Shown here: positions 1-64,000 of the stretch, one piece after another
Numbering within the stretch: the stretch's first letter is position 1
Layout of the letters: each line of letters opens with the position of its first letter
Made by a program: the position numbers and the translations under genes
Notes under the pieces: generated by a model
What the model saw: the letters and a program-made list of their open reading frames with translations, nothing else
The model's database searches: none
What the model was told of the DNA's origin: nothing
Source of the DNA: an uncultured Flavobacteriales bacterium
GTDB lineage: Bacteria; Bacteroidota; Bacteroidia; Flavobacteriales; Schleiferiaceae
Direction: 5' to 3'
Assembly (NCBI GenBank): GCA_913055685.1
Contig: CAJXKC010000002.1
Coordinates: 310,001-374,000, forward strand
Length of the DNA: 64,000 nucleotides

Positions 1-1
1 T

Positions 2-475
2 GTTGTTCAAGTTACTGGTGCAGCTCCAGAAGGCATTGCTCCACTAGAAGACGTGAAAGACGATGTACGTGATGCAGTTATTGCAGAGAAGAAAGCCGCT
101 CAGCTTACTAAAAAGATGGAAGAGGCAATGGCTGCTAACGGCGAAATTGAAGCCGTAGCGGGTGCCTTATCCCTTAGTGTAAAGAACCAAGGAATGAATT
201 TTGCGACTTCTAATTTGCAGGGCTATGGTTCAGAGCCAGTGGTAATTGGTCGTGCATCTAGCTTAGAAATTGGTCAGACTGCTGGTCCAATCGTTGGTGA
301 TAGAGGCGTGTACCTAATTAAAGTTTCTGCTCGTAATCCTGCTGCCGAACTTCAGTCTTATGAGTCAGAGCAAATTCGTATCGAAACTAATATTGCGAAT
401 GAGGCGCCAACCAAAGTATTGGAGTCACTTAAGAATTCTGCTAAGGTGGTAGATAATCGCCGCAAGTTCTTCTAA
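2..475 (+). CDS. Peptidyl-prolyl isomerase, C-terminal part (PpiD/SurA-like), truncated by window edge
   Basis: The reading frame is open from base 2, so only the C-terminal ~157 residues are present; the GTG at 53 is internal. The visible part shows alternating coiled segments rich in Lys/Glu, a short parvulin-like stretch ending GDRGVYLIKV, and a helical tail ending in NRRKFF. This matches the C-terminal region of Bacteroidota PpiD/SurA-type folding factors, which sit in the inner membrane or periplasm and help outer-membrane proteins fold. The catalytic parvulin domain and any membrane anchor lie outside the window, so the assignment rests on weak tail similarity. An intrinsic terminator follows 20 bases after the stop, so this is the last gene of its transcript. 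Confidence 0.6.
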   Translation, partial: VVQVTGAAPEGIAPLEDVKDDVRDAVIAEKKAAQLTKKMEEAMAANGEIEAVAGALSLSVKNQGMNFATSNLQGYGSEPVVIGRASSLEIGQTAGPIVGDRGVYLIKVSARNPAAELQSYESEQIRIETNIANEAPTKVLESLKNSAKVVDNRRKFF

Positions 476-495
476 TATAGATCGAAAAGATTAAG

Positions 496-524
496 AAAAG
501 GCTGTCCTTAGGGCAGCCTTTTTT
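496..524 (+). terminator. Intrinsic terminator after the isomerase gene
   Basis: Arms AAAAGGCTG (496-504) and CAGCCTTTT (514-522) pair, extended by CC/GG around a short TTA loop, and are followed by a T-run. It closes the transcript entering from the left edge. Confidence 0.85.
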
Positions 525-557
525 GTTTTTGGTCCTTTCACTATACCAGGTAGATAT

Positions 558-565
558 TACATTTG
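558..565 (+). promoter_or_regulatory. Bacteroidota -7 promoter box (TACATTTG) for the S46 peptidase
   Basis: An exact match to TAnnTTTG lies 22 bases before the ATG of the S46 peptidase, just after the preceding terminator. A TTTTTG run at 526-531 is the only -33 candidate, but the 26-base spacer is longer than usual. Confidence 0.45.
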
Positions 566-587
566 TGGACCTTAGAAAATTAGACTG

Positions 588-2804
588 ATGAAAAAGTATG
601 TTGTTTTAATCCTAAGCGTTGGATTGAGCCTGGGCGCTATCGCCAAAGAAGGCATGTGGTTACCCCAATTAATTGCGCAACTCAATTACGATGAGATGCA
701 AAGAATGGGATTACAGATTAGTGCCGAAGATATTTACAGTGTAAATCAGAGCTCCTTGAAAGATGCTATAGTGCATTTTAACGGTGGCTGTACGGCCGAG
801 CTAATCAGTAATAAGGGTTTATTACTTACCAATCATCACTGTGGCTATAGCCAGATTCAGAAGCATTCAAGTTTAGAGCATAATTACCTTAAAGATGGTT
901 TTTGGGCGCAAACCTTGGCAGAAGAAAAACCCAACCCTGGTCTATATGCGGCGATTATAGATCGTTTAGAAGATGTAAGTAACCAAGTATTAGCAGGAAC
1001 TAATCAGAGTCAGGTTACCGAAAAGAGAGATTCAATTATCAATGCAAATATTAAGGGCTTACTAGCTAAGCTCAAAGAAGAGAATCCCGCTTTAAGCTAT
1101 GAGGTGAAGGATTTCTTTTACGGGAATCAATACATCCTTATTGCAAAGAAAATTTTTAATGACGTTCGCTTAGTAGGGGCACCTCCTAGCAGTATTGGCA
1201 AGTATGGAGCAGATACCGACAACTGGGTCTGGCCCCGTCATACAGGCGACTTTTCAGTTTTCAGAGTCTATGCGAACCCCGATAATCAGCCGGCAAACTA
1301 TTCTGAGGAGAATGTTCCTTATCAGCCAGCCCAACATTTAAAAGTGAACATTGCGGGAGTAGAAGAGGGTGATTTTACCATGGTATATGGTTTCCCAGGA
1401 AGTACGCAACAATATTTGCCGGCTGCCGAAGTGGAAAATATTATTGAGGTTTATAATCCTGCTCGCATTGCGGTTCGAGACGAAATCTTGAGCATTCTCG
1501 ATGCAAAAATGCGGGTCGATGAAGCTACTCGATTACGTTATGCAAGCAAATATGCGCGTATCAGCAACAGCTGGAAACGTTGGAAGGGTGAAATTTTAGG
1601 GATTGCCAGAACCGATGCTATCGCTAAGCTTAAGGAGGAAGAAGCGGCTTTCAAAATGGCCTCTAAGTCAAATCCTAAGCTTAAGGGTAAGGAAAGTTTA
1701 GTTACTGAATTGGCTGACTTGTACAAGAAAAGAATGCCCTTAAGCCTGGAGCGTTTCCATTATATTGAAGTAGGTTATTTCGGAATCGAATCGTTCCGAT
1801 ATGCCTTGGGTTTTGGCGCTCTTATAGCTGCTGCTGAGGAGGGAGATGAAGCGGCCTTAACTAAGGCGGCGGAGCAAGCGGCTAAAAGGTATCAGTCCTT
1901 TATGAAGGATTATGAGTATCAGCTAGATCTGCAGGTTGCACAAGCCATACTTCCCATGTATTTAGACGCGGTGAGTACCGATTTACCTGATATTATTGCC
2001 GATTTAAAGGGGGAGGATGCCGAAGACCGTCAAGAGGAAATCGAGGATTTCTTCGAGGATGCTCTGTTCTTGCATGCTGGCTTCGAGGAGAAGGTTTTAG
2101 ACAATCCTAAATCTATGGCTAAGAAAATTGCCAAATCTGAGCTTTATCAATTATCCAGAGCGATGTATGATCATTATTTTGCTGTCATCGCTGCGGGTCT
2201 GAGTGAATATGAATCGGCTATAAAAAGTAAGCAAGCCGAATATGTGGCAGCTTTACCAATTGCGTTTCCTGAGAAGCCTTTTTATCCCGATGCGAATTCT
2301 ACTTTAAGAGTTGCCTATGGTCAGGTTAAAGGTTATGAAGCTAAGGATGCCGTAGAGTACAATCACCAAACTTATTTAAGTGGGGTTATCGAAAAATATG
2401 TTCCAGGTGATTATGAATTTGACTTACCCCAAAAGTTGATCGACTTGTACGAGTCGAAAGACTTTGGTCCTTATGCAAATGAGGAGGGGAAAATGCCAGT
2501 ATGTTTTGTGGCTACCAATCACACTACTGGTGGCAACTCAGGCTCACCGGTTTTAAACGCTAAAGGAGAACTTATCGGTCTCAACTTCGATCGCGCTTGG
2601 GACGGAGTAATGAGTGATATGTATTTCGATAAATCTATCTGTCGCAATGTAATGGTAGATTTACGCTACGTATTGTTTATCATCGATAAACTAGGGGGCG
2701 CTCACTATTTAGTGGAGGAAATGGACCTAGTAACTACTCGTCCAGGTCAAGATGAGGATAGCAAAGAAGAAGGCACTCAGCAAAATTTACCCCAAGCAGG
2801 GTAA
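588..2804 (+). CDS. dpp11: S46 family dipeptidyl-peptidase, DPP11-type (Asp/Glu-specific)
   Basis: A 738-residue secreted exopeptidase that removes dipeptides from the N-terminus of peptides, feeding peptide carbon to the cell. A signal peptide (residues 1-19, cleavage after AIA) sends it to the periplasm. The S46 chymotrypsin-like triad is visible: His84 in TNHHCG, Asp221 in RHTGDFS and Ser651 in GGNSGSP, at near-identical spacing to Porphyromonas DPP11 (His85, Asp227, Ser655). Arg669, 18 residues after the catalytic serine (LNFDRAWDG), is at the position where Arg marks Asp/Glu-specific DPP11 and Gly marks DPP7. The central ~300 residues are the helical lid. The last ~25 residues are a charged, low-complexity tail and not a T9SS domain. 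It is monocistronic, bounded by its own promoter box and terminator. Confidence 0.93.
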   Translation: MKKYVVLILSVGLSLGAIAKEGMWLPQLIAQLNYDEMQRMGLQISAEDIYSVNQSSLKDAIVHFNGGCTAELISNKGLLLTNHHCGYSQIQKHSSLEHNYLKDGFWAQTLAEEKPNPGLYAAIIDRLEDVSNQVLAGTNQSQVTEKRDSIINANIKGLLAKLKEENPALSYEVKDFFYGNQYILIAKKIFNDVRLVGAPPSSIGKYGADTDNWVWPRHTGDFSVFRVYANPDNQPANYSEENVPYQPAQHLKVNIAGVEEGDFTMVYGFPGSTQQYLPAAEVENIIEVYNPARIAVRDEILSILDAKMRVDEATRLRYASKYARISNSWKRWKGEILGIARTDAIAKLKEEEAAFKMASKSNPKLKGKESLVTELADLYKKRMPLSLERFHYIEVGYFGIESFRYALGFGALIAAAEEGDEAALTKAAEQAAKRYQSFMKDYEYQLDLQVAQAILPMYLDAVSTDLPDIIADLKGEDAEDRQEEIEDFFEDALFLHAGFEEKVLDNPKSMAKKIAKSELYQLSRAMYDHYFAVIAAGLSEYESAIKSKQAEYVAALPIAFPEKPFYPDANSTLRVAYGQVKGYEAKDAVEYNHQTYLSGVIEKYVPGDYEFDLPQKLIDLYESKDFGPYANEEGKMPVCFVATNHTTGGNSGSPVLNAKGELIGLNFDRAWDGVMSDMYFDKSICRNVMVDLRYVLFIIDKLGGAHYLVEEMDLVTTRPGQDEDSKEEGTQQNLPQAG

Positions 2805-2824
2805 ATGATAAATTCTTAAAGTAT

Positions 2825-2862
2825 AAGCCCCGACTAATCTTAAAATTGGTCGGGGCTTTTTT
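2825..2862 (+). terminator. Intrinsic terminator after the S46 peptidase
   Basis: A ten-base-pair stem AAGCCCCGAC (2825-2834) / GTCGGGGCTT (2849-2858) is followed by a run of T. It lies between two convergent genes; the T-run favours plus-strand use. Confidence 0.88.
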
Positions 2863-2865
2863 ATT

Positions 2866-3501
2866 TTAAACTCGCTCTTTAATCTGTTGTAAATTGGCTT
2901 CAAGCTCTTCACCGTTCAGGTAACCACGGGCTAAGAAAAAGGCTTTATCCTTTTCTTGGTAAACTAGCGACGGAAAACCTTGAATGCCCCAAGACTTTAC
3001 AATTTGAAATTCCTGTTTTACCAATTCTAGGCGGTCTTTATCAACCATTAATTTCATGAAGTCCGCGCTATTCATGCCAAAGTCCTCTGCGCAATGTCCG
3101 TAGGTTTTGGCTGCGCTTGGCTCTAGGCCTTCTTGGTATATGGCTTCTTGCATACGCTTTGCGAAGGCTATGGTATTATCCGGTTGATAAGTGCGGAAAG
3201 CAGCCATTGCCAATGCGCCAGGCAAGGAACTCAGTACAGCGCTTCCTTCTTCTAGCATTTGGTAAAATTCGTCGCCAAATTTTCGGCCACTAAGCTCAGA
3301 AACCCTTTTAAAACCATCCTTAATAGAAGCAGGTAGGTCTCCAATCGGACCTTCCTGTTCGCCCAGAACCATTCCGCCGGACATTACTCTAAATTCGAAT
3401 TCATCCTTATGTTCTTCATAAAACTTATGGATCACTGGACTAAAGCCATAACACCAAGAACATAGAACATCGTAGATATAATAAACAACTGGTCTTTCCA
3501 T
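2866..3501 (-). CDS. DsbA-family thioredoxin-fold protein (COG3531-like)
   Basis: A 211-residue cytoplasmic protein without signal peptide. The thioredoxin fold carries a CxxC redox motif, Cys14-Ser-Trp-Cys17 in VLCSWCYGF, after the first beta strand. A helical insertion fills residues ~60-150, and the cis-proline loop appears as GFPSLV near residue 180. These features place it with the FrnE/COG3531 predicted dithiol oxidoreductases and not with periplasmic DsbA. The physiological substrate is not known; in this family it is thought to be cytosolic disulfide handling or stress defence. It is transcribed alone, converging on the S46 peptidase. Confidence 0.82.
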   Translation of the reverse strand: MERPVVYYIYDVLCSWCYGFSPVIHKFYEEHKDEFEFRVMSGGMVLGEQEGPIGDLPASIKDGFKRVSELSGRKFGDEFYQMLEEGSAVLSSLPGALAMAAFRTYQPDNTIAFAKRMQEAIYQEGLEPSAAKTYGHCAEDFGMNSADFMKLMVDKDRLELVKQEFQIVKSWGIQGFPSLVYQEKDKAFFLARGYLNGEELEANLQQIKERV

Positions 3502-3517
3502 AATTTAAGATCTGCTG

Positions 3518-3525
3518 CAAAATTA
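3518..3525 (-). promoter_or_regulatory. -7 promoter box for the DsbA-like gene
   Basis: The plus strand reads CAAAATTA, which is TAATTTTG on the minus strand, an exact TAnnTTTG match 17 bases upstream of the ATG. Confidence 0.4.
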
Positions 3526-3574
3526 GCGCTTTTAAAGCCGTTAGAAGGTTCAATTAATGAGGGTATAGAGAGAA

Positions 3575-3775
3575 CTAAAGACCTAAATCTTTGATTAATT
3601 CACTTACCTCCATTTCCGTGTCCCTTAGCTTGGCATGACAAAGCTTTAGGAGTTCTGAGGCCCTTTTAACTTTAGCACTTAGATCATCAACAGAGATATC
3701 ATCGGCCTGCAGGTCGGCCATAATAATCTGCAATTCGGCAAAAGCCTGGTCATAGTTCAACTCTTTTTTAGCCAT
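3575..3775 (-). CDS. xseB: Exodeoxyribonuclease VII small subunit
   Basis: A 66-residue helical protein that binds the long C-terminal helices of XseA to form exonuclease VII, which degrades single-stranded DNA in both directions during repair. It has the XseB pattern: YDQAFAELQIIMADLQ, then VDDLSAKVKRASELLKLCHAKL, then a short tail. The ATG at 3775 is chosen over a TTG three codons upstream because it gives the usual N-terminus MAKKELNYDQAF. It overlaps the end of xseA by 8 bases, implying translational coupling that would keep subunit stoichiometry. Confidence 0.92.
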   Translation of the reverse strand: MAKKELNYDQAFAELQIIMADLQADDISVDDLSAKVKRASELLKLCHAKLRDTEMEVSELIKDLGL

Positions 3776-5156
3776 TCTTTTCAATTTTAATTATTTCGGA
3801 AATAATCTTTCCTCTTTCCAATTCTGTTTCAATTTGGTCACCCAGGACAAGGTTTTCCGTATTTCGAATACTTTGGTTTTCCTTACGGGTAATGCTAAAG
3901 CCTCGTTTTAAAGTTTGTTTGGGACTTAAGATTTCAAGGGTTTGTTTAAGATTATCGAGCTGCCCTAACCTTTGGTTAAACTGCATTTGGGCAAAAAGCT
4001 CTATCCGTTCTTGTACAAGGGTTAAGGCGGGTCGATAGGATTCGCGGATTAGCTGCAAAGGTTTATGCTTTAAGCTTTCGCTGATGCGATCTAAAGCCTG
4101 CTCTTCCTCCTTCATTTTTGAGCTTATGCCTCGAATTAGGCCATTAGCATGCTGATGCACATATCCTCTTTGAATTTCAAGAATTACTTGTGGTTTGCTT
4201 TTTAACAGGTTTTGAAAGTCCTGTAATTCTAACTTATGCGTATGCAGTAAATCTATTGCTAAGGCTGCTATCGATTGGTATTTCTGATTAATTTCTCTTT
4301 CGAATGCGGTCATTTTATCCAAAAGATAATCGGCAACCGCGGTAGGCGTTTTTTGGGGGGTATGCGCTACACGATCAACTAAAGTCCAGTCGCTCTCATG
4401 ACCAATCCCCGATAAAACCGGGAGGGGGCAGTTTAAAATAGCCATACACAAGCTAAGGTCATTGAAGGCGTCTAAATCTAAGCTAGATCCGCCGCCGCGA
4501 ATAAAAACTAAGCAGTCATATTTAGAAAAGTCAACCTTATTAAGCGCTTTAAGGAGGCTTTGAGGAGCATCACTGCCTTGCACTTTGGAAGGGTATAAGT
4601 CAACCAGAAATCGGTAGCCAAACTCATTTTCACTTAAATGTTGCATGAAATCCTTAAGCGCCGCCGCTTCAGCTGAGCTTATTAGGGCTATTTTCTGCCA
4701 CACTGGCGATTCTTCCAGCGAGCGGTTCGCTTCGATGCGGCCACTGGCCTCCAATTTCTTTAAATTAGCTTGCCTTCTTTTTTCAAGTTCACCCAGACTG
4801 TAATTAAGATCTATGTCCTTTACAATAAGTTTTAGTCCGTAAACAGGATGAAAATCTACCAATACTCGAATAACTAGATCCTGACCCTTTTGCAGTAAGC
4901 TAGGGAGGTTTTGAGTCAGCTGTTGGGCCAAAACCTCATAATCAGCTTTCCAAAGCACCGCCGCCATACTTGCTAAGCGCAAACCATCTTTTTCCTCCAC
5001 CAAGCTTAAGTACCGATGGCCGGAGGAAGAGGCACTAATCTCCGCTATTTCCGCTTTTACCCAGTAAGATTGCTCTCCTAATTCTCTCTGAAACAATCCC
5101 TGGATTGCGGTGGCAAGCTTTTGTAGTCTAAATATTTTGCGCTGCGGTGAAGACAT
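3768..5156 (-). CDS. xseA: Exodeoxyribonuclease VII large subunit
   Basis: The 462-residue catalytic subunit of exonuclease VII, a Mg-dependent single-strand nuclease of repair and recombination. An N-terminal OB fold (~10-105) precedes the catalytic core. The family signature is clear: FIRGGGSSLDLDAFNDLSL, then LPVLSGIGHESDWTLVDRVA, then TPTAVADYL. The C-terminal ~150 residues are long helices that dock XseB. Length equals the E. coli protein (456). The ATG is supported by a -7 promoter box ending only four bases upstream, so the message would be leaderless or nearly so. It is followed directly by overlapping xseB. Confidence 0.95.
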   Translation of the reverse strand: MSSPQRKIFRLQKLATAIQGLFQRELGEQSYWVKAEIAEISASSSGHRYLSLVEEKDGLRLASMAAVLWKADYEVLAQQLTQNLPSLLQKGQDLVIRVLVDFHPVYGLKLIVKDIDLNYSLGELEKRRQANLKKLEASGRIEANRSLEESPVWQKIALISSAEAAALKDFMQHLSENEFGYRFLVDLYPSKVQGSDAPQSLLKALNKVDFSKYDCLVFIRGGGSSLDLDAFNDLSLCMAILNCPLPVLSGIGHESDWTLVDRVAHTPQKTPTAVADYLLDKMTAFEREINQKYQSIAALAIDLLHTHKLELQDFQNLLKSKPQVILEIQRGYVHQHANGLIRGISSKMKEEEQALDRISESLKHKPLQLIRESYRPALTLVQERIELFAQMQFNQRLGQLDNLKQTLEILSPKQTLKRGFSITRKENQSIRNTENLVLGDQIETELERGKIISEIIKIEKNG

Positions 5157-5160
5157 AAGG

Positions 5161-5168
5161 CAAAGGTA
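5161..5168 (-). promoter_or_regulatory. -7 promoter box abutting the xseA start codon
   Basis: CAAAGGTA on the plus strand is TACCTTTG on the minus strand, an exact TAnnTTTG. Only four bases separate it from the xseA ATG, so transcription probably begins at or next to the start codon. Confidence 0.5.
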
Positions 5169-5241
5169 TTGTTTAGGTGAATGCTGCCTAAGCCTTGTCC
5201 TTAATAGGCATTTAAAAAATTCTTAGTCATTTAAAATCAGG

Positions 5242-5275
5242 GGTTTTTTGGCCTTGGAATAAAGCTCTACTTTTG
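5242..5275 (+). promoter_or_regulatory. Promoter for the SulP transporter (TTTG - 17 - TACTTTTG)
   Basis: TACTTTTG (5268-5275) matches TAnnTTTG, and a TTTTTTG run ending at 5250 gives a -33 element with a 17-base spacer. It lies 18 bases before the ATG at 5294 and argues against the earlier TTG at 5273 as the start. Confidence 0.55.
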
Positions 5276-5293
5276 CGCCCTTTTGAAATTGTG

Positions 5294-6886
5294 ATGAAAG
5301 AGTTTATCCGTAAACAAGGGGCCAATGCCCGTAACGATATTTTTAGTGGTTTAACCGTAGCCCTTGCTTTAGTTCCTGAAGCGGTGGCCTTCGCTTTTGT
5401 GGCCGGCGTTGATCCTTTAGTAGGCTTACACGCGGCTTTTATGATCGGTTTAATCACCGCTATTTTTGGGGGGCGTCCGGGTATGATTTCTGGTGCCACT
5501 GGTGCATTGGCGGTAGTAATGGTAAACTTAGTAGCGGAAGGAAATGCCTTGGGGGCAGATGGCGAGCAATTGGGACTTTACTATCTCTTTGCCGCCGTAA
5601 TTTTAATGGGTCTTATCCAAATGCTGGTAGGTGCTTTAAAATTGGGCAAATTCGTGCGGCTAATACCTCATCCGGTTATGATGGGTTTTGTAAACGGTCT
5701 GGCCATAGTAATTTTCTTATCCCAATTAGGAATGTTTACCGAGCGCATAGCCGGTGAGAAAGTGTGGCTAAGCGGAAGTCCTTTGTTTTGGATGTTAGCC
5801 TTGGTAGCGCTAACCATGGCGCTTATTCATTTTCTACCATCTTTAAACAAGAAAATTCCCGCTGCCTTGGTGGCTATTCTAGCGGTTTCTGCTATTGCAA
5901 TTTTTAGCGGTTTAGATGTGGCCACGGTAGGAAGCTTTATACGACAAGGCGGTGGAAGCGGTTTGCAAGGTGGCTTACCAGAGTTTCAATGGGCTATTTG
6001 GGATAAAGTTCCCTTCACTTGGGAAACCCTATCTTTTATTGGTCCCTATGCCATAATATTAGCCGCCATCGGCTTAATCGAGTCATTAATGACCTTAAAT
6101 CTTATTGATGAGCTTACCGAAACCCGTGGTAGTTCCAACCGCGAGTGTTTAGCTCAGGGTGGGGCCAATATTGTTACCGGTTTATTTGGCGGAATGGGCG
6201 GCTGCGCTATGATTGGTCAGTCGATTATTAATATTAAAGGTGGCGGTAGAACTAGACTTTCGGGGATAGTAGCCGCAGTAACCTTGTTGATTTTCATCTT
6301 ATTTGCCGCTCCTTTAATTGAGCAGGTTCCTATTGCCGCTTTAGTTGGGGTAATGTTTATGGTGGTAATTGGCACCTTCGCCTGGAGTAGTTTCCGTATA
6401 ATGAATAAGATTCCTCTTAGTGATGCAGTGGTATTAGTAGCGGTTTCTGCCTTAACGGTAATTTACGACTTGGCTATTGCGGTAGCAGCAGGTATTGTAC
6501 TAAGTGCTTTGGTGTTTGCCTGGGAAAGCGCCAAACGCATTCGTGCCCGTAAACATCTTTTAGAGGATGGCACCAAGGTTTATGAAATCTGGGGCCCGCT
6601 CTTCTTTGGTAGCATCCAGACCTTTAAGTCAAAGTTCGACCCGACTAATGATCCCGATAAAGTAATAATCGATTTTATCGAATCTAGGGTTGTAGATCAC
6701 TCAGCTTTGGAGGCATTGTTTACCTTAGTAGAAAAGTATCAAAGCTTGGGTAAAGAGGTTAAAATTCGTCACCTAAGCTCTGAATGCCAGGACTTAATGA
6801 TTAAAGCTTCGCCCAAACTCGCTGCGGTCATTGAAGAAAATGTAGACGACCCACGCTACCACGTAATGGCGCAACTAATGCAATAG
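5294..6886 (+). CDS. SulP/SLC26-family inorganic anion transporter with STAS domain
   Basis: An inner-membrane transporter of ~530 residues. The SulP core of about 12-14 membrane segments spans residues ~15-410, beginning with the family stretch ARNDIFSGLTVALALVPEAVAFAFVAGV and including the GRPGMISGATGA loop (each read only as a family match). A cytoplasmic STAS domain occupies the last ~110 residues (KVIIDFIESRVVDHSALEAL region). Family members carry sulfate, bicarbonate, or dicarboxylates; which one cannot be told from sequence. I start at ATG 5294 (MKEFIRKQG) since the upstream TTG overlaps the -7 promoter box. cvfB follows after two bases, so the pair is probably co-transcribed. Confidence 0.9.
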   Translation: MKEFIRKQGANARNDIFSGLTVALALVPEAVAFAFVAGVDPLVGLHAAFMIGLITAIFGGRPGMISGATGALAVVMVNLVAEGNALGADGEQLGLYYLFAAVILMGLIQMLVGALKLGKFVRLIPHPVMMGFVNGLAIVIFLSQLGMFTERIAGEKVWLSGSPLFWMLALVALTMALIHFLPSLNKKIPAALVAILAVSAIAIFSGLDVATVGSFIRQGGGSGLQGGLPEFQWAIWDKVPFTWETLSFIGPYAIILAAIGLIESLMTLNLIDELTETRGSSNRECLAQGGANIVTGLFGGMGGCAMIGQSIINIKGGGRTRLSGIVAAVTLLIFILFAAPLIEQVPIAALVGVMFMVVIGTFAWSSFRIMNKIPLSDAVVLVAVSALTVIYDLAIAVAAGIVLSALVFAWESAKRIRARKHLLEDGTKVYEIWGPLFFGSIQTFKSKFDPTNDPDKVIIDFIESRVVDHSALEALFTLVEKYQSLGKEVKIRHLSSECQDLMIKASPKLAAVIEENVDDPRYHVMAQLMQ

Positions 6887-6888
6887 CA

Positions 6889-7728
6889 ATGGAATTAGGA
6901 AAAATCAACAAATTAAAAGCAGCCCGTTTTGCTCCGCAAGGCATGTATTTTACCGATGAAGACGGGAATGAAGTTCTACTTCCTAATAGCCGCTTGCCCA
7001 AAGAGCTAAAGTTAAACCAGGAGTACGAGGTTTTCGTTTATCGCGATTCACAAGAACGACTAATCGCTAGTCTGGATCTCCCTCTGGCTCAAGTAAATGA
7101 ATTTGCCGCTTTAGAGGCTAAGGAGCGGGTGCCATTCGGCGTTTTTATGGATTGGGGTCTGGATAAGCAGGTATTAGTTCCATTAAGGGAAATGCGCGAA
7201 GAGCTCGAAATTGGCGAAAAGCATGCCGTTTACTTGTACATTGATGATAAGAGTGAGCGGGTGGCGGCAAGCACGCGTTTAGAGCTTTTCTTTGACCGTG
7301 AAATAGATCACCTTCAGGAGCAGGATAGAGTAGAGGTTGTCATTTTAGAACGCAGTTCTATAGGGTATAAAGTGGCGGTTAAGAACCGCTACCAGGGAAT
7401 GCTCTACCACAATGAGATTTATCAAGAATTATCCTTAGGTCAGAAGGTGAACGCTTACATTAAAAAGCTTCGGACCGATGGAAAGGTAGATTTAATCCTT
7501 CAGCCGGAAGGCATGGACCATATCGAACCTAGCGCTCAGGCAATACTTGAGAGGCTCAAAGAAAAGGAGGGATTCTTAGCTCTACACGATAAGAGCGACC
7601 CAGCTCTAATCCAGCAGGAACTTAAGATGAGTAAGAAGACTTTCAAGAAAGCCATCGGTACACTTTATAAAAAGCGCTTAGTAGAGCTAAAAGAGGACGG
7701 TATTCATTTAATTTCCACTACGCCTTAG
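6889..7728 (+). CDS. cvfB: CvfB-like S1-domain RNA-binding protein
   Basis: A 279-residue cytoplasmic protein resembling Staphylococcus CvfB and Bacillus YitL: tandem S1-type OB folds (roughly residues 1-65, 70-135, 140-210) followed by a winged helix (~215-279). The second S1 unit carries the typical VPFGVFMDWGLDKQVLVP, and the winged helix has MSKKTFKKAIGTLYKKRLV. In Firmicutes the family affects virulence gene expression through RNA binding; its role in Bacteroidota is unknown. It starts two bases after the SulP stop, and its last 21 bases overlap the convergent ypdA gene, with no terminator between them. Confidence 0.88.
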   Translation: MELGKINKLKAARFAPQGMYFTDEDGNEVLLPNSRLPKELKLNQEYEVFVYRDSQERLIASLDLPLAQVNEFAALEAKERVPFGVFMDWGLDKQVLVPLREMREELEIGEKHAVYLYIDDKSERVAASTRLELFFDREIDHLQEQDRVEVVILERSSIGYKVAVKNRYQGMLYHNEIYQELSLGQKVNAYIKKLRTDGKVDLILQPEGMDHIEPSAQAILERLKEKEGFLALHDKSDPALIQQELKMSKKTFKKAIGTLYKKRLVELKEDGIHLISTTP

Positions 7729-8679
7729 AATTTCGGACACGATCAAATCGGCGTGAACCCGCGAGTTCTCGATGAACCACTTATTGGTTTCTAGACCGCC
7801 GCAAATTACCCCCGCAAGGAAGATGTTCTCAACCGAGGATTCCATGGTCTTTTCGTTGTAGATGGGCTTTCGACTAGCCTCCGTCGAAAATTTAAGCCCT
7901 AGCTTTTCTAAAAGCTTAAAGTCGGGTCGGTAACCGGTAAGCGCCAATACGCGATCATTTTCGATTGTTTTTTCTTGACCCTCATGTTTGAAGTGAATCT
8001 GGTTCTCCTCAATACGGCTTAGCTCCGATTCGAAATAAGCCTTTATCGAACCTTCTTTAATGCGGTTTATAACATCGGGCCTAACCCAATACTTAACTCG
8101 TTCCGAAATTTCGCTTTCGCGGATAATCATACTTACTTCCTTGGCTCCTTTACGGTAAAGCTCCAAAGCTGCGTCTACGGCCGAGTTAGCCGCTCCTACC
8201 ACTGCTACTTTCAAATTGAAATAAGGGTGGGGGTCTTGATAATAGTGACTCACCTTTGATAGATCCTCACCCGGAATATTCAGTGGATTAATGAGATCGT
8301 AAAAGCCAGTGGCAAGGATCAAATTTTTAGTTCGGTAGCTTGACTTAGACGTTTTAAGTTCAAATACGCCATTCCTATCTTTTGTAGCTGAATAAAATGC
8401 TTCATGCAGATGCATCTTAAGCTGGTGGTGCATGGCAACTCGACGGTAGTATTCCAGGGCTTCAGATCGAGTGGGCTTGGTATTTTGGGAAATAAAAGGT
8501 ATGCCGCCAATCTCAAGTTTGTCGGCAGTTGAAAAGAAGGTCATGCTCTGCGGATAATGGTATAAACTATTCACCAAATATCCTTTGTCTATAATGAGGT
8601 AGGAGAGACCATTTTGCTTAGCGCTTATTGCCGTGGCCATTCCAATTGGACCGGCTCCAATTATTACAAGATCATACAT
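7708..8679 (-). CDS. ypdA: YpdA-family FAD-dependent disulfide reductase (putative)
   Basis: A 323-residue two-dinucleotide-binding flavoprotein. The FAD site is the N-terminal GAGPIG motif, and the NADPH site is VAVVGAANSA near residue 155. A conserved stretch (SLYHYPQSMTFFSTADKLEIG) identifies the YpdA family, which in Firmicutes reduces bacillithiol disulfide with NADPH. The cysteine reported as functionally important in the Staphylococcus enzyme (GGGPCG) is Ile here, so the chemistry may differ. ATG 8679 is used; the alternative TTG at 8721 would prepend 14 residues ahead of the Rossmann strand. Its 3' end overlaps cvfB by 21 bases. Confidence 0.87.
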   Translation of the reverse strand: MYDLVIIGAGPIGMATAISAKQNGLSYLIIDKGYLVNSLYHYPQSMTFFSTADKLEIGGIPFISQNTKPTRSEALEYYRRVAMHHQLKMHLHEAFYSATKDRNGVFELKTSKSSYRTKNLILATGFYDLINPLNIPGEDLSKVSHYYQDPHPYFNLKVAVVGAANSAVDAALELYRKGAKEVSMIIRESEISERVKYWVRPDVINRIKEGSIKAYFESELSRIEENQIHFKHEGQEKTIENDRVLALTGYRPDFKLLEKLGLKFSTEASRKPIYNEKTMESSVENIFLAGVICGGLETNKWFIENSRVHADLIVSEILRRSGN

Positions 8680-8793
8680 AAAATAGTAAGGTCTGAGAGC
8701 TACATTGGGTTCATAGGGCAAAATAAAAGAATGTAACTTGAAGCACGAATAATAAATGCCTAAAGCAGGAAATTGCCGATTAATCCGATTCCT

Positions 8794-9708
8794 ATGAAGA
8801 AGTATTTATCCCTCTTAGGTCTGTTGAGTTTAAGCCTTATGCTTTCTTGTAATCAGCAGGCAAGCGAAAAGCAAGAGGCAAAAAAAGAGGCCTTGAAGTT
8901 TGCCAAAACTAAGGGCTATTTGAAGAATAACTGTTTAAGTTGTCACTCAGAAACAGCTGGTGAAGGAGAGCGATTAGCCCCTCCTTTCTTTGCAATTCGG
9001 AAGCATTATTTAAAACGATACCCCAATGAGGAAGCTTTCACTAAGGCTATGAAGAGCTTTTTGCTAAACCCTCAGAAAGATCATGCCCTCATGCAAGGTG
9101 CGGTCGATAAGTTCGGACTAATGCCACCCTTGAATTACCCCGAAGGACAATTAGAGGATATCGTGGAATACCTATATGAGGTAGAACAGCCGAAACCTCA
9201 GCACAAAGTAGCTTCAGATAAATCCCTAGCAAAAGCTAAAAAAATGGCGCTTGCCACTAAAAAAGTATTGGGTAAGAATTTAATGACCGCTTTACAAGAT
9301 AGCGGGAAGTATCATGCCTTAAGCTTTTGCAATGTCCGCGCTATTCCTCTAACCGACAGCATGTCGCAAAACTTAGCCCATTCGATTAAAAGAGTGAGCG
9401 ATAAAGCGAGAAACCCTAATAATAGAGCTTCTCAATTCGAAAGGGATATTCTAGCTCAATTCCGCACCCAGCTCGAGAATGGCGAGGAGCCAGAAGGTCA
9501 AATCGCGAAATTGGCAAGTGGTGATTATGCCTATTACCCGATTATAACCAATGCCATGTGTCTTCAATGTCATGGTGAAATAGGCAAAGATCTAGATTCC
9601 GATTTTTATAAGGAGCTTAAAAAACTGTATCCCCAAGACGAAGCAATTGGCTACCAAACAAACCAATTGCGTGGAATGTGGGTCGTTGAGCTTAGTGAGT
9701 CTAATTAA
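8794..9708 (+). CDS. Lipoprotein fusing cytochrome c to a DUF3365 (Tll0287-like) haem domain
   Basis: A 304-residue exported dihaem protein. A lipoprotein signal ends at Cys19 (SLMLSC), so it is membrane-anchored in the periplasm or outer membrane. Residues ~35-130 form a small cytochrome c with Cys47-x-x-Cys50-His51 and a downstream GLMPPLNYP methionine ligand loop. Residues ~140-304 match DUF3365, with SFCNVRAIPLTDSM and a second CxxCH, Cys256-x-x-Cys259-His260. DUF3365 is usually found alone or on sensor kinases; joined to a cytochrome it suggests electron transfer or redox/gas sensing. ATG 8794 is chosen over TTG 8773. It overlaps the convergent DASS transporter by 8 bases. Confidence 0.88.
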   Translation: MKKYLSLLGLLSLSLMLSCNQQASEKQEAKKEALKFAKTKGYLKNNCLSCHSETAGEGERLAPPFFAIRKHYLKRYPNEEAFTKAMKSFLLNPQKDHALMQGAVDKFGLMPPLNYPEGQLEDIVEYLYEVEQPKPQHKVASDKSLAKAKKMALATKKVLGKNLMTALQDSGKYHALSFCNVRAIPLTDSMSQNLAHSIKRVSDKARNPNNRASQFERDILAQFRTQLENGEEPEGQIAKLASGDYAYYPIITNAMCLQCHGEIGKDLDSDFYKELKKLYPQDEAIGYQTNQLRGMWVVELSESN

Positions 9709-11128
9709 AGAAAAAGGGAACCAAGAAATAGCTATATAGGGCTATTAAAAGGATGCTTATTAGGTTAAGGAATAGTCCAGTGCGGGCCATGTCTTTGGTG
9801 TTTAACAAGCCGCTACTATATACAATGGCGTTCGGAGGGGTGGCAATAGGAAGCATAAAGGCACAACTTGCCCCAAGGGTTAGGGGAATCGCTAAACTAA
9901 GCTCATCGAGTCCAAGGCTGCGCGCAATTATAAAGCTTACTGGAATAAACACTGATACGAGTGCCACATTGCTCATTACCTCGGTTAAAAACACTGCAAA
10001 GGCGGTAATGATAAGTAGTATTAACAATTGATTTTGCCAACCACTGGCAATGATTAGGTCCGCAATAGACTCAACCAATTTTGAGGTTTCCAAAGCTTTG
10101 GCTAGGGATAGTCCGCCGCCAAAGAGCAAAATGATGTTCCAAGGTAATTTTCCCAAGTCTTTGGCTAGGAGTAGACTCTTTTCACTTTGCTTGTTTGCGG
10201 GAATAATAAAGAGTAAAACCATCCCAGACAAAGCGATTATCGTGTCGGATAAACTATTCAGGGCTTCAATCCGATTAATTTGAGAACGGAAAATCCATGC
10301 GAAGGCCATTAAGCCTAATATAATAGCGGTACGCCTTTCGGCGGATGACATATTTCCCAAAGCGCTCAGCTCTTCCTTAAGCACCGCTTCTATACCTTCT
10401 AATTTTAATTTTACAGGGTAAAAAACCTTTGCCAGTAGAAGCCATAGGATAATTATTAATGTGATGCATAAGGGCAAAGCGAAGCTTATCCAATCGGCAA
10501 AAGCTAAATCGACCGCCAAACTACTACTGCTAAAACTGGCTAAAACTAGATTAGGTGGAGTGCCAATAAGGGTACTCATTCCGCCAATATTTGCCGCATA
10601 TGCAATACCTAAGAGTAAGCTGATGGCTAAATTCTTAGTGCTTTTACTTTCGGGCAGTTTTTGGGCGAGTAGTTGATAGAGGCTTAAACCAATAGGAAGC
10701 ATCATTACCGTGGTAGCGGTATTCGAAATCCACATGCTTAGTAAGGCGGTTGCGAGAATAGTACCCAAGAGAATTCGAGCCGGACTACTTCCACTTAGCC
10801 TTAATATGTTTAGGGCGATGCGTCGGTGTAAATTCCATTTTTCAATCGCAAGACCGAGGGCAAAGCCTCCCAGAAATAGAAAAATTATCGGGTGACCGTA
10901 TAATGCTCCCACCGTTTTTGCCTCCATTAGGTTTAAAAGCGGAAAGAGGATTAAAGGTAATAATGCGGTTACCCCTAAAGGGATGAGGTTGGACATCCAC
11001 CAACTAAGCATCCATACTAAAATGCCTAAAACCTGCATTTGTGCTTGTGGGAGGAAGTTTAGCTTACTGAGTAATAAAAAGGCCAGGGGCCCAATGCCTA
11101 AAAAGATAATTTTCCGTCTAAGGGTCAT
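9701..11128 (-). CDS. DASS/SLC13-family anion:sodium symporter
   Basis: A 475-residue inner-membrane transporter with ~11-12 hydrophobic segments. Two SNT-type substrate/sodium motifs typical of DASS carriers are present: MWISNTATTVMMLPIG near residue 150 and TEVMSNVALVSVFIPV near residue 400. NIGGMSTLIGTPPNLVL and LPIATPPNAIVY are the paired hairpin tips. Family members take up di- or tricarboxylates or sulfate with Na+; the substrate cannot be assigned here. ATG 11128 (MTLRRKIIF) replaces the TTG at 11176, which would add a non-conserved leader. It converges on the cytochrome lipoprotein with an 8-base overlap. Confidence 0.9.
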   Translation of the reverse strand: MTLRRKIIFLGIGPLAFLLLSKLNFLPQAQMQVLGILVWMLSWWMSNLIPLGVTALLPLILFPLLNLMEAKTVGALYGHPIIFLFLGGFALGLAIEKWNLHRRIALNILRLSGSSPARILLGTILATALLSMWISNTATTVMMLPIGLSLYQLLAQKLPESKSTKNLAISLLLGIAYAANIGGMSTLIGTPPNLVLASFSSSSLAVDLAFADWISFALPLCITLIIILWLLLAKVFYPVKLKLEGIEAVLKEELSALGNMSSAERRTAIILGLMAFAWIFRSQINRIEALNSLSDTIIALSGMVLLFIIPANKQSEKSLLLAKDLGKLPWNIILLFGGGLSLAKALETSKLVESIADLIIASGWQNQLLILLIITAFAVFLTEVMSNVALVSVFIPVSFIIARSLGLDELSLAIPLTLGASCAFMLPIATPPNAIVYSSGLLNTKDMARTGLFLNLISILLIALYSYFLVPFFFN

Positions 11129-11218
11129 TTTCAACCTTTGGTCTAAAATTAAGAAGGCTTCGCTTAAAAAGGCCAATCTTTGAGATGCAATTCTTAATTT
11201 TAAGAGCAGATAGTAAGC

Positions 11219-13999
11219 ATGAAAAATTCTCTTCCTTCTGGCATCGATATGGTTTATCGTTTTAAACCGGATGGCACTTATCTATATATGAACTCTAAAG
11301 TCGCCGAATTTCTGGGCTTTAGCCAGGAGGAAATGCTTGGGCGTCACTTTCTGGAATTTGTAAAAGAAGATCAGCACGAGGAGGTAAAGGAGTTTTATTA
11401 TCAACAAATTCGAGAGCGTCAACCTTCCACTTATTCTGAGTTTCAAGTTCGACAAAAGGATGGCAATTTTCGCTGGGTGGGTCAGAGTATTGAGCTTATC
11501 TGCGAGAATGAAGAGGTGGTGGAATTACTCGGCGTAGCTCGGGATATTACCGAGCAAAAGGAAACCCTAAAGAAATTGGACATTAGTGATTTCCGTTTGC
11601 GCACGGTGATAGACAATATGGATGCCGCTATCCTAGTGGAGGACGAAAACCGAGTGCTTCAATTTGTAAACCAGAAGTTTTGCCAATACTTTGGCATTCC
11701 TGCACAGCCAGAGGAATTGGTGGGAATGGACTGCGCTCTAGCTGCGGAACAATCAAAGGAATTATTCGATGATCCGGAATCTTTTTTAAAGGGGATTTCC
11801 AAAAGCCTTAGCAACAAAGTAAATCACAGCGGCGAGCGCCTCAAGCTCAAAGACGAAAGAGTTTTTGAAAGAGTCTACGTACCGTTCTACAAAGGGGAGG
11901 TTTACAGTGGTCATATGTGGATATACCGAGATGTTACCCTGCGCGTATTAAGTGATCAGGCCATCAAGGAATCGGAAAAGAAATACAGGGAGGTTATTCA
12001 GAATATCGACCTCGGATTAATGGAGGTGGATACGAACGAAACCATTCTATTTGCCAATAAGCCCTTTCTAGAAGCTACTGGATATGAGCTTCATGAAATA
12101 GTAGGTAAAAATGCCCGGGAGGTATTTTTATGGGAAGAAGACCGCAAAATACATGATGAAATTCTGGGACTTACTTCCGAACAAAGGGCTTCCGATCAGT
12201 CCAGTGCCTATGAATTGCCGCTTAGGGCAAAGAATGGTGATCAATTATGGTTTCTTATTTCGGGGGCTCCCATTAAGGACTTTGAAGGCAAGATTATCGG
12301 CTCACTCGGAATTCATCACAATATTAGTGATCTAAAAAAGCTACAAGGCCAGTTAATTTACCGTACCCAATTACAGGAAACTCTTTTAAGATTGGCGGGT
12401 GACCTAATTAATATTGACCTTAATCAGGAATCCAATATTATTAATGAGGCCTTAGCGCAAATTGGTTCCTTCGTTAAGGCCGATCGAGCCTACATTTTCG
12501 ATTATCATTTTCCAGAAAATATCACTAGCAATACCTACGAGTGGTGTGAAGAAGGTATAGAACCAGAGATCACGAATTTGCAAGAAGTTCCATTAGATGC
12601 GATTCCTGATTGGCCCGAGACACACGCCAAGGGAGAGGCGATGATTCACAAGGATGTGATGGCTATGGACCCGGAAAGCCCCATCCGACAAATATTGGAA
12701 CCCCAGGGGATTCAGTCTATTATAACCGTTCCCATTGGTGCCGGTGAAGATCTAGTCGGTTTTATTGGCTTCGATGCGGTGCGCAATCGAAGAAACTGGA
12801 CCAATACCGATGTGGAATTATTGAGCTTCATGGCTCAATTATTATTGACCCATCACCATCGAAAGGCGGCCAGCAAGCGACTGGAGGATACCGAACTTAT
12901 GCAAAGAACCATTTTGCAGAGTGCTCTGGATGCTGTAGTGATTATTGATGAGAATGGCTTGGTGCGTTTTTGGAATGCAAATGCCGAGGAAATTTTTGGT
13001 TACAAGGAAGAAGAAACCTTGGGCAAATCGCTAAGCGGAATTATTATCCCAGAAAAATTCCAGATGGCCCATGAAAGGGGAATGCAGCATTATATGGAAA
13101 CAGGTGAGGGGGCGGTATTAAACCAGCGTATTGAATTGGTATCAATTCATCGCGACGGGCATTCATTTCCGGTTGAACTGAGTATCATACCTATTAAGGT
13201 TGGTCGGCGTCAGTTGTTTGCCTCCTTTTTAAGGGATATTAGTGCTCGAAAGAAAGCTGAGGATGATATGAATGCCGCATTGGAGCAGCAAAAGGATTTG
13301 GCCAAGATGAAGTCGAGGTTAATTTCTATGGCCTCCCATGAGTTTAGAACCCCACTCACTACAATTAAAGCCAATGCAGAAATGTTAGAGATTTGGTCCG
13401 AGAGTCTTTCTGAAGATCTTACCGAAAAAGCCAAGAAATACTTTAAGCGACTGAATAGTGAGATTGACCGTTTAAGTAATATCATGACCGATATCCTTAT
13501 TATGGGAAGGTTAGATTCAGGTAAGATTAAGCTTAAGCCGCGCAATGTGGATCTTTACGATCATATTTTAAGTTATGCAGAAAGACATTATTCTAATCGT
13601 CAAGATAAGCGAGAGTTGGAAGTGACTCTAGCTGGAGCTCCTAAGCTGTTACCCATTGATACGGAAATATTCGATCACGTTTTAGGGAATTTAGTAAGCA
13701 ATGCCTTTAAATATTCTAAAGGTTCAAAAAACCCTAAATTGACCCTAAATTTTGCGGCTGATTATGTGAGACTATCCGTAATAGATTATGGAATTGGTAT
13801 CCCAGAGGAAGAGCAAAATAAAATATTCAATTCTTTTTACCGCGCCGAAAATACCAGAGGCTTTGAAGGTAGTGGAATGGGCTTGGCAATTGTTAAACAA
13901 ATGACGGATATGTGTAATATCGAACTCAATGTGTACAGCTCTCTAAATGAGGGTACGGAGTTCGTGCTTAATATCCCTTATAAACTGAATAATGGATAA
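11219..13999 (+). CDS. PAS/GAF multi-sensor histidine kinase
   Basis: A 926-residue soluble kinase with no transmembrane segment. Domains in order: PAS (~8-115), PAS (~125-245), PAS (~253-372), GAF (~385-550), PAS (~560-680), DHp helix pair with phospho-acceptor His707 in MASHEFRTPL, and HATPase_c (~770-926) with N box NLVSNAFKYS, G1 box DYGIGIP and G2 box GSGMGLA. All catalytic motifs are intact. Several PAS domains end in typical DIT/DIS exits before the next helix. It overlaps the downstream LytTR response regulator by 8 bases, so the two are a cognate pair made from one message. The signal is unknown; cytoplasmic redox, light or small-molecule cues are possible. Confidence 0.95.
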   Translation: MKNSLPSGIDMVYRFKPDGTYLYMNSKVAEFLGFSQEEMLGRHFLEFVKEDQHEEVKEFYYQQIRERQPSTYSEFQVRQKDGNFRWVGQSIELICENEEVVELLGVARDITEQKETLKKLDISDFRLRTVIDNMDAAILVEDENRVLQFVNQKFCQYFGIPAQPEELVGMDCALAAEQSKELFDDPESFLKGISKSLSNKVNHSGERLKLKDERVFERVYVPFYKGEVYSGHMWIYRDVTLRVLSDQAIKESEKKYREVIQNIDLGLMEVDTNETILFANKPFLEATGYELHEIVGKNAREVFLWEEDRKIHDEILGLTSEQRASDQSSAYELPLRAKNGDQLWFLISGAPIKDFEGKIIGSLGIHHNISDLKKLQGQLIYRTQLQETLLRLAGDLINIDLNQESNIINEALAQIGSFVKADRAYIFDYHFPENITSNTYEWCEEGIEPEITNLQEVPLDAIPDWPETHAKGEAMIHKDVMAMDPESPIRQILEPQGIQSIITVPIGAGEDLVGFIGFDAVRNRRNWTNTDVELLSFMAQLLLTHHHRKAASKRLEDTELMQRTILQSALDAVVIIDENGLVRFWNANAEEIFGYKEEETLGKSLSGIIIPEKFQMAHERGMQHYMETGEGAVLNQRIELVSIHRDGHSFPVELSIIPIKVGRRQLFASFLRDISARKKAEDDMNAALEQQKDLAKMKSRLISMASHEFRTPLTTIKANAEMLEIWSESLSEDLTEKAKKYFKRLNSEIDRLSNIMTDILIMGRLDSGKIKLKPRNVDLYDHILSYAERHYSNRQDKRELEVTLAGAPKLLPIDTEIFDHVLGNLVSNAFKYSKGSKNPKLTLNFAADYVRLSVIDYGIGIPEEEQNKIFNSFYRAENTRGFEGSGMGLAIVKQMTDMCNIELNVYSSLNEGTEFVLNIPYKLNNG

Positions 14000-14723
14000 A
14001 TTAAATATTCTTGTGGTCGAAGATGATCCTATGATCGCGGAGAGTCTTCAAGAAATGTTGGAGTTGTTAGGACATAATGTTCTTCGGGTGGCCGAAAGTG
14101 GTGAGGAAGCCGTACTTCAGTTATGTGAGCAAGAACCCGATTTAATATTATTAGATATTCAGCTAAAGGGTAAGATGGATGGAGTAGAGGTGGCGAAATT
14201 GGTGCGCACCAAATACAATATTCCATTCATTTTCACCACCGCTTACGCTGATGGGCCGACCATTGAGCGGGCTAAAGCAGAAGGACCATTCGGCTATATT
14301 GTAAAGCCCTATGGGGTGAAGGATATCATGGCCGCTATCGAGGTGGCCATGTCTAATTACCGATTATTTAAAGAATTAAATGGGAATACTCCAGCCGCAC
14401 CGATGGCTCTAAATGATCATCTTTATATTAAGGTTGATCAGCGCTTATTAAAGGTAAAAATGACCGAAATCCTTTATATCGAGGCAAAGGGAGATTACGT
14501 TTTATTCAAGACCAAGGACGAAAGCTTAATTGTTTACTCAACCCTTAAGAATGTGGTGTCTAAACTTTCCGAGATTCACTTTATGCAAGTACATCGTTCC
14601 TTCGTAGTAAACTTAAATAGTATTGATGACATCGAGGAAACTAGTTTAAGCATTGGCAAAAAGGTAATTCCTATCAGTAGGTCTAACCGACAAGCGCTTC
14701 TGGCTCGCATTAATACCCTCTAA
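13992..14723 (+). CDS. LytTR-family response regulator
   Basis: A 243-residue regulator with a CheY-like receiver (1-~125; acidic pocket Glu10-Asp11-Asp12, phospho-acceptor Asp55 in LILLDIQL, Thr/Ala switch in FIFTTAYAD, Lys in IVKPYG) and a C-terminal LytTR DNA-binding domain (~142-243, starting YIKVDQRLLKVKMTEILYIEAKGDY as family match). LytTR proteins bind direct repeats upstream of target genes. The ATG lies inside the last codons of the kinase gene (8-base overlap), indicating translational coupling. No obvious terminator follows within the 129-base gap. Confidence 0.94.
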   Translation: MDKLNILVVEDDPMIAESLQEMLELLGHNVLRVAESGEEAVLQLCEQEPDLILLDIQLKGKMDGVEVAKLVRTKYNIPFIFTTAYADGPTIERAKAEGPFGYIVKPYGVKDIMAAIEVAMSNYRLFKELNGNTPAAPMALNDHLYIKVDQRLLKVKMTEILYIEAKGDYVLFKTKDESLIVYSTLKNVVSKLSEIHFMQVHRSFVVNLNSIDDIEETSLSIGKKVIPISRSNRQALLARINTL

Positions 14724-14852
14724 TCCATTCGTCGGCTAATTTTTACTTTTCATCCGGAAGGGCTTTTCAACCATCTAATATTTCCCTAGCAATCTGTAGT
14801 CACCAGTACTTTCGTATAGTGATTTAAATAAACCTCCTTTAAACAGATTGTT

Positions 14853-15710
14853 ATGAACCGTTATAAAGAACTATTAGAAGGTCGCACCAAAATTGCGGTA
14901 TTGGGATTAAACGAAGAGTCCATGGACTTGGCCTTAAATCTTGGCGAAAACTATTCCGTACTTATTGGCGATCTAGCCAAAGAAGGTCAAATGGAATTAG
15001 ATGTATTTCTTAGTCGCAAAGGATTCCATCATATAAATACTAGTGGTAAAAGCATCGAGCTTGTCTCAAACGCATCCGAACTGCGTGCAGCGGGAGTTTA
15101 TTATCTAAATGGAATTACTTCCAGCATTATGGATTGGGATTCTGTGAAAGAAACAGCAAATCTAATTGGCCGTACCTTAAATGCTGGTGATTGGGTGGTC
15201 TTTGGTGCGCATATAGATCCCGATATGGCGGAAGTAGTATTGATTGACATCTTGCAATCTAAAAGTGGTCTGGAACTAGGTAATGGTTTTGAAATTTCAT
15301 TTTGTCCAGCACTAATTAAAACTGCCAACTTCGATAATATGAGTAATGAGATGAAGCTATCTCATAATCTAATTATTAGTGAAGTAGAGAAAATTTTCAA
15401 GGTTAAATCAGGGGGGGAGTTTGGTAGTAACCAAATTAACTTTCGGGACCCCAAACAAGAATTAAACACAATAAAGGCTAAGGTTGCTCAATTATGGGTA
15501 CCCATGCTAAATGATATGACCCCAGGTACTTTTCGCGAATTTGTTGATCTAGCAGTTAACAACAGCTTTTTAGATGCATATAACCATTTAAAAATGTCCA
15601 ATGAAATTAAAGTAGACTGGAAGCGCTTTTTTAGACTTGCTACAAGAGCTGGTCTCAATCATCGTATTGAAGATATAGCGGTCTTAAGTGGACTTCGACA
15701 AGTTGGTTAA
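14853..15710 (+). CDS. Degenerate nucleotide-sugar-dehydrogenase-like protein, probably non-catalytic
   Basis: A 285-residue protein with no clear family label but visible resemblance to the N-terminal half of UDP-sugar dehydrogenases (TviB/WbpO type): YKELLEGRTKIAVLGL at the start, and the stretch around residues 95-160 (LNAGDWVVFGAHIDPDMAE, then SGLELGNGFEISFCPALI) follows the KKGDIVVYESTVYPG...SGLKFNEDFFVGYSPERI pattern. The NAD-binding GLGYVG has become GLNEES, the TP(T/I) loop is lost, and the catalytic GGHCIGVDPYY region and UDP-binding domain are missing. The last ~100 residues match nothing I recognise. It is a single-gene unit closed by a strong terminator. It may be a repurposed binding or regulatory protein; the function is unknown. 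Confidence 0.6.
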   Translation: MNRYKELLEGRTKIAVLGLNEESMDLALNLGENYSVLIGDLAKEGQMELDVFLSRKGFHHINTSGKSIELVSNASELRAAGVYYLNGITSSIMDWDSVKETANLIGRTLNAGDWVVFGAHIDPDMAEVVLIDILQSKSGLELGNGFEISFCPALIKTANFDNMSNEMKLSHNLIISEVEKIFKVKSGGEFGSNQINFRDPKQELNTIKAKVAQLWVPMLNDMTPGTFREFVDLAVNNSFLDAYNHLKMSNEIKVDWKRFFRLATRAGLNHRIEDIAVLSGLRQVG

Positions 15711-15749
15711 ATAGAGAAGGAGGGAATTGCTCCTAGCAATCAGAAATAG

Positions 15750-15776
15750 AAAAGGGCTCAATTTGAGCCCTTTTCT
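15750..15776. terminator. Bidirectional terminator between the dehydrogenase-like gene and clpC
   Basis: A near-perfect palindrome, AAAAGGGCTCA (15750-15760) / TGAGCCCTTTT (15764-15774), has an A-run on the left and T-run on the right, so it can stop transcripts of both convergent genes. Confidence 0.88.
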
Positions 15777-15800
15777 AGTTTAATAAGATTATAGAATTAC

Positions 15801-18368
15801 CTACTTTTCTTCGCTTTCGGAAGTTTCGGTTTTCTTTTCCACTGATACCACAATCTCTTCTTGATCTTTATTCTTCTTCAATTCGATTATGATGGTATCT
15901 CCTTCTTCAATTTCTGAATTTATGATCTGTTCCGCCAAGGGGTCTTCAACATATTTCTGTATAGCTCTCGCTAATGGACGAGCACCATACTTTTCATCAA
16001 AGCCCTTGTCGGCAATGTAAAGTTTGGCCTTTTCAGACATTTCAACTTCATAACCCAGCTCATTAATACGAGCATATAATTTGCGTAGCTCGATATCGAT
16101 AATCTTTACGATGTTCTCTTTTGAAAGTGTATTGAACAGAATAACATCGTCTATTCTATTTAAGAACTCGGGCGCGAAGGCACGTTTTAAAGCAGTTTCA
16201 ATCACTCCTTTTTCGAGGTCATTTTTACCTTGTTGACGAGCACCGGTTCCAAATCCTACTCCGGTTCCAAAGTCTTTAAGACGGGAAGTACCGATATTGG
16301 AAGTCATAATAATGATGGTGTTCTTAAAGTCTACCTTGCGACCAAGGCTATCGGTCATATGACCATCGTCCAAAGCTTGTAAAAGCAAGTTGAATACGTC
16401 TGGGTGCGCTTTTTCAATTTCATCCAATAGCACTACCGAATAAGGTTTTCGACGCACCTTTTCGGTAAGCTGACCACCTTCTTCATAACCTACATATCCA
16501 GGAGGGGCACCTACTAGACGGGATACCGCGAATTTTTCCATGTATTCGCTCATGTCTATCCGAATAAGGTTATCCTCACTATCAAAGAGCGAACGCGCCA
16601 ATTCCTTAGCCAATTGCGTTTTACCAACTCCAGTAGGGCCTAAGAAAATGAAAGAGCCAATTGGTTTTTTCGGATCCTTTAATCCAGCCCGATTTCTTTG
16701 AATCGCTTTAACTATCTTGTCAACCGCCTCATCCTGACCAATAATCTCCTTCTTCATGTCATCGCCCATATGAGAAAGCCTTTTGCTTTCTTGCTGAGCA
16801 ACTCTTTGCACTGGAATACCGGTCATCATAGCCACTACTTCTGCGACATTTTCCTCACTTACCGTTTCGCGATTCTGTTTAACCTCTTCTTCCCAACGAG
16901 CCTGTGCTTCTTGTAATTGGTTCTCAAGGTTCTTTTCGTCGTCACGTAGGCGAGCCGCTTCTTCGTATTTCTGCTTTTTAACTACCTGGATTTTCAAATC
17001 ACGGATTTCCTCGAGCTTTTTCTCTAGGTCCATGATGTCCTGGGGTACGTGGATACTGGTGATATGCACTCTTGAACCCGCTTCATCCAAGGCGTCAATG
17101 GCCTTATCGGGCAAGTGACGATCGGTTACATAGCGGGCAGTCAATTGCACGCAAGCTTTGAGGGCTTCTTCAGTGTAATTAACATTGTGATGCTCTTCGT
17201 ACCGATCCTTGATGTTATTCAGAATTTGTAAGGTTTCCTCTAGATTGGTAGGGTCTACCATTACCTTTTGGAAACGACGCTCTAAGGCACCATCTTTTTC
17301 AATATGCTGACGGTATTCATCAAGGGTAGTTGCCCCTATACATTGAATTTCACCACGAGCTAATGCCGGCTTAAACATATTACTGGCGTCTAGAGACCCT
17401 GTTGCTCCTCCAGCACCGACGATGGTATGCAATTCATCAATAAAAAGAATGATGTCGTCATTCTTCTCCAACTCATTCATTAAAGCTTTCATGCGCTCTT
17501 CGAATTGACCGCGGTATTTAGTACCCGCAACCAGAGAGGCGAGGTCTAAAGAAACCACGCGCTTATCGAATAGCACCCGAGAAACCTTACGCTTAACAAT
17601 CCGCAGCGCCAAGCCCTCGGCAATAGCAGATTTACCTACTCCAGGGTCACCAATTAACAGCGGGTTATTCTTTTTACGGCGTGAGAGAATTTGGGAAACG
17701 CGTTCTATTTCTTTTTCTCGACCCACTACAGGGTCAAGCTTTCCTTCTTCGGCCATCTTAGTGAGGTCGCGACCAAAATTGTCCAATACCGGAGTTTTGG
17801 TTTTGCCCTCAGCTTTGCTTTTTGCGCCACCTGTAAAGCGACTGCCTTCATTTCCGCCGCTGGGGAATTCGTCGTCCTCATCGCGATAGGAACTTTCGCT
17901 GCGCGGACCTTTATCCTTAGTCCATTCATTATCGAACATCGACTGATACTCCATTTTCACGCTGTCGTAGTCGATATCATATTTGCGCAATATCCTTGAA
18001 ACCGGATCATCGTCATTACGCAAAATACATAATAACAGGTGTGAAGTGCGAATCGTGCTCGAACCAAATAGTTTTGCCTCCAGAAAAGTTGTCTTTAAGG
18101 CCTTTTCCGCTTGACGAGTAAGCGGTAAATGTTTTTTAGCATTGATCTGACCACTCACATTGGGGGCGCTAATCGCTTCAATTTGGCGTCGAAAGGCAGC
18201 CACATCTACTCCTAAATCTTCTAAGATTTTGATGGCGCTACCTTCTCCCTCGCGGATTAATCCTAACATGAGGTGTTCGGTACCAATATAATCATGACCC
18301 AGTCGGAGGGCCTCTTCTTTACTGTAACTAATCACGTCTTTTACACGTGGTGAAAAATTCTCATCCAT
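15801..18368 (-). CDS. clpC: ClpC-type AAA+ unfoldase, ATP-binding subunit of Clp protease
   Basis: An 855-residue hexameric unfoldase that feeds substrates to ClpP. Domains: two Clp_N repeats (1-~145), an acidic Ser/Gly-rich linker (~150-195), AAA1 with Walker A Gly240-DPGVGKS and Walker B ILFIDELHT, a UVR coiled region (~440-480, YEEAARLRDDEKNLE), AAA2 with Walker A GPTGVGKT and a Clp C-terminal domain, then a charged tail ending TSESEEK. The UVR motif and the short middle region identify ClpC and exclude ClpB, which has a long coiled-coil middle domain. The gene stands alone, with a -7 promoter box about 70 bases upstream. Confidence 0.95.
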   Translation of the reverse strand: MDENFSPRVKDVISYSKEEALRLGHDYIGTEHLMLGLIREGEGSAIKILEDLGVDVAAFRRQIEAISAPNVSGQINAKKHLPLTRQAEKALKTTFLEAKLFGSSTIRTSHLLLCILRNDDDPVSRILRKYDIDYDSVKMEYQSMFDNEWTKDKGPRSESSYRDEDDEFPSGGNEGSRFTGGAKSKAEGKTKTPVLDNFGRDLTKMAEEGKLDPVVGREKEIERVSQILSRRKKNNPLLIGDPGVGKSAIAEGLALRIVKRKVSRVLFDKRVVSLDLASLVAGTKYRGQFEERMKALMNELEKNDDIILFIDELHTIVGAGGATGSLDASNMFKPALARGEIQCIGATTLDEYRQHIEKDGALERRFQKVMVDPTNLEETLQILNNIKDRYEEHHNVNYTEEALKACVQLTARYVTDRHLPDKAIDALDEAGSRVHITSIHVPQDIMDLEKKLEEIRDLKIQVVKKQKYEEAARLRDDEKNLENQLQEAQARWEEEVKQNRETVSEENVAEVVAMMTGIPVQRVAQQESKRLSHMGDDMKKEIIGQDEAVDKIVKAIQRNRAGLKDPKKPIGSFIFLGPTGVGKTQLAKELARSLFDSEDNLIRIDMSEYMEKFAVSRLVGAPPGYVGYEEGGQLTEKVRRKPYSVVLLDEIEKAHPDVFNLLLQALDDGHMTDSLGRKVDFKNTIIIMTSNIGTSRLKDFGTGVGFGTGARQQGKNDLEKGVIETALKRAFAPEFLNRIDDVILFNTLSKENIVKIIDIELRKLYARINELGYEVEMSEKAKLYIADKGFDEKYGARPLARAIQKYVEDPLAEQIINSEIEEGDTIIIELKKNKDQEEIVVSVEKKTETSESEEK

Positions 18369-18435
18369 ATCTTCTGTCCTCGGAAAATTCTTTGTGATTA
18401 AGGAGCTAATTCCATGCCAAAGCTCCCCTTATAAC

Positions 18436-18443
18436 CAAAGGTA
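18436..18443 (-). promoter_or_regulatory. -7 promoter box for clpC
   Basis: CAAAGGTA on the plus strand is TACCTTTG on the minus strand, matching TAnnTTTG 67 bases before the clpC ATG, leaving a ~60-base leader. A CAA at 18470-18472 is a possible -33 element but the spacing (26) is long. Confidence 0.42.
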
Positions 18444-18553
18444 GTTTTTAATTAACAAGATCACCTTGCCAAGGTTTACTTTTATCAACATCATTAAGGG
18501 GAAATTGTGAGTAAAATTAGGCGCTAGCGGCCAAAATGGGCCCTTAGAGAAGT

Positions 18554-18561
18554 TATATTTG
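18554..18561 (+). promoter_or_regulatory. -7 promoter box for gyrA
   Basis: TATATTTG matches TAnnTTTG exactly, 35 bases before the gyrA ATG. No -33 element at standard spacing is obvious. Confidence 0.42.
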
Positions 18562-18596
18562 ACTTTTGCATATAATACACTAAAACAACTGACAGT

Positions 18597-21140
18597 ATGG
18601 CTGCAGGTGAACGTATCATACCTATCAACATTGAGGAAGAAATGAAGTCTTCCTACATCGATTATTCGATGTCAGTAATTGTGTCAAGAGCACTACCAGA
18701 TGTTCGTGATGGGCTAAAACCGGTACACCGCCGGGTTTTATTTGGAATGTACGAATTAGGCGTACTTTCTAATCGTCCTTATAAAAAATCAGCGCGTATC
18801 GTGGGTGAGGTTCTGGGTAAGTTCCACCCTCATGGCGATTCTTCGGTTTACGATACCATGGTTCGGATGGCGCAACCTTGGAGCTTACGCTACATGCTAG
18901 TTGATGGTCAGGGTAACTTTGGATCAATCGATGGTGACCCTCCCGCAGCAATGCGTTATACGGAAGCTCGTTTAAGGAAGATTTCGGAAGAAATGTTAGC
19001 CGATATCGATAAGGAAACGGTAGACACTCAGCTTAACTTCGACGATACCATTGAGGAACCGGTAGTAATGCCTACCCGTATTCCTAACCTTATTGTTAAT
19101 GGCGCCTCAGGTATTGCTGTAGGTATGGCCACTAACATGCCTCCTCATAACCTTACCGAGGCCATTAATGGTATTAATGCCTATATCGATAACCGCGATA
19201 TTACCGTGGAGGAAATGATGCAGCATATTACTGCACCTGACTTCCCAACTGGTGGTATCATTTATGGTTACGACGGCGTTAAAGAGGCATTTGAGACCGG
19301 TAGAGGTAGAATCGTATTACGCGGTAAAGCGGAAATCCAAGAGGTGAAGGGTCGCGAAGCCATTGTGGTTACCGAGATCCCTTACATGGTGAACAAGGCG
19401 GAGATGATTAAAAAGACCGCCGACCTTGTTAACGATAAGAAGATTGAAGGTATTTCTGATATCAAAGACGAGTCAGATCGTAAAGGACTGCGTATTGTTT
19501 ACTATTTAAAGCGTGATGCAGTGCCCAATGTGGTGCTTAATATGCTGTATAAGTATACCCAGCTTCAATCAAGCTTCTCGGTGAACAATATCGCCTTAGT
19601 AAAAGGCCGTCCAGAGCAATTGAATATTCGTGACATGGTGGAGCACTTTGTGGATCACCGTGTTGATGTAGTTATTCGTCGCACTAAGTACGAACTGCGC
19701 AAGGCAGAGGAGCGTGCCCATATTTTAGAAGGCTTAATCATTGCCTCCGATAATATTGATGAGGTTATTCAAATCATCCGTTCATCTTCTAGTCCGGATG
19801 AAGCTCGCGATCGCTTAGAAAAGCGTTTCGAACTTTCTGAGATCCAAGCCCGGGCGATTGTAGACATGCGTTTACGTCAATTAACCGGACTAGAGCAAGA
19901 TAAATTACGTGCAGAGTACGACGAGTTGATTAAAACCATCGAATACTTAAAGCGCATCCTCAACGAAGAAGATCTGCGTATGCAGATTATTAAAGAGGAG
20001 CTTACCGAAATTAGAGAGAAGTATGGCGATGAGCGTCGTACCGATATCGATTACACCGGCGGTACATTATCGATTGAAGATATGATTCCAGATGAGGAAG
20101 TGGTTATTACCATTTCTCACGCGGGCTACATTAAGCGTACTCCTTTAGCAGAATATCGTAAACAAGGTAGAGGGGGAGTTGGTCAAAAAGGAGTGAATAC
20201 TCGGGATGCCGACTTTGTGGAGCATATTTTTGTAGCCACTAATCACAATTATCTTCTATTCTTTACGGAATGGGGACGTTGTTTCTGGCTAAGGGTTTAC
20301 GAAGTGCCAGAAGGCAGCAAGGCAAGTAAAGGTAGGGCCATCCAAAACCTTATCAATATTCCTCAAGATGATAAGCTACGTGCCTTTATAAATACGAAGG
20401 ATTTACGTGATGAAGAATACGTAAATAATAATTACATCGTAATGGTTACGCAGAAAGGGGTAATTAAGAAAACTAGTCTTGAGGCTTATTCGCGCCCACG
20501 CTCTAATGGTATTAATGCCATAACCATCCGAGAAGGGGATATGCTTCTTGAAGCGAAGTTAACCACTGGTAATGACGATATTTTAATGGCCGTGCGCAGT
20601 GGTAAAGCTATTCGCTTTAATGAGGGTAATGTACGTGCCATGGGTCGTAATGCCAGTGGAGTACGTGGTGTGAGCCTTGCAGATGACCAGGATGAAGTGG
20701 TGGGTATGGTAACTATTCCACCAGAAATGGCCGAGGAAACAAGCATCTTAGTTGTTTCTCAGAATGGTTATGGAAAACGTTCGCCCCTGGAGGATTACCG
20801 AATTACTAACCGTGGTGGTAAAGGAGTAAAAACTATTACCATTAGCGAGAAAACGGGAAATCTAGTTTCTATCAAGGCGGTAGGTGATGAGGATGACTTA
20901 ATGGTAATCAATAAGAGCGGCATCATGATTCGAATTGGAGTTTCCGACTTGCGAATTATGGGTCGTGCAACCCAAGGAGTTCGTCTAATCAATCTCAAGA
21001 AGAATGATCAGATTGCTTCGGTGGCAAAAGTTCCCGCCTCTGATGAAGAAGAGGAAATGGAAGGAGGGCCAGAAGGAGCTGCAAATCCGGATGGATCTGC
21101 GCCAGAAGGTTCGGCGCCAGAAGCAAGTGCTGAAGAATAA
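18597..21140 (+). CDS. gyrA: DNA gyrase subunit A
   Basis: The 847-residue breakage-reunion subunit of gyrase, which introduces negative supercoils. The N-terminal winged-helix/tower region carries the catalytic tyrosine Tyr121 in [10 protein letters not shown]. The quinolone-resistance region reads [19 protein letters not shown] with Ser82 and Asp86, the susceptible-type residues. The C-terminal beta-pinwheel (~515-820) begins with a GyrA-box-like GRGGVGQKG, a marker that separates GyrA from ParC. The final ~25 residues are an Ala/Gly/Pro/Glu-rich tail. It is a stand-alone gene with its own -7 box and a strong terminator. Confidence 0.97.
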
Positions 21141-21143
21141 ATT

Positions 21144-21172
21144 AAAAACCTCCCATTTTGGGAGGTTTTTTT
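21144..21172 (+). terminator. Intrinsic terminator after gyrA
   Basis: A 12-base-pair stem AAAAACCTCCCA (21144-21155) / TGGGAGGTTTTT with a three-base loop is followed by T-rich sequence. It separates gyrA from the T9SS protein beginning 12 bases later. Confidence 0.9.
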
Positions 21173-21183
21173 ATCTTTTACTC

Positions 21184-23613
21184 ATGCTTAACCGACTCTA
21201 CCTTTTCCTTTTGGTTGGTCTGCTTTGGACCCCATTTCAAATTAGGGCCCAGACTAATATCAGTGGAACCATAAATACCTATGATACACTGGCCTTGGCT
21301 TCAATCACCGGCCTATGTTCGGATACTTTAGTAGTTGCACAATTAACTTCCTACACACCTGGGGATTTGATTTGCTTGTATGTTGCGGCGGACGCTAATT
21401 TTGATACGAGCAATACTGCAACTTTTGGAGATACTCTGAGTCTTAATGCAAGTGGTCGTTATGCATTTGCTTATGTGCAACAGAGCATTGGTCCAAAAAT
21501 AATATTAGATCGTAATTTAAATCAGAGTTTTCCCGCGGGGGCGATGCTAATTAAATCTCCCCAGTATGCCTTTGCAAATGTAAATGGAACCCTCACTGCA
21601 CCTAAATACCAAAATGGAATGGGAGGTGTTTTAGTTTTGAAGGCTCGAAGATTAAAGCTTAGTGCGAATATTGACCTTAGTGAAAAGGGTTTTTCTGGCG
21701 GTTTTAGCTCCCGTAACATGGGGGTGAATTGTGGGACCTTAGGCTATAAATTTCCTCTAAATACCAATGGTGGCGCACCAAAAGGCACTGGGATTGGACC
21801 TATACCAAATTCGATGGCCAATGGTCGTGGTAAGGCTATAAATGCTGGTGGTGGAGGCAATAACCATAATGCCGGTGGAGGCGGTGGTTCAAACGCTGGA
21901 TCCGGTGGCCAAGGAGGAAAGGAGTGGAGTGGATGTTCAGGAAATGTAGCCAACGGTGGCTTGGGCGGTTTGGCCCTAGCTCAAAGTCCGGGTCGCTTGT
22001 TTTTTGGTGGTGGCGGTGGATCGGGTCATAATAATGTGAGCGGACTTAGTTCAGAAGGCGGTGATGGGGGTGGCATTGTCATTTTACTATGCGATACTTT
22101 GGAAGACAATGGAGGAGAAATTTTGGTTAATGGAGGAGATGGTAAATCCATTATTAATCAAGGCGCGGAAGGTGCTGGCGGTGGCGGTGCTGGTGGATCA
22201 GTAGCGCTCGTTTTTTCTAGAATTATTGGCAATGTTAGCTCTCGTTTAAATGGGGGTGATGGAGGTGACTGCACTGGTGGCTCAGCAGGACCTGGTGGCG
22301 GTGGCGGCGGCGGACAGCTCTATTCTTCCCATGCTAGTTTAGCGGACTATAGTCAAGGTAATGTATTTGGCTTCCAATTTGGAGGTGCAAGTGGAAGCCT
22401 TGCTAGTCCTAGCAATACCTATGGTGCCAGTGCAGGTCAAAACGGTGGCTTTAGCATTAATCTTTACTTATCGGTTCCTGTTTATAATAGTGCTGCCCCT
22501 CAGTCTTTTAGTTTAGGTGCCGATACGGCTCTTTGCACAGGGGATTCCCTGTACCTTCAAGCCCCTAATTTTAGCGTTCGACAATGGAGTAATGGCAGCT
22601 CAGGCGACAGCCTTTTAGTAGTTGGTCCAGGGGTTTACTGGCTGGAAGTGGGACAAGGGCCATGTTTACAACGTGACTCTATCATCATTACTTTAAAAAG
22701 TTCAGTCAATTTATCCATAGGGCCGGATACAAGTATTTGTGCTGGAGATAGCCTTCTGCTACAAAGCCCCTATCCAAATGGAAATATTTGGAATACAGGG
22801 TCCACGGCTACTTTTATTTATGCCAAGACTCCGGGTTGGTATAGCTTGACTTACAGCTCTGACTCCACTTGTACGGTAAGGGATAGCCTTTTACTTAGCA
22901 TACGAAATTCTACGGCAGGTCAGCTTTTAGATACTAGTATTTGTCCAGGTGATAGTCTGCAACTGCAATATGCATCAGCTCTAAACCCACAATGGAATGA
23001 CGGCTCTACCCAAAGCACCAGGTATTTAAGTAATCCAGGCACTTACTGGGTTCAATTAGAAGGAGGGGCTAATTGCAGTCGAACAGATACCATTCATTTA
23101 TCCTTTTTAAACGTTTCTGGTGACAGCAGTTTAATTGAAAATCCAGATACTTCAATTTGCGAAGGACGTTTTTGGAATATCGATTTAAGCGCTTACCCTG
23201 GTGATATCCAATGGTTTGATGGTGGGACTCAAAAGTTGCGCTCCTTTTGGTCTACAGGAATCTATAGTTTCGAGTACCGAGACCGGTGCATCCAAATTCA
23301 TGATACCTTGTATTTAAAGGTAGTCGATTGCGATACCTGCAAAATTTTCTTTCCCAATGCTTTTAGTCCAAATGGTGATGGACTGAACGATTTTTTCAGC
23401 CCAATAAGTTCGTGTGAACCAGTAAGCTACCGATTGGTGATTTCAGATCGCTGGGGCGAGAAAATCTTCGAGAGTAATTCATGGAACCAAAATTGGGATG
23501 GTTACTTTAAAGGTCAAAAAGCCATGCAAGGTATTTATCTCTATGATTTGATCTACACCTTTCCTGCCAAGCAACAAGTTCGCAAACAGGGATATTTTTT
23601 ACTTAGCCCTTAA
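21184..23613 (+). CDS. Secreted glycine-rich repeat protein with T9SS type B (CHU_C) C-terminal domain
   Basis: An 809-residue surface protein. A signal peptide (1-~27) is followed by a beta-rich N-terminal domain (~30-215), a glycine-rich stretch (~215-440, many GGGG runs with Asn/Ser), then four Ig-like units of ~75 residues, each opening with a variant of DTSICxGDSLxLQ and closing with a Tyr-Trp or Tyr-Ser strand. The last ~90 residues are the gliding-motility CHU_C domain: FFPNAFSPNGDGLND, then RWGEKIFES and a terminal strand, the sorting signal for type IX secretion. ATG 21184 is used since the longer open frame runs back through the gyrA terminator and coding end. Probably an adhesin or cell-surface filament component; ligand unknown. 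Confidence 0.88.
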   Translation: MLNRLYLFLLVGLLWTPFQIRAQTNISGTINTYDTLALASITGLCSDTLVVAQLTSYTPGDLICLYVAADANFDTSNTATFGDTLSLNASGRYAFAYVQQSIGPKIILDRNLNQSFPAGAMLIKSPQYAFANVNGTLTAPKYQNGMGGVLVLKARRLKLSANIDLSEKGFSGGFSSRNMGVNCGTLGYKFPLNTNGGAPKGTGIGPIPNSMANGRGKAINAGGGGNNHNAGGGGGSNAGSGGQGGKEWSGCSGNVANGGLGGLALAQSPGRLFFGGGGGSGHNNVSGLSSEGGDGGGIVILLCDTLEDNGGEILVNGGDGKSIINQGAEGAGGGGAGGSVALVFSRIIGNVSSRLNGGDGGDCTGGSAGPGGGGGGGQLYSSHASLADYSQGNVFGFQFGGASGSLASPSNTYGASAGQNGGFSINLYLSVPVYNSAAPQSFSLGADTALCTGDSLYLQAPNFSVRQWSNGSSGDSLLVVGPGVYWLEVGQGPCLQRDSIIITLKSSVNLSIGPDTSICAGDSLLLQSPYPNGNIWNTGSTATFIYAKTPGWYSLTYSSDSTCTVRDSLLLSIRNSTAGQLLDTSICPGDSLQLQYASALNPQWNDGSTQSTRYLSNPGTYWVQLEGGANCSRTDTIHLSFLNVSGDSSLIENPDTSICEGRFWNIDLSAYPGDIQWFDGGTQKLRSFWSTGIYSFEYRDRCIQIHDTLYLKVVDCDTCKIFFPNAFSPNGDGLNDFFSPISSCEPVSYRLVISDRWGEKIFESNSWNQNWDGYFKGQKAMQGIYLYDLIYTFPAKQQVRKQGYFLLSP

Positions 23614-24392
23614 GCTAAGAACTGTAGGGTTCTCTGATTAAATTCCCCTGGTTTTTCCACATTTACTACATGTCCGCAGGTGGGAATCACTTGTAATTGC
23701 ACCCAATTTAAATTGGCATTTTGTACCAGTTTCTGAATGCTTGGGAGGAACATATGGTCTTCATCTCCCATCAGATAAAGGGTAGGATGATGGCTATGTT
23801 TGGTTCGATGTGCTTTTAAAAGGGGATTAATTTCAGCCGCGAGTTTAAACCAGCGAATGAATTCTTTCTGGTACAATTTCTTAGCTTCCCTAACGAATAA
23901 GGAGCGCGACTCACGGTGTTTTTTACGTGGCATGATAATCCAGGCAAATAGCTTATAGAGCAGGATGTAAGGGATTACCGACTTAAAAATCACGCCAATG
24001 CGCATTAAAATTTGAGAACGGAAGTTTAGTTTAAAAACCGCTCCTCCCATTACAATTTTTGACACCCGGTGGGGATGTCGCTCTGCAATCTCTTTAATGA
24101 TAATTGTACCGAGAGAAATACCGATGAAATGAGAGCGCTCAATTTTAAGGTAGTCCAAAACCTCAATTACCTCCTCACTAATTGATTCGAAGGTATAAGT
24201 AGGAAAATGGTTCTGGTTAAGATGTGATTTCGAGTTACCATGACCGCGTAAATCGATCAGCAAGACATTGAATTGCTCCTTAAAGTCTTTTACTTGTTTA
24301 TACCAAATGCTCGAACTTCCACCAGCGCCATGCACAAAGGTTACCCATGGTTTTCCTTCTTCCTTATGTCCGTACAGTTTGTAATGTAACAT
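23610..24392 (-). CDS. Alpha/beta hydrolase
   Basis: A 260-residue cytoplasmic alpha/beta-fold hydrolase. The oxyanion HGAGGSSS, nucleophile Ser93 in the elbow GISLGT, acid Asp212 (MGDEDHMF) and His241 (TCGHVVNVEKP) form a complete triad. A cap region lies at ~125-195 and is rich in Lys/Arg. The substrate is not predictable; relatives include lipolytic esterases and C-C hydrolases. ATG 24392 (MLHYKLYGHKEEG) replaces an upstream TTG that would run 58 residues into the yebC promoter and coding start. Its stop overlaps the convergent T9SS gene by 4 bases. Confidence 0.85.
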   Translation of the reverse strand: MLHYKLYGHKEEGKPWVTFVHGAGGSSSIWYKQVKDFKEQFNVLLIDLRGHGNSKSHLNQNHFPTYTFESISEEVIEVLDYLKIERSHFIGISLGTIIIKEIAERHPHRVSKIVMGGAVFKLNFRSQILMRIGVIFKSVIPYILLYKLFAWIIMPRKKHRESRSLFVREAKKLYQKEFIRWFKLAAEINPLLKAHRTKHSHHPTLYLMGDEDHMFLPSIQKLVQNANLNWVQLQVIPTCGHVVNVEKPGEFNQRTLQFLA

Positions 24393-24449
24393 GGCTATAA
24401 AACTACAGAAAGCATTTGAAGTTCGATTCGTATTTGCATTTTGAAAGCT

Positions 24450-24457
24450 TATTTTTG
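24450..24457 (+). promoter_or_regulatory. -7 promoter box for yebC
   Basis: TATTTTTG matches TAnnTTTG and lies 27 bases upstream of the yebC ATG, in the 92-base divergent gap with the hydrolase gene. Confidence 0.42.
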
Positions 24458-24484
24458 TAATCCTAATTAAAAATTGATTCGGAA

Positions 24485-25195
24485 ATGGGTAGAGCCTTTG
24501 AATACCGTCGCGCAGCAAAAGAGAAACGTTGGGGAAAAATGTCCCGTTTATTTCCTCGATTGGCAAAAGCCATAACCATGGCGGCTAAAGAAGGTGGAGA
24601 AGATCCGGATACCAATTCTGCACTGCGCACGGCGATTGCCAATGCCAAGGCTCAGAACATGCCGAAAGACAATATTGAGCGGGCGATAAAACGCGCTAGT
24701 GGAAACGATGCGGCTACTTACGTTGAGGTAAACTACGAAGGTAAGGGTCCGCATGGGGTATTGGTTTACGTAGAATGCGCGACCGATAACACCACTCGCA
24801 CTGTGGCCAATGTAAAGTCCTATTTCAATAAGTCGGGTGGCCAAGTGGTTCCTAATGGTTCTTTAGAGTTCATGTTTGATCGTAAGGCGGTTTTTGAAAT
24901 TGCTAAGCCCGAAGAGTTTGACGCTGAAGAATGGGAGCTAGAGCTTATAGACGCTGGCTTGGAGGATATTGAAATCCATGACGAATCGGTTTATATTTAT
25001 GGAGATTACACCGACTTTGGTAGCTTATCAACTGCCCTAGAAGAAAGGGAAGTAGAAGTGAAAAATGCAAGTTTAAAGCGTTATCCAACCACCGAAGTAG
25101 AATTCGATGAGGAACAAACGGCTGAAATTGAAAAGTTACTGGATAAGTTAGATGACGACGACGACGTGCAGGCCGTGTTCACCAATATGGCTTAA
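24485..25195 (+). CDS. yebC: YebC/TACO1-family protein
   Basis: A 236-residue three-domain protein of the YebC/TACO1 family. The N-terminus is characteristic ([16 protein letters not shown], then [16 protein letters not shown]), followed by [16 protein letters not shown] and the central [15 protein letters not shown] and [15 protein letters not shown] motifs. The family was long annotated as a DNA-binding regulator; more recent work on relatives links it to translation of proline-rich stretches. The C-terminal ~30 residues are strongly acidic. It ends in a 4-base overlap with the convergent lycopene cyclase gene. Confidence 0.95.
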
Positions 25196-26361
25196 GTGCC
25201 AAATATCTTTTTGAATCTGTCTACAAGGCTTTCTTTGATGGACCAGAAGAAGGGCAGCCAAGGCATGCTATACATAATTTGAAATTCTTCATCGAAACGA
25301 CTTTCCTCGTCTAGAAAACGGAAGATTCGAGGCAATGGATGCCTTTTAAAAAGTCTTTCGAATATACCTTTGATAAGCGACTCTTTTTCAGTGATAAGGC
25401 GCATTAGAAGTTCATCGTATATCTGAAAACGCTGGGGGTGATAAAGACTAGGGATGGGCTTTTGCTTCTTCAAAGCTAAAGCGATTTTCCAGGCGTGTTC
25501 CACAAAGTATTTGAAAGCGAAACCACTAGAGGCCTTTATGGCTCCCGCTCTGGCTCCGATGGCAATATGAAACTCATCTTGACTGTAGTACCTACTTGAG
25601 GCGCTGAGTCCTTTAGTCATGGGAATCTTATCGATTTCTTTCTCCACAATTTCCCAATCCTCAATACCTAAGCCTTTCAAATAGTCTTCAATAAGGGCCT
25701 GGGAATAAGCTTCGCTTAGCACTTCTTTCCCAAAGCGCGTGAACTCAATAAGCGCTTCCTGCTCACTAGTTGGTAGCCAGTACATAAATTGCAAGCCCTT
25801 TTCCTGCGGTACTTCAAAATCCATAAGCCTGCAGCTATGAATGTCTGCGATCCGCTGTTTGGTTTTTATTCGGTATCCTACAAAGCTTTGCCAAATTAAA
25901 TCCTCAAAGGCGAGGCGAGGAGGGCGACTATCGAAGACGTATTCGGAACTAAATTTAGCGCCGTCTTCGAGCTCAACTTGATGCAGGTCATTTTCTGAAA
26001 CCTTCTTAACCCGGCCCCGATACCTTTCAAATTTTGGGTAGTTTTCTAGGGCCTGATTTATAAAATTGTAGTAATCCTTACTGCGAATTTGAACGTATTG
26101 ATATGGAGCCATTGATTGCTGACCCTCAAACGGACCTTCGGCTTTAGACCATACTTTGGAAACGCAAGGGCTAAACATCTGCCAAGCCGCATCACTCTCA
26201 TCGGTCCAAAAGCACCAGGTACGATCGTTCTGATTCTTTTCCTCTGCTTCTATAAGTAATACCTGTCTATCCTTTAAAATACCTTGCAAATGCAGGGCAT
26301 AAAGTAAAGCTAGACCAGATCCTCCTCCTCCAACAACGATGATGTCCGTAGACTTATTCAT
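25192..26361 (-). CDS. crtY: Lycopene cyclase family protein (CrtY-type)
   Basis: A 389-residue flavoprotein of the lycopene cyclase family, which converts linear lycopene to ring-ended carotenes using reduced FAD without net redox change. The N-terminal dinucleotide motif [15 protein letters not shown] is followed by NDRTWCFW, the cyclase signature, and central EFTRFG and [16 protein letters not shown] motifs typical of CrtY. The overlap with the photolyase stop codon is 4 bases, and both are on the minus strand, so they are co-transcribed. No other carotenoid gene (crtB, crtI) is in the window, suggesting this copy is placed here because it belongs to the light response. Confidence 0.9.
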
Positions 26362-27869
26362 TCGGTATAAGTAACATTAGCAATCCATTCTTCAGCGGCC
26401 TTAAAGATATGCGCTTTACGTTCCTTATCCATCTTGTTTAAGGTGGCAAGCATCATGCCCATACGATGGTTTTTCGCAAAAGTTTCCCGCTGTCTGTCGA
26501 TAAATCGCCAATATAATCCATCGACAATATCGCACCAGTCGCCTTTGGGGTAATGACTCATTTTCCGAAGGTAGTTACTTCCAGCAATATAGGGCTTGGT
26601 GGCAAAGCTACCTCCATCAGCAAATTGCGACATGCCCATAACATTGGGGGCCATTACCCAATCGGCACTATCGATATACATCTCCATAAACCACTTGTAG
26701 ACCTCATTTGGGTTTACCTCACTCATTAGCATTAGGTTGCCAATAACCATTAAGCGCTCGATATGGTGAGTATAGGCGTAATTTTGGGCCTTACGAATGC
26801 TATCGTCTAATGGCGGTATACCGGTCTTTGCTTCGTACCATTGCTTTTTAAGCTTTCGCTGGAAGCCGAAGTGATTTTTATTAAAATCATAATTCTGATC
26901 CATGCCTCGAATAAATTCCCGCCAACCAATTATTTGACGCACAAATCCTTCTACCGATGGATAATGGGTGTCCTCTTTTTCCCAATGGCTTATTACCTTG
27001 TTTAAGACTTCCTCAGGGCAAATCAAGCCAATGTTTAGATAAGGACTAAGGGTGCTGTGGTATAGGAACACTTCCTCTGCTTCAAAGGCATCTTCATAGG
27101 GACCGAAGTTTTCGAACTTTTCTTCAATAAACTGATCTAAAACTTGGAGGGCCTCTTCTCGGGAGCTAGCCCAATTAAAGTTCTTTGTCGATCCCGGATG
27201 ATCTGGAAAAAGAGTATCAACCAGTACTGATACTTCCTCAATGGTTTTATTATTGCCAAAGGCAATTGGCATCGGAGCGTGATGATTCTTTGGCAGCTTT
27301 TTACGGTTCTCCTCATCGAAACTCCAGCGACCACCTATTGGATCCGCATTACCATCTAGCAATACCTTTAATGCTTTACGCTGCCTTTGGTAATAGGTTT
27401 TTAAGAAGGGTTTTTTTCCTTCATTTAAATAGTCTTGAAAATCGCTGCGCGTAAATAGAAATTTAGGACTATCAAGCGGACAAAGCTGTAGCTGAAGTTG
27501 ATCCGCAAAAGTCTGCAGTTTTCTTTCGAAAAACTGATCATCCACCGAATAGTAATGGATTTCATCTTGTCCATTCTCTTGAATGAAATTAGATAGCCTA
27601 TCAAGTAAAGTGGTTTCCAGCTCATCTTCGTTTAGTCCATGATAAAAGACAGTATAACCTTCCGCTCGTCTTGCTTCCGCCCAACGCCGCATAGATCCTA
27701 AAAAGAAAATCAACTTGTGCTTGTGGTATTTGAAATGAGTGCACAATTCAAAGTCTTCTGCCATAAATAGGGCGAAGTCCTGTGGAGGGAAATCTTGCTT
27801 GATCTTTGGGTACAATTGGTCGCCCAAGACTACTACTAATTTTTTGGGCTTAGGCTCATTTTGATGCAT
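26358..27869 (-). CDS. Cryptochrome/photolyase of the FeS-BCP ((6-4) photolyase PhrB) family, apparently lacking the Fe-S cluster
   Basis: A 503-residue flavoprotein of the COG3046 family, which in Agrobacterium PhrB repairs (6-4) photoproducts. The N-terminal alpha/beta domain starts KKLVVVLGDQLYP; the FAD domain includes GWREFIRGM, YAYTHHIERLMVIGNLML and NVMGMSQFADGG. Family members normally bind a 4Fe-4S cluster through four cysteines in the FAD domain. Here the first site reads TGIPPLDDSI, the CxxC region before the LYW motif is shortened to MSHYPKGDWCDIVDGLYW, and only one cysteine remains. It is first in a two-gene unit with the lycopene cyclase and divergent from DUF2256, 39 bases away. 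Confidence 0.9.
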   Translation of the reverse strand: MHQNEPKPKKLVVVLGDQLYPKIKQDFPPQDFALFMAEDFELCTHFKYHKHKLIFFLGSMRRWAEARRAEGYTVFYHGLNEDELETTLLDRLSNFIQENGQDEIHYYSVDDQFFERKLQTFADQLQLQLCPLDSPKFLFTRSDFQDYLNEGKKPFLKTYYQRQRKALKVLLDGNADPIGGRWSFDEENRKKLPKNHHAPMPIAFGNNKTIEEVSVLVDTLFPDHPGSTKNFNWASSREEALQVLDQFIEEKFENFGPYEDAFEAEEVFLYHSTLSPYLNIGLICPEEVLNKVISHWEKEDTHYPSVEGFVRQIIGWREFIRGMDQNYDFNKNHFGFQRKLKKQWYEAKTGIPPLDDSIRKAQNYAYTHHIERLMVIGNLMLMSEVNPNEVYKWFMEMYIDSADWVMAPNVMGMSQFADGGSFATKPYIAGSNYLRKMSHYPKGDWCDIVDGLYWRFIDRQRETFAKNHRMGMMLATLNKMDKERKAHIFKAAEEWIANVTYTE

Positions 27870-27908
27870 GTTCTAAAAACCATCGCAGCCTAAGAATGTT
27901 GAGCTTTT

Positions 27909-28058
27909 ATGAAGAAAAGTGAATTGCCAGAGAAACTCTGTCCGGTTTGTAAGCGGCCTTTTAGCTGGCGCAAGAAATGGGAAAGAAATTGGGAGGAGAT
28001 AGTCTATTGCTCCGAACGATGTCGGCGAAATAAGAAAACAAAAAAACCAAGCACCTAA
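27909..28058 (+). CDS. DUF2256 zinc-ribbon protein (small gene)
   Basis: A 49-residue protein, too short for most gene callers. It matches DUF2256 along almost its full length: [15 protein letters not shown], then [11 protein letters not shown]. Four cysteines (11, 14, 34, 38) in CxxC...CxxxC spacing form a likely zinc site, and two conserved tryptophans follow the SWRKKW pattern. The C-terminus is a basic Lys-rich tail. DUF2256 genes are repeatedly seen next to cryptochrome/photolyase genes, and this one is divergent from the photolyase with only 39 bases between. Its function is unknown; RNA or DNA binding is possible. Its last codons form the 5' arm of a nested palindrome. Confidence 0.85.
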
Positions 28059-28104
28059 ATAGGGGAAGGAGGTTGCAATAAGGGGATTGCAAAAGGTGCT
28101 TGGT
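28046..28104. repeat. Nested inverted repeat after the DUF2256 gene
   Basis: Outer arms ACCAAGCACCT (28046-28056) and AGGTGCTTGGT (28094-28104) enclose an inner hairpin TTGCAAT (28073-28079) / ATTGCAA (28086-28092). A 16-base purine-rich bulge lies on the 5' side. The 5' outer arm is inside the DUF2256 coding end. No T-run follows, so it is not a standard terminator. The rest of the gap to 28321 shows no gene or other motif. Confidence 0.7.
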
Positions 28105-28321
28105 CTCTCTCGATTGTAATTTTGTCCTCACAAAGGAAGTAAATTATCGGAAGAAACCAAGTGTAAATAGACTTATTTAAGAAGCTGTGAACTAGGGTTA
28201 TAGCTGTGATTATTGAAATTTACTACTACCGATTTCATCTCTGGCAAAAATCAATTTTAGAGTCACATTTCAATAGCATTAGTTGCGAAAATTAATTCTA
28301 GCTATGCGCTATTTCCCCTAA

Positions 28322-28981
28322 TTAAGATAGGGCTTCTTCAAACCAGTTTTTAAGATCCTGTAGGTTATCTGGATTAAGGCCATGTCCAGCCGGATATTCC
28401 TGGTAATGATGTTTAAGTTGAAGTTTTTCGAGAAACTCCACGGTCATTCGCGCCGCTTCGATAGGAATTATATCATCTTCACTACCATGCGACACGAAGA
28501 AGTCTAGATGTTGCATAGCCGCTAAGGCATATTTGTTAGGAACAATTTCACGTAAAACGTAACCGCTAAGCGCTATTACTTTTTGAACCTCTTTGGGATA
28601 ATTGAGACTATAGGCGTAGCTAAGGATGGCGCCCTGACTAAATCCCATCAGCCAAAGCGGATTGTCTGGCAATTGATGTTCTTCTCTAAATTCGGCTACA
28701 AATTTTCGTAATAAGTCCCTCGCTTCGGCTGCTAGAGTAGTGTCAGAGGTTTTTGCTCCCACTTCATCGAAGTGAATGGGGTACCATGCAAATCCACCAA
28801 AGCCTAAAGCCCTCGGTGCACGAACAGAAACAAAATGCGCCTTTTTACCGAAGTAATCTTTTAAACCGAAAAGGTCATTTTCATGACTTCCATAACCATG
28901 AATCATTAATACCAGCGGAGCACTGTTTTTTAAGTCTTCTGGCGCCGCCTGATAATTATGAATAAGAGAAAGTGAGGCCAT
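28322..28981 (-). CDS. Alpha/beta hydrolase, phospholipase/carboxylesterase family
   Basis: A 219-residue cytoplasmic hydrolase. The oxyanion region is MIHGYGSHENDL, the nucleophile sits in GFSQGA, the acid in HGSEDDIIPIEAA, and the histidine in PAGHGLNPDNL, giving the full carboxylesterase/lysophospholipase triad. Substrate is unknown; short acyl esters or lysophospholipids are typical. It is the last gene of the minus-strand operon that begins with the DASH cryptochrome, with one base separating it from the NUDIX gene. No intrinsic terminator is seen after it. Confidence 0.88.
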   Translation of the reverse strand: MASLSLIHNYQAAPEDLKNSAPLVLMIHGYGSHENDLFGLKDYFGKKAHFVSVRAPRALGFGGFAWYPIHFDEVGAKTSDTTLAAEARDLLRKFVAEFREEHQLPDNPLWLMGFSQGAILSYAYSLNYPKEVQKVIALSGYVLREIVPNKYALAAMQHLDFFVSHGSEDDIIPIEAARMTVEFLEKLQLKHHYQEYPAGHGLNPDNLQDLKNWFEEALS

Positions 28982-28982
28982 T

Positions 28983-29525
28983 TTAATTTTGGTTTTGATA
29001 GGAGCCTATGCTTAAGCCTTCGGCCAAACCTTTTCGTTTTTGAATAAGGTGTTCGATAGCGTGACTATTACTTGAGAAGGCTATTTGGTCCCAAGGAATT
29101 TCGTTTAATGGAAAGAATTCAATTGCAGTGCTCTCTGGAGTAGTTTGGTAATGATCGTCTTGCATTTTTGCTTGGAAAATGAGGTAGACCTGTTGCGCTT
29201 TCACTAGGTTGTAGATACTGTGTAGCTTACCTAATTGGACCTTAGCACCAGTTTCTTCGAAAACCTCTCTGATGGCACCATCTTCTACGGTTTCATTGTT
29301 CTCCAGAAATCCACAGGGGAGGTTCCAAAAACCTAATCTTGGTTCTATTCCCCGCTTGCAGAGCATTATTTCGCCTTTTTCATTCTCAATGATACAACCC
29401 ACAATCATACGGGGATTCTGATAATGAATACTATGGCATTTGGAGCAAATAAAACGAGGGAGATGATCTCCCTCGGGTATGCTAAATTTTAATGCATTGC
29501 TTCCGCAATTACTGCAATAATTCAT
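28983..29525 (-). CDS. NUDIX hydrolase with N-terminal zinc ribbon
   Basis: A 180-residue pyrophosphohydrolase of the NudC-like layout. An N-terminal ribbon has Cys4-x-x-Cys7 (YCSNCG) and a second pair in FICSKCHS. The Nudix box GFLENNETVEDGAIREVFEETGA fits GX5EX7REUXEEXGU (residues ~85-107). Such enzymes hydrolyse NADH, ADP-ribose or oxidised nucleotides. Placement beside cryptochrome and carboxylesterase genes suggests a nucleotide clean-up or FAD-pool role in light/oxidative stress, but that is inference. One base separates it from the genes on each side. Confidence 0.9.
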   Translation of the reverse strand: MNYCSNCGSNALKFSIPEGDHLPRFICSKCHSIHYQNPRMIVGCIIENEKGEIMLCKRGIEPRLGFWNLPCGFLENNETVEDGAIREVFEETGAKVQLGKLHSIYNLVKAQQVYLIFQAKMQDDHYQTTPESTAIEFFPLNEIPWDQIAFSSNSHAIEHLIQKRKGLAEGLSIGSYQNQN

Positions 29526-29526
29526 A

Positions 29527-30021
29527 TTAGAACATCCAACGAATACTAAGCGCTAAATCTAAATCGAAGTCGTCGTAGTAGTCGTTCAGTAAATTTATAT
29601 TTGGATTAAAGTCTAGGGCCAATTGTAAAGGAATACCGGCCGAATTTGCCAAGCTATATTCAATCCCAAGGATGCCTTCTACGCTTAAAAGCACTGTACC
29701 ATTATTATCGGCATCGAATTGATTATCAAAGTCAACATAACCTACTCCAGCGCCAAATCCATAATACCAGCTAAAGTCATTTTGCAAAGGTTTTACCCAT
29801 TGGTAAGTACCAGTAACTTTAAAAGCATCAGCGGCTCTATTACTATGTAAGCCAAGGTCCAATTGCAATCGATTGGAGCTCCCCATCGCCATTTGGTAGG
29901 ATATTTCTGATCCAAAGCCATTGCTGCCTCCTAAACGTACCCCTAAAGCATTTGGGCTTACCTGAGCACTAAGCGTTCCCATACCTGCGAGCAGAAGGGT
30001 TAATAAAAGAAACTTTTTCAT
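29527..30021 (-). CDS. Small outer-membrane beta-barrel protein, function unknown
   Basis: A 164-residue exported protein with a signal peptide (residues 1-19, ending TLSAQ) and a pattern of alternating hydrophobic and polar strands with aromatic girdles. It ends in Trp-Met-Phe, the C-terminal aromatic typical of proteins inserted by BamA. It is probably an eight-stranded barrel. The strands contain Asp/Asn-rich loops (DFDNQFDADNNGT). Role unknown. It is in the cryptochrome operon, 11 bases after the ABC1 kinase gene. Confidence 0.75.
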   Translation of the reverse strand: MKKFLLLTLLLAGMGTLSAQVSPNALGVRLGGSNGFGSEISYQMAMGSSNRLQLDLGLHSNRAADAFKVTGTYQWVKPLQNDFSWYYGFGAGVGYVDFDNQFDADNNGTVLLSVEGILGIEYSLANSAGIPLQLALDFNPNINLLNDYYDDFDLDLALSIRWMF

Positions 30022-30032
30022 GTTAATTGATT

Positions 30033-31349
30033 TTAAACCAAAAATAGGTCATTTACGGCAGAGTGGGTGTGAATTTTGGCACCTAGTAGGTGTAAAATAT
30101 TGTATAAACCAAAATAGGTGCGGTTTAAATAGATGGCGTCTTTTGGCCCACGACCCGCTTTAGCATTGCGGACCAGTTTGTCATTTTGGAATATCTCGCT
30201 GAGTGCATAGACCTCCTCGAAATAGGCTTTGTTTGAAAAGTCAAATTGCTCTTCAAAGAAGGGGCGACCTAGGAGTTTTAGTAAGTCGGCATAAATTACT
30301 TTGAAGTGATTTACTTCTTTCTCACTATCGCTAGGTAAGAGAAATTGGAGTTTGTAAAGTAGGTCTAAAAACTCCTCTTCATTCTCACTAATCGCCGGCT
30401 TCATAATTTGGAAATAATTCTGATAGAAACTATCGGGCAATGTTTTAATACAGCCAAAATCAATGATTCCTAATTCGCCATTTTGGTTAAATAGGAAATT
30501 GCCTGGATGAGGATCAGCATGCAGTTCTCTTAACTTGTGAATCTGAAAATCATAGAAATCCCATAAAATTTGTCCCAATTGATTACGGCTTTCCTGGTCG
30601 GGATTAGTCGCAATAAATTTATCTAAATGAAGGCCTTCTAGCCAGTCCATGGTAAGGATGCGTTCAGAGCTGAATTCCTCATAGTATTTTGGGAATCGCA
30701 AACCTTTTATATCCTTACAGGCTTCACTTATACTCTGTCCTCGCTGCAGCTCTAGCTCATAGTCGGTTTCTTCCAGCAGGCGCACTTCAACTTCTTCAAG
30801 GTAATGATTGATTTCCGCCTGTGATATATTAAACATAGTACTGACCACTGGCTTCACCATCTTTAGATCGGATTGAATGCTAGTAGCTACACCAGGATAT
30901 TGCACTTTAACCGCGAGTTTTTTTCCATTTAGGCTTGCCTGGTGCACCTGACCAATACTGGCGGCAGCAACACTTTGCTTTGAAAAACTGTCGAAGAGCT
31001 CAGTTGGACTTTCCTTAAAATACTGCTGAAAGGTTTTTACAACTAAGGGATAGGAGAGAGGTGGGGCCGAGTATTGAGCCTGAGCAAATTTCTGCGTGTA
31101 AGCTTGCGGTAAAATACCCTGATCCATGCTTAACATTTGCGCCACCTTTAATGCGCTACCCTTTAAACTGCTTAAGGCTTCATAAACATCTTCAGCATTG
31201 CGTTCTTGTAGGGAGTCTCGGTTATCTTCACCGGTAACCATTTTTTTGCCGTAATGCTTCAGGTAATTGGCGCCTAGCTTAACGCCTGTCTTTAAGAACT
31301 TGCCGGTTCTCTGACTCCGACTACTGTAAATACGATCCTGTTCTTTCAT
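30033..31349 (-). CDS. ABC1/UbiB-family atypical kinase
   Basis: A 438-residue protein of the ABC1/ADCK/UbiB family, atypical kinases or ATPases linked to quinone and lipid metabolism. The KxGQ-like motif is LKGSALKVAQMLS, the A-rich loop is AAASIGQVHQA, and the catalytic segment is LHADPHPGNFL...IIDFGC. A sequence start with many basic residues precedes it. Its start codon overlaps the stop of the TetR regulator by 4 bases. TetR/ABC1 kinase pairs next to cryptochrome genes are recurrent in Bacteroidota, though I cannot check how often from here. The substrate is unknown. Confidence 0.9.
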   Translation of the reverse strand: MKEQDRIYSSRSQRTGKFLKTGVKLGANYLKHYGKKMVTGEDNRDSLQERNAEDVYEALSSLKGSALKVAQMLSMDQGILPQAYTQKFAQAQYSAPPLSYPLVVKTFQQYFKESPTELFDSFSKQSVAAASIGQVHQASLNGKKLAVKVQYPGVATSIQSDLKMVKPVVSTMFNISQAEINHYLEEVEVRLLEETDYELELQRGQSISEACKDIKGLRFPKYYEEFSSERILTMDWLEGLHLDKFIATNPDQESRNQLGQILWDFYDFQIHKLRELHADPHPGNFLFNQNGELGIIDFGCIKTLPDSFYQNYFQIMKPAISENEEEFLDLLYKLQFLLPSDSEKEVNHFKVIYADLLKLLGRPFFEEQFDFSNKAYFEEVYALSEIFQNDKLVRNAKAGRGPKDAIYLNRTYFGLYNILHLLGAKIHTHSAVNDLFLV

Positions 31350-32017
31350 CGATTTTGGAAAATAAATTTTCCGAAGTCGAAGGCACTATCCAAGGCGTTT
31401 TTCTCGATTAAGTCGAAAGATAGGTTTACCGATTTCTCTATTGCCTCGTCGGTTTTTTCAAAATTACTGGAGCGGTCCTTGCGCCAAAAATCCAGCAAAA
31501 ACATAAATTGATACCAAAATATATCGTCATAGATATCGCTTAGCTTCGAACGACCCGCGATTTCTCCTTGTGCTTGACCCTCATTAATGAGCCCCTTAAG
31601 CCATTTTTTATAATCGGTCTTAAGATCTTTAATATCCGCAAACTCTTTTTTAAAGCCTAAAAGAGAGCCCTTTAAGGTTAGCAAGGCATAACTTCGATGC
31701 CCTTTGATGGCTTCAAAGAATGAATAATAGAAGGTGAGTAATTTTTCGCGCACCATAAATTCGTCCCATTCTGGAGAGCCTCCAAGGCGCTTGGTGCTCT
31801 CTTTGAAAATACCAATCCAAAATTGTGAAGCGACTGCTTCAAAGTCACTGAAGTGCTGGTAAAACTCCGATTCGGAAATACCTAAGTCCTTACAAAAAGC
31901 GTAGACGCTTGCCGGGTTTTCACCTTTCAGCAAAAGCTGTTCTTGGTAAGCTTCCAAAATTTTAGCGCGGAGATCTTTTTTTGTGCTCTTCTTTTTAGCT
32001 GTGCTTGTACTTGCCAT
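31346..32017 (-). CDS. TetR-family transcriptional regulator
   Basis: A 223-residue helical protein. The N-terminal ~50 residues form a TetR helix-turn-helix (IIeu-rich helix, then VYAFCKDLGISESEFYQHFSDFEAVA), and the remaining helices form an inducer-binding and dimer domain. Lys-rich residues at the very start (TAKKKSTKKD) are typical of flexible DNA-binding arms. It overlaps the ABC1 kinase gene by 4 bases and lies 57 bases after the cryptochrome gene, so it likely controls this operon. The inducer is unknown; a short palindrome-like ATAAACGTTTTAT upstream could be an operator. Confidence 0.85.
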   Translation of the reverse strand: MASTSTAKKKSTKKDLRAKILEAYQEQLLLKGENPASVYAFCKDLGISESEFYQHFSDFEAVASQFWIGIFKESTKRLGGSPEWDEFMVREKLLTFYYSFFEAIKGHRSYALLTLKGSLLGFKKEFADIKDLKTDYKKWLKGLINEGQAQGEIAGRSKLSDIYDDIFWYQFMFLLDFWRKDRSSNFEKTDEAIEKSVNLSFDLIEKNALDSAFDFGKFIFQNR

Positions 32018-32074
32018 AAATTAATTTCTAGGGTATAAACGTTTTATTCCTTTGATGGTTTTAAGGTTTTACTA

Positions 32075-33334
32075 TTATTCAAGCCATAATTGGCGGTATT
32101 CAGCATTGGGGTCATAGCGGTCGGCCTGACCCTTAACATTAAACCAGCGATTTTCCCGAGGATCATTACCTATTCCGGCTATATAAGTCCAGTTCCCATA
32201 ATTACTGCAAACGTCGTAGTCGATAAGTTGAGATTCAAACCACGCGGCACCTAAATACCAATCTTGTCCAAGGTCTTTAACCAGATAGCTGGCCACATTT
32301 TGCCGACCCCGATTACTCATGAAACCACTTAATCTTAATTCCCGCATGTTGGCATCTACAAAGTCCTGACCGGTTTCTCCGCGACACCAAGCTTCGAATT
32401 TCTTACTGGTAGAAGGATTATAATTCCGAGGTACTTTAAAAAAATGTCTACCTAATTTAAGTGCACTTAGGCGAAAAAAGTCTCGCCACATCAACTCAAA
32501 GTAAAGCCAATAGGTAGATGAGTTCTTTTTAACCTCCGCCTCATATTTTTTAATCTCCCAATAAATGCTTTGGGGAGAGATGCAACCAATGGCCAACCAG
32601 GGTGAAAGTTTAGAGCTGTAATCGGCTCCTATTAAACCATTACGGGTTTCCTTGTAAGTTTTTAGCTGATCTGCTTGCCAGAAATAGTGATCAAGACGTT
32701 CCCAGGCGGCAGTTTCCCCGCCTTTAAATGCAAGTGCAGATCTAGGCTCCCTTGCTTTTTGCTCTAGTTCCAAATCGGCCAAGCTGGGTATGGGAGAGGG
32801 CTCTAGATTTTTTTTAAATGGGATTTTTGCGGGCGCAGCAATGCATTCTCTAATAGGGCTATACTTTTCTACTTTCTTGCGGAAAGCGGTAAACACCTTT
32901 GGTAATTGCACAATATCGAAGGGCAGTTCTTTTGGGTGATAAATGGTACTTTGCCAAATACGCTTCAGGCGAAAGCCTTGGTCTTCTAAAGCCTTTTCTT
33001 GCTCTTGTTCTTCATAAGTGCATTCTGCTGCACAGTAAATGGTATCAAAGTGGTATTCCTCAGATAACTTTTGAATCTCCTGAATGGTATTGCCTTGTCG
33101 TACTTGCAAAACGCCAGACCGCTCTTTTAGCTGTAGCTGAAGATCAGTGAGGGCTTCGCGAATAAATTGAGCTCGAAAGGAATCTGTACGTGGAAAACCC
33201 CAAGCGCTATTTTGATAGAATTGCTCGTCGAAACAATAAAAGAACAGCACTTCCTCTGCCTCTCTGCAGGCTTTGTCGATTAAAGGGTTATCCTTTAATC
33301 GAAGCTCATTTCTTAACCACACCAATGCCTTCAT
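32075..33334 (-). CDS. DASH-type cryptochrome (photolyase family)
   Basis: A 419-residue FAD protein. The N-terminal antenna-binding domain starts KALVWLRNELRLKDNP and includes FFYCFDEQF. The FAD domain includes YSSKLSPWLAIGCISP and the Cry-DASH C-terminus: LSGFMSNRGRQNVASYL, YDVCSNYGNWTYIAGIGNDPRE. DASH proteins repair cyclobutane dimers in single-stranded DNA and may also signal blue light. It is the first gene of the minus-strand operon cryptochrome-tetR-ABC1-OMP-NUDIX-esterase. No TAnnTTTG box is obvious upstream of its ATG; the gap is mostly occupied by the terminator of the next operon. Confidence 0.95.
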   Translation of the reverse strand: MKALVWLRNELRLKDNPLIDKACREAEEVLFFYCFDEQFYQNSAWGFPRTDSFRAQFIREALTDLQLQLKERSGVLQVRQGNTIQEIQKLSEEYHFDTIYCAAECTYEEQEQEKALEDQGFRLKRIWQSTIYHPKELPFDIVQLPKVFTAFRKKVEKYSPIRECIAAPAKIPFKKNLEPSPIPSLADLELEQKAREPRSALAFKGGETAAWERLDHYFWQADQLKTYKETRNGLIGADYSSKLSPWLAIGCISPQSIYWEIKKYEAEVKKNSSTYWLYFELMWRDFFRLSALKLGRHFFKVPRNYNPSTSKKFEAWCRGETGQDFVDANMRELRLSGFMSNRGRQNVASYLVKDLGQDWYLGAAWFESQLIDYDVCSNYGNWTYIAGIGNDPRENRWFNVKGQADRYDPNAEYRQLWLE

Positions 33335-33387
33335 CGCTAAGCTTTTCAGACATGACGAAAAAGGCTAGAAAATGTTTATTCAAGAGC

Positions 33388-33416
33388 AAAAAAAAAAAAA
33401 GCGGCCGAAGCCGCTT
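33388..33416 (-). terminator. Intrinsic terminator of the carboxylase operon
   Basis: On the minus strand AAGCGGC, loop TTCG, GCCGCTT is followed by a 13-base T-run (A-run 33388-33400 on the plus strand). The UUCG tetraloop makes it a strong stop. It starts only four bases after the stop codon at 33420. Confidence 0.9.
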
Positions 33417-33419
33417 AAA

Positions 33420-35048
33420 TTAGGTTTGAAGTACACCCGGATTAAAGGCTTTTTCAATAGGCGCGTGATTGGCCATCTCAATTCCCATGCTAATCCATTT
33501 ACGGGTGTCTAAGGGATCAATAATTGCATCTGTCCACAAGCGTGCCGCTGCATATTCTGGTTTCATTTGCTTTTCATAACGGGCATGGATGTCGTCTAAA
33601 AGCTTTTTCTCATCCTCAGGAGTAATTTCTTTCCCTTGCGCTTTTAAGCGGGATTTCTCGATCTGTAAAAGCACTTTGGCTGCTTGCGCACCGCCCATAA
33701 CTGCCAGTTTGCTATTGGGCCAGGCCACAATAAGCCGCGGGTCATAGGCCTTGCCACACATGGCATAATTACCGGCACCAAAGCTGTTACCCATGATTAC
33801 GGTAAACTTAGGTACTACCGAATTACTCATGGTGTTCACCATTTTGGCACCGTCTTTAATAATACCACCGTGCTCACTGCGTGATCCAACCATAAACCCG
33901 GTTACATCTTGTAAGAATACCAGAGGAATCTTTTTCTGATTGCAGTTAGCGATAAAACGCGAGGCTTTATCGGCGGAGTCGGAATAAATAACCCCACCAA
34001 ATTGGGTTTCACCTTTCTTAGTCCGCAGTAATTCGCGGTTATTTGCGACAATTCCCACTGCCCATCCATCGATGCGTGCATAACCGGTTATAATCGTGCG
34101 GCCGTAGCCCGCTTTATATTCTTCAAATTCCGAATCGTCGATTAGACGGTCGATGATTTCTCTTGTTTTATAGGGTTTGGCGCCATCTTTAGGCATTAAG
34201 CCATAAATCTCTTTAGGATCTTTGGCAGGTGCCTTAGCCTTAATGCGGTTAAAGCCGGCTTTATCAAAGTCGCCTATTTTATCGACAATATTTTTAATCG
34301 AGTTTAAAGCGTCCTTATCGTCTTTACTTTTATAGTCGGTAACTCCCGAAATCTCGCAATGGGTAGTCGCTCCTCCCAGCGTTTCATTATCGATATCTTC
34401 ACCAATAGCAGCTTTAACGAGATAAGAACCCGCTAAGAAGATGCTGCCTGTTTTATCGACGATAAGCGCTTCATCACTCATTATCGGTAAATAGGCACCT
34501 CCCGCTACGCAGCTTCCCATGATAGCTGCAATTTGAGTGATCCCCTTGGAAGATAGAATTGCATTATTCCTAAAAATCCGCCCAAAGTGTTCCTTGTCTG
34601 GGAAAATTTCATCCTGCATAGGAAGGTATACACCGGCGCTATCTACTAGGTAAATAATGGGGATATGATTTTCTAAGGCTATTTCTTGAGCGCGAAGGTT
34701 CTTTTTACCGGTAATAGGAAACCAAGCTCCTGCTTTTACTGTGGCGTCATTGGCCACCACCAAGCACATTTTACCTTTAATATAACCCAATACTACGACC
34801 ACTCCACCACTAGGGCAGCCGCCGTGTTCTTCATACATTTCGTATCCGGCGAAAGCCCCAATTTCAATCTGTGGCTTTTTCTCATCCAATAAGAAGCGAA
34901 TTCGTTCCCGGGCAGTAAGTTTTCCCTGGTCATGCTGCTTGGCGATTTTCTTGTCACCGCCTCCTTTGTGGATTACATTAAGTTTCGACTTAACTTCCGA
35001 GAGAAGCAGTTTAAGGTGATCTTCGTTCTTATTAAAATCAATGTTCAT
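33420..35048 (-). CDS. Acyl-CoA carboxylase, beta (carboxyltransferase) subunit, MCC-like
   Basis: A 542-residue carboxyltransferase subunit that moves CO2 from carboxybiotin to an acyl-CoA. The two crotonase-like halves hold the typical acyl-CoA and biotin sites: LVDSAGVYLPMQDEIFPD and GSCVAGGAYLPIMSDE in the first, and QDVTGFMVGSRSEHGGIIKDGAKM, then NSFGAGNYAMCGKAYDPR in the second. Length and motifs are closest to methylcrotonoyl-CoA carboxylase beta subunits of leucine breakdown. The alpha (biotin) subunit is not in the window. The start overlaps the next upstream gene by 11 bases, so they share a transcript. A leucine dehydrogenase gene lies 9 kb away. Confidence 0.9.
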   Translation of the reverse strand: MNIDFNKNEDHLKLLLSEVKSKLNVIHKGGGDKKIAKQHDQGKLTARERIRFLLDEKKPQIEIGAFAGYEMYEEHGGCPSGGVVVVLGYIKGKMCLVVANDATVKAGAWFPITGKKNLRAQEIALENHIPIIYLVDSAGVYLPMQDEIFPDKEHFGRIFRNNAILSSKGITQIAAIMGSCVAGGAYLPIMSDEALIVDKTGSIFLAGSYLVKAAIGEDIDNETLGGATTHCEISGVTDYKSKDDKDALNSIKNIVDKIGDFDKAGFNRIKAKAPAKDPKEIYGLMPKDGAKPYKTREIIDRLIDDSEFEEYKAGYGRTIITGYARIDGWAVGIVANNRELLRTKKGETQFGGVIYSDSADKASRFIANCNQKKIPLVFLQDVTGFMVGSRSEHGGIIKDGAKMVNTMSNSVVPKFTVIMGNSFGAGNYAMCGKAYDPRLIVAWPNSKLAVMGGAQAAKVLLQIEKSRLKAQGKEITPEDEKKLLDDIHARYEKQMKPEYAAARLWTDAIIDPLDTRKWISMGIEMANHAPIEKAFNPGVLQT

Positions 35049-36129
35049 CGGAATGGCAATTTTCTAAGCTAAATACGGAATTCAGGCTGAATAGTTCGGA
35101 GTTTCCAGGATTACTTTGAAGCAAGTAAAAAACGTTTGCATTTTCACCTACGCTCACAAATATTAGTTCGGGGTACTTATCGCCGCTAAGGTCACCATAC
35201 CAGTACAGCTCGGGTATCGAGCATTGTCCGTAATCGGAAATAAGACTGGCTAAGTCTTGTTCTATCACTTTAGCTCCGCGGCTAGCCTTAATTTTAAGCT
35301 GGTAGTTCTTAGCCTCGGGACAGGGGCCAGCTTTGGTTATTTGGCCGGTGGCGCTTAGTCTTAACTGATCCGAATCATTAAGGATTAGTTCTTGACCAGG
35401 AAATAATCGTTTTCCTCTTAAGCGAATTCCTTTAAGAACATCCTCCAGTTGGATCTCCTTATGAAGTATAACCTTATCACTGCCAATCAAAAACAAACTG
35501 CGTTCCTCTTGATCGGTGAGTAGGTCGAACTCCATACCCTTAGATACTTTTTCTTTACTAAGTATAATCTTTAGGTCCACCGGACGAATAGCCAAATTAC
35601 CGGTAGGTTTAGCTTCATCATCCATAAAAACTCCATACCAGTATAGACTTAGGTCGATTTTGGAAACATCGCCACAGTAATTATAAGTTTCAATTAGAAA
35701 CTGAAAGTCTTTTCCTTTGAAAAAGGGATGAGGATTGGGTGCAATTGGCTTTTTGCCTCCCTTTGCTTTTAGCAGGCTGTCTGATTTGGCCATGATATCC
35801 TGTGCCGAAGAGTGAAGCGAATCGCTTCCGGTGCCGAGCGGCTTGATAAATCCATCGAAAGAATATCCTTCTTGGCCTTGGTATTGAACTTTTCGCCAGA
35901 AGCCATCAATTCCTTCATAGCTTAAACTACCAAAGCTTTGATTGCTGCAATAGGCAATGGTGTCGCCCATGGGAATGGAGCTCACAAAACCTTTTCCAGG
36001 TGATTTTCGAAGAATCAATCCACTCTCGGCGGTTATAGTCGCCAAAGTCCATTCACATTCTTGGCCATAGCTGCTGCCTCCCAGGCCAAAGATTGCGATA
36101 AAAAAAACGGTCAAAGATTTTTTGAGCAT
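35038..36129 (-). CDS. Secreted protein with bacterial SH3 domain, function unknown
   Basis: A 363-residue exported protein with signal peptide (1-~23, ending SYGQ). Residues ~30-100 resemble a bacterial SH3 domain (SGLILRKSPGKGFVSSIPMG, then FWRKVQYQGQEGYSFDGFI). A Gly/Lys linker follows. The rest is beta-rich with a Tyr/Trp-containing DVSKIDLSLYWYG, and the end shows a repeat-like DLSGDKYPELIFVSVGEN, as in FG-GAP type calcium-binding strands. No enzyme motif is visible. It overlaps the carboxylase gene by 11 bases and sits 15 bases after the WbqC gene, so it lies in a long minus-strand operon. Confidence 0.72.
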   Translation of the reverse strand: MLKKSLTVFFIAIFGLGGSSYGQECEWTLATITAESGLILRKSPGKGFVSSIPMGDTIAYCSNQSFGSLSYEGIDGFWRKVQYQGQEGYSFDGFIKPLGTGSDSLHSSAQDIMAKSDSLLKAKGGKKPIAPNPHPFFKGKDFQFLIETYNYCGDVSKIDLSLYWYGVFMDDEAKPTGNLAIRPVDLKIILSKEKVSKGMEFDLLTDQEERSLFLIGSDKVILHKEIQLEDVLKGIRLRGKRLFPGQELILNDSDQLRLSATGQITKAGPCPEAKNYQLKIKASRGAKVIEQDLASLISDYGQCSIPELYWYGDLSGDKYPELIFVSVGENANVFYLLQSNPGNSELFSLNSVFSLENCHSDEH

Positions 36130-36144
36130 GTGCGAAAATACAAA

Positions 36145-36750
36145 TTAAAGCTGCTGCAGATAGTCGTAGGAAGCAGGCCCTTCGTTAAAAATTAAATCGA
36201 GTACCGATAAGTTTTTCAAAAACCCGTGCTTGTGATCGAATACTTGTGGATAGGCCGTGAAATCGGTTTGCGAGTCTTTTTTTGGATGAAACTTTTCCCT
36301 TAAATCGAGCTCATTTTGATCTTCAATTTGCCAACTAGAGCTTAGGTAGAAGTCATTACTTAGTCGAAGGCATTTACCTATCAATTCGTGACAGGCTAAA
36401 TTTAAATCGATTAAGAACTGCCAATCCTTTTGATAAAAGAGCTCTATTTCTGGGGCAATAGCATCAAAAAAGGGGCTGTTACCATAGGAGCTAATTAAGG
36501 CCTGCCAATGCTTTTGTTGCCATTTTTCTTTTGTGGATAGGCGTGTGTCTTTGATTTGCTTCTTGGAACTGTGGTCCACCGGAAAGTTTAGCATAAGCTT
36601 GCCATTGGGGCTATCAATATAGCAGCGATTGCGATAGCTCTGCTTTGGAAAGCTCTCCCATTGCTCAAAGCAAATGGAGTCAAATTTCAGCAGACTGGCA
36701 TAATAGTCAACCGGAGCCCAATAGGCTAAACTAAAGCGCGCTTTACTCAC
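36145..36750 (-). CDS. WbqC-family protein
   Basis: A 201-residue protein matching the WbqC family (PF08889): aromatic start FSLAYWAPVDYYASLL, then SYRNRCYIDSPNGKLMLNFPV and a middle segment KWQQKHWQALISSYGNSPFF. The family includes proteins of O-antigen loci, but many Bacteroidota copies sit, as here, directly after signal peptidase I. The biochemical role is unclear. The ATG overlaps the lepB stop by 4 bases. Confidence 0.85.
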   Translation of the reverse strand: MSKARFSLAYWAPVDYYASLLKFDSICFEQWESFPKQSYRNRCYIDSPNGKLMLNFPVDHSSKKQIKDTRLSTKEKWQQKHWQALISSYGNSPFFDAIAPEIELFYQKDWQFLIDLNLACHELIGKCLRLSNDFYLSSSWQIEDQNELDLREKFHPKKDSQTDFTAYPQVFDHKHGFLKNLSVLDLIFNEGPASYDYLQQL

Positions 36751-38384
36751 GCTTTCTTCTTTTTCTTCCAGAAATAATTAATACCATAGCCCAAGCCTAC
36801 CAAAATTGCAAAGGGCCAGAAATAACTACGACGCTCAGAGTCTCCGCTAACGGTAGTGAAAACACGATCGGTACGTATCTTATTGAATAGCCCTTCGGCA
36901 TATTTATCGTAGCTCATCCAAATGAAGACTGGCTTACCTACAATGTGGTCCTCGGGAACAAAGCCCCAATAACGGCTGTCCAGTGAATTATGGCGATTAT
37001 CGCCCATCATCCAATAGTAGTTTTGTTGGAAGGTGTAACTAGTTGTTCTTTCGCCATTAATTATAAAGTCATTGCCATCCTTTCTAAATTCATTAGCCTC
37101 ATAAACCTCAATAATACGCTTGTAAAGGTGGTAGTTGTTAGGAGTAAGTTCTACCGACATTCCGGCTTTTGGAATGTAAATTGGTCCGTAATTATCACGA
37201 GTCCATTTAAAAGGAATTTGCTGACTATTAGCGGGATTGGGGAAAATCTCGCTGTTCACCATAAGCGGCGGGTACTTTTGTAAAAGAAGTTTGAGGTTAG
37301 CAGGGAAGTCCTCAGGATACTGACTATGGTCTACCTTACTATTTATAGGAATAACTAATTCTACATTAGCCTGAGCCTTAAAGGCCTCCAATTTGGAGTC
37401 GGAGATAGTCACTAAGTATTCGTGGAAACCTGCCGGACTAGGAGGGAGGTATTGACCGTCGAAATAGGAGACATCCCCAGCTTCCGAATTCATATTAATA
37501 TCGAATTCCGATTTAAGGAACTCTGGATTCAACTGATATTGCTTGGTGCGCACAAAGTATTGAAACTGACGATCGGCACGAGCGGGAAGCTCATTCTCTT
37601 TGCCATTAATAATTACCCTACGATCGATTATTTGTAGCGTATCGCCTGGAATGGCTAAGCAGCGTTTTACGTAGTGCTCCCGTTTATCGACCGGATAATA
37701 ATCTTCCATCGGGTAGTTAAATACCACAGGATCATTTCGTTTTACTTCACTAATTTTTGGCAAACGGGTATTGGGAAATTGAACCAGGTCGGTAAAGGAC
37801 TTTACTTCAGTAAAGGGCACCTTATTATGCATTAAGGGCAGTGAGAAGGGGGTCATTGGTAAACGACTGCCATACTGCAATTTACTTACGAAGAGAAAAT
37901 CACCTACCATCATCGACTTTTCCATCGATGGCGTAGGAATAGTAAAGGCTTCAAAGGTGTAGGCCCGAATTAAAGTAGCGGCTACTACCGCAAACACAAT
38001 TGAGGCAAATCCTTCACTAATGTACTTACGAATGATTTTAAGGTCGCGGTCATGGTAATCCAGTTTACTGGTGAAACCCAAATAGCCAAAGTAAAGGCCG
38101 AAAGTGATAACCCCAAGCACAGTGTTTTTTACGTTAGCAATGCGGTACATGTGCATCAACTCAAAGAAGATAACCACAATCATTACATTGCCTACTACCG
38201 GTAAAATGGTGAGGATGGTCCACCACCAAGGCCTTTTAATGACCTTGGTCATTATGTAAATATTGTAGAAAGGCACAAGAGCCTCCCAGGATTTATGACC
38301 CGCTCCGGTAATGAATTTTAGCGCTAAGGCACCGTAATATACGTGGAGTAGGAGGAGAAAAACTATAGTTTCTACCGCAGTCAT
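36747..38384 (-). CDS. lepB: Signal peptidase I, enlarged Bacteroidota form
   Basis: A 545-residue membrane protease that removes signal peptides. Residues 1-~105 hold three or four membrane helices of a DUF5684-like unit not found in E. coli LepB. A further helix (~125-145) leads to the Ser/Lys dyad: Ser153 in PTPSMEKSM and Lys240 in HYVKRCLAIPGD. A ~230-residue beta insertion separates this from the C-terminal box GDNRHNSLDSRYWGFVP. A final helix lies near residue 530, then a basic KKKKKA tail. It overlaps dapB (4 bases) upstream and WbqC (4 bases) downstream. Confidence 0.93.
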   Translation of the reverse strand: MTAVETIVFLLLLHVYYGALALKFITGAGHKSWEALVPFYNIYIMTKVIKRPWWWTILTILPVVGNVMIVVIFFELMHMYRIANVKNTVLGVITFGLYFGYLGFTSKLDYHDRDLKIIRKYISEGFASIVFAVVAATLIRAYTFEAFTIPTPSMEKSMMVGDFLFVSKLQYGSRLPMTPFSLPLMHNKVPFTEVKSFTDLVQFPNTRLPKISEVKRNDPVVFNYPMEDYYPVDKREHYVKRCLAIPGDTLQIIDRRVIINGKENELPARADRQFQYFVRTKQYQLNPEFLKSEFDINMNSEAGDVSYFDGQYLPPSPAGFHEYLVTISDSKLEAFKAQANVELVIPINSKVDHSQYPEDFPANLKLLLQKYPPLMVNSEIFPNPANSQQIPFKWTRDNYGPIYIPKAGMSVELTPNNYHLYKRIIEVYEANEFRKDGNDFIINGERTTSYTFQQNYYWMMGDNRHNSLDSRYWGFVPEDHIVGKPVFIWMSYDKYAEGLFNKIRTDRVFTTVSGDSERRSYFWPFAILVGLGYGINYFWKKKKKA

Positions 38385-39091
38385 GCTTTTAAATTTAATA
38401 CGTCAGACATGTCGAAAACGCCTTTTTTACCCTTTAGGTATTCGGCCGCTAATACCGCCCCCAAAGCAAAGCCTTGTCGGTTTTTGGCTTCATGGCTAAT
38501 TTCTATAGAATCAATTTCATTTTCATAACGAATGATGTGGGTTCCAGGCACCTCATCGATACGTTTAGCTTCAATGGGAATGGCAGAATTTTTCTTTTCT
38601 GGTACTAAGGTCCAATCCGAATATTTAGGGTGCTGATCAATAATTTGCTCGGCTAAACTTATTGCCGTTCCAGATGGCGCATCCTTCTTGTGGATATGGT
38701 GAATTTCTTCCATCTCCACTTGATAATCGTATTTGGAAATCAATTTGGCAAGGTATTGATTTACAGCGAAAAATAAGTTCACACCTAAACTAAAGTTAGA
38801 AGCAAATAGAAAGGCCGATTGATGTTCTTCACATAGGGTTTTGGCCTCTTCAAAGCGATCTAGCCAACCCGTCGTTCCCGTCACCACAGGCACCTTATTT
38901 TCGAAACAGATTTTTAGATTATTAAATGCGGCTTCAGGCACACTAAACTCAATGGCCACCTCCGCTTTTTTCAAATCATCGACCTTAATGCCATCTGATC
39001 CAAAACGCGCCACCACCTGGTGACCACGATCTTCTAAAATACCTTCGATAATACGGCCCATTTTACCGTATCCGATTATGGCTACTTTCAT
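38381..39091 (-). CDS. dapB: 4-Hydroxy-tetrahydrodipicolinate reductase
   Basis: A 236-residue NAD(P)H-dependent enzyme of the lysine/diaminopimelate pathway, needed for peptidoglycan. The nucleotide motif is IGYGKMG at residues 6-12. The substrate and catalytic motif is EEIHHIHKKDAPSGTAISLA, with the conserved His pair and Lys. VPVVTGTTGW and FASNFSLGVNLFF are family-typical. It is short compared with E. coli DapB (273) but normal for Bacteroidota. It overlaps genes on both sides by 4 bases. Confidence 0.95.
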   Translation of the reverse strand: MKVAIIGYGKMGRIIEGILEDRGHQVVARFGSDGIKVDDLKKAEVAIEFSVPEAAFNNLKICFENKVPVVTGTTGWLDRFEEAKTLCEEHQSAFLFASNFSLGVNLFFAVNQYLAKLISKYDYQVEMEEIHHIHKKDAPSGTAISLAEQIIDQHPKYSDWTLVPEKKNSAIPIEAKRIDEVPGTHIIRYENEIDSIEISHEAKNRQGFALGAVLAAEYLKGKKGVFDMSDVLNLKA

Positions 39092-39648
39092 GGCGAAAAT
39101 TTTATTTCCATGCGAAAACCTACCGCGGGAAACTGATTAACGTAAAAGAGATTAGGCTGAATACGCATACTTAAATCTTCATCCACATTATAGTAATAAA
39201 GATGTGCGTCAACATGCGCGTCTATCACGTTTAAGGCCCAAACCAATCCGCCGATTATAAAGGAGAGGTCGCGCCAGTCGCGATAAATATTTTGTAATTC
39301 AATTAACTGCCTTTCATTGTAAAAGGGGAAGGCGTCAGTGGTAGTGGAGTCACCGTCGACCCTAATTAAAAAGGCGTCGAGATATTGTCGATAAAGCCTT
39401 TGGTTTTCGATTGCGAAATAAACGCAAGTACCAATGCCTCCATAGACGATGGGGAGTTTCCAGTATTTTTTATTGTAAATCTGTCCAGCTCCTGGCAGGG
39501 CAGTAGACAACCAGGTGGCACGGGCTACAGAGTGACCAGTATCGGGAACAGCTTCGCTGCGAGCTTCTACGCTGAGACTGTCCGAATTTTGGGCCTGTAA
39601 AGCGAATCCAGAGCCAAGAAGGATGATATATATAAGCAGTCGGCTAAT
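39088..39648 (-). CDS. DUF5683 protein with signal peptide; non-canonical start codon
   Basis: A DUF5683 protein (conserved core TALPGAGQIYNKKYWKLPIVYGG, then two predicted membrane segments) that lies between parB and dapB in many Bacteroidota. The usual ORF start, TTG 39510, cuts the protein inside the core. In frame upstream the sequence continues for ~46 codons and encodes a good signal peptide (LLIYIILLGSGFALQAQ) plus a linker, without ATG, GTG or TTG. Possible starts are ATT 39648, just after the parB stop, or CTG 39639. I use ATT. Upstream AAGG could act as a ribosome site. A sequencing error removing an ATG is the alternative. The stop overlaps dapB by 4 bases. Confidence 0.7.
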   Translation of the reverse strand: MSRLLIYIILLGSGFALQAQNSDSLSVEARSEAVPDTGHSVARATWLSTALPGAGQIYNKKYWKLPIVYGGIGTCVYFAIENQRLYRQYLDAFLIRVDGDSTTTDAFPFYNERQLIELQNIYRDWRDLSFIIGGLVWALNVIDAHVDAHLYYYNVDEDLSMRIQPNLFYVNQFPAVGFRMEIKFSP

Positions 39649-39652
39649 GGCC

Positions 39653-40540
39653 TTAAGGTTTTAGAAGCTCAACAATACGTTGAAATTCTTCATCATTTTT
39701 AAAGCTAATGCTAATCTTGCCCCGCCCGCGCTTACTACGACTTAGGCTTACGCCTGATGGGAAATGATTCTCCAATTCGGCCGCAGCCTGCTTGTATTCC
39801 GCCGGTAAATCACTTTTGGCGGTAGAAGTCTTCGACTCCTTGCTCTTAAGCTTTCGAGCGGCTTCCTCTACTTGTCGAACACTTAAGGCTTTTTTGATGG
39901 TATCTTCATAGAGGCCAATCTGCTGCTCTTCATCCTCAATATTGATGAGCGCACGAGCATGCCCCATGCTAATCATTTTATCGCGCAAGCCAGCCTGTAC
40001 GAGCGGTTGAAGTTTTAAAAGACGCAGATAGTTGGTGATGGTGGAACGCTTTTTACCCACGCGATCAGACATCGCTTCTTGGGTAAGATTACATTCTTCT
40101 ATAAGTCTTTGATAAGTGAGCGCAATCTCAATGGGGTCTAATTCCTCTCTTTGAATGTTCTCCACCAAAGCCATCTCAAGCACGGTTTGGTCATCGGCCA
40201 AGCGAATGTAAGCGGGGATTGCTTCTAAACCTGCAATTTGAGAAGCTCTATAACGACGTTCACCACTGATGATTTCAAAGAGCTTGTCTTCGGTGCGGCG
40301 CACGGTTATTGGTTGAACGATACCTAATTCCTTGATGGAACTGGCCAGTTCATTCAGGGCTTCTTTGTCAAATATAGTACGAGGTTGCTCGGGATTAGGT
40401 TTAATTTGATCAATCGGAATTTCTGCAATAGAGCCAAGAATTTTATCGGCATCTTTTTCCTGTGCAGAACTAATCTCCGCATTGTCCTTTAAAAGGGCCG
40501 CAAGGCCTTTACCCATAGCTTTTCGTTTTGGTGTTGCCAT
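39653..40540 (-). CDS. parB: ParB-like chromosome partition protein
   Basis: A 295-residue CTPase-type DNA-binding protein that loads on parS and guides chromosome segregation with ParA. The N-terminal ParB domain contains IPIDQIKPNPEQPRTIFD, then GIVQPITVRR, ISGERRYRASQIAGL (CTP-binding box) and NIQREELDPIEIA. A helix-turn-helix follows (EAMSDRVGKKRSTITNYLRLLKL), then a C-terminal dimer domain after a Lys/Ser linker. It begins 21 bases after parA. Its last codons lie just ahead of the unusual DUF5683 start. I could not find a clear parS site in the window. Confidence 0.95.
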   Translation of the reverse strand: MATPKRKAMGKGLAALLKDNAEISSAQEKDADKILGSIAEIPIDQIKPNPEQPRTIFDKEALNELASSIKELGIVQPITVRRTEDKLFEIISGERRYRASQIAGLEAIPAYIRLADDQTVLEMALVENIQREELDPIEIALTYQRLIEECNLTQEAMSDRVGKKRSTITNYLRLLKLQPLVQAGLRDKMISMGHARALINIEDEEQQIGLYEDTIKKALSVRQVEEAARKLKSKESKTSTAKSDLPAEYKQAAAELENHFPSGVSLSRSKRGRGKISISFKNDEEFQRIVELLKP

Positions 40541-40561
40541 TTAAAATTTATCAAGAAGGAT

Positions 40562-41344
40562 TTAGGCTTCTGCCTCAATTTCCTCGTTCTTCTCCAAAAA
40601 TTCGCGCGCCAAATTTAAGTAATTCTCCGCGCCATTGCTGGAAGCATCATACATGATAATGGTTTCCCCGTAACTCGGCGCTTCACTTAAACGCACATTT
40701 CTCTGAATAATGGTGTTAAATACCATTTTATTAAAGTGGGTACGAACTTCTTCTACCACCTGGTTGCTTAGTCTAAGGCGAGAATCGTACATGGTGAGCA
40801 GCAATCCTTCGATGTCTAAGTCGGGGTTGTGAATGTTTTGGACACTCTTAATGGTGTTCAATAATTTACCTAATCCTTCTAGGGCGAAATACTCACATTG
40901 AATGGGGATGATAACGGAGTCAGCAGCAGTTAAGGCATTTAGGGTGATTAAACCCAAGCTTGGGGCGCAGTCGATAAAAATATAGTCGTATTTATCCTTT
41001 ATTGCCTCCAAGGAAGTCTTAAGCATATGCTCACGTCTTTCCTTATCCACCAGCTCAATTTCTACCGCCACTAGGTCTATTTGCGCCGGTATAAGGTCCA
41101 AATTGGGATTATTGGTTTTTACGATGGCGTCCGCGGCATTGGCTTCATGTTCCAATACCTGATAAGTGCCCAATTTAACCTCCTCTGGGTCATAGCCAAG
41201 GGCAGAGGTAGTATTGGCTTGGGGATCGGCATCAATAACCAGAATCTTGCGCTCAAGGACACCTAGGCTGGCCGATAAATTAACTGCCGTAGTGGTTTTA
41301 CCAACTCCCCCTTTCTGATTTGCAACGGCAACAATTTTTCCCAT
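40562..41344 (-). CDS. parA: ParA-family chromosome partition ATPase
   Basis: A 260-residue ATPase of the ParA/Soj family. The deviant Walker A motif is NQKGGVGKTTTAVNLSASLG at residues 8-27 and the Walker B YIFIDCAPSLGLIT. LRLSNQVVEEVRTHFN and the IPRNVRLSEAPS-like IQRNVRLSEAPSYG are family hallmarks. It is the first gene of the operon that runs parA-parB-DUF5683-dapB-lepB-wbqC. Two hairpins lie in the 176-base gap upstream. Confidence 0.96.
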   Translation of the reverse strand: MGKIVAVANQKGGVGKTTTAVNLSASLGVLERKILVIDADPQANTTSALGYDPEEVKLGTYQVLEHEANAADAIVKTNNPNLDLIPAQIDLVAVEIELVDKERREHMLKTSLEAIKDKYDYIFIDCAPSLGLITLNALTAADSVIIPIQCEYFALEGLGKLLNTIKSVQNIHNPDLDIEGLLLTMYDSRLRLSNQVVEEVRTHFNKMVFNTIIQRNVRLSEAPSYGETIIMYDASSNGAENYLNLAREFLEKNEEIEAEA

Positions 41345-41401
41345 GTTTAGTCTTTTTGAAAATCTTTTTCCAGTTTTCCGTGTTGTCTAGCTAAGTTTAT
41401 C

Positions 41402-41448
41402 GCTTCAAAATGAAGCATTCTTAAGCTACCTTTCTGAAATTAGAAAGG
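41402..41448. repeat. Two small inverted repeats upstream of parA
   Basis: GCTTCA (41402-41407) / TGAAGC (41411-41416) with a three-base loop, and CCTTTCT (41429-41435) / AGAAAGG (41442-41448) with a six-base loop, lie in the divergent gap between parA and the FMN reductase. No TAnnTTTG box is visible here, so these may be operators or leader structures. Confidence 0.5.
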
Positions 41449-41520
41449 ATGCCTAAAATACAAATCTCTCTTCTTAGGAGGGGGAAAACAAAGAGAATTT
41501 ACCAACAATAAAAAGAGCTA

Positions 41521-42042
41521 ATGATAACTGTTGTTTGTGCGACGCATAGGCCAAAAAACGTCACATTTAAGGTAGTCGAAAAATACCTTCAGCTACTTCA
41601 GCAAAGGGGAGAAGATTGCCAGTTACTAGAAATGGCCGAACTACCTAAAAACTTCTTATTTGAGGATAGCTTTGGCAAACGTACCCAGGCTACCGACCAA
41701 TTGATAGCGGATAAAATACTTCCCGCAGACCGATTGGTAATTGTTTCCCCAGAATACAATGGTAGCTACCCCGGAGTCTTAAAGGCTTTTTTTGATGCTG
41801 TGAAGCCCCATATTTGGAAGGCTAAGAAAGTTGCCCTAGTGGGAGTAGCCTCTGGTAGAGCAGGGAATATTAGGGGTATGGATCACTTAACCCATGTTTT
41901 GCATCATCTGCGCATGGAAGTGTTTTCCAATAAAGTACCTATCTCAAAAATTGAGGGGCTTTTAAATGAAGAGGGAGAACTAGTTGATGAAGAAACCATT
42001 GCGGTATTGCAAAAACAGATCGATGAATTTCTAAGATACTAG
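41521..42042 (+). CDS. NADPH-dependent FMN reductase family protein
   Basis: A 173-residue flavodoxin-fold reductase. The FMN phosphate region is near CATHRPKN and the ring-binding loop is SPEYNGSYPGVLKAFFDAV, the hallmark of this family. VGVASGRAGNIRGMDHL forms the third FMN loop. Such enzymes reduce quinones, azo dyes or free flavin with NAD(P)H. It is monocistronic, divergent from parA, and ends before a strong bidirectional terminator. Confidence 0.92.
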   Translation: MITVVCATHRPKNVTFKVVEKYLQLLQQRGEDCQLLEMAELPKNFLFEDSFGKRTQATDQLIADKILPADRLVIVSPEYNGSYPGVLKAFFDAVKPHIWKAKKVALVGVASGRAGNIRGMDHLTHVLHHLRMEVFSNKVPISKIEGLLNEEGELVDEETIAVLQKQIDEFLRY

Positions 42043-42045
42043 CAT

Positions 42046-42079
42046 AAAAAAAGGCGGCTTAAACAAGCCGCCTTTTTTG
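42046..42079. terminator. Bidirectional terminator
   Basis: AAAAAAAGGCGGCTT (42046-42060), loop AAAC, AAGCCGCCTTTTTT (42065-42078) is a strong stem with A-run and T-run on either side, placed between the FMN reductase and DUF3276 genes. Confidence 0.92.
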
Positions 42080-42094
42080 TTGAATGATTTTTAA

Positions 42095-42484
42095 CTAAAT
42101 GTCATCAAAGCTTAAGTCGGTGTATTCCTTTGCAGGTTCCTCATTAGACTCATCTTCATTAAGATCAATAGCATCGTTATGCTTTTTGTGATAATCGGGC
42201 TCATGGCGATCCGAGATCACCTCTTCACCGCGTTTATCAATGATGTAGTCGGTTGCTTCGGTTAACATTTCCTGAAAAGCCTCGAAGTCCTCCTTGTAGA
42301 GGTAGATTTTGTGCTTCTTATAAAAAACACTGCCGTTTTCGGCGGTATGCTTTTTACTCTCGGTAATGGTTAAATAATAATCATCGGCCTTGGTCGCCCT
42401 CACATCGAAGAAGTAAGTTCTTCGTCCCGCTCTCAAAACCTTAGAATGGATTTCCTCCTGAACATTTTTTCCGTGATCGCTCAT
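42095..42484 (-). CDS. DUF3276 (PUR-domain) nucleic-acid-binding protein
   Basis: A 129-residue protein with a single PUR-like repeat, characteristic of DUF3276: IHSKVLRAGRRTYFFDVRATKADDYYLTITESK and YLYKEDFEAFQEMLTE (each a family match). PUR proteins bind single-stranded, purine-rich DNA or RNA; Borrelia BpuR is a characterised relative. The C-terminal ~35 residues are acidic and probably disordered. It is monocistronic with a -7 promoter box 22 bases upstream. Confidence 0.9.
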   Translation of the reverse strand: MSDHGKNVQEEIHSKVLRAGRRTYFFDVRATKADDYYLTITESKKHTAENGSVFYKKHKIYLYKEDFEAFQEMLTEATDYIIDKRGEEVISDRHEPDYHKKHNDAIDLNEDESNEEPAKEYTDLSFDDI

Positions 42485-42506
42485 TACATTTCTGGTTTAG
42501 TTGAGG

Positions 42507-42514
42507 CAAAGCTA
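42507..42514 (-). promoter_or_regulatory. -7 promoter box for the DUF3276 gene
   Basis: CAAAGCTA on the plus strand is TAGCTTTG on the minus strand, an exact TAnnTTTG, 22 bases upstream of the ATG. Confidence 0.42.
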
Positions 42515-42555
42515 AAAAAAAGTCGATGTCTGTTTAAGTAGAGCGAAAAAAATGC

Positions 42556-44331
42556 TTAGGCAGTCTTTTGTTGGTCCTCAAGTAGCTGTTGCTCATACAT
42601 ATCCTGATAGTAGCCACCTAATTTCATGAGCGTTTCATGGTCGCCCGACTCAATCACCTTACCATTTTCCAGCACCAAAATATGATCGGCATTCTTCACC
42701 GAAGAAACCCGGTGACTAATAATGAGGGAGGTGCTTTGGGCAATGAGACGTTTTAAATTATTAAGAATCGCTTCTTCGGTTTCCGTATCTACTGCAGAGA
42801 GGCAGTCGTCGAAAATTAAGAGGGGGGGAGCTTTTAGAATGGCTCTGGCTATACTTACTCTTTGTTTTTGTCCGCCCGACAAGGTAACCCCTCTTTCGCC
42901 TACTCGCGTTTCATAAGCTTGGGGGAAGTCCATGATATTGTCGTGAACATGCGCATTTTTAGCGGCGTTTTCAATATCCTGCTGACTAGCATTATCTACG
43001 CCGAAGGCAATGTTTTCACCAATGGTGTTGGAAAATAAGAAGGCCTCTTGTGGTACATAACCAATATTCTGCCGTAGCTCATCCAGATTGATTTGCTTTA
43101 TATCCTGCCCATCAATTTTAACCGCTCCTTGATCGGCATCATATAAACGGCCGATTAAATTCGCAACGGTACTTTTTCCACTGCCAGTTCTACCCACAAT
43201 GGCTAAGGATTTTCCGGCTTCCAACTTAAAGCTTATGCCGTCCAAAGCTTTTATACCCGTGTCGGGATAGGTGAAACTTACCTGGTCAAATTCAATATTG
43301 CCTTTAAAGTTAAGGGGGAGCTCGCTAGGGTTTACGATTTCGGGCTTAACTCTAAGGAATTCATTAATACGCTCCTGACTAGCCGCTGCGCGCTGCACCA
43401 GTGAAGTAACCCAGCCAATTGAGGCTACCGGCCAGGTGAGCATATTCACGTAAATAATAAACTGGGCAATGTTTCCTGCTTTAATATTTCCTGCTATGGT
43501 CTCTTGTCCGCCGATGTAAATGGTCATAATGGTCGACAGACCAATTAGCAAAATCATTAAGGGGAAGAATAGAGCGTTGATTTGGAATAACTCCTTATTG
43601 CGTTGGAAGTAGTGATTCGCTTCTTCATTAAATTCTTGCAGGGACCTTTCTTCCCGCACATAAGCCTTTAAAACCCGAATACCCGAAAAGGCTTCCTGCA
43701 CATAGGAGCTTATGCTACTAAGCTGACGTTGTACTTGCTCGCTACGCTGGTTTATTTTACGACTTACATAATAGATGCTAAATGCCAGGATAGGCAAAGG
43801 AGCAAGAACGTAAATGGATAAACGCGGACTAAAGTAAAACATGATCGGAATGATTAAAATGAGGTTAATGCTCACATTAATCGTGTACATGATGGCTGGA
43901 CCTAAGTACATACGTACGCGGCTAACATCTTCGGAAATCCGGTTCATTAAATCCCCAGTCTTATTGCGCTTATAGAAAGCTAAGTTCAGAGCCTGGTATT
44001 GTTCAAATATCTCATTCTTTAGGTCGTATTCGATATGGCGACTAACTACGATAATGGTTTGGCGCATGAAAAACATAAAAACGCCTTTCAATAGGCTCGA
44101 GCCGATAATGATAAAACCATAGAGAATAAGTTGGTTGCGTAAATCGGAATAATCAAAATTGGGATCATTTTGATAGGCATCAATGGCCTTTTCGACGATT
44201 TCAAAACTTTCGCGCACAAACTCTGCCGGTAAGATCCCGAAAATCACGGATATAGCGACAAAGAGTACACCGGCCAGAAGTTTCCAGCGGTATTTAAAAA
44301 GGTACTTATTAAGGGCTCCTAAAGACTTCAT
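42556..44331 (-). CDS. ABC exporter half-transporter (MsbA-like)
   Basis: A 591-residue fused membrane/ATPase exporter. Six membrane helices span ~15-310, with the long inner loops typical of exporters. The nucleotide-binding domain shows Walker A GRTGSGKST, Q-loop YVPQEAFLF, signature LSGGQKQR, Walker B LLIFDD and switch His in ISHR. The residue after Walker B is Asp509 and not the usual catalytic Glu, as in the degenerate half of heterodimeric exporters, yet no partner gene is adjacent. Substrate unknown; lipids or drugs are typical. A -7 box lies about 55 bases upstream of the ATG. Confidence 0.92.
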   Translation of the reverse strand: MKSLGALNKYLFKYRWKLLAGVLFVAISVIFGILPAEFVRESFEIVEKAIDAYQNDPNFDYSDLRNQLILYGFIIIGSSLLKGVFMFFMRQTIIVVSRHIEYDLKNEIFEQYQALNLAFYKRNKTGDLMNRISEDVSRVRMYLGPAIMYTINVSINLILIIPIMFYFSPRLSIYVLAPLPILAFSIYYVSRKINQRSEQVQRQLSSISSYVQEAFSGIRVLKAYVREERSLQEFNEEANHYFQRNKELFQINALFFPLMILLIGLSTIMTIYIGGQETIAGNIKAGNIAQFIIYVNMLTWPVASIGWVTSLVQRAAASQERINEFLRVKPEIVNPSELPLNFKGNIEFDQVSFTYPDTGIKALDGISFKLEAGKSLAIVGRTGSGKSTVANLIGRLYDADQGAVKIDGQDIKQINLDELRQNIGYVPQEAFLFSNTIGENIAFGVDNASQQDIENAAKNAHVHDNIMDFPQAYETRVGERGVTLSGGQKQRVSIARAILKAPPLLIFDDCLSAVDTETEEAILNNLKRLIAQSTSLIISHRVSSVKNADHILVLENGKVIESGDHETLMKLGGYYQDMYEQQLLEDQQKTA

Positions 44332-44385
44332 ATATATTGTCGGCTCAAAAAAATTAGCCTAATTTCGCAGCCGAAACAGCGAGGG

Positions 44386-44393
44386 CAAAGGTA
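44386..44393 (-). promoter_or_regulatory. -7 promoter box for the ABC exporter
   Basis: CAAAGGTA on the plus strand is TACCTTTG on the minus strand, an exact TAnnTTTG, 54 bases before the ATG of the exporter gene. Confidence 0.42.
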
Positions 44394-44438
44394 GGAATCT
44401 ACCCCTATGCTCTCCTTTTTATCTCATTAGATTTAACA

Positions 44439-45533
44439 ATGAACGATCTTAAACTTACTGATTCAAACCTTGAGCTTAGCGGAGTGTTCTCTGCAGAAGC
44501 CTTTAAAAGCCACGAACAGGTGGTTTTTTGTCACGATCCAGAAACTGGTTTAAAAGCCATTATTGGAATTCATGATACGACTTTAGGTCCGGCATTAGGT
44601 GGAACCCGTATGTGGAGTTACCAGAATGAACATGAAGCGATTCGGGATGTTTTGAGACTCTCGCGCGGAATGACCTATAAGGCGTCTATCAGTGGCTTAA
44701 ATCTTGGCGGTGGAAAAGCGGTAATCATTGGTGATAGTCGTAAAGACAAGACCGATGCGCTTATGCAGAAGTTTGGAGAGTATGTTAATTCTTTATCAGG
44801 TCGTTATATAACTGCAGAAGATGTAGGTATTAATACCCATGACATGGAAATGGTTAAAATGAAAACCGACCATGTGACCGGTATTCCGGTTGAAATGGGG
44901 GGCTCTGGAGATCCTTCACCAGTAACCGCTTACGGCGTGTTTATGGGTATGAAGGCGGCTGCACATTATAAATTCGGAAGTGCAGATCTTGCCGGAAAGC
45001 GCGTGATGGTACAAGGTATTGGTCACGTTGGTGAAACCTTAGTTAAGTATCTAAGCGAGGCCGGCGCCCAAGTGATGATCAATGATATCCACATGGATCG
45101 TATGGAAGAGGTGGCGACCAAATACCAGGCGCAAATTCACCAAGGCGATGTTTTCACCGCAGATTATGATATCTATGCTCCTTGTGCTCTTGGAGCCACT
45201 GTTAACCCTGAGTCCATCGAGCGCCTTAGTGCCACTATTATTGCTGGTGCCGCCAATAACCAGTTGGCAAATGAGCATCGTGATGCGGAAACTCTGAAGA
45301 ACAAGGGTATCCTTTATGCCCCCGACTTTTTAATCAATGCCGGAGGTTTAATTAATGTTTATTCGGAAATTGCCAAATACGACCGAGCAGAGTCTATGCG
45401 CAGAACCGAAAACATTTACGATACTACCTTAGCGATCTTCCGTAAGGCGGAAATTGAAAATATTACCACGCACCAAGCAGCTTTAATAATGGCGGAAGAG
45501 CGTATTGCTAAAGCTAAAGCTGAAAAGAACTAA
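44439..45533 (+). CDS. Leucine dehydrogenase (Glu/Leu/Phe/Val dehydrogenase family)
   Basis: A 364-residue NAD-dependent dehydrogenase that deaminates branched-chain amino acids to 2-oxo acids. The substrate domain has GPALGGTRMW and the catalytic lysines in YKASISGLNLGGGKAVI; the coenzyme domain has VQGIGHVGETLVKYL. ITAEDVGINTHDM and GSGDPSPVTAYGVF match leucine dehydrogenases of this family rather than glutamate dehydrogenase. It starts an apparent operon: nusB follows one base after its stop. Confidence 0.93.
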   Translation: MNDLKLTDSNLELSGVFSAEAFKSHEQVVFCHDPETGLKAIIGIHDTTLGPALGGTRMWSYQNEHEAIRDVLRLSRGMTYKASISGLNLGGGKAVIIGDSRKDKTDALMQKFGEYVNSLSGRYITAEDVGINTHDMEMVKMKTDHVTGIPVEMGGSGDPSPVTAYGVFMGMKAAAHYKFGSADLAGKRVMVQGIGHVGETLVKYLSEAGAQVMINDIHMDRMEEVATKYQAQIHQGDVFTADYDIYAPCALGATVNPESIERLSATIIAGAANNQLANEHRDAETLKNKGILYAPDFLINAGGLINVYSEIAKYDRAESMRRTENIYDTTLAIFRKAEIENITTHQAALIMAEERIAKAKAEKN

Positions 45534-45534
45534 T

Positions 45535-46476
45535 ATGCTCACTCGACGTCATTTACGTATTAAGGTATTTCAAGCCCTTTATGCCATGCAATACGACTCA
45601 GAACGTGGTATGGCAGTAGCCGAAAAACAATTACGTAAATCAATTGATGATATTTTTCGACTGTACCTATTTGACCTTGCGGCTTTGGTGATGATACATC
45701 GTTTTGCCAAAGAGCGTGTTGAGTTAAATAGGCAGAAGAAACTGCCGAGTCAGGATGACTTAAACCCGAAGCTAAACTTTGTAAATAACCAATTCTTGGT
45801 TTGGCTTAGTTCCAATTTACCTTTTCAAAAGGCGGTGCAAGATCATCACATCTCTTTTGGGGATGAGAAGGAAATTTTACGCTCAGTGTTTAAACGAGTT
45901 TTAGAAGATGAGCGCTACCACGAATATTTAAATCAGGCGCAGCCATCCTTAAAGGAGGACCGTAAATTCGCCAAATACCTTTACGGGACCTATTTGGTGG
46001 AGAATGAAACCCTTCATGAGCATTATGAGGAGCTTAATATGTATTGGTCTGACGATTTAGACGCAGCGCAAGCCATGGTTACTAAAACCATCACTGCCTT
46101 TGATGAGACTAAAGATGAACAAAGTTCTTTGGTACGCCTTATTAAAAATCAGGATGACTTAGACTTTGCCATAAAGCTCTTCAGGGAAACCTTTAAAAAT
46201 GGCAGTACCTACGAAAAAGACATTTTGGCAAAGGCCGAGCATTGGGAGGGCGATCGTATCGCCAATATTGATAGTTTACTCATGCAAATGGCTTTGGCTG
46301 AATTGGTGAGCTTCAATCAAATCCCGGTGAAAGTAACTCTTAATGAGTACATTGACCTGGCAAAACAGTATAGTACTAACCGTAGCGGACAATTTGTGAA
46401 CGGTATTCTGGACAAGCTTCAGCAGGAGTGGCAAGAGCAAGGAAAGTTCAAAAAAATTGGTCGCGGTTTACTTTAG
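45535..46476 (+). CDS. nusB: Transcription antitermination factor NusB, long Bacteroidota form
   Basis: A 313-residue protein. The NusB helical core is in the C-terminal ~140 residues (DEQSSLVRLIKNQDDLDFAIKLFRE, NIDSLLMQMALAELV, PVKVTLNEYIDLAKQYS, GQFVNGILDKL). The N-terminus starts LTRRHLRIKVFQALYAMQYDSERG, also NusB-like; the middle region is an extension seen in Bacteroidota. NusB binds boxA RNA and ribosomal protein S10 in rRNA antitermination. ATG 45535 is chosen because the earlier start at 45505 lies inside leucine dehydrogenase. Confidence 0.93.
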   Translation: MLTRRHLRIKVFQALYAMQYDSERGMAVAEKQLRKSIDDIFRLYLFDLAALVMIHRFAKERVELNRQKKLPSQDDLNPKLNFVNNQFLVWLSSNLPFQKAVQDHHISFGDEKEILRSVFKRVLEDERYHEYLNQAQPSLKEDRKFAKYLYGTYLVENETLHEHYEELNMYWSDDLDAAQAMVTKTITAFDETKDEQSSLVRLIKNQDDLDFAIKLFRETFKNGSTYEKDILAKAEHWEGDRIANIDSLLMQMALAELVSFNQIPVKVTLNEYIDLAKQYSTNRSGQFVNGILDKLQQEWQEQGKFKKIGRGLL

Positions 46477-46520
46477 CATAATTTTTGTTTCCTTTTGTAC
46501 AAATTAAAAATCAAAGAAAA

Positions 46521-47030
46521 ATGACTAAAAGACTCTTCTTGAGCGCAGTGATTACTCTAGGATTATTCTCTGCATGTGACAATGCTGCAAGCAAAATCAA
46601 AGAAGAAGGCAGCACTTCTAGTAATTCAGTAGCAAGTACTGCTCAGGATAATGGAATGGAAATTTCAACCACTATCAACCCTGATGGTAAACTTCCTTCT
46701 TTTGAGTTTAGCGAAGAAAATCATGATTTCGGAACTATCGAAGAGGGGACTATCGCTAAGCACGATTTCGTATTTACCAATACTGGTGATGCGCCTTTAA
46801 TTATTACTAATGCGCAAGGTAGCTGTGGTTGTACAGTACCAAGTTATCCTAGAGAGCCAATTGCACCAGGAGAGCAAGGTACCATCCACGTAGAGTTTAA
46901 CTCAAATGGCCGTACCGGTAACCAAACTAAAACCGTTACTTTAACTTCTAATACTGTACCTAATAAGAAGGTATTACGAATTAACGCTTTGGTTAATCCA
47001 GATCCTAATAAGCAACAAGCACAGCAATAA
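46521..47030 (+). CDS. DUF1573 lipoprotein
   Basis: A 169-residue lipoprotein: signal peptide with lipobox ending at Cys19 (LFSAC), a Ser/Thr-rich linker (~22-50), and a DUF1573 Ig-like domain (~60-160) with HDFGTIEEGTIAKHDFVFTNTGDAPL and SCGCTVPSYPREPIAPGE. The two Cys in SCGCT are conserved in this family. The role is unknown; DUF1573 resembles ASPM/SPD-2-type domains. ATG 46521 is chosen over a longer open frame starting at 46485. It sits between nusB and yajC in a conserved Bacteroidota order. Confidence 0.9.
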   Translation: MTKRLFLSAVITLGLFSACDNAASKIKEEGSTSSNSVASTAQDNGMEISTTINPDGKLPSFEFSEENHDFGTIEEGTIAKHDFVFTNTGDAPLIITNAQGSCGCTVPSYPREPIAPGEQGTIHVEFNSNGRTGNQTKTVTLTSNTVPNKKVLRINALVNPDPNKQQAQQ

Positions 47031-47038
47031 TTTAGAGC

Positions 47039-47371
47039 ATGCTAAATATACTTTTACAAGCAGCGGGACAATCTCCTTTAGGAGGGTTTTTACCCTTGGT
47101 CCTTCTGCTACTGGTAATGTACTTTTTCTTCTTCCGTCCTCAGATGAAACGTCAAAAAGAGGAGCGTAAGTTTAGAGAAGAAGCGCTTCAAAAAGGGATG
47201 AAGATTGTGACCAATAGTGGGATTCACGGTAAAATTCTCGAGATTAACGAAGATACCTTGGTTATTGAAAGTGAGAACAGTCGATTAAGACTAGATCGCA
47301 CCGCGATAAGCAAGGAGCTAAGCGCCATGTACCTTCCTAAAGAAGAGAAAAAAGAAAAAGACAAGAAATAG
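47039..47371 (+). CDS. yajC: Preprotein translocase subunit YajC
   Basis: A 110-residue inner-membrane protein of the SecDF-YajC complex. One membrane helix (~17-35, FLPLVLLLLVMYFFFF) precedes RPQMKRQKE, a YajC hallmark, then a small beta domain (GMKIVTNSGIHGKILEINEDTLVIE). The charged tail (EEKKEKDKK) is low complexity. It begins 8 bases after the DUF1573 gene and ends ahead of a terminator. Confidence 0.95.
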   Translation: MLNILLQAAGQSPLGGFLPLVLLLLVMYFFFFRPQMKRQKEERKFREEALQKGMKIVTNSGIHGKILEINEDTLVIESENSRLRLDRTAISKELSAMYLPKEEKKEKDKK

Positions 47372-47380
47372 TCGAAAATG

Positions 47381-47408
47381 AAAAAGCCGGTTTACGCCGG
47401 CTTTTTTG
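47381..47408 (+). terminator. Intrinsic terminator after yajC
   Basis: AAAAAGCCGG (47381-47390), loop TTTACG, CCGGCTTTTT (47397-47406) and a short T-run. An ATG at 47378 lies at its foot, which argues against that codon as the start of the next gene. Confidence 0.85.
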
Positions 47409-47428
47409 TTTTACGTAATTTCACCTGC

Positions 47429-48427
47429 GTGAAAGAAACTCGAAAGACTTCGGAATTATCTACCAAACTGCTTAAGAACCTCAAGAGCGGCAGTACCCGA
47501 ATGAAATTAGCTTTTTTAGGCTTATCACTATTATTATGGTTTCTCATTAAGCTTTCGAAGGGCGGTTACCTTAGTGAAGTAGAGTTCAAGGTCGACTATC
47601 AAGAGCTTCCAGATAATAAGGTATTTACAGCCGACCCACCGCAATCTATTCGCTTAAGGTTGCAGGGCACGGGCTTTAGCCTACTCAAATACGCCTGGTT
47701 TAATTACCGCTCTTTGGATATCGACCTCAGTAGCCTGGAACAAAACAAACAAGGCGATTATTATTGGCTTAGCAAGCGCGGTAAAAACTTCTTGGAAAGT
47801 CAGATAAACGCGGAGGATACTCGACTATTAGACATTTATCCTGACACTTTATTCTTTCATATCAGTAGCCTTCAAACTAAAGAGGTACCGGTAGTTCTGC
47901 AGGCTAGTATTGGTTTTGATAGTACCAAGTATTCCATTTATGGTCAGCCTGAAATAATTCCAAGCCAAGTAGCAGTCCGCGGCCCAAAAGAATACCTAGA
48001 TCAAATTCAATTTATCCGCACGCAAAAAATAGCGCTGAATGATATTCAGGATAGTATGCGTTTAGCGCTAAATCTAGAAAAGCCAGATTGGGAGAATCTT
48101 TTTCTAGCCGAAGAGGAAGTCCAAGTAAATATTCAATTCTCAACACTTACGGAAGGAAAGCTTTCCATTCCGGTGTTGCCTTTAAATCTGCCCGATAGTC
48201 TGGAAATGGAATTATTCCCTTCCGAAATTGAAATCAAATATCAATGTGCTTTACGCGACTTTAAAGATATCCGAGCAGACGAGTTTTTCATTTATGCCGA
48301 CTATCAGGAAATAGCGAATAAACCGAATGCCCAATTTATTAGCCTACGTTATGAGCAGCCGCCTAAGCAAGTCCGTTCGCTAAATCTACTCACAAAGCGG
48401 GTGGAATTTATCCTAAGTAAGAAATGA
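47429..48427 (+). CDS. YbbR-domain (CdaR-like) membrane-anchored protein
   Basis: A 332-residue protein with one N-terminal membrane helix (~MKLAFLGLSLLLWFLIKLS) and an exterior part of YbbR-type beta domains (LPDNKVFTADPPQSIRLRLQGTGF; VAVRGPKEYLDQI). In Firmicutes CdaR regulates the cyclic-di-AMP synthase CdaA; here no cdaA neighbour is seen, and the Bacteroidota role is unknown. The start is uncertain: ATG 47378 sits inside the terminator stem, so GTG 47429 is preferred; ATG 47501 is a minimum start at the membrane helix. It overlaps coaE by 4 bases. Confidence 0.8.
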   Translation: MKETRKTSELSTKLLKNLKSGSTRMKLAFLGLSLLLWFLIKLSKGGYLSEVEFKVDYQELPDNKVFTADPPQSIRLRLQGTGFSLLKYAWFNYRSLDIDLSSLEQNKQGDYYWLSKRGKNFLESQINAEDTRLLDIYPDTLFFHISSLQTKEVPVVLQASIGFDSTKYSIYGQPEIIPSQVAVRGPKEYLDQIQFIRTQKIALNDIQDSMRLALNLEKPDWENLFLAEEEVQVNIQFSTLTEGKLSIPVLPLNLPDSLEMELFPSEIEIKYQCALRDFKDIRADEFFIYADYQEIANKPNAQFISLRYEQPPKQVRSLNLLTKRVEFILSKK

Positions 48428-49017
48428 TAGTTGGTTTAACCGGAGGAATTGGTAGTGGTAAAACCACGGTAGCCCAAATCTTTGCTGCATTGGGAGTGCC
48501 CATCTTTGTGGCTGATGAGGTGTCAAAGCATCTAATAGACACCAATAAACGAGTGCAAAGGGCCTTGCAAAATTTATTAGGTGATGATTTAGTGAAGGAA
48601 GGGAAGATTGATAGACCCTTAATGGCCAAACTCATTTTTAATGATGAGGAGCTCCTGAAAAAGGCCAATGCAATCATTCATCCAGCGGTGGCAGAGGCCT
48701 TTAAACAATGGCAAGAGGAGCAAGACTATCCCTATGTGCTCCGCGAAGCAGCAATTCTGTTCGAAAGTGGTAGTCACCGAGACTGTGCAGCGGTGATTGT
48801 GGTTAGTGCTGAAGAAAAGCTACGTATTAAGAGAGTGCAGCAACGTTCGGGCGAGTCGGTGGAGCAAATAAAAGCTAGGATGAGCAAGCAATGGCCGCAA
48901 AAAAAGAAAGAGGAACTAGCCGATTACCTTATCTTTAATGATGAAAAGGAAATGTTAATTCCCCAAGTTATTCGTATCCATGAAGATCTTATCCGCCGAG
49001 CAAGGCAGGGCAGCTGA
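48424..49017 (+). CDS. coaE: Dephospho-CoA kinase
   Basis: A 197-residue P-loop kinase catalysing the last step of coenzyme A synthesis. Walker A is GLTGGIGSGKTT at residues 4-15; the CoA-binding motif PIFVADEVSKHL and the HPAV helix follow, and the lid segment contains RIKRVQQRSG. The C-terminal region overlaps the start of the NAD(P)HX repair gene by 38 bases in another frame, an unusually long overlap. It also overlaps the YbbR gene by 4 bases, so the three are coupled. Confidence 0.95.
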   Translation: MIVGLTGGIGSGKTTVAQIFAALGVPIFVADEVSKHLIDTNKRVQRALQNLLGDDLVKEGKIDRPLMAKLIFNDEELLKKANAIIHPAVAEAFKQWQEEQDYPYVLREAAILFESGSHRDCAAVIVVSAEEKLRIKRVQQRSGESVEQIKARMSKQWPQKKKEELADYLIFNDEKEMLIPQVIRIHEDLIRRARQGS

Positions 49018-50461
49018 CCAATACACGATTAAAAATGAGCCTATTGCTTCCATCGATTTAATGGAGCGAGCGGTAGAAAGGGTTTGTGAGTGGTTTTTAG
49101 AGCAATTCGAATCAAGTGTAAAGGTGTCAATCTTCTGCGGACCAGGAAACAACGGTGGTGATGGTTTAGCTCTTGCGCGCCTCTTGCATACAGCAGCTTG
49201 GGAGGTAGAGGTCTTTCTAGTACAGAAAGAAGGAAGCTCCGATTTTAACACCAACCTCCAGCGCTTGCCGAAAGAAATACCATTGCATGAAGCCTTGGAG
49301 TTTAATTCAGATGGCTTTGAAACGGATATTATCGTCGATGCTCTATTTGGTTCGGGCTTAAACCGGACTTTAGAAGGGCCTTATCACAATTTGATTTTGG
49401 AATTGAATAAGGCCTTGGCTTTGAAAGTGGCGATAGATATACCTTCAGGTTTATTTGCTGATGATAATAGCAGCAATGATTTACCCCGAATTTTTAAAGC
49501 TGATTATACGCTAAGCTTTCAGCATCCTAAATTGGCTCTATTGGTTCTACCAGGAGCAGAATTAGCTGGTGAAACGGTGGTTCTTGATATTGGTTTATCT
49601 CAAGATTTCTACGAGGAGCAGGAGTCTCCATACTTTTACTTGGAAACTGAAGATCTTAAATTGTTCTACCGTGATCGCAGCAAACATTCCTATAAAGGAA
49701 CTTATGGCCATGTCTTTCATCTATGCGGTTCCGAAGACAAAATGGGGGCCGCCCTAATTGCAGCTGAAGCAAGCTTGAGGGCAGGAGCGGGACTACTTAC
49801 ATGTTCGATTCCACAATCTGGCTTTAATGCCTTTAATAGTCGCCTACCTGAGGCTATGCTAGAAGACCGGACTCAATTTAATAATCAAAATTTGAGTCGA
49901 TACCAAGCCATTCTTATTGGTCCTGGTTTGGGCCTCGGAGGTCCTTCTGCGGCACTTTTAAAGCAGTGTATTCAAGATTACGGCGGACCACTGGTAATTG
50001 ATGCCGATGCTCTAAGAATACTAGCGGATTCTAAAACCTGGCTTTCTTTCATGCCAGAGGGAAGTATTCTTACTCCTCATATTGGCGAATTAAAAGCTTT
50101 GCTTGGGCGAAAAGAACTGGGTTTAGATTACCTCGAGGCGAGTGCTGACTTTGCGCGAAAGTACCGCGTTTATCTGCTTGTGAAGAATAGCATTAGTGCC
50201 TTGATTAGTCCGTCTGGTAAAATTTACTTTTCGGATTTTGGTCACCCTTCCCTTGCTAAAGGAGGGAGTGGTGATTTGCTGGCGGGTCTTATTGCGGGCT
50301 TTCGAGCGATGTCCTATGCGCCATTCCCGGCAATGGCCTTAGCTTGTTATGTGCAGGGTGAAGCGGCCCGTATGGCGGCTGAAGCCGGACATGCCCATTC
50401 GGTTTTAAGCTCGGATGTACTGCGTTTTATTGGTTTGGCTTACAGTAACTTAGAGCCTTAA
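48980..50461 (+). CDS. nnr: Bifunctional NAD(P)H-hydrate repair enzyme (epimerase/dehydratase)
   Basis: A 493-residue fusion. The N-terminal YjeF_N epimerase (~1-215) has MKILSAEQGRAADQYT and the NADP loop CGPGNNGGDGLALAR. The C-terminal carbohydrate-kinase-like dehydratase (~225-493) has GTYGHVFHLCGSEDKMGAA, VIDADALRIL, LTPHIGELKALLGR and AKGGSGDLLAGLIAG. Together they restore damaged hydrated NADH and NADPH. The start is firm because MKILSAEQ is the family N-terminus, so the 38-base overlap with coaE is real. The stop is 3 bases from the convergent glycosyltransferase gene. Confidence 0.95.
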   Translation: MKILSAEQGRAADQYTIKNEPIASIDLMERAVERVCEWFLEQFESSVKVSIFCGPGNNGGDGLALARLLHTAAWEVEVFLVQKEGSSDFNTNLQRLPKEIPLHEALEFNSDGFETDIIVDALFGSGLNRTLEGPYHNLILELNKALALKVAIDIPSGLFADDNSSNDLPRIFKADYTLSFQHPKLALLVLPGAELAGETVVLDIGLSQDFYEEQESPYFYLETEDLKLFYRDRSKHSYKGTYGHVFHLCGSEDKMGAALIAAEASLRAGAGLLTCSIPQSGFNAFNSRLPEAMLEDRTQFNNQNLSRYQAILIGPGLGLGGPSAALLKQCIQDYGGPLVIDADALRILADSKTWLSFMPEGSILTPHIGELKALLGRKELGLDYLEASADFARKYRVYLLVKNSISALISPSGKIYFSDFGHPSLAKGGSGDLLAGLIAGFRAMSYAPFPAMALACYVQGEAARMAAEAGHAHSVLSSDVLRFIGLAYSNLEP

Positions 50462-50464
50462 GGT

Positions 50465-51907
50465 CTAGCGTTTATTGCTGGTAAGCAAGATGTACTTGCG
50501 ACCGCCCATTTCCCATTCTTTTTGAATATTTAACCAGCTTATTGAACGCAGGTATTCTTCATCTACCTTGGTATAAAAAGGAACATTATGACTGTCCCAA
50601 AGGAACAGGGCATTTGAATCAATCTGGCTGTAAAGCTCCAATTCCACGCGCTGCCAGTTAACCTGCTCCTCTGGGTTTAAAGGATTGTGTCCCGAGAGTA
50701 GGGAAAAATAGGGCAGGTCAGACACTAATTGCTTATCACGGAAATCGGGGTACTTTTCTTTGACATGAGGAAATACCTTCTTTTTTAAAAATTTTTGGTA
50801 GGGCCCAATGGCATAGGCTTGTTGATAGTACTTCTTTAATTCATGGGGTCGATCAATAGTGCTATATCCACTTAGTCCAAAAAAGACTATCGCAGCCACA
50901 ATATTAAGTTTAGCGGGGATATATCGGACAATAGTATTTAGGAAGTACAGACTGATTAACCACAATAGGGGGAATATTAAAATTAATACCCTTTCTAGGC
51001 CGGCTGAGGCGTATATTCCAAGCGTCCAAACAATACTATGAGCTAGAATGAAAATAAGCGAGGGGAGGGCAATTACCAAAAGCTCATTCTGCGCCCAAGC
51101 CTTTTTTCGAAAGGCTATAATTAGCATCAGAACAAGGCCCACCAAGAAGCTTAGGTTTATGGGCATGCTTAGCATGATATTTAAACGCTCTAGGTAATGA
51201 CTCCAAGTTCCACTGCCATAAACGCTGGCTCCAGCAACATAAGGGCTATTAAACACCCATAAAATATCCCCTCTAAAATAGGACCCAATTATAGAGTAGG
51301 ATAAAGTGCCCAAGGCTAGCAAAGGAACATACTTAAGCTGTTTATTCAGGAGACCGTATAAAGCAAAAAGGGGAAGAAGCACCTGTGCTTCACTGCGACA
51401 AAATGGAAGAAAAGACAGCAGACTATAGGCGGCAAAGGCCATTCTTTTGTCGCTCTGACCTTTATTTAAAAGGTAGAGGCCCAGAATTAACACTAGGGCG
51501 GCAAAAGGCTCGGTAAGACCTGTGTTAAGATAGCTTATAAAGGCCGGCCCACTAAAAGCGATAAGCGGTATTAAAAAAGGCCGGAGCCATTGTTTCTCAA
51601 TAGCATATAGGCTAGTGAAATAGGAAGCAGCGACTCCGCATAGAATGTTAAATACTTTAATGCCGGCAAATCCAAATAGAGTCCAAGGTGCAGCGAAAAG
51701 GGTGAAAAAGGGTTTTGCCCAGGAGCGAAAGAGTGCGTCAGGGTCACTTAAAGCTTGGTTAGCCCAGAAAAAATGCATGATGGTATCGCCTTCACCACCT
51801 ACAGCGGGATTTAAAAAAGCGATGCTAGCTAAAACTAGGAAGAGAAGAATATGGGAAGCGAGCAGGATTCTTTTCAAGCGAGGAGTTTTAGAGTAAATCC
51901 AAATCAC
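50465..51907 (-). CDS. Multi-pass membrane protein, probable GT-C glycosyltransferase
   Basis: A 480-residue protein with ~11 hydrophobic helices in the first ~360 residues and a soluble C-terminal domain. An acidic motif GGEGDTIMHFFWA sits in the first exterior loop, as in polyprenol-phosphate-sugar-dependent GT-C transferases. It has no closer family I can name; mannosyltransferase- or PMT-like enzymes are the best guess. It overlaps the yciO gene by 20 bases and shares its transcript. Confidence 0.68.
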   Translation of the reverse strand: MIWIYSKTPRLKRILLASHILLFLVLASIAFLNPAVGGEGDTIMHFFWANQALSDPDALFRSWAKPFFTLFAAPWTLFGFAGIKVFNILCGVAASYFTSLYAIEKQWLRPFLIPLIAFSGPAFISYLNTGLTEPFAALVLILGLYLLNKGQSDKRMAFAAYSLLSFLPFCRSEAQVLLPLFALYGLLNKQLKYVPLLALGTLSYSIIGSYFRGDILWVFNSPYVAGASVYGSGTWSHYLERLNIMLSMPINLSFLVGLVLMLIIAFRKKAWAQNELLVIALPSLIFILAHSIVWTLGIYASAGLERVLILIFPLLWLISLYFLNTIVRYIPAKLNIVAAIVFFGLSGYSTIDRPHELKKYYQQAYAIGPYQKFLKKKVFPHVKEKYPDFRDKQLVSDLPYFSLLSGHNPLNPEEQVNWQRVELELYSQIDSNALFLWDSHNVPFYTKVDEEYLRSISWLNIQKEWEMGGRKYILLTSNKR

Positions 51908-52511
51908 CTTTACCTTCTCGGATTACTTCTGGATAGCCTTCGCTTAAATCAACTACTGTAGATGCAAAAAGATCGCCTATGCCACCATCGATAACCAAAT
52001 CTACCTGGTGACCATATTTTTCGGCGATAAGCTCGGGGTCGGTGGTGTATTCTATGATTTCATCTTCGTCGTGCACCGAACTGGCAATTATCGGTCGGCC
52101 CAAGGCCTTAACAATTTCACGCGGTATGCTATTATCGGGAATACGGATACCGATGGTTTTCTTTTTGCGGTGGAAGATCTTAGGAATGGCGCTACCCGCT
52201 TTTAAGATAAAGGTGAAAGGTCCGGGTAAACAGCGGTTTAGAATTTTATAACTAGGCGTGTCAACCGATTTAGTGTAGGCACTTAAAATACTTAGATCGG
52301 GAAAGATTAAAGCAAACTCGGCTTTTTCAGGCTTTAAGCCTTTAATGCGCGCCACTTTATCGATGGCTTTGCCTTTATTGATATCGCATCCGAAAGAATA
52401 AACCGTGTCGGTGGGGTAAATAATTACCCCACCACGGTCTAATACTTCAACTACCCGGTCTATATCCTTAGGATTCGGATTTTCGGGGTATATGCGAATT
52501 ATTTCAGCCAT
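51888..52511 (-). CDS. yciO: YciO/Sua5/YrdC-family protein
   Basis: A 207-residue protein. The N-terminal GGVIIYPTDTVYSFGCDI and ARIKGLKPEKAEFALIFPDLS, then LPGPFTFILKAG and KKKTIGIRIPDN are closest to E. coli YciO in length and order, including the C-terminal VIREGKGD. YciO is a paralogue of TsaC, which makes threonylcarbamoyl-AMP for tRNA t6A, and is poorly active. So automatic annotation as L-threonylcarbamoyladenylate synthase may overstate its function. The start overlaps the aldolase stop by one base (TAATG). Confidence 0.88.
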   Translation of the reverse strand: MAEIIRIYPENPNPKDIDRVVEVLDRGGVIIYPTDTVYSFGCDINKGKAIDKVARIKGLKPEKAEFALIFPDLSILSAYTKSVDTPSYKILNRCLPGPFTFILKAGSAIPKIFHRKKKTIGIRIPDNSIPREIVKALGRPIIASSVHDEDEIIEYTTDPELIAEKYGHQVDLVIDGGIGDLFASTVVDLSEGYPEVIREGKGDLDLL

Positions 52512-53167
52512 TATTTATTTCCCTTGCGGTAGTCGGCTAAGAATTTTTCCAGACCAATATCAGTCAGTGGGTGGTTCAATAAACCAACAATACTGCTTAA
52601 TGGGCCCGTAATAACATCGGCGCCAATTTTGGCACAATCAATTACGTGCATAGTATGACGAACACTAGCGGCTAAGATTTCGGTTTCAAAACCGTAGTTG
52701 TCATAAATTAAACGAATGTCTTCAATAAGCTGAAGTCCATCGGTAGAAACATCGTCCAAACGACCGATAAAAGGAGAGACGTAAGTGGCACCTGCTTTGG
52801 CGGCAAGTAGAGCCTGACCAGCAGAGAATACTAAGGTGCAATTGGTTTTGATGCCATTGTCCGAAAAGTACTTAAGCGCCTTAACGCCGTCCTTAATCAT
52901 AGGAACTTTTACCACAATCTGTGGATGAAGGTCAGCTAGCGCTTCACCTTCTTTAATCATTCCTTCAAAATCGGTAGAGATTACTTCAGCACTTACATCG
53001 CCATCTACTAACTCGCAGATATCCACATAGTGCTTTAAAATGTTGTCTTGGCCAGTAATTCCTTCCTTGGCCATTAATGATGGGTTGGTGGTAACTCCGT
53101 CCAATACACCAAGGTCTTGGGCTTCCTTGATTTGGTCGAGGTTGGCAGTGTCAATGAAAAATTTCAT
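52511..53167 (-). CDS. fsa: Fructose-6-phosphate aldolase/transaldolase-like protein
   Basis: A 218-residue TIM-barrel aldolase of the short transaldolase class. The Schiff-base lysine is Lys87 in [50 protein letters not shown] and [12 protein letters not shown] are family hallmarks. It may act as a transaldolase (TalC) or aldolase; residue-level selection is not decidable here. ATG 53167 is chosen because the alternative at 53200 adds 11 non-conserved residues. The stop overlaps yciO by one base. Confidence 0.92.
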
Positions 53168-53211
53168 GGAGTGATTAAATTTTGCCGCAAAGTACGGCAT
53201 TTCTCACGAGC

Positions 53212-55590
53212 TTAGGTAGCCTCAGATAGGATAAAATAAAACTCACTTCCTTGATCCACAGCACTGTCTATTTGTAGGCTGGAGTCCATGTTTAGCAGCA
53301 GTTCTTGACAAAGGGGAATACCTAAGGCAGTGCCTTTTTCACCACTGGTTCCAGGTTTAGAAACACTATTTTGATTTTGCAGTAGACGGTTAATTTGACT
53401 ACCATTCATACCAATACCATTATCGCGAACGGCAATTTTAACTTTGCCTCCTTCTAGACGCGTACTAATTAATTCGATGCGGCCAGTTTTGGGATGCACG
53501 AATTTAATGGCATTACCTAATAAGTTCCGCAGGACAATACGCACCGCGTCGGGATCCCCCTTAACTTGCAGGTCCTTTTCTACTTTATTGAGAATCTGCA
53601 ATTCTTTTTCTTCCACTTTCCCTTGAAACTACTGCAGGATATCATTCATAAGACGGTCGGCATAAAAAGCCTGTTTACTAAGTCTTAGGCCATCACTCTG
53701 TTGCTTTACCCAATCGAGCGTTTTCAACAAAAGGGTACGGGTTTTACCCAAGCTCTCGGAAATAAGGCGCATATGGGTTTTTATATCTTGATCGTCTTCA
53801 AGCGAAAGCTTGGCGAGCTCTAAACTGCCAATTACGCCCTCTTTGAGGTCATGGGCCAGCAGCGATAGCATTTTTTCTTTGGCCTCATTGGCTTTGCTTA
53901 GGGCATTGGACTTTTTAACCAGCTCCTGACTTTTGCGTTGATTTTCGGTAATGTCGGTAATGACCACTACGAAGCCTTGCGGATTTCCATCGCTCTCGAT
54001 TAAGGCTAGGGAAATAACGTGGTAGAAATTTTCGCCGCCAATTTCATGCTGACTAATATTTTGGAAATTGCCTTTTTCCAGCGCATTCTTAAAGTGATTT
54101 TCCCATGCAGTAGCTATTTCGGTCTTATTAAACTGTGGCAGAAAAGGCTTGTCCAGAGAAGCCTTAAAACCCAAATAGTCCTGCATATAGCGCAGAGCGG
54201 TTTTGTTGGTGAAAACTAAATTAAGGTGCTCGTCCAAGGCAAATACCGCATTGTCCATGGCATTAGCCGCGGCAATGGTTCGCTTAGATAGAATGGTTAC
54301 TAGATGATTCGCCCTTCTTAAATTGTTGTTGAGTCGGTAAAAGATTATAAAGCCAATAAGGCTAATTATGGTAAAGATGGTAATAAGCGCAATAGTTCGA
54401 TTTTGCGATTTAATCACCTCTTCTTGGCTTTTGCTTTTTTGCTCTAACAGGCTTAGCTTTTCGCGATTGTCAATAAACTCCCTTTGAGCCTGAAACAAGT
54501 CGGATTGCAGACTATCCTTTAAGGAAATGATTTTACTTCCTAATAAGTTAATTTCTCTCAGAAGTAAGTCAGCTTTACTATCAGAGCCTTTTTTACGCAA
54601 GGCCTTTTCCTTCTTGAGTAGATAATGATAAAGCCAATCTTTGTTACCAGTTTTTCTAGAATAGGCGATACTACTATCTAAGTATCGTATCAAACTATCA
54701 TTTTGCTTAGTTTCTTCAAATAGCCTAATTTTTAGATTTAACCAATCACGTTCCTGAAAAGGTCGTTCCATTTTCGAGGCTTTCTGAAGGTATTTTGCAG
54801 CTTTTTCAAATTCCCCTTTATCCAAGCTTAAATCGGCCCATTCGGTATAAATCTGACCAAAAAACTCTAAGTTTTTAGCCATGGCCGCATGATATTCAGC
54901 TTGCTGGAGGCAGGAGTCGGCCATGGAATGCTTGTCAAGAATACGGTAAGTACGGGAAAGGTAAAGCAAAGAGTGGGCGATGGGAAAGTGTTTCTTAAAG
55001 TTTAAGCGCAGTTCAAATGCTTTAGTAAAACTTTCAAGAGCCTTTTTTGGACGATCCAATTTTAAATGTGACAAGGCGATATTATTGTAGGCTACTGCTG
55101 CACCGTATTCATCCTCATTAGATAACATCACCTTAGCACAATCCTCAAAAATTTGGATAGCATCTTCATAAAGGGCGACCTCATAAAGCACAATCCCATA
55201 ACCGGTTAAGAACCAGCCTTCCTGACTCCGTTCACCTTGGGTTTGGGCATGACCCAAGTACTGCATGCCTTCTCTGAAGTTTCGTAAGGACTCAAGGTAT
55301 TGGCCTTTCTGACTGTAAAGCATTCCTTGGTGTGCCTTAATACTCATTATCCGAAATAAACCACCATGCTCCAAGGAAAGGTTTTCGGCTATTGATAAAT
55401 ATTCTAACCTTTCTTTTAAAGAGTATTCGGGGTTTTCCCCCATGAGATAATATGCGAAGATGTATTTTTCCGGACAATCAAGGCTATCGCAGGATTCACG
55501 GGCAGTATTTAATAATTCGGAACCGGTATTCTGACCAATAGAATTTTGGACAAAGAAAAAGAGGAGTACTATTAGACTTTTGATTCTCAA
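53212..55590 (-). pseudogene. TPR-PAS histidine kinase interrupted by one in-frame TAG
   Basis: A single open frame on the minus strand, broken only by TAG at 53629-53631. Upstream part (653 residues, 53629-55590): signal peptide (1-20), TPR repeats (~60-330), a coiled coil, a membrane helix (~399-420), a PAS domain (~445-550) and a DHp with His580 in LLAHDLKEGVI. Downstream part (from 53616): a complete HATPase_c domain with N box NLLGNAIKF, G1 DNGIGM and G2 GTALGIPL. The stop falls in the DHp-to-ATPase linker, ...NDILQ*FQGKVEEKE..., with no frame change. So this is a nonsense mutation, a sequencing error, readthrough, or two polypeptides (GTG at 53616 could start the second). The ATPase domain shows no decay, suggesting a recent or tolerated event. 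Confidence 0.85.
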
Positions 55591-55654
55591 TTAATCGGCG
55601 CTAGAATAATTCTTACGAAGAACGTAAAAAATACCGAGTGAAAAGAAGAAAAGT

Positions 55655-55759
55655 AATAAGGCAAGCGATCCATATCACACCGCTACGACCGATTACCCTT
55701 GCTGCGTTCCCGCCCTGGGGGAGTTCATCAGGAGCTGGTTGTATGGGACTTGCCTTATT
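55655..55759 (-). ncRNA. ffs: Signal recognition particle RNA (4.5S, bacterial small type)
   Basis: On the minus strand the sequence contains the SRP domain IV signature around ACTCCCCCAGGGCGGGAACG and GCAGCAAGGGTAA, with the conserved symmetric and asymmetric loops for Ffh binding. The ends close with an 11-base-pair stem, AATAAGGCAAG (5') with CTTGCCTTATT (3'). It is about 105 nt, starts 6 bases after a -7 promoter box, and is followed by a T-rich tract. SRP RNA joins Ffh to target membrane proteins. Open reading frames predicted on either strand here are spurious. Confidence 0.93.
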
Positions 55760-55764
55760 GCCTG

Positions 55765-55772
55765 CAAAAATA
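55765..55772 (-). promoter_or_regulatory. -7 promoter box for SRP RNA
   Basis: CAAAAATA on the plus strand is TATTTTTG on the minus strand, an exact TAnnTTTG. Six bases downstream is the predicted 5' end of the SRP RNA stem, the spacing expected for a -7 element. Confidence 0.6.
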
Positions 55773-55817
55773 AGGGCTTTCGGAGAAATGGAAAATTTTT
55801 TCCAAGCAATATTCAAT

Positions 55818-55825
55818 TATATTTG
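55818..55825 (+). promoter_or_regulatory. -7 promoter box for the DUF4199 operon
   Basis: TATATTTG matches TAnnTTTG, 17 bases before the ATG of the DUF4199 gene. No clear -33 element at standard spacing. Confidence 0.45.
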
Positions 55826-55842
55826 TCCAATAAGTAAACACT

Positions 55843-56373
55843 ATGCAAAACAACCGTCAAGCCATAATCAACTTCGGACTTATCCAGGGACTGGTAAGTG
55901 TCGCATTAGCAGTGGTTTTATACGCTACTGGCAACTATAATATGAGCGGTCAGGGTGACGCGAATATTTTATACTCTATTCTAAATTTAGCGGTTTCCGT
56001 GACCTTTCCCTTACTCGCAATCTTAAAAGTTCGAGAATTAAGTGGAGGATTCATAAGTTTCGGTAAAGCTTTTAGCACCGGATTTCAGGTGATTCTAATT
56101 GCTTCCATTTTAGGAGCGGTTTGGCTATTAGTATACACTACTAGCTTAGAGCCAAATTACCAGGAAGCGATTTTGCAGAATAATTATGAGCAGATGGCCG
56201 AGCGCGGTATGACTACCGAGCAAATCGACCAGTCCATCGAAATGACCAAACGCTTTACTACGCCTACTTTCATGGCGGTATTTGCAGTACTAACCTCGGC
56301 CTTTTTCGGGGCTATTATTGCTTTAATTTTAGGAGGAATCTTACAAAAGAAAGACCCTAATTCAATCGTTTAA
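55843..56373 (+). CDS. DUF4199 membrane protein
   Basis: A 176-residue integral membrane protein with four predicted helices (around residues 8-27, 43-60, 75-98 and 145-168). The pattern INFGLIQGLVSVALA..., FISFGKAFSTGFQVILIASILGAVW and a terminal AFFGAIIALILGGILQKK fits DUF4199, a Bacteroidota family. Between helices 3 and 4 an exterior or interior loop reads TTEQIDQSIEMTKRF. The function is unknown. The next gene, a GT2 glycosyltransferase, follows 5 bases later, an order repeated in many Bacteroidota. Confidence 0.85.
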   Translation: MQNNRQAIINFGLIQGLVSVALAVVLYATGNYNMSGQGDANILYSILNLAVSVTFPLLAILKVRELSGGFISFGKAFSTGFQVILIASILGAVWLLVYTTSLEPNYQEAILQNNYEQMAERGMTTEQIDQSIEMTKRFTTPTFMAVFAVLTSAFFGAIIALILGGILQKKDPNSIV

Positions 56374-56378
56374 AAACT

Positions 56379-57338
56379 ATGGATTTATCCTTAGTCATTC
56401 CTCTTTATAATGAGGAAGAATCGCTCCCCGAATTGTACCGCTGGATCTGTAAAGTAGGGGAAGCGGAAAAATTAGATTTTGAAATAGTCTTCGTTAATGA
56501 TGGCTCTACCGATAATAGTTTGCCGGTTTTAAAAGAGCTGGCGGCTCATGACTCAAGGGTTAAGATTATTTCTTTTCGTCGTAATCATGGTAAGTCGGCC
56601 GGCTTAAATGTAGGCTTTGCAGCCGCTTCTGGTGATGTGGTTATTACCATGGACGCCGATTTACAGGATAGTCCGGATGAGATTCCAGACTTGATGCGGA
56701 TGATTAAGGAAGACAATTTTGACTTGGTAAGTGGCTGGAAGAAAAAGCGTTACGATCCCATTTCAAAAACCATTCCTACTAAGTTTTACAATTGGACGAC
56801 CCGCAGGATAAGTAAGATTCACTTACATGATTTCAACTGTGGCTTAAAAGCCTATAAAAACGAAGTGATCAAAGCGATTAATGTCCAAGGTGAAATGCAC
56901 CGTTACATTCCTGTTCTTGCAAAGAATGCCGGCTTTACAAAGATTGGAGAAAAGGTAGTTCAACATCAAGCTCGGAAATACGGTCATACTAAATTTGGTC
57001 TAAGCCGCTTCATTAACGGGCCTTTAGACTTGATAACCCTTAGCTTCGTTTCGAAATTTTCGAAAAGACCGATGCACTTTTTTGGGCTCTATGGTACTTT
57101 GATGATGCTTTTTGGATTTGCTGCGGCCTTCTATATTGGGGCAGAAAAATTAATTGCTCTGCAAATGGGGCATAAAGCCCCTTTGGTAACCGATAATGCT
57201 TTCTTTTATATAGCATTAGCAACGATGGTAATTGGGGCACAGTTGTTTTTAGCTGGTTTTGTAGCGGAGTTAATTATTCGCAATAGTGCCAGGCCTGTAG
57301 AATACACTGTTGAAGAAAGGATCAATTTTGAAGATTGA
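56379..57338 (+). CDS. GT2 glycosyltransferase with C-terminal membrane helices (DPM1/GtrB-like)
   Basis: A 319-residue membrane-anchored transferase. The GT-A domain has LVIPLYNEEESLPELY, FVNDGSTDNS, the metal-binding DAD in MDADLQDSPDEI and the acceptor motif around KKRYDP...FNCGLKAY. Two helices at ~230-260 and ~275-300 anchor it. This layout is typical of polyprenyl-phosphate mannosyl/glucosyltransferases, which make lipid-linked sugar donors on the cytoplasmic face. It overlaps the next GT2 gene by 11 bases. Confidence 0.92.
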   Translation: MDLSLVIPLYNEEESLPELYRWICKVGEAEKLDFEIVFVNDGSTDNSLPVLKELAAHDSRVKIISFRRNHGKSAGLNVGFAAASGDVVITMDADLQDSPDEIPDLMRMIKEDNFDLVSGWKKKRYDPISKTIPTKFYNWTTRRISKIHLHDFNCGLKAYKNEVIKAINVQGEMHRYIPVLAKNAGFTKIGEKVVQHQARKYGHTKFGLSRFINGPLDLITLSFVSKFSKRPMHFFGLYGTLMMLFGFAAAFYIGAEKLIALQMGHKAPLVTDNAFFYIALATMVIGAQLFLAGFVAELIIRNSARPVEYTVEERINFED

Positions 57339-58323
57339 GCTTAGCCTTATAATTCCCCTCTACAATAGACCCGAAGAAATAAGGGAGCTTTTAGAGAGTT
57401 TGTGCCTACAAAGCGATTCTAATTTTGAAGTAATTGTTGTAGAAGATGGCTCTACTCTTAAAAGTGAGAATATTGTGGATAGCTTTAGAGACCGACTAAT
57501 GCTGTCTTATTATTTTAAACCCAACAGTGGTCCGGGCCAAAGCCGTAATTACGGTGCTGAAAGAGCAAAAGGTAATTACTTCGTATTTCTCGATTCCGAT
57601 TGTATTTTACCACCCCATTATGTGCAGGAGGTATTAAGCTTTTTGGAAGCTTCTTATGTAGATGCATTTGGCGGCCCCGACAGGGCGGATAAATCATTTA
57701 GTCCAATCCAAAAGGCTATTAATTACAGCATGACCTCCCTCTTTACTACCGGAGGAATAAGAGGAAATAAAAACTCAGTCGAGAAGTTTCATCCCCGCAG
57801 CTTTAATATGGGTTACAGTAAGCTCGTTTTTGAGAAAACGGGTGGTTTTGCTAAAATGCGTTTTGGAGAAGATATTGATATGAGTATTCGTTTGATGAAG
57901 GCAGGGTTTAAAACCGCTTTAATTCCGGATGCCTACGTCTATCATAAGCGCAGAACCAATTTCAGACAGTTTTACAAACAGGTGCATAATTCAGGAATTG
58001 CCCGGATAAACCTCTATAAAAGGCATCCGGAGAGCTTGAAGTTGCTGCATTTTTTTCCTGCCGCATTTACGGTTTATAGCCTATTAAGTCTACCGGCTTG
58101 GTATTTTCATCCTTTGCCGCTAGTATTATTGGCATTCTATTTAATTTTAATTGCGGTAGATGCCAGTGTGAGAAACCGTTCTTTACTAGTAGGAGGCTTG
58201 GCTGTCTTAGCTAGTTTTATTCAGCTATTTTCGTATGGCTTAGGGTTTATAAAAGCTTTTTACCGTCGACTAATTTTAGGTCGGGGTGAATTCGCCGCCT
58301 ATCAGAAAAACTTTTACAAATAG
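57328..58323 (+). CDS. GT2 family glycosyltransferase
   Basis: A 331-residue transferase. The GT-A fold has LSLIIPLYNRPEEIRELLESL, VVEDGSTLKSEN, SGPGQSRNYGAERAKG, the DSD metal motif in VFLDSDCILPPHY, and an acceptor end GEDIDMSIRLMKAGF. Two hydrophobic C-terminal helices (~250-300) may anchor it. No ATG is available; two TTG codons (57310, 57328) are the options and 57328 is preferred, as it yields MKIELSLIIPLYN. It overlaps the preceding GT2 gene by 11 bases and converges on a GT-C gene with a 10-base overlap. Confidence 0.88.
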   Translation: MKIELSLIIPLYNRPEEIRELLESLCLQSDSNFEVIVVEDGSTLKSENIVDSFRDRLMLSYYFKPNSGPGQSRNYGAERAKGNYFVFLDSDCILPPHYVQEVLSFLEASYVDAFGGPDRADKSFSPIQKAINYSMTSLFTTGGIRGNKNSVEKFHPRSFNMGYSKLVFEKTGGFAKMRFGEDIDMSIRLMKAGFKTALIPDAYVYHKRRTNFRQFYKQVHNSGIARINLYKRHPESLKLLHFFPAAFTVYSLLSLPAWYFHPLPLVLLAFYLILIAVDASVRNRSLLVGGLAVLASFIQLFSYGLGFIKAFYRRLILGRGEFAAYQKNFYK

Positions 58324-59771
58324 TCTTTTCTTAAGAAGAGCACCCCGCCACTTGGGTAATCCTTAACCCTCTCGTAGCTCTGGTCTTCCTCTAGCTTGTT
58401 AATCCATTCTTGGTCCTTTTCCATACGCAGATAATAGCCGTCGTAGGCCTCCTTTTTATAACCTTCGCGGCTTAAGCTTTCTAACCAATTTAGCGCTAAA
58501 GATTCGCGGTAGAAGTTTAAAGCGGGTTCAAATATCCAATTGATTCCTAACCTAAAATTTTCATTTTCGGTCACGGCCGGATGTGACTCTAATTCATTGA
58601 TTAGCGTCAAGTTGTCGGCGTCGTATTGCCATTCAAAAGTGCGTTCGGTATTAAAGCCAAAGAAATTAAGGGCAAAGGCCAGAACCAATATCAGCTTTAG
58701 GCCAAATTGTAGTTTCTCTCCCCATGGATAAGCATTGAAGCGTTGAAAAATAAACAATAGACTTACCAAGAACAAAGGGGCGTAAACCAAGGCGGTACGC
58801 CCGGTTAAAAACTCGGTTCCTAAAATATAATGCTGTGCTATTTGCACCATAGCAGTTAGCACTAGCCAAAGTAAAATATCGGAATAGAAATACCACTGTT
58901 CGATCCGATGCGATCCGATCCTGTCTTTGATGAAAAAGAATCCCCCGATTAAAAGCAAGAAAGCAAAGACGATGTTTATAGTGGCCGAGGCAGGTCCGAA
59001 TTGCCCATAGCGCATGCTCCAGCTAAAAGTTTGGAAAGTCGAATTCCAAAAGCTAACGTCTCCGCCGAAAAGATCGCCACTGATGTTTCGCAGCGGCAGG
59101 GTTATAAATGCCGCTAAAATGATAGTGACAATACTAACTGGTCGCCATAAGGTGCCAATGCTTTTCTTTTGTTCGGGATGGGTGTAATATAAGAGTACCA
59201 GTAGGCCAGCTAAAGCTACATAGGCATAGAGAAAGATGAAGTTTGCGTAGACCGCGAAGGCAGCAAAAATGAGGGTGCGCCAGATATGGTGACCATTATC
59301 TAATTCTCGGTAAGAATAAAAGTGATAAATGCTCGCCAAGCTTAATGCCAATCCCATTCCATAGCCTCTAGCTAAGGCGAAATAGTCGAAGAAATATACC
59401 TGTAAAATAAGGGCCAAAAAGGCTAAAATCTGAATGCCAGGAAAGCGAAACTTCTTTGCCAAAGCAGCTGCATACCAGAAGTAAACCAAGGAGAAAAGCA
59501 CGTTTGGTAGACGCAGGCTAATGGTTTTTAGCCCAAACAAACCAACGCTTAGCTTTATTAAAAGCGTATTTAATATGTGGTTGTTAGGAATATGGGGTGG
59601 TTTGTAGAGAATAATTCCCAACCAATTTTGTTTTACGTAGTGGATATAGGTGTAAGCTTCGTCGTGGGTAATGGCAACTCGATAAGCTCTTAATACCACC
59701 AGGGCAAAGGCGATAAGACTAAGGGCTATCATAAGCCAAGTAACGTATGGCTTGCGTATTTTTTTACTCAT
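58314..59771 (-). CDS. Multi-pass GT-C glycosyltransferase, PMT/ArnT-like
   Basis: A 485-residue membrane protein with ~11-12 helices. The first exterior loop carries ITHDEAYTYIHYV, with the Asp-Glu pair of GT-C enzymes (PMT, ArnT), which use lipid-linked sugars. PHIPNNHILNTLLIKL and RLPNVLFSLVYFWYA also fit the family. The soluble C-terminal ~90 residues are exterior. ATG 59771 (MSKKIRKPYVTW) replaces an ATG at 59879 whose leader is non-conserved and would lie past a promoter box. It may use donors made by the neighbouring GT2 genes. Confidence 0.8.
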   Translation of the reverse strand: MSKKIRKPYVTWLMIALSLIAFALVVLRAYRVAITHDEAYTYIHYVKQNWLGIILYKPPHIPNNHILNTLLIKLSVGLFGLKTISLRLPNVLFSLVYFWYAAALAKKFRFPGIQILAFLALILQVYFFDYFALARGYGMGLALSLASIYHFYSYRELDNGHHIWRTLIFAAFAVYANFIFLYAYVALAGLLVLLYYTHPEQKKSIGTLWRPVSIVTIILAAFITLPLRNISGDLFGGDVSFWNSTFQTFSWSMRYGQFGPASATINIVFAFLLLIGGFFFIKDRIGSHRIEQWYFYSDILLWLVLTAMVQIAQHYILGTEFLTGRTALVYAPLFLVSLLFIFQRFNAYPWGEKLQFGLKLILVLAFALNFFGFNTERTFEWQYDADNLTLINELESHPAVTENENFRLGINWIFEPALNFYRESLALNWLESLSREGYKKEAYDGYYLRMEKDQEWINKLEEDQSYERVKDYPSGGVLFLRKDYL

Positions 59772-59813
59772 TTGGTTAGGTTCTAACTGTATTGGATCAG
59801 TACAGAATGTGAG

Positions 59814-59821
59814 CAAATTTA
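59814..59821 (-). promoter_or_regulatory. -7 promoter box for the GT-C gene
   Basis: CAAATTTA on the plus strand is TAAATTTG on the minus strand, an exact TAnnTTTG, 42 bases upstream of the ATG at 59771. CAA at 59846-59848 is a possible -33 with a 24-base spacer. Confidence 0.42.
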
Positions 59822-59865
59822 TTGATAAGCTCGAAAATGAACCTGCAAAGGGAAAATAAAGACAG

Positions 59866-59873
59866 TATTTTTG
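59866..59873 (+). promoter_or_regulatory. -7 promoter box abutting the MORN-repeat gene
   Basis: TATTTTTG matches TAnnTTTG and ends four bases before the ATG at 59878, implying a leaderless or nearly leaderless message, as for xseA. Confidence 0.5.
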
Positions 59874-59877
59874 CAGC

Positions 59878-60591
59878 ATGAGAAAATTATTCTTGCTTTT
59901 AATAAGCTTCTTTTTTGGTTTAGCCTATGCCCAGGTAGATCAGAGCCCTACGGATGCACAAGGCCGTAGGCACGGCTTATGGTTAAAATACCACGCCAAT
60001 GGAAAGCTGCGTTACCAAGGAAAGTTCGAACATGGGATACCTGTGGACAGCTTCAAGTATTACTTCGAAGATGGTGGACTAAGAACCATTAATATCTTTA
60101 AAGGGAAGAGTGGAAATTGTAAAAGTTTACAGTACGGAGAAGGTCAGGTATTGGCCGCAGAAGGACATTATCAGAATAAGAAAAAACAAGGGGAGTGGCA
60201 GTACTTTAATCGAGAAGCACAGGTTATAGCGACTGAAAACTACCAAAACGGAAAGCGGGAAGGCCCATCAAAAAAGTTCCATTCAAACGGAAAGTTGGCG
60301 GAGAGCTTTGTTTATAGAGAGGATAAGAAGGAAGGACCTTGGTTGCAATACTATGAGAGTGGCGCAAAAATGGCCGAAGGAAATTATGTGAACGATAAGC
60401 TAGAAGGAAAGGTTACCTATTATTACTCTAGTGGAAAGCCGCGCATTAAAGGAGAGTATAAGAATGGATTAATGCATGGTACATGGTACTATTTTAAAGA
60501 TCAGCTTAAGCTAGATCGTAAAGAAATTTGGCGCTACGGAAGAAAGGTAGAGCCAAAAGAAAAAGCAGAAGAAAAGAAGGAAGAAAATTAA
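59878..60591 (+). CDS. Secreted YwqK-type MORN-repeat protein
   Basis: A 237-residue exported protein with signal peptide (1-~19, ending LAYAQ). The body is about seven MORN-variant repeats of ~23 residues with the pattern GxWxxYxxNGKLxxxGxYxNGxxxG (for example GLWLKYHANGKLRYQGKFEHG as family-type repeat). The C-terminus is a Lys/Glu-rich tail. Databases often call the family a 'YwqK antitoxin', but there is no toxin gene beside it, so that label is not supported. mnmA starts at the base after its stop codon. Confidence 0.87.
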   Translation: MRKLFLLLISFFFGLAYAQVDQSPTDAQGRRHGLWLKYHANGKLRYQGKFEHGIPVDSFKYYFEDGGLRTINIFKGKSGNCKSLQYGEGQVLAAEGHYQNKKKQGEWQYFNREAQVIATENYQNGKREGPSKKFHSNGKLAESFVYREDKKEGPWLQYYESGAKMAEGNYVNDKLEGKVTYYYSSGKPRIKGEYKNGLMHGTWYYFKDQLKLDRKEIWRYGRKVEPKEKAEEKKEEN

Positions 60592-61776
60592 ATGGCACGC
60601 GTAGTAGTAGGATTAAGCGGGGGAGTAGATAGCAGTGTAGCTGCACATTTACTTTTGGAACAAGGCCATGAGGTAATTGCACTTTTCATGCGCAATTGGC
60701 ATGATGAGTCAGTTACTATCCACGATGAATGTCCCTGGATAGAGGACAGTAATGATGCCATGCTTGTTGCGGAAAAATTAGGCATCCCTTTTCAGGTTAT
60801 TGACCTGAGTGAAGAGTATAAGGAGCGCATTGTTGACTATATGTTTGCCGAATACGAGGCCGGTCGCACACCAAATCCTGATGTATTATGTAATCGGGAA
60901 ATTAAGTTTGACGTTTTTCTAGATAAAGCGATGGCCTTAGGGGCCGATTTTGTGGCTACCGGTCACTATTGTCGAAAGGATAGCATCAAAAGAGATGGTA
61001 AAGTCATCCACCGCTTACTAGCAGGACGTGATAACAATAAAGATCAAAGCTATTTCCTCTGTCAGCTTAATCAGGAACAATTATCCAAGGCTTTATTTCC
61101 TATTGGTGATTTGGAGAAAAGCGAAGTGCGCCGCATTGCCGCTGAACTTGACTTGGTAACTGCCGATAAAAAGGACTCTCAAGGACTATGCTTTATCGGT
61201 AAAGTACGCTTGCCTGATTTCCTTCAGCAGCAGCTGGCACCAAAGAAAGGCGCGGTAATCGAGATTCCTAAAGCATATGAGGTGCCGCTCGATGAGGAGC
61301 GTATACCCGAGGAATCGCCTTGGCGTAGGTACGCAGCGCCTTACGCTTTTGAAGCAAAAATGGGCCAGCGCTTAGGGGAGCATAATGGGGCGCATTATTT
61401 TACTATTGGTCAGCGTAAAGGTTTGGCCATCGGCGGAACTGCGGAGCCTTTGTTTGTAATCGGCACGGATACAAAGAATAATATTATTTATACCGGTCAG
61501 GGTGAAGACCATCCTGCTCTTAAGAAGAAGGCCCTCTTTGTGGCTGAAAAAGATATTCATTGGTTGCGCAGCGACCTTAGTTTAAAACCCGGCGAATCGA
61601 GCTCTTATCAGGCGCGTATTCGCTACCGTCAAACCTTATTCGGAGTAGAACTCCATCGTACGAACCACGGACTATATGTTGTTTTTGACGAGCCGCAAAA
61701 AGCGGTGACTCCAGGTCAGTTTGTGGCCTGGTACAAAGATGATGAGCTCATTGGTTCGGGTGTAATTCAGTTTTAA
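60592..61776 (+). CDS. mnmA: tRNA 2-thiouridylase
   Basis: A 394-residue enzyme that adds sulfur to U34 of Lys, Glu and Gln tRNAs. The PP-loop is [15 protein letters not shown] at residues 7-21. Catalytic Cys100 ([10 protein letters not shown]) and Cys200 (DSQGLCFIG) form the persulfide pair. A ~40-residue insertion with an acidic loop follows Cys200, then central and C-terminal beta domains ([13 protein letters not shown], then [13 protein letters not shown]). It abuts the MORN-repeat gene (no gap), so the two are co-transcribed. Confidence 0.96.
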
Positions 61777-61777
61777 A

Positions 61778-63349
61778 ATGAAGAAACTATTAGTAATTGG
61801 CCTTTTAATTGGCTTCGCAGCAAAGGCTCAGGATATTCCTGAGTTTCGGGTGTATTTAAAAGACAAAGGTTCCAGTGTATCCTTGCTCGAAAAGCCTGAG
61901 CATTTTTTAAGTGAAGCGGCCCTAAACCGCAGGGCACTGCAGGGAATAGAGATTGATAATAGCGATTTGCCTTTGGCGCCTGAGTACAAAGCGGCATTGG
62001 TTAGTATGGGGGCCGAACTAAAGGCACATTCTAAGTGGTTAAACTACGTTTATGTTAGCCATCCACAACCTGAGCTTATTGCTCATCTTGACTTTGTAAA
62101 GCGCATCGAGTTTCCCAAGGCCCATCAATCGAATTTATCCGGGGTCGCAACAAATGATACTTTAAATTATGGATTTGGCCGTACTCAGGTTGAAATGCTG
62201 GCCGGCGAAAAGCTTCACCAAAGAGGATTTACCGGAACAGGTATTACCATTGCCGTTATCGATGCTGGTTATATGGGTTATTTTGCCTCTAATGCCTTAG
62301 ATAGCTTACGTAACTCCAATCGTTTCCTCGGTTCATGGAACTTTATAAATGGCGATACGAATGTATTTAGTGGTAATGGGAGTCACGGTGCCTCGGTACT
62401 ATCTACAATGGCCGCCCTTCTACCAGATACTTTTGTGGGGACAGCTCCGCATGCTAATTATTGGTTATTAAGCTCCGAGAATGTGGCCCATGAACGTCCG
62501 ATTGAAATGGATCATTGGCTGATGGCCGCAGAATTCGCTGATAGTGTGGGCGCGCATGTTATTAATTCGTCGCTAGGCTATACCACCTTTGATAATGCAT
62601 CCAATGATTTTTCATACAGCGATATGGATGGTAATACTACGGTGGTTACTAAGGCAGCTGACTGGGCAGCCAGTAAAGGAATTTTGGTGGTAGCCAGTGT
62701 CGGCAATAGCGGGGCGTCTAACTGGCGGTACCTCGGTGCACCTTCCGATGGTGACTCAGTTTTAGCGGTAGGAGCGGTTAATTGGCAAGGAAATTACGCC
62801 AGCTTCTCGAGTCACGGTCCCAGTGCCGATGGTAGAGTAAAGCCCGATGTGGTTGCTCAAGGCTCTCCAGCGACCATTAGCGATATGATGGGCAATGTAT
62901 CCATAGGATTTGGTACCTCATTTTCCGGACCAATTATCGCTGGTATGGCCGCTTGTTTAATAGAAGCCTATCCAGCGAAACACAGCGAGGAAATCGCGGA
63001 TCAAATTAGAAAGTCGGCCCATTTATATGCTAGTCCCACTGATACCATGGGCTATGGTATTCCTAACTTCGACTTGGCATATGTGCTTAATCAGCCCGAA
63101 TACATTAGCAACGAATCACAATTAAGCCTTTATCCAAACCCCATAAAGGATTACCTAATCATTGATTCGAAAGGCCTTAAAAATTGGGATGTTAATTGGC
63201 GTATTGTTGACCTGAACGGACGAGTTATAAAAGCTGGTCAGTTAGGAGCTTATGATGCAGCTCGACTCAATTTAAATCTTGAATCTGGTATATATCAGCT
63301 TCAATTGGAAGGGGATTTTAATGCTAGTTATAAAATTGTAGTGCGATGA
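61778..63349 (+). CDS. Secreted subtilisin-like (S8) protease with T9SS type A sorting domain
   Basis: A 523-residue exported serine protease. Signal peptide 1-~18 (FAAKAQ), an inhibitor-like propeptide (~20-120), and an S8 catalytic domain with Asp162 (AVIDAGYMG), His203 (NGSHGASV), oxyanion Asn310 (SVGNSGA) and Ser381 (GTSFSGP). The last ~75 residues, from SLYPNPIKDYLIID, are the type A (Por_Secre_tail) sorting domain, so it leaves the cell via type IX secretion and may be anchored through the A-LPS route. The stop overlaps the ATG of the next gene (ATGA), making them a transcript pair with mnmA two bases upstream. Confidence 0.95.
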   Translation: MKKLLVIGLLIGFAAKAQDIPEFRVYLKDKGSSVSLLEKPEHFLSEAALNRRALQGIEIDNSDLPLAPEYKAALVSMGAELKAHSKWLNYVYVSHPQPELIAHLDFVKRIEFPKAHQSNLSGVATNDTLNYGFGRTQVEMLAGEKLHQRGFTGTGITIAVIDAGYMGYFASNALDSLRNSNRFLGSWNFINGDTNVFSGNGSHGASVLSTMAALLPDTFVGTAPHANYWLLSSENVAHERPIEMDHWLMAAEFADSVGAHVINSSLGYTTFDNASNDFSYSDMDGNTTVVTKAADWAASKGILVVASVGNSGASNWRYLGAPSDGDSVLAVGAVNWQGNYASFSSHGPSADGRVKPDVVAQGSPATISDMMGNVSIGFGTSFSGPIIAGMAACLIEAYPAKHSEEIADQIRKSAHLYASPTDTMGYGIPNFDLAYVLNQPEYISNESQLSLYPNPIKDYLIIDSKGLKNWDVNWRIVDLNGRVIKAGQLGAYDAARLNLNLESGIYQLQLEGDFNASYKIVVR

Positions 63350-64000
63350 AAAACCGCATAACGGCTTTATTTGGAATTGAAAAGCCCTTAATCCAGGCAG
63401 GAATGATTTGGTGTAGTGGCTGGGAATTAGCCACTGCCGTTTCCAAAGCTGGTGGTCTAGGTATTATTGGAGCAGGATCTATGTATCCCGATGTTTTACG
63501 AAGCCATATCGAAAAGGCCAAAGCGGCCTTGGGCGATAAACCTTTTGCGGTTAATGTGCCTATGCTTTATCCGCAGATAGAGGAATTAATGGCCATTATC
63601 ATTGAGCTAAAAGTGCCAATAGTATTCACTTCGGCAGGTAATCCCAAAACTTGGACCCAGCATCTAAAAGATCAAGGTATTGTTGTAGTACATGTTGTAA
63701 GTTCTTTAAAATTTGCTTTAAAGGCGGAAGTGGCTGGCGTAGATGCTGTGGTGGCTGAAGGTTTTGAAGCAGGAGGGCATAATGGTCGCGATGAAACTAC
63801 AAGCTTGGTATTATGGCCTATGGTCGCGAAAGAGCTTAAGGTGCCCATGATTGCTGCTGGTGGGATTGGCTCTGGAGCGCAGATAGCGGCGGCATTTGCA
63901 TTAGGTGCTGAAGGAGTACAAATAGGTTCACGCTTCGTGGCAAGTGAAGAAAGCTCGGCGCATCTCAACTTTAAAAACGCCGTTATTGCGGCTCAAGAAG
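63346..64000 (+). CDS. Nitronate monooxygenase family protein, 5' part
   Basis: The first 218 residues of an FMN-dependent TIM-barrel enzyme, cut by the right edge. The start MKNRITALFGIEKPLIQAGM, SGWELATAVSKAGGLGIIGAG, GDKPFAVNVPML, the active-site His145 in GFEAGGHNG and AAGGIGSGAQIAAAFALGAEGVQIGSRF all fit 2-nitropropane dioxygenase/FabK relatives. Typical substrates are alkyl nitronates or propionate-3-nitronate; FabK-type enoyl reduction is the alternative. Its ATG overlaps the subtilase stop. Confidence 0.92.
   Translation, partial: MKNRITALFGIEKPLIQAGMIWCSGWELATAVSKAGGLGIIGAGSMYPDVLRSHIEKAKAALGDKPFAVNVPMLYPQIEELMAIIIELKVPIVFTSAGNPKTWTQHLKDQGIVVVHVVSSLKFALKAEVAGVDAVVAEGFEAGGHNGRDETTSLVLWPMVAKELKVPMIAAGGIGSGAQIAAAFALGAEGVQIGSRFVASEESSAHLNFKNAVIAAQE

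Follow-up and report, generated by a model that had tools for sequence, protein, structure and literature searches.

What does a single in-frame amber codon mean in a sensor histidine kinase gene that is otherwise open from end to end? The gene lies in a 64,000-nucleotide stretch (the window; G000:C2:310001-374000) of an uncultured Flavobacteriales genome of 2.96 Mb, assembled in 8 contigs and 99.93% complete. Our reading, held with moderate confidence, is that an ordinary sensor kinase is present here as a recent nonsense allele, whose product keeps the sensor and DHp parts but no working ATPase domain. The relatives encode one continuous protein and we found no sign of decoding or of a deliberate split, so the stop most likely arose by a recent loss-of-function mutation or is an error in the sequence.

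As the first-pass annotation of this DNA had described, the minus-strand frame from 55590 to 53212 is open except for one internal TAG (53629..53631, minus strand). The frame comprises 792 codons, begins with TTG and ends with TAA, and the TAG is codon 654 (counting TTG 55590 as codon 1). The TAG separates an upstream part of 653 codons (53632..55590, minus strand), which carries the TTG start, from a downstream part of 138 codons that runs to the TAA (53212..53628, minus strand), and there is no homopolymer at the site (53631-53629). Four of the 59 open reading frames in the window, the kinase included, stay open for more than 43 codons beyond their own stop. The other three enter a separate downstream gene (368, 351 and 394 codons), which argues that the continuation of the kinase frame is not due to chance; its 138 open codons carry on the same protein, and the orthologue alignments pass straight across the TAG position.

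The encoded protein has the domain order signal peptide, TPR, transmembrane segment, PAS, HisKA-type helices and HATPase_c. Before the stop, Pfam reports TPR families and, weakly, PAS families; after it, HATPase_c is matched completely, at 68.5 bits against a cut-off of 26.4. Pfam HisKA gave no reported match to the kinase even at E values up to 1. Judged by eye, the N-terminus resembles a signal peptide, and ahead of the PAS-like part lies a hydrophobic segment, suggesting that the TPR sensor is periplasmic. The H-box histidine (codon 53851..53853, minus strand, in LLAHDLKEGV) is invariant among the aligned congeners, as is the motif AHDLKEGV in all four of them. The usual phosphatase motif is HE/DxxN/T, and its N/T is lacking from the H-box of this kinase group (53853-53833 in the window, minus strand), which reads HDLKEGV. 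In the downstream part, the N box (NLLGNAIKF) and the G1 box (DNGIGM) are intact. The first-pass annotation had listed a complete HATPase_c domain with N, G1 and G2 boxes and no decay other than the stop; the Pfam domain, the N box and the G1 box bear this out, but the G2 box is altered to GTALGI, with alanine (codon 53326..53328, minus strand) in place of the middle glycine that every one of the 15 other orthologues whose G2 box can be read has kept. Because the TAG lies between them, the histidine and the ATPase domain are not on one translated product in this genome.

The kinase is single-copy in its own genome, where nearly all other matches are to other kinases and cover the C-terminal half only. 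Among 88 family genomes surveyed, 17 have the orthologue, and orthology is secured by gene order: SRP RNA, kinase, transaldolase and Sua5 follow one another, with a glycosyltransferase also flanking. In the window, the small SRP RNA (RF04183) is directly upstream on the same strand (55655..55762, minus strand), as it is in 16 of the 17 orthologous loci (L001-L008, L010-L016, L084), and the transaldolase-like neighbor directly downstream (52511..53200, minus strand), conserved in position, is 83-91% identical in relatives. The conserved linkage of SRP RNA and sensor kinase could mean that the two are transcribed together, or that the sensor is connected with protein export. In a comparison of congeners across 51888-57338 of the window (loci L072-L076), identity is about 78-90% for the glycosyltransferase, transaldolase and Sua5 genes that flank the kinase but only about 32-45% for the kinase itself, a fast-evolving gene in a conserved neighborhood. 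The TTG start is common to the genus: in all seven members a TTG in frame lies 62-75 nt behind the 3' end of the SRP RNA, no in-frame ATG occurs in that stretch, and TTG is the apparent start. Most other genera of the family, unlike this one, have an ATG there. We considered the non-ATG start as a sign of decay and rejected it, as it is a genus-wide feature.

Fourteen of the 17 orthologues are uninterrupted single open reading frames; the remaining three are the window gene, a copy cut by a contig end (G002) and a copy with a TAA of its own (G001). None of the 17 family loci holds a naturally two-gene orthologue, an arrangement that the first-pass annotation had named as grounds for refuting its reading. 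In the four nearest congeners with sequence at the stop column, the residue is Glu (GAA or GAG), which does not favor the CAG or TTG codon that had been suggested as the ancestor. More distant relatives vary at this column, so many residues are tolerated there and the interruption is the derived state; as expected of a pseudogene, it is absent from the uninterrupted orthologues and from the congeners with Glu. Two of the orthologues, in CP051243.1 (L073) and JANSYJ010000003.1 (L074), share the domain order, the neighbors and the upstream SRP RNA and are 43-45% identical to the window kinase over the whole length; they differ in having an uninterrupted frame, Glu at the stop column and GTGMGL at the G2 box.

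The copy with its own TAA belongs to a congener, the Flavobacteriales metagenome-assembled genome UBA7878 (DLRW01000033.1, L003/L072, G001:C94:5274-7631), where the same gene carries one in-frame stop in the ATPase domain. That stop is a TAA next to the G2 box, whereas the stop of the window gene is a TAG elsewhere, and it would have arisen separately, either as an event of its own or as a fault of that assembly. Between L002 and L003 the ATPase domain is strongly constrained, with 5 amino-acid changes in 149 codons, although dS is high or saturated and the dN/dS ratios are rough. This constraint despite the TAA indicates that the stop in UBA7878, like that of the window gene, is either recent or an error.

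The kinase core, modeled with AlphaFold as a read-through product (mean pLDDT 74), has the stop within a folded domain. Confidence is lower in the DHp helices (blocks with pLDDT 51-60) and the ATP lid, and blocks around the stop site reach 81-91. The model has two long DHp helices (model residues 119-169 and 171-202), followed by a strand (211-214), two helices (215-225 and 227-232) and the N-box helix (251-268). In this model the stop is residue 225, in the helical stretch 215-232 that forms helix 1 of the ATPase (CA) domain; the predicted first strand and first helix of that domain correspond to 53608..53673 (minus strand), and the upstream part of the gene thus also encodes strand 1 and the greater part of helix 1. 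The TAG had previously been placed exactly between the DHp and ATPase domains, in a natural linker. The break looked like a linker because the Pfam HATPase_c boundary, at residue 678, begins later than the structural domain; the case is useful as a caution, a stop that lies between domains by Pfam boundaries lying within the fold once the structure is modeled. The DHp and CA fold of the read-through model resembles that of HK853 of Thermotoga maritima (2c2a, 3dge; Foldseek E about 1e-14 to 1e-15, phmmer 2.5e-9), an uninterrupted kinase that is a relative only at the level of the fold and of distant sequence similarity.

To compare rates, the tree was fixed and branch lengths were refitted for each domain with L006 as outgroup. 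No acceleration of the ATPase half was seen, the part after the stop lying at 1.92 from L006 versus 2.14-2.22 for the congeners. Either the stop arose recently, or it is not real, or the cell still uses the protein; these rates are equally expected in all three cases, and a stop of recent origin does not show in the rates. A contig search for a second genome of the same species brought up nothing beyond distant kinases and other species of the group, from a collection that may omit near-identical records, and a literature search for a comparable stop-interrupted kinase yielded nothing directly relevant.

The main rival explanation is a fault of sequencing or assembly, or a consensus that took up a minority allele, with the organism's own gene intact. 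We give it an appreciable but clearly minor chance. It would fit the ordinary rate of the ATPase half, the fact that no other gene in the window looks split by a stop, and the origin of the other interrupted orthologue in a metagenome-assembled genome. On the other hand, the assembly looks clean and the site is not homopolymeric, which together favor a real substitution, and the G2 glycine is changed as well; furthermore, no internal stop occurs among the matches listed (about 150 of 324 for each of the HATPase_c and ABC_tran families) in seven genomes of the genus. A translational route to some full-length kinase, by readthrough or recoding of the UAG, is very unlikely. It would account for a frame and a domain that remain intact past the stop with no increase in rate, and in E. 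coli tRNA-Gln misreads UAG at a low level (PMC5289835). However, targeted searches of the genome found RF1 (prfA; family match of 508 bits, cut-off 423) and no tRNA with a CTA anticodon among the 33 tRNA genes found, and the congeners have no TAG at the stop column. The codon ends 13 of the 59 open reading frames in the window and is thus an ordinary stop here, and the base that follows it (T; U at +4 of the message) is one linked with low readthrough (PMC5289835), so that any readthrough would probably not exceed background.

Split kinases are known both in nature and as engineered constructs (PMC3591291, PMC7656254), and this gene could in principle be expressed as one: the 653-residue product would supply the sensor and the histidine, and re-initiation at GTG 53616 would supply a stand-alone ATPase acting in trans, as in the engineered split EnvZ. 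The domains of EnvZ do function as separate polypeptides in vitro, and the HATPase domain is absent from 3.66% of HisKA proteins (PMC3591291). The open reading frame proposed earlier from this GTG (residue 659, 13 bases past the stop) does exist and would encode 134 residues (53212..53616, minus strand), but its product would, according to the model, be missing the first strand of the CA domain and the greater part of its first helix, which speaks against a stand-alone ATPase. The break falls inside CA helix 1, not between folded domains as in a split kinase; in addition, none of the orthologues is split by nature, the G2 box has its middle glycine replaced, and the H-box HDLKE departs from the HE/DxxN/T phosphatase motif that has served to select candidate bifunctional split kinases (PMC3591291). 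CheA3/CheA4 of Rhodobacter sphaeroides (PMC3591291) and Hik36-Hik43 of Synechocystis (PMC7656254), in which the histidine and ATP-binding parts are on separate open reading frames, are two-gene systems shown to work as pairs; the window kinase, in contrast, is one fused gene broken inside a folded domain in one species. We therefore regard split expression as improbable. Less probable still is that the stop is both real and kept, a one-gene kinase having become two-part within the genus as a DHp sensor without a complete ATPase plus a re-initiated ATPase fragment. Of the options offered by the first-pass annotation, these observations agree with a fresh loss of function or with an error in the sequence, while readthrough and split expression are disfavored by RF1, the lack of a suppressor among the tRNAs found, the U at +4, the position of the break inside the ATPase domain, the fused orthologues and the changed G2 box.

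For the recent nonsense allele, we infer that the base is real in the organism, the change recent and the product inactive. The ancestral gene would have been a TPR-TM-PAS-HisKA-HATPase sensor kinase behind the SRP RNA, as in the family, in which a substitution gave rise to a premature UAG within the first helix of the ATPase domain. At this codon, RF1 would terminate translation and release a protein of 653 residues that keeps the sensor and the phospho-accepting histidine helices without a complete ATP-binding domain. Lacking that domain, the truncated product would presumably be unable to autophosphorylate, and the pathway would be off or misregulated in this strain, although the product could have some residual role.

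Read as a nonsense allele, the finding is an ordinary one: one more nonsense-interrupted gene, whose status turns on the read data. If the two-part kinase were true, the independent stop of the congener in the same domain would point to repeated loss or detachment of the ATPase part, and if the stop proved to be fixed and both products to be active, the gene would show a split kinase just coming into being.
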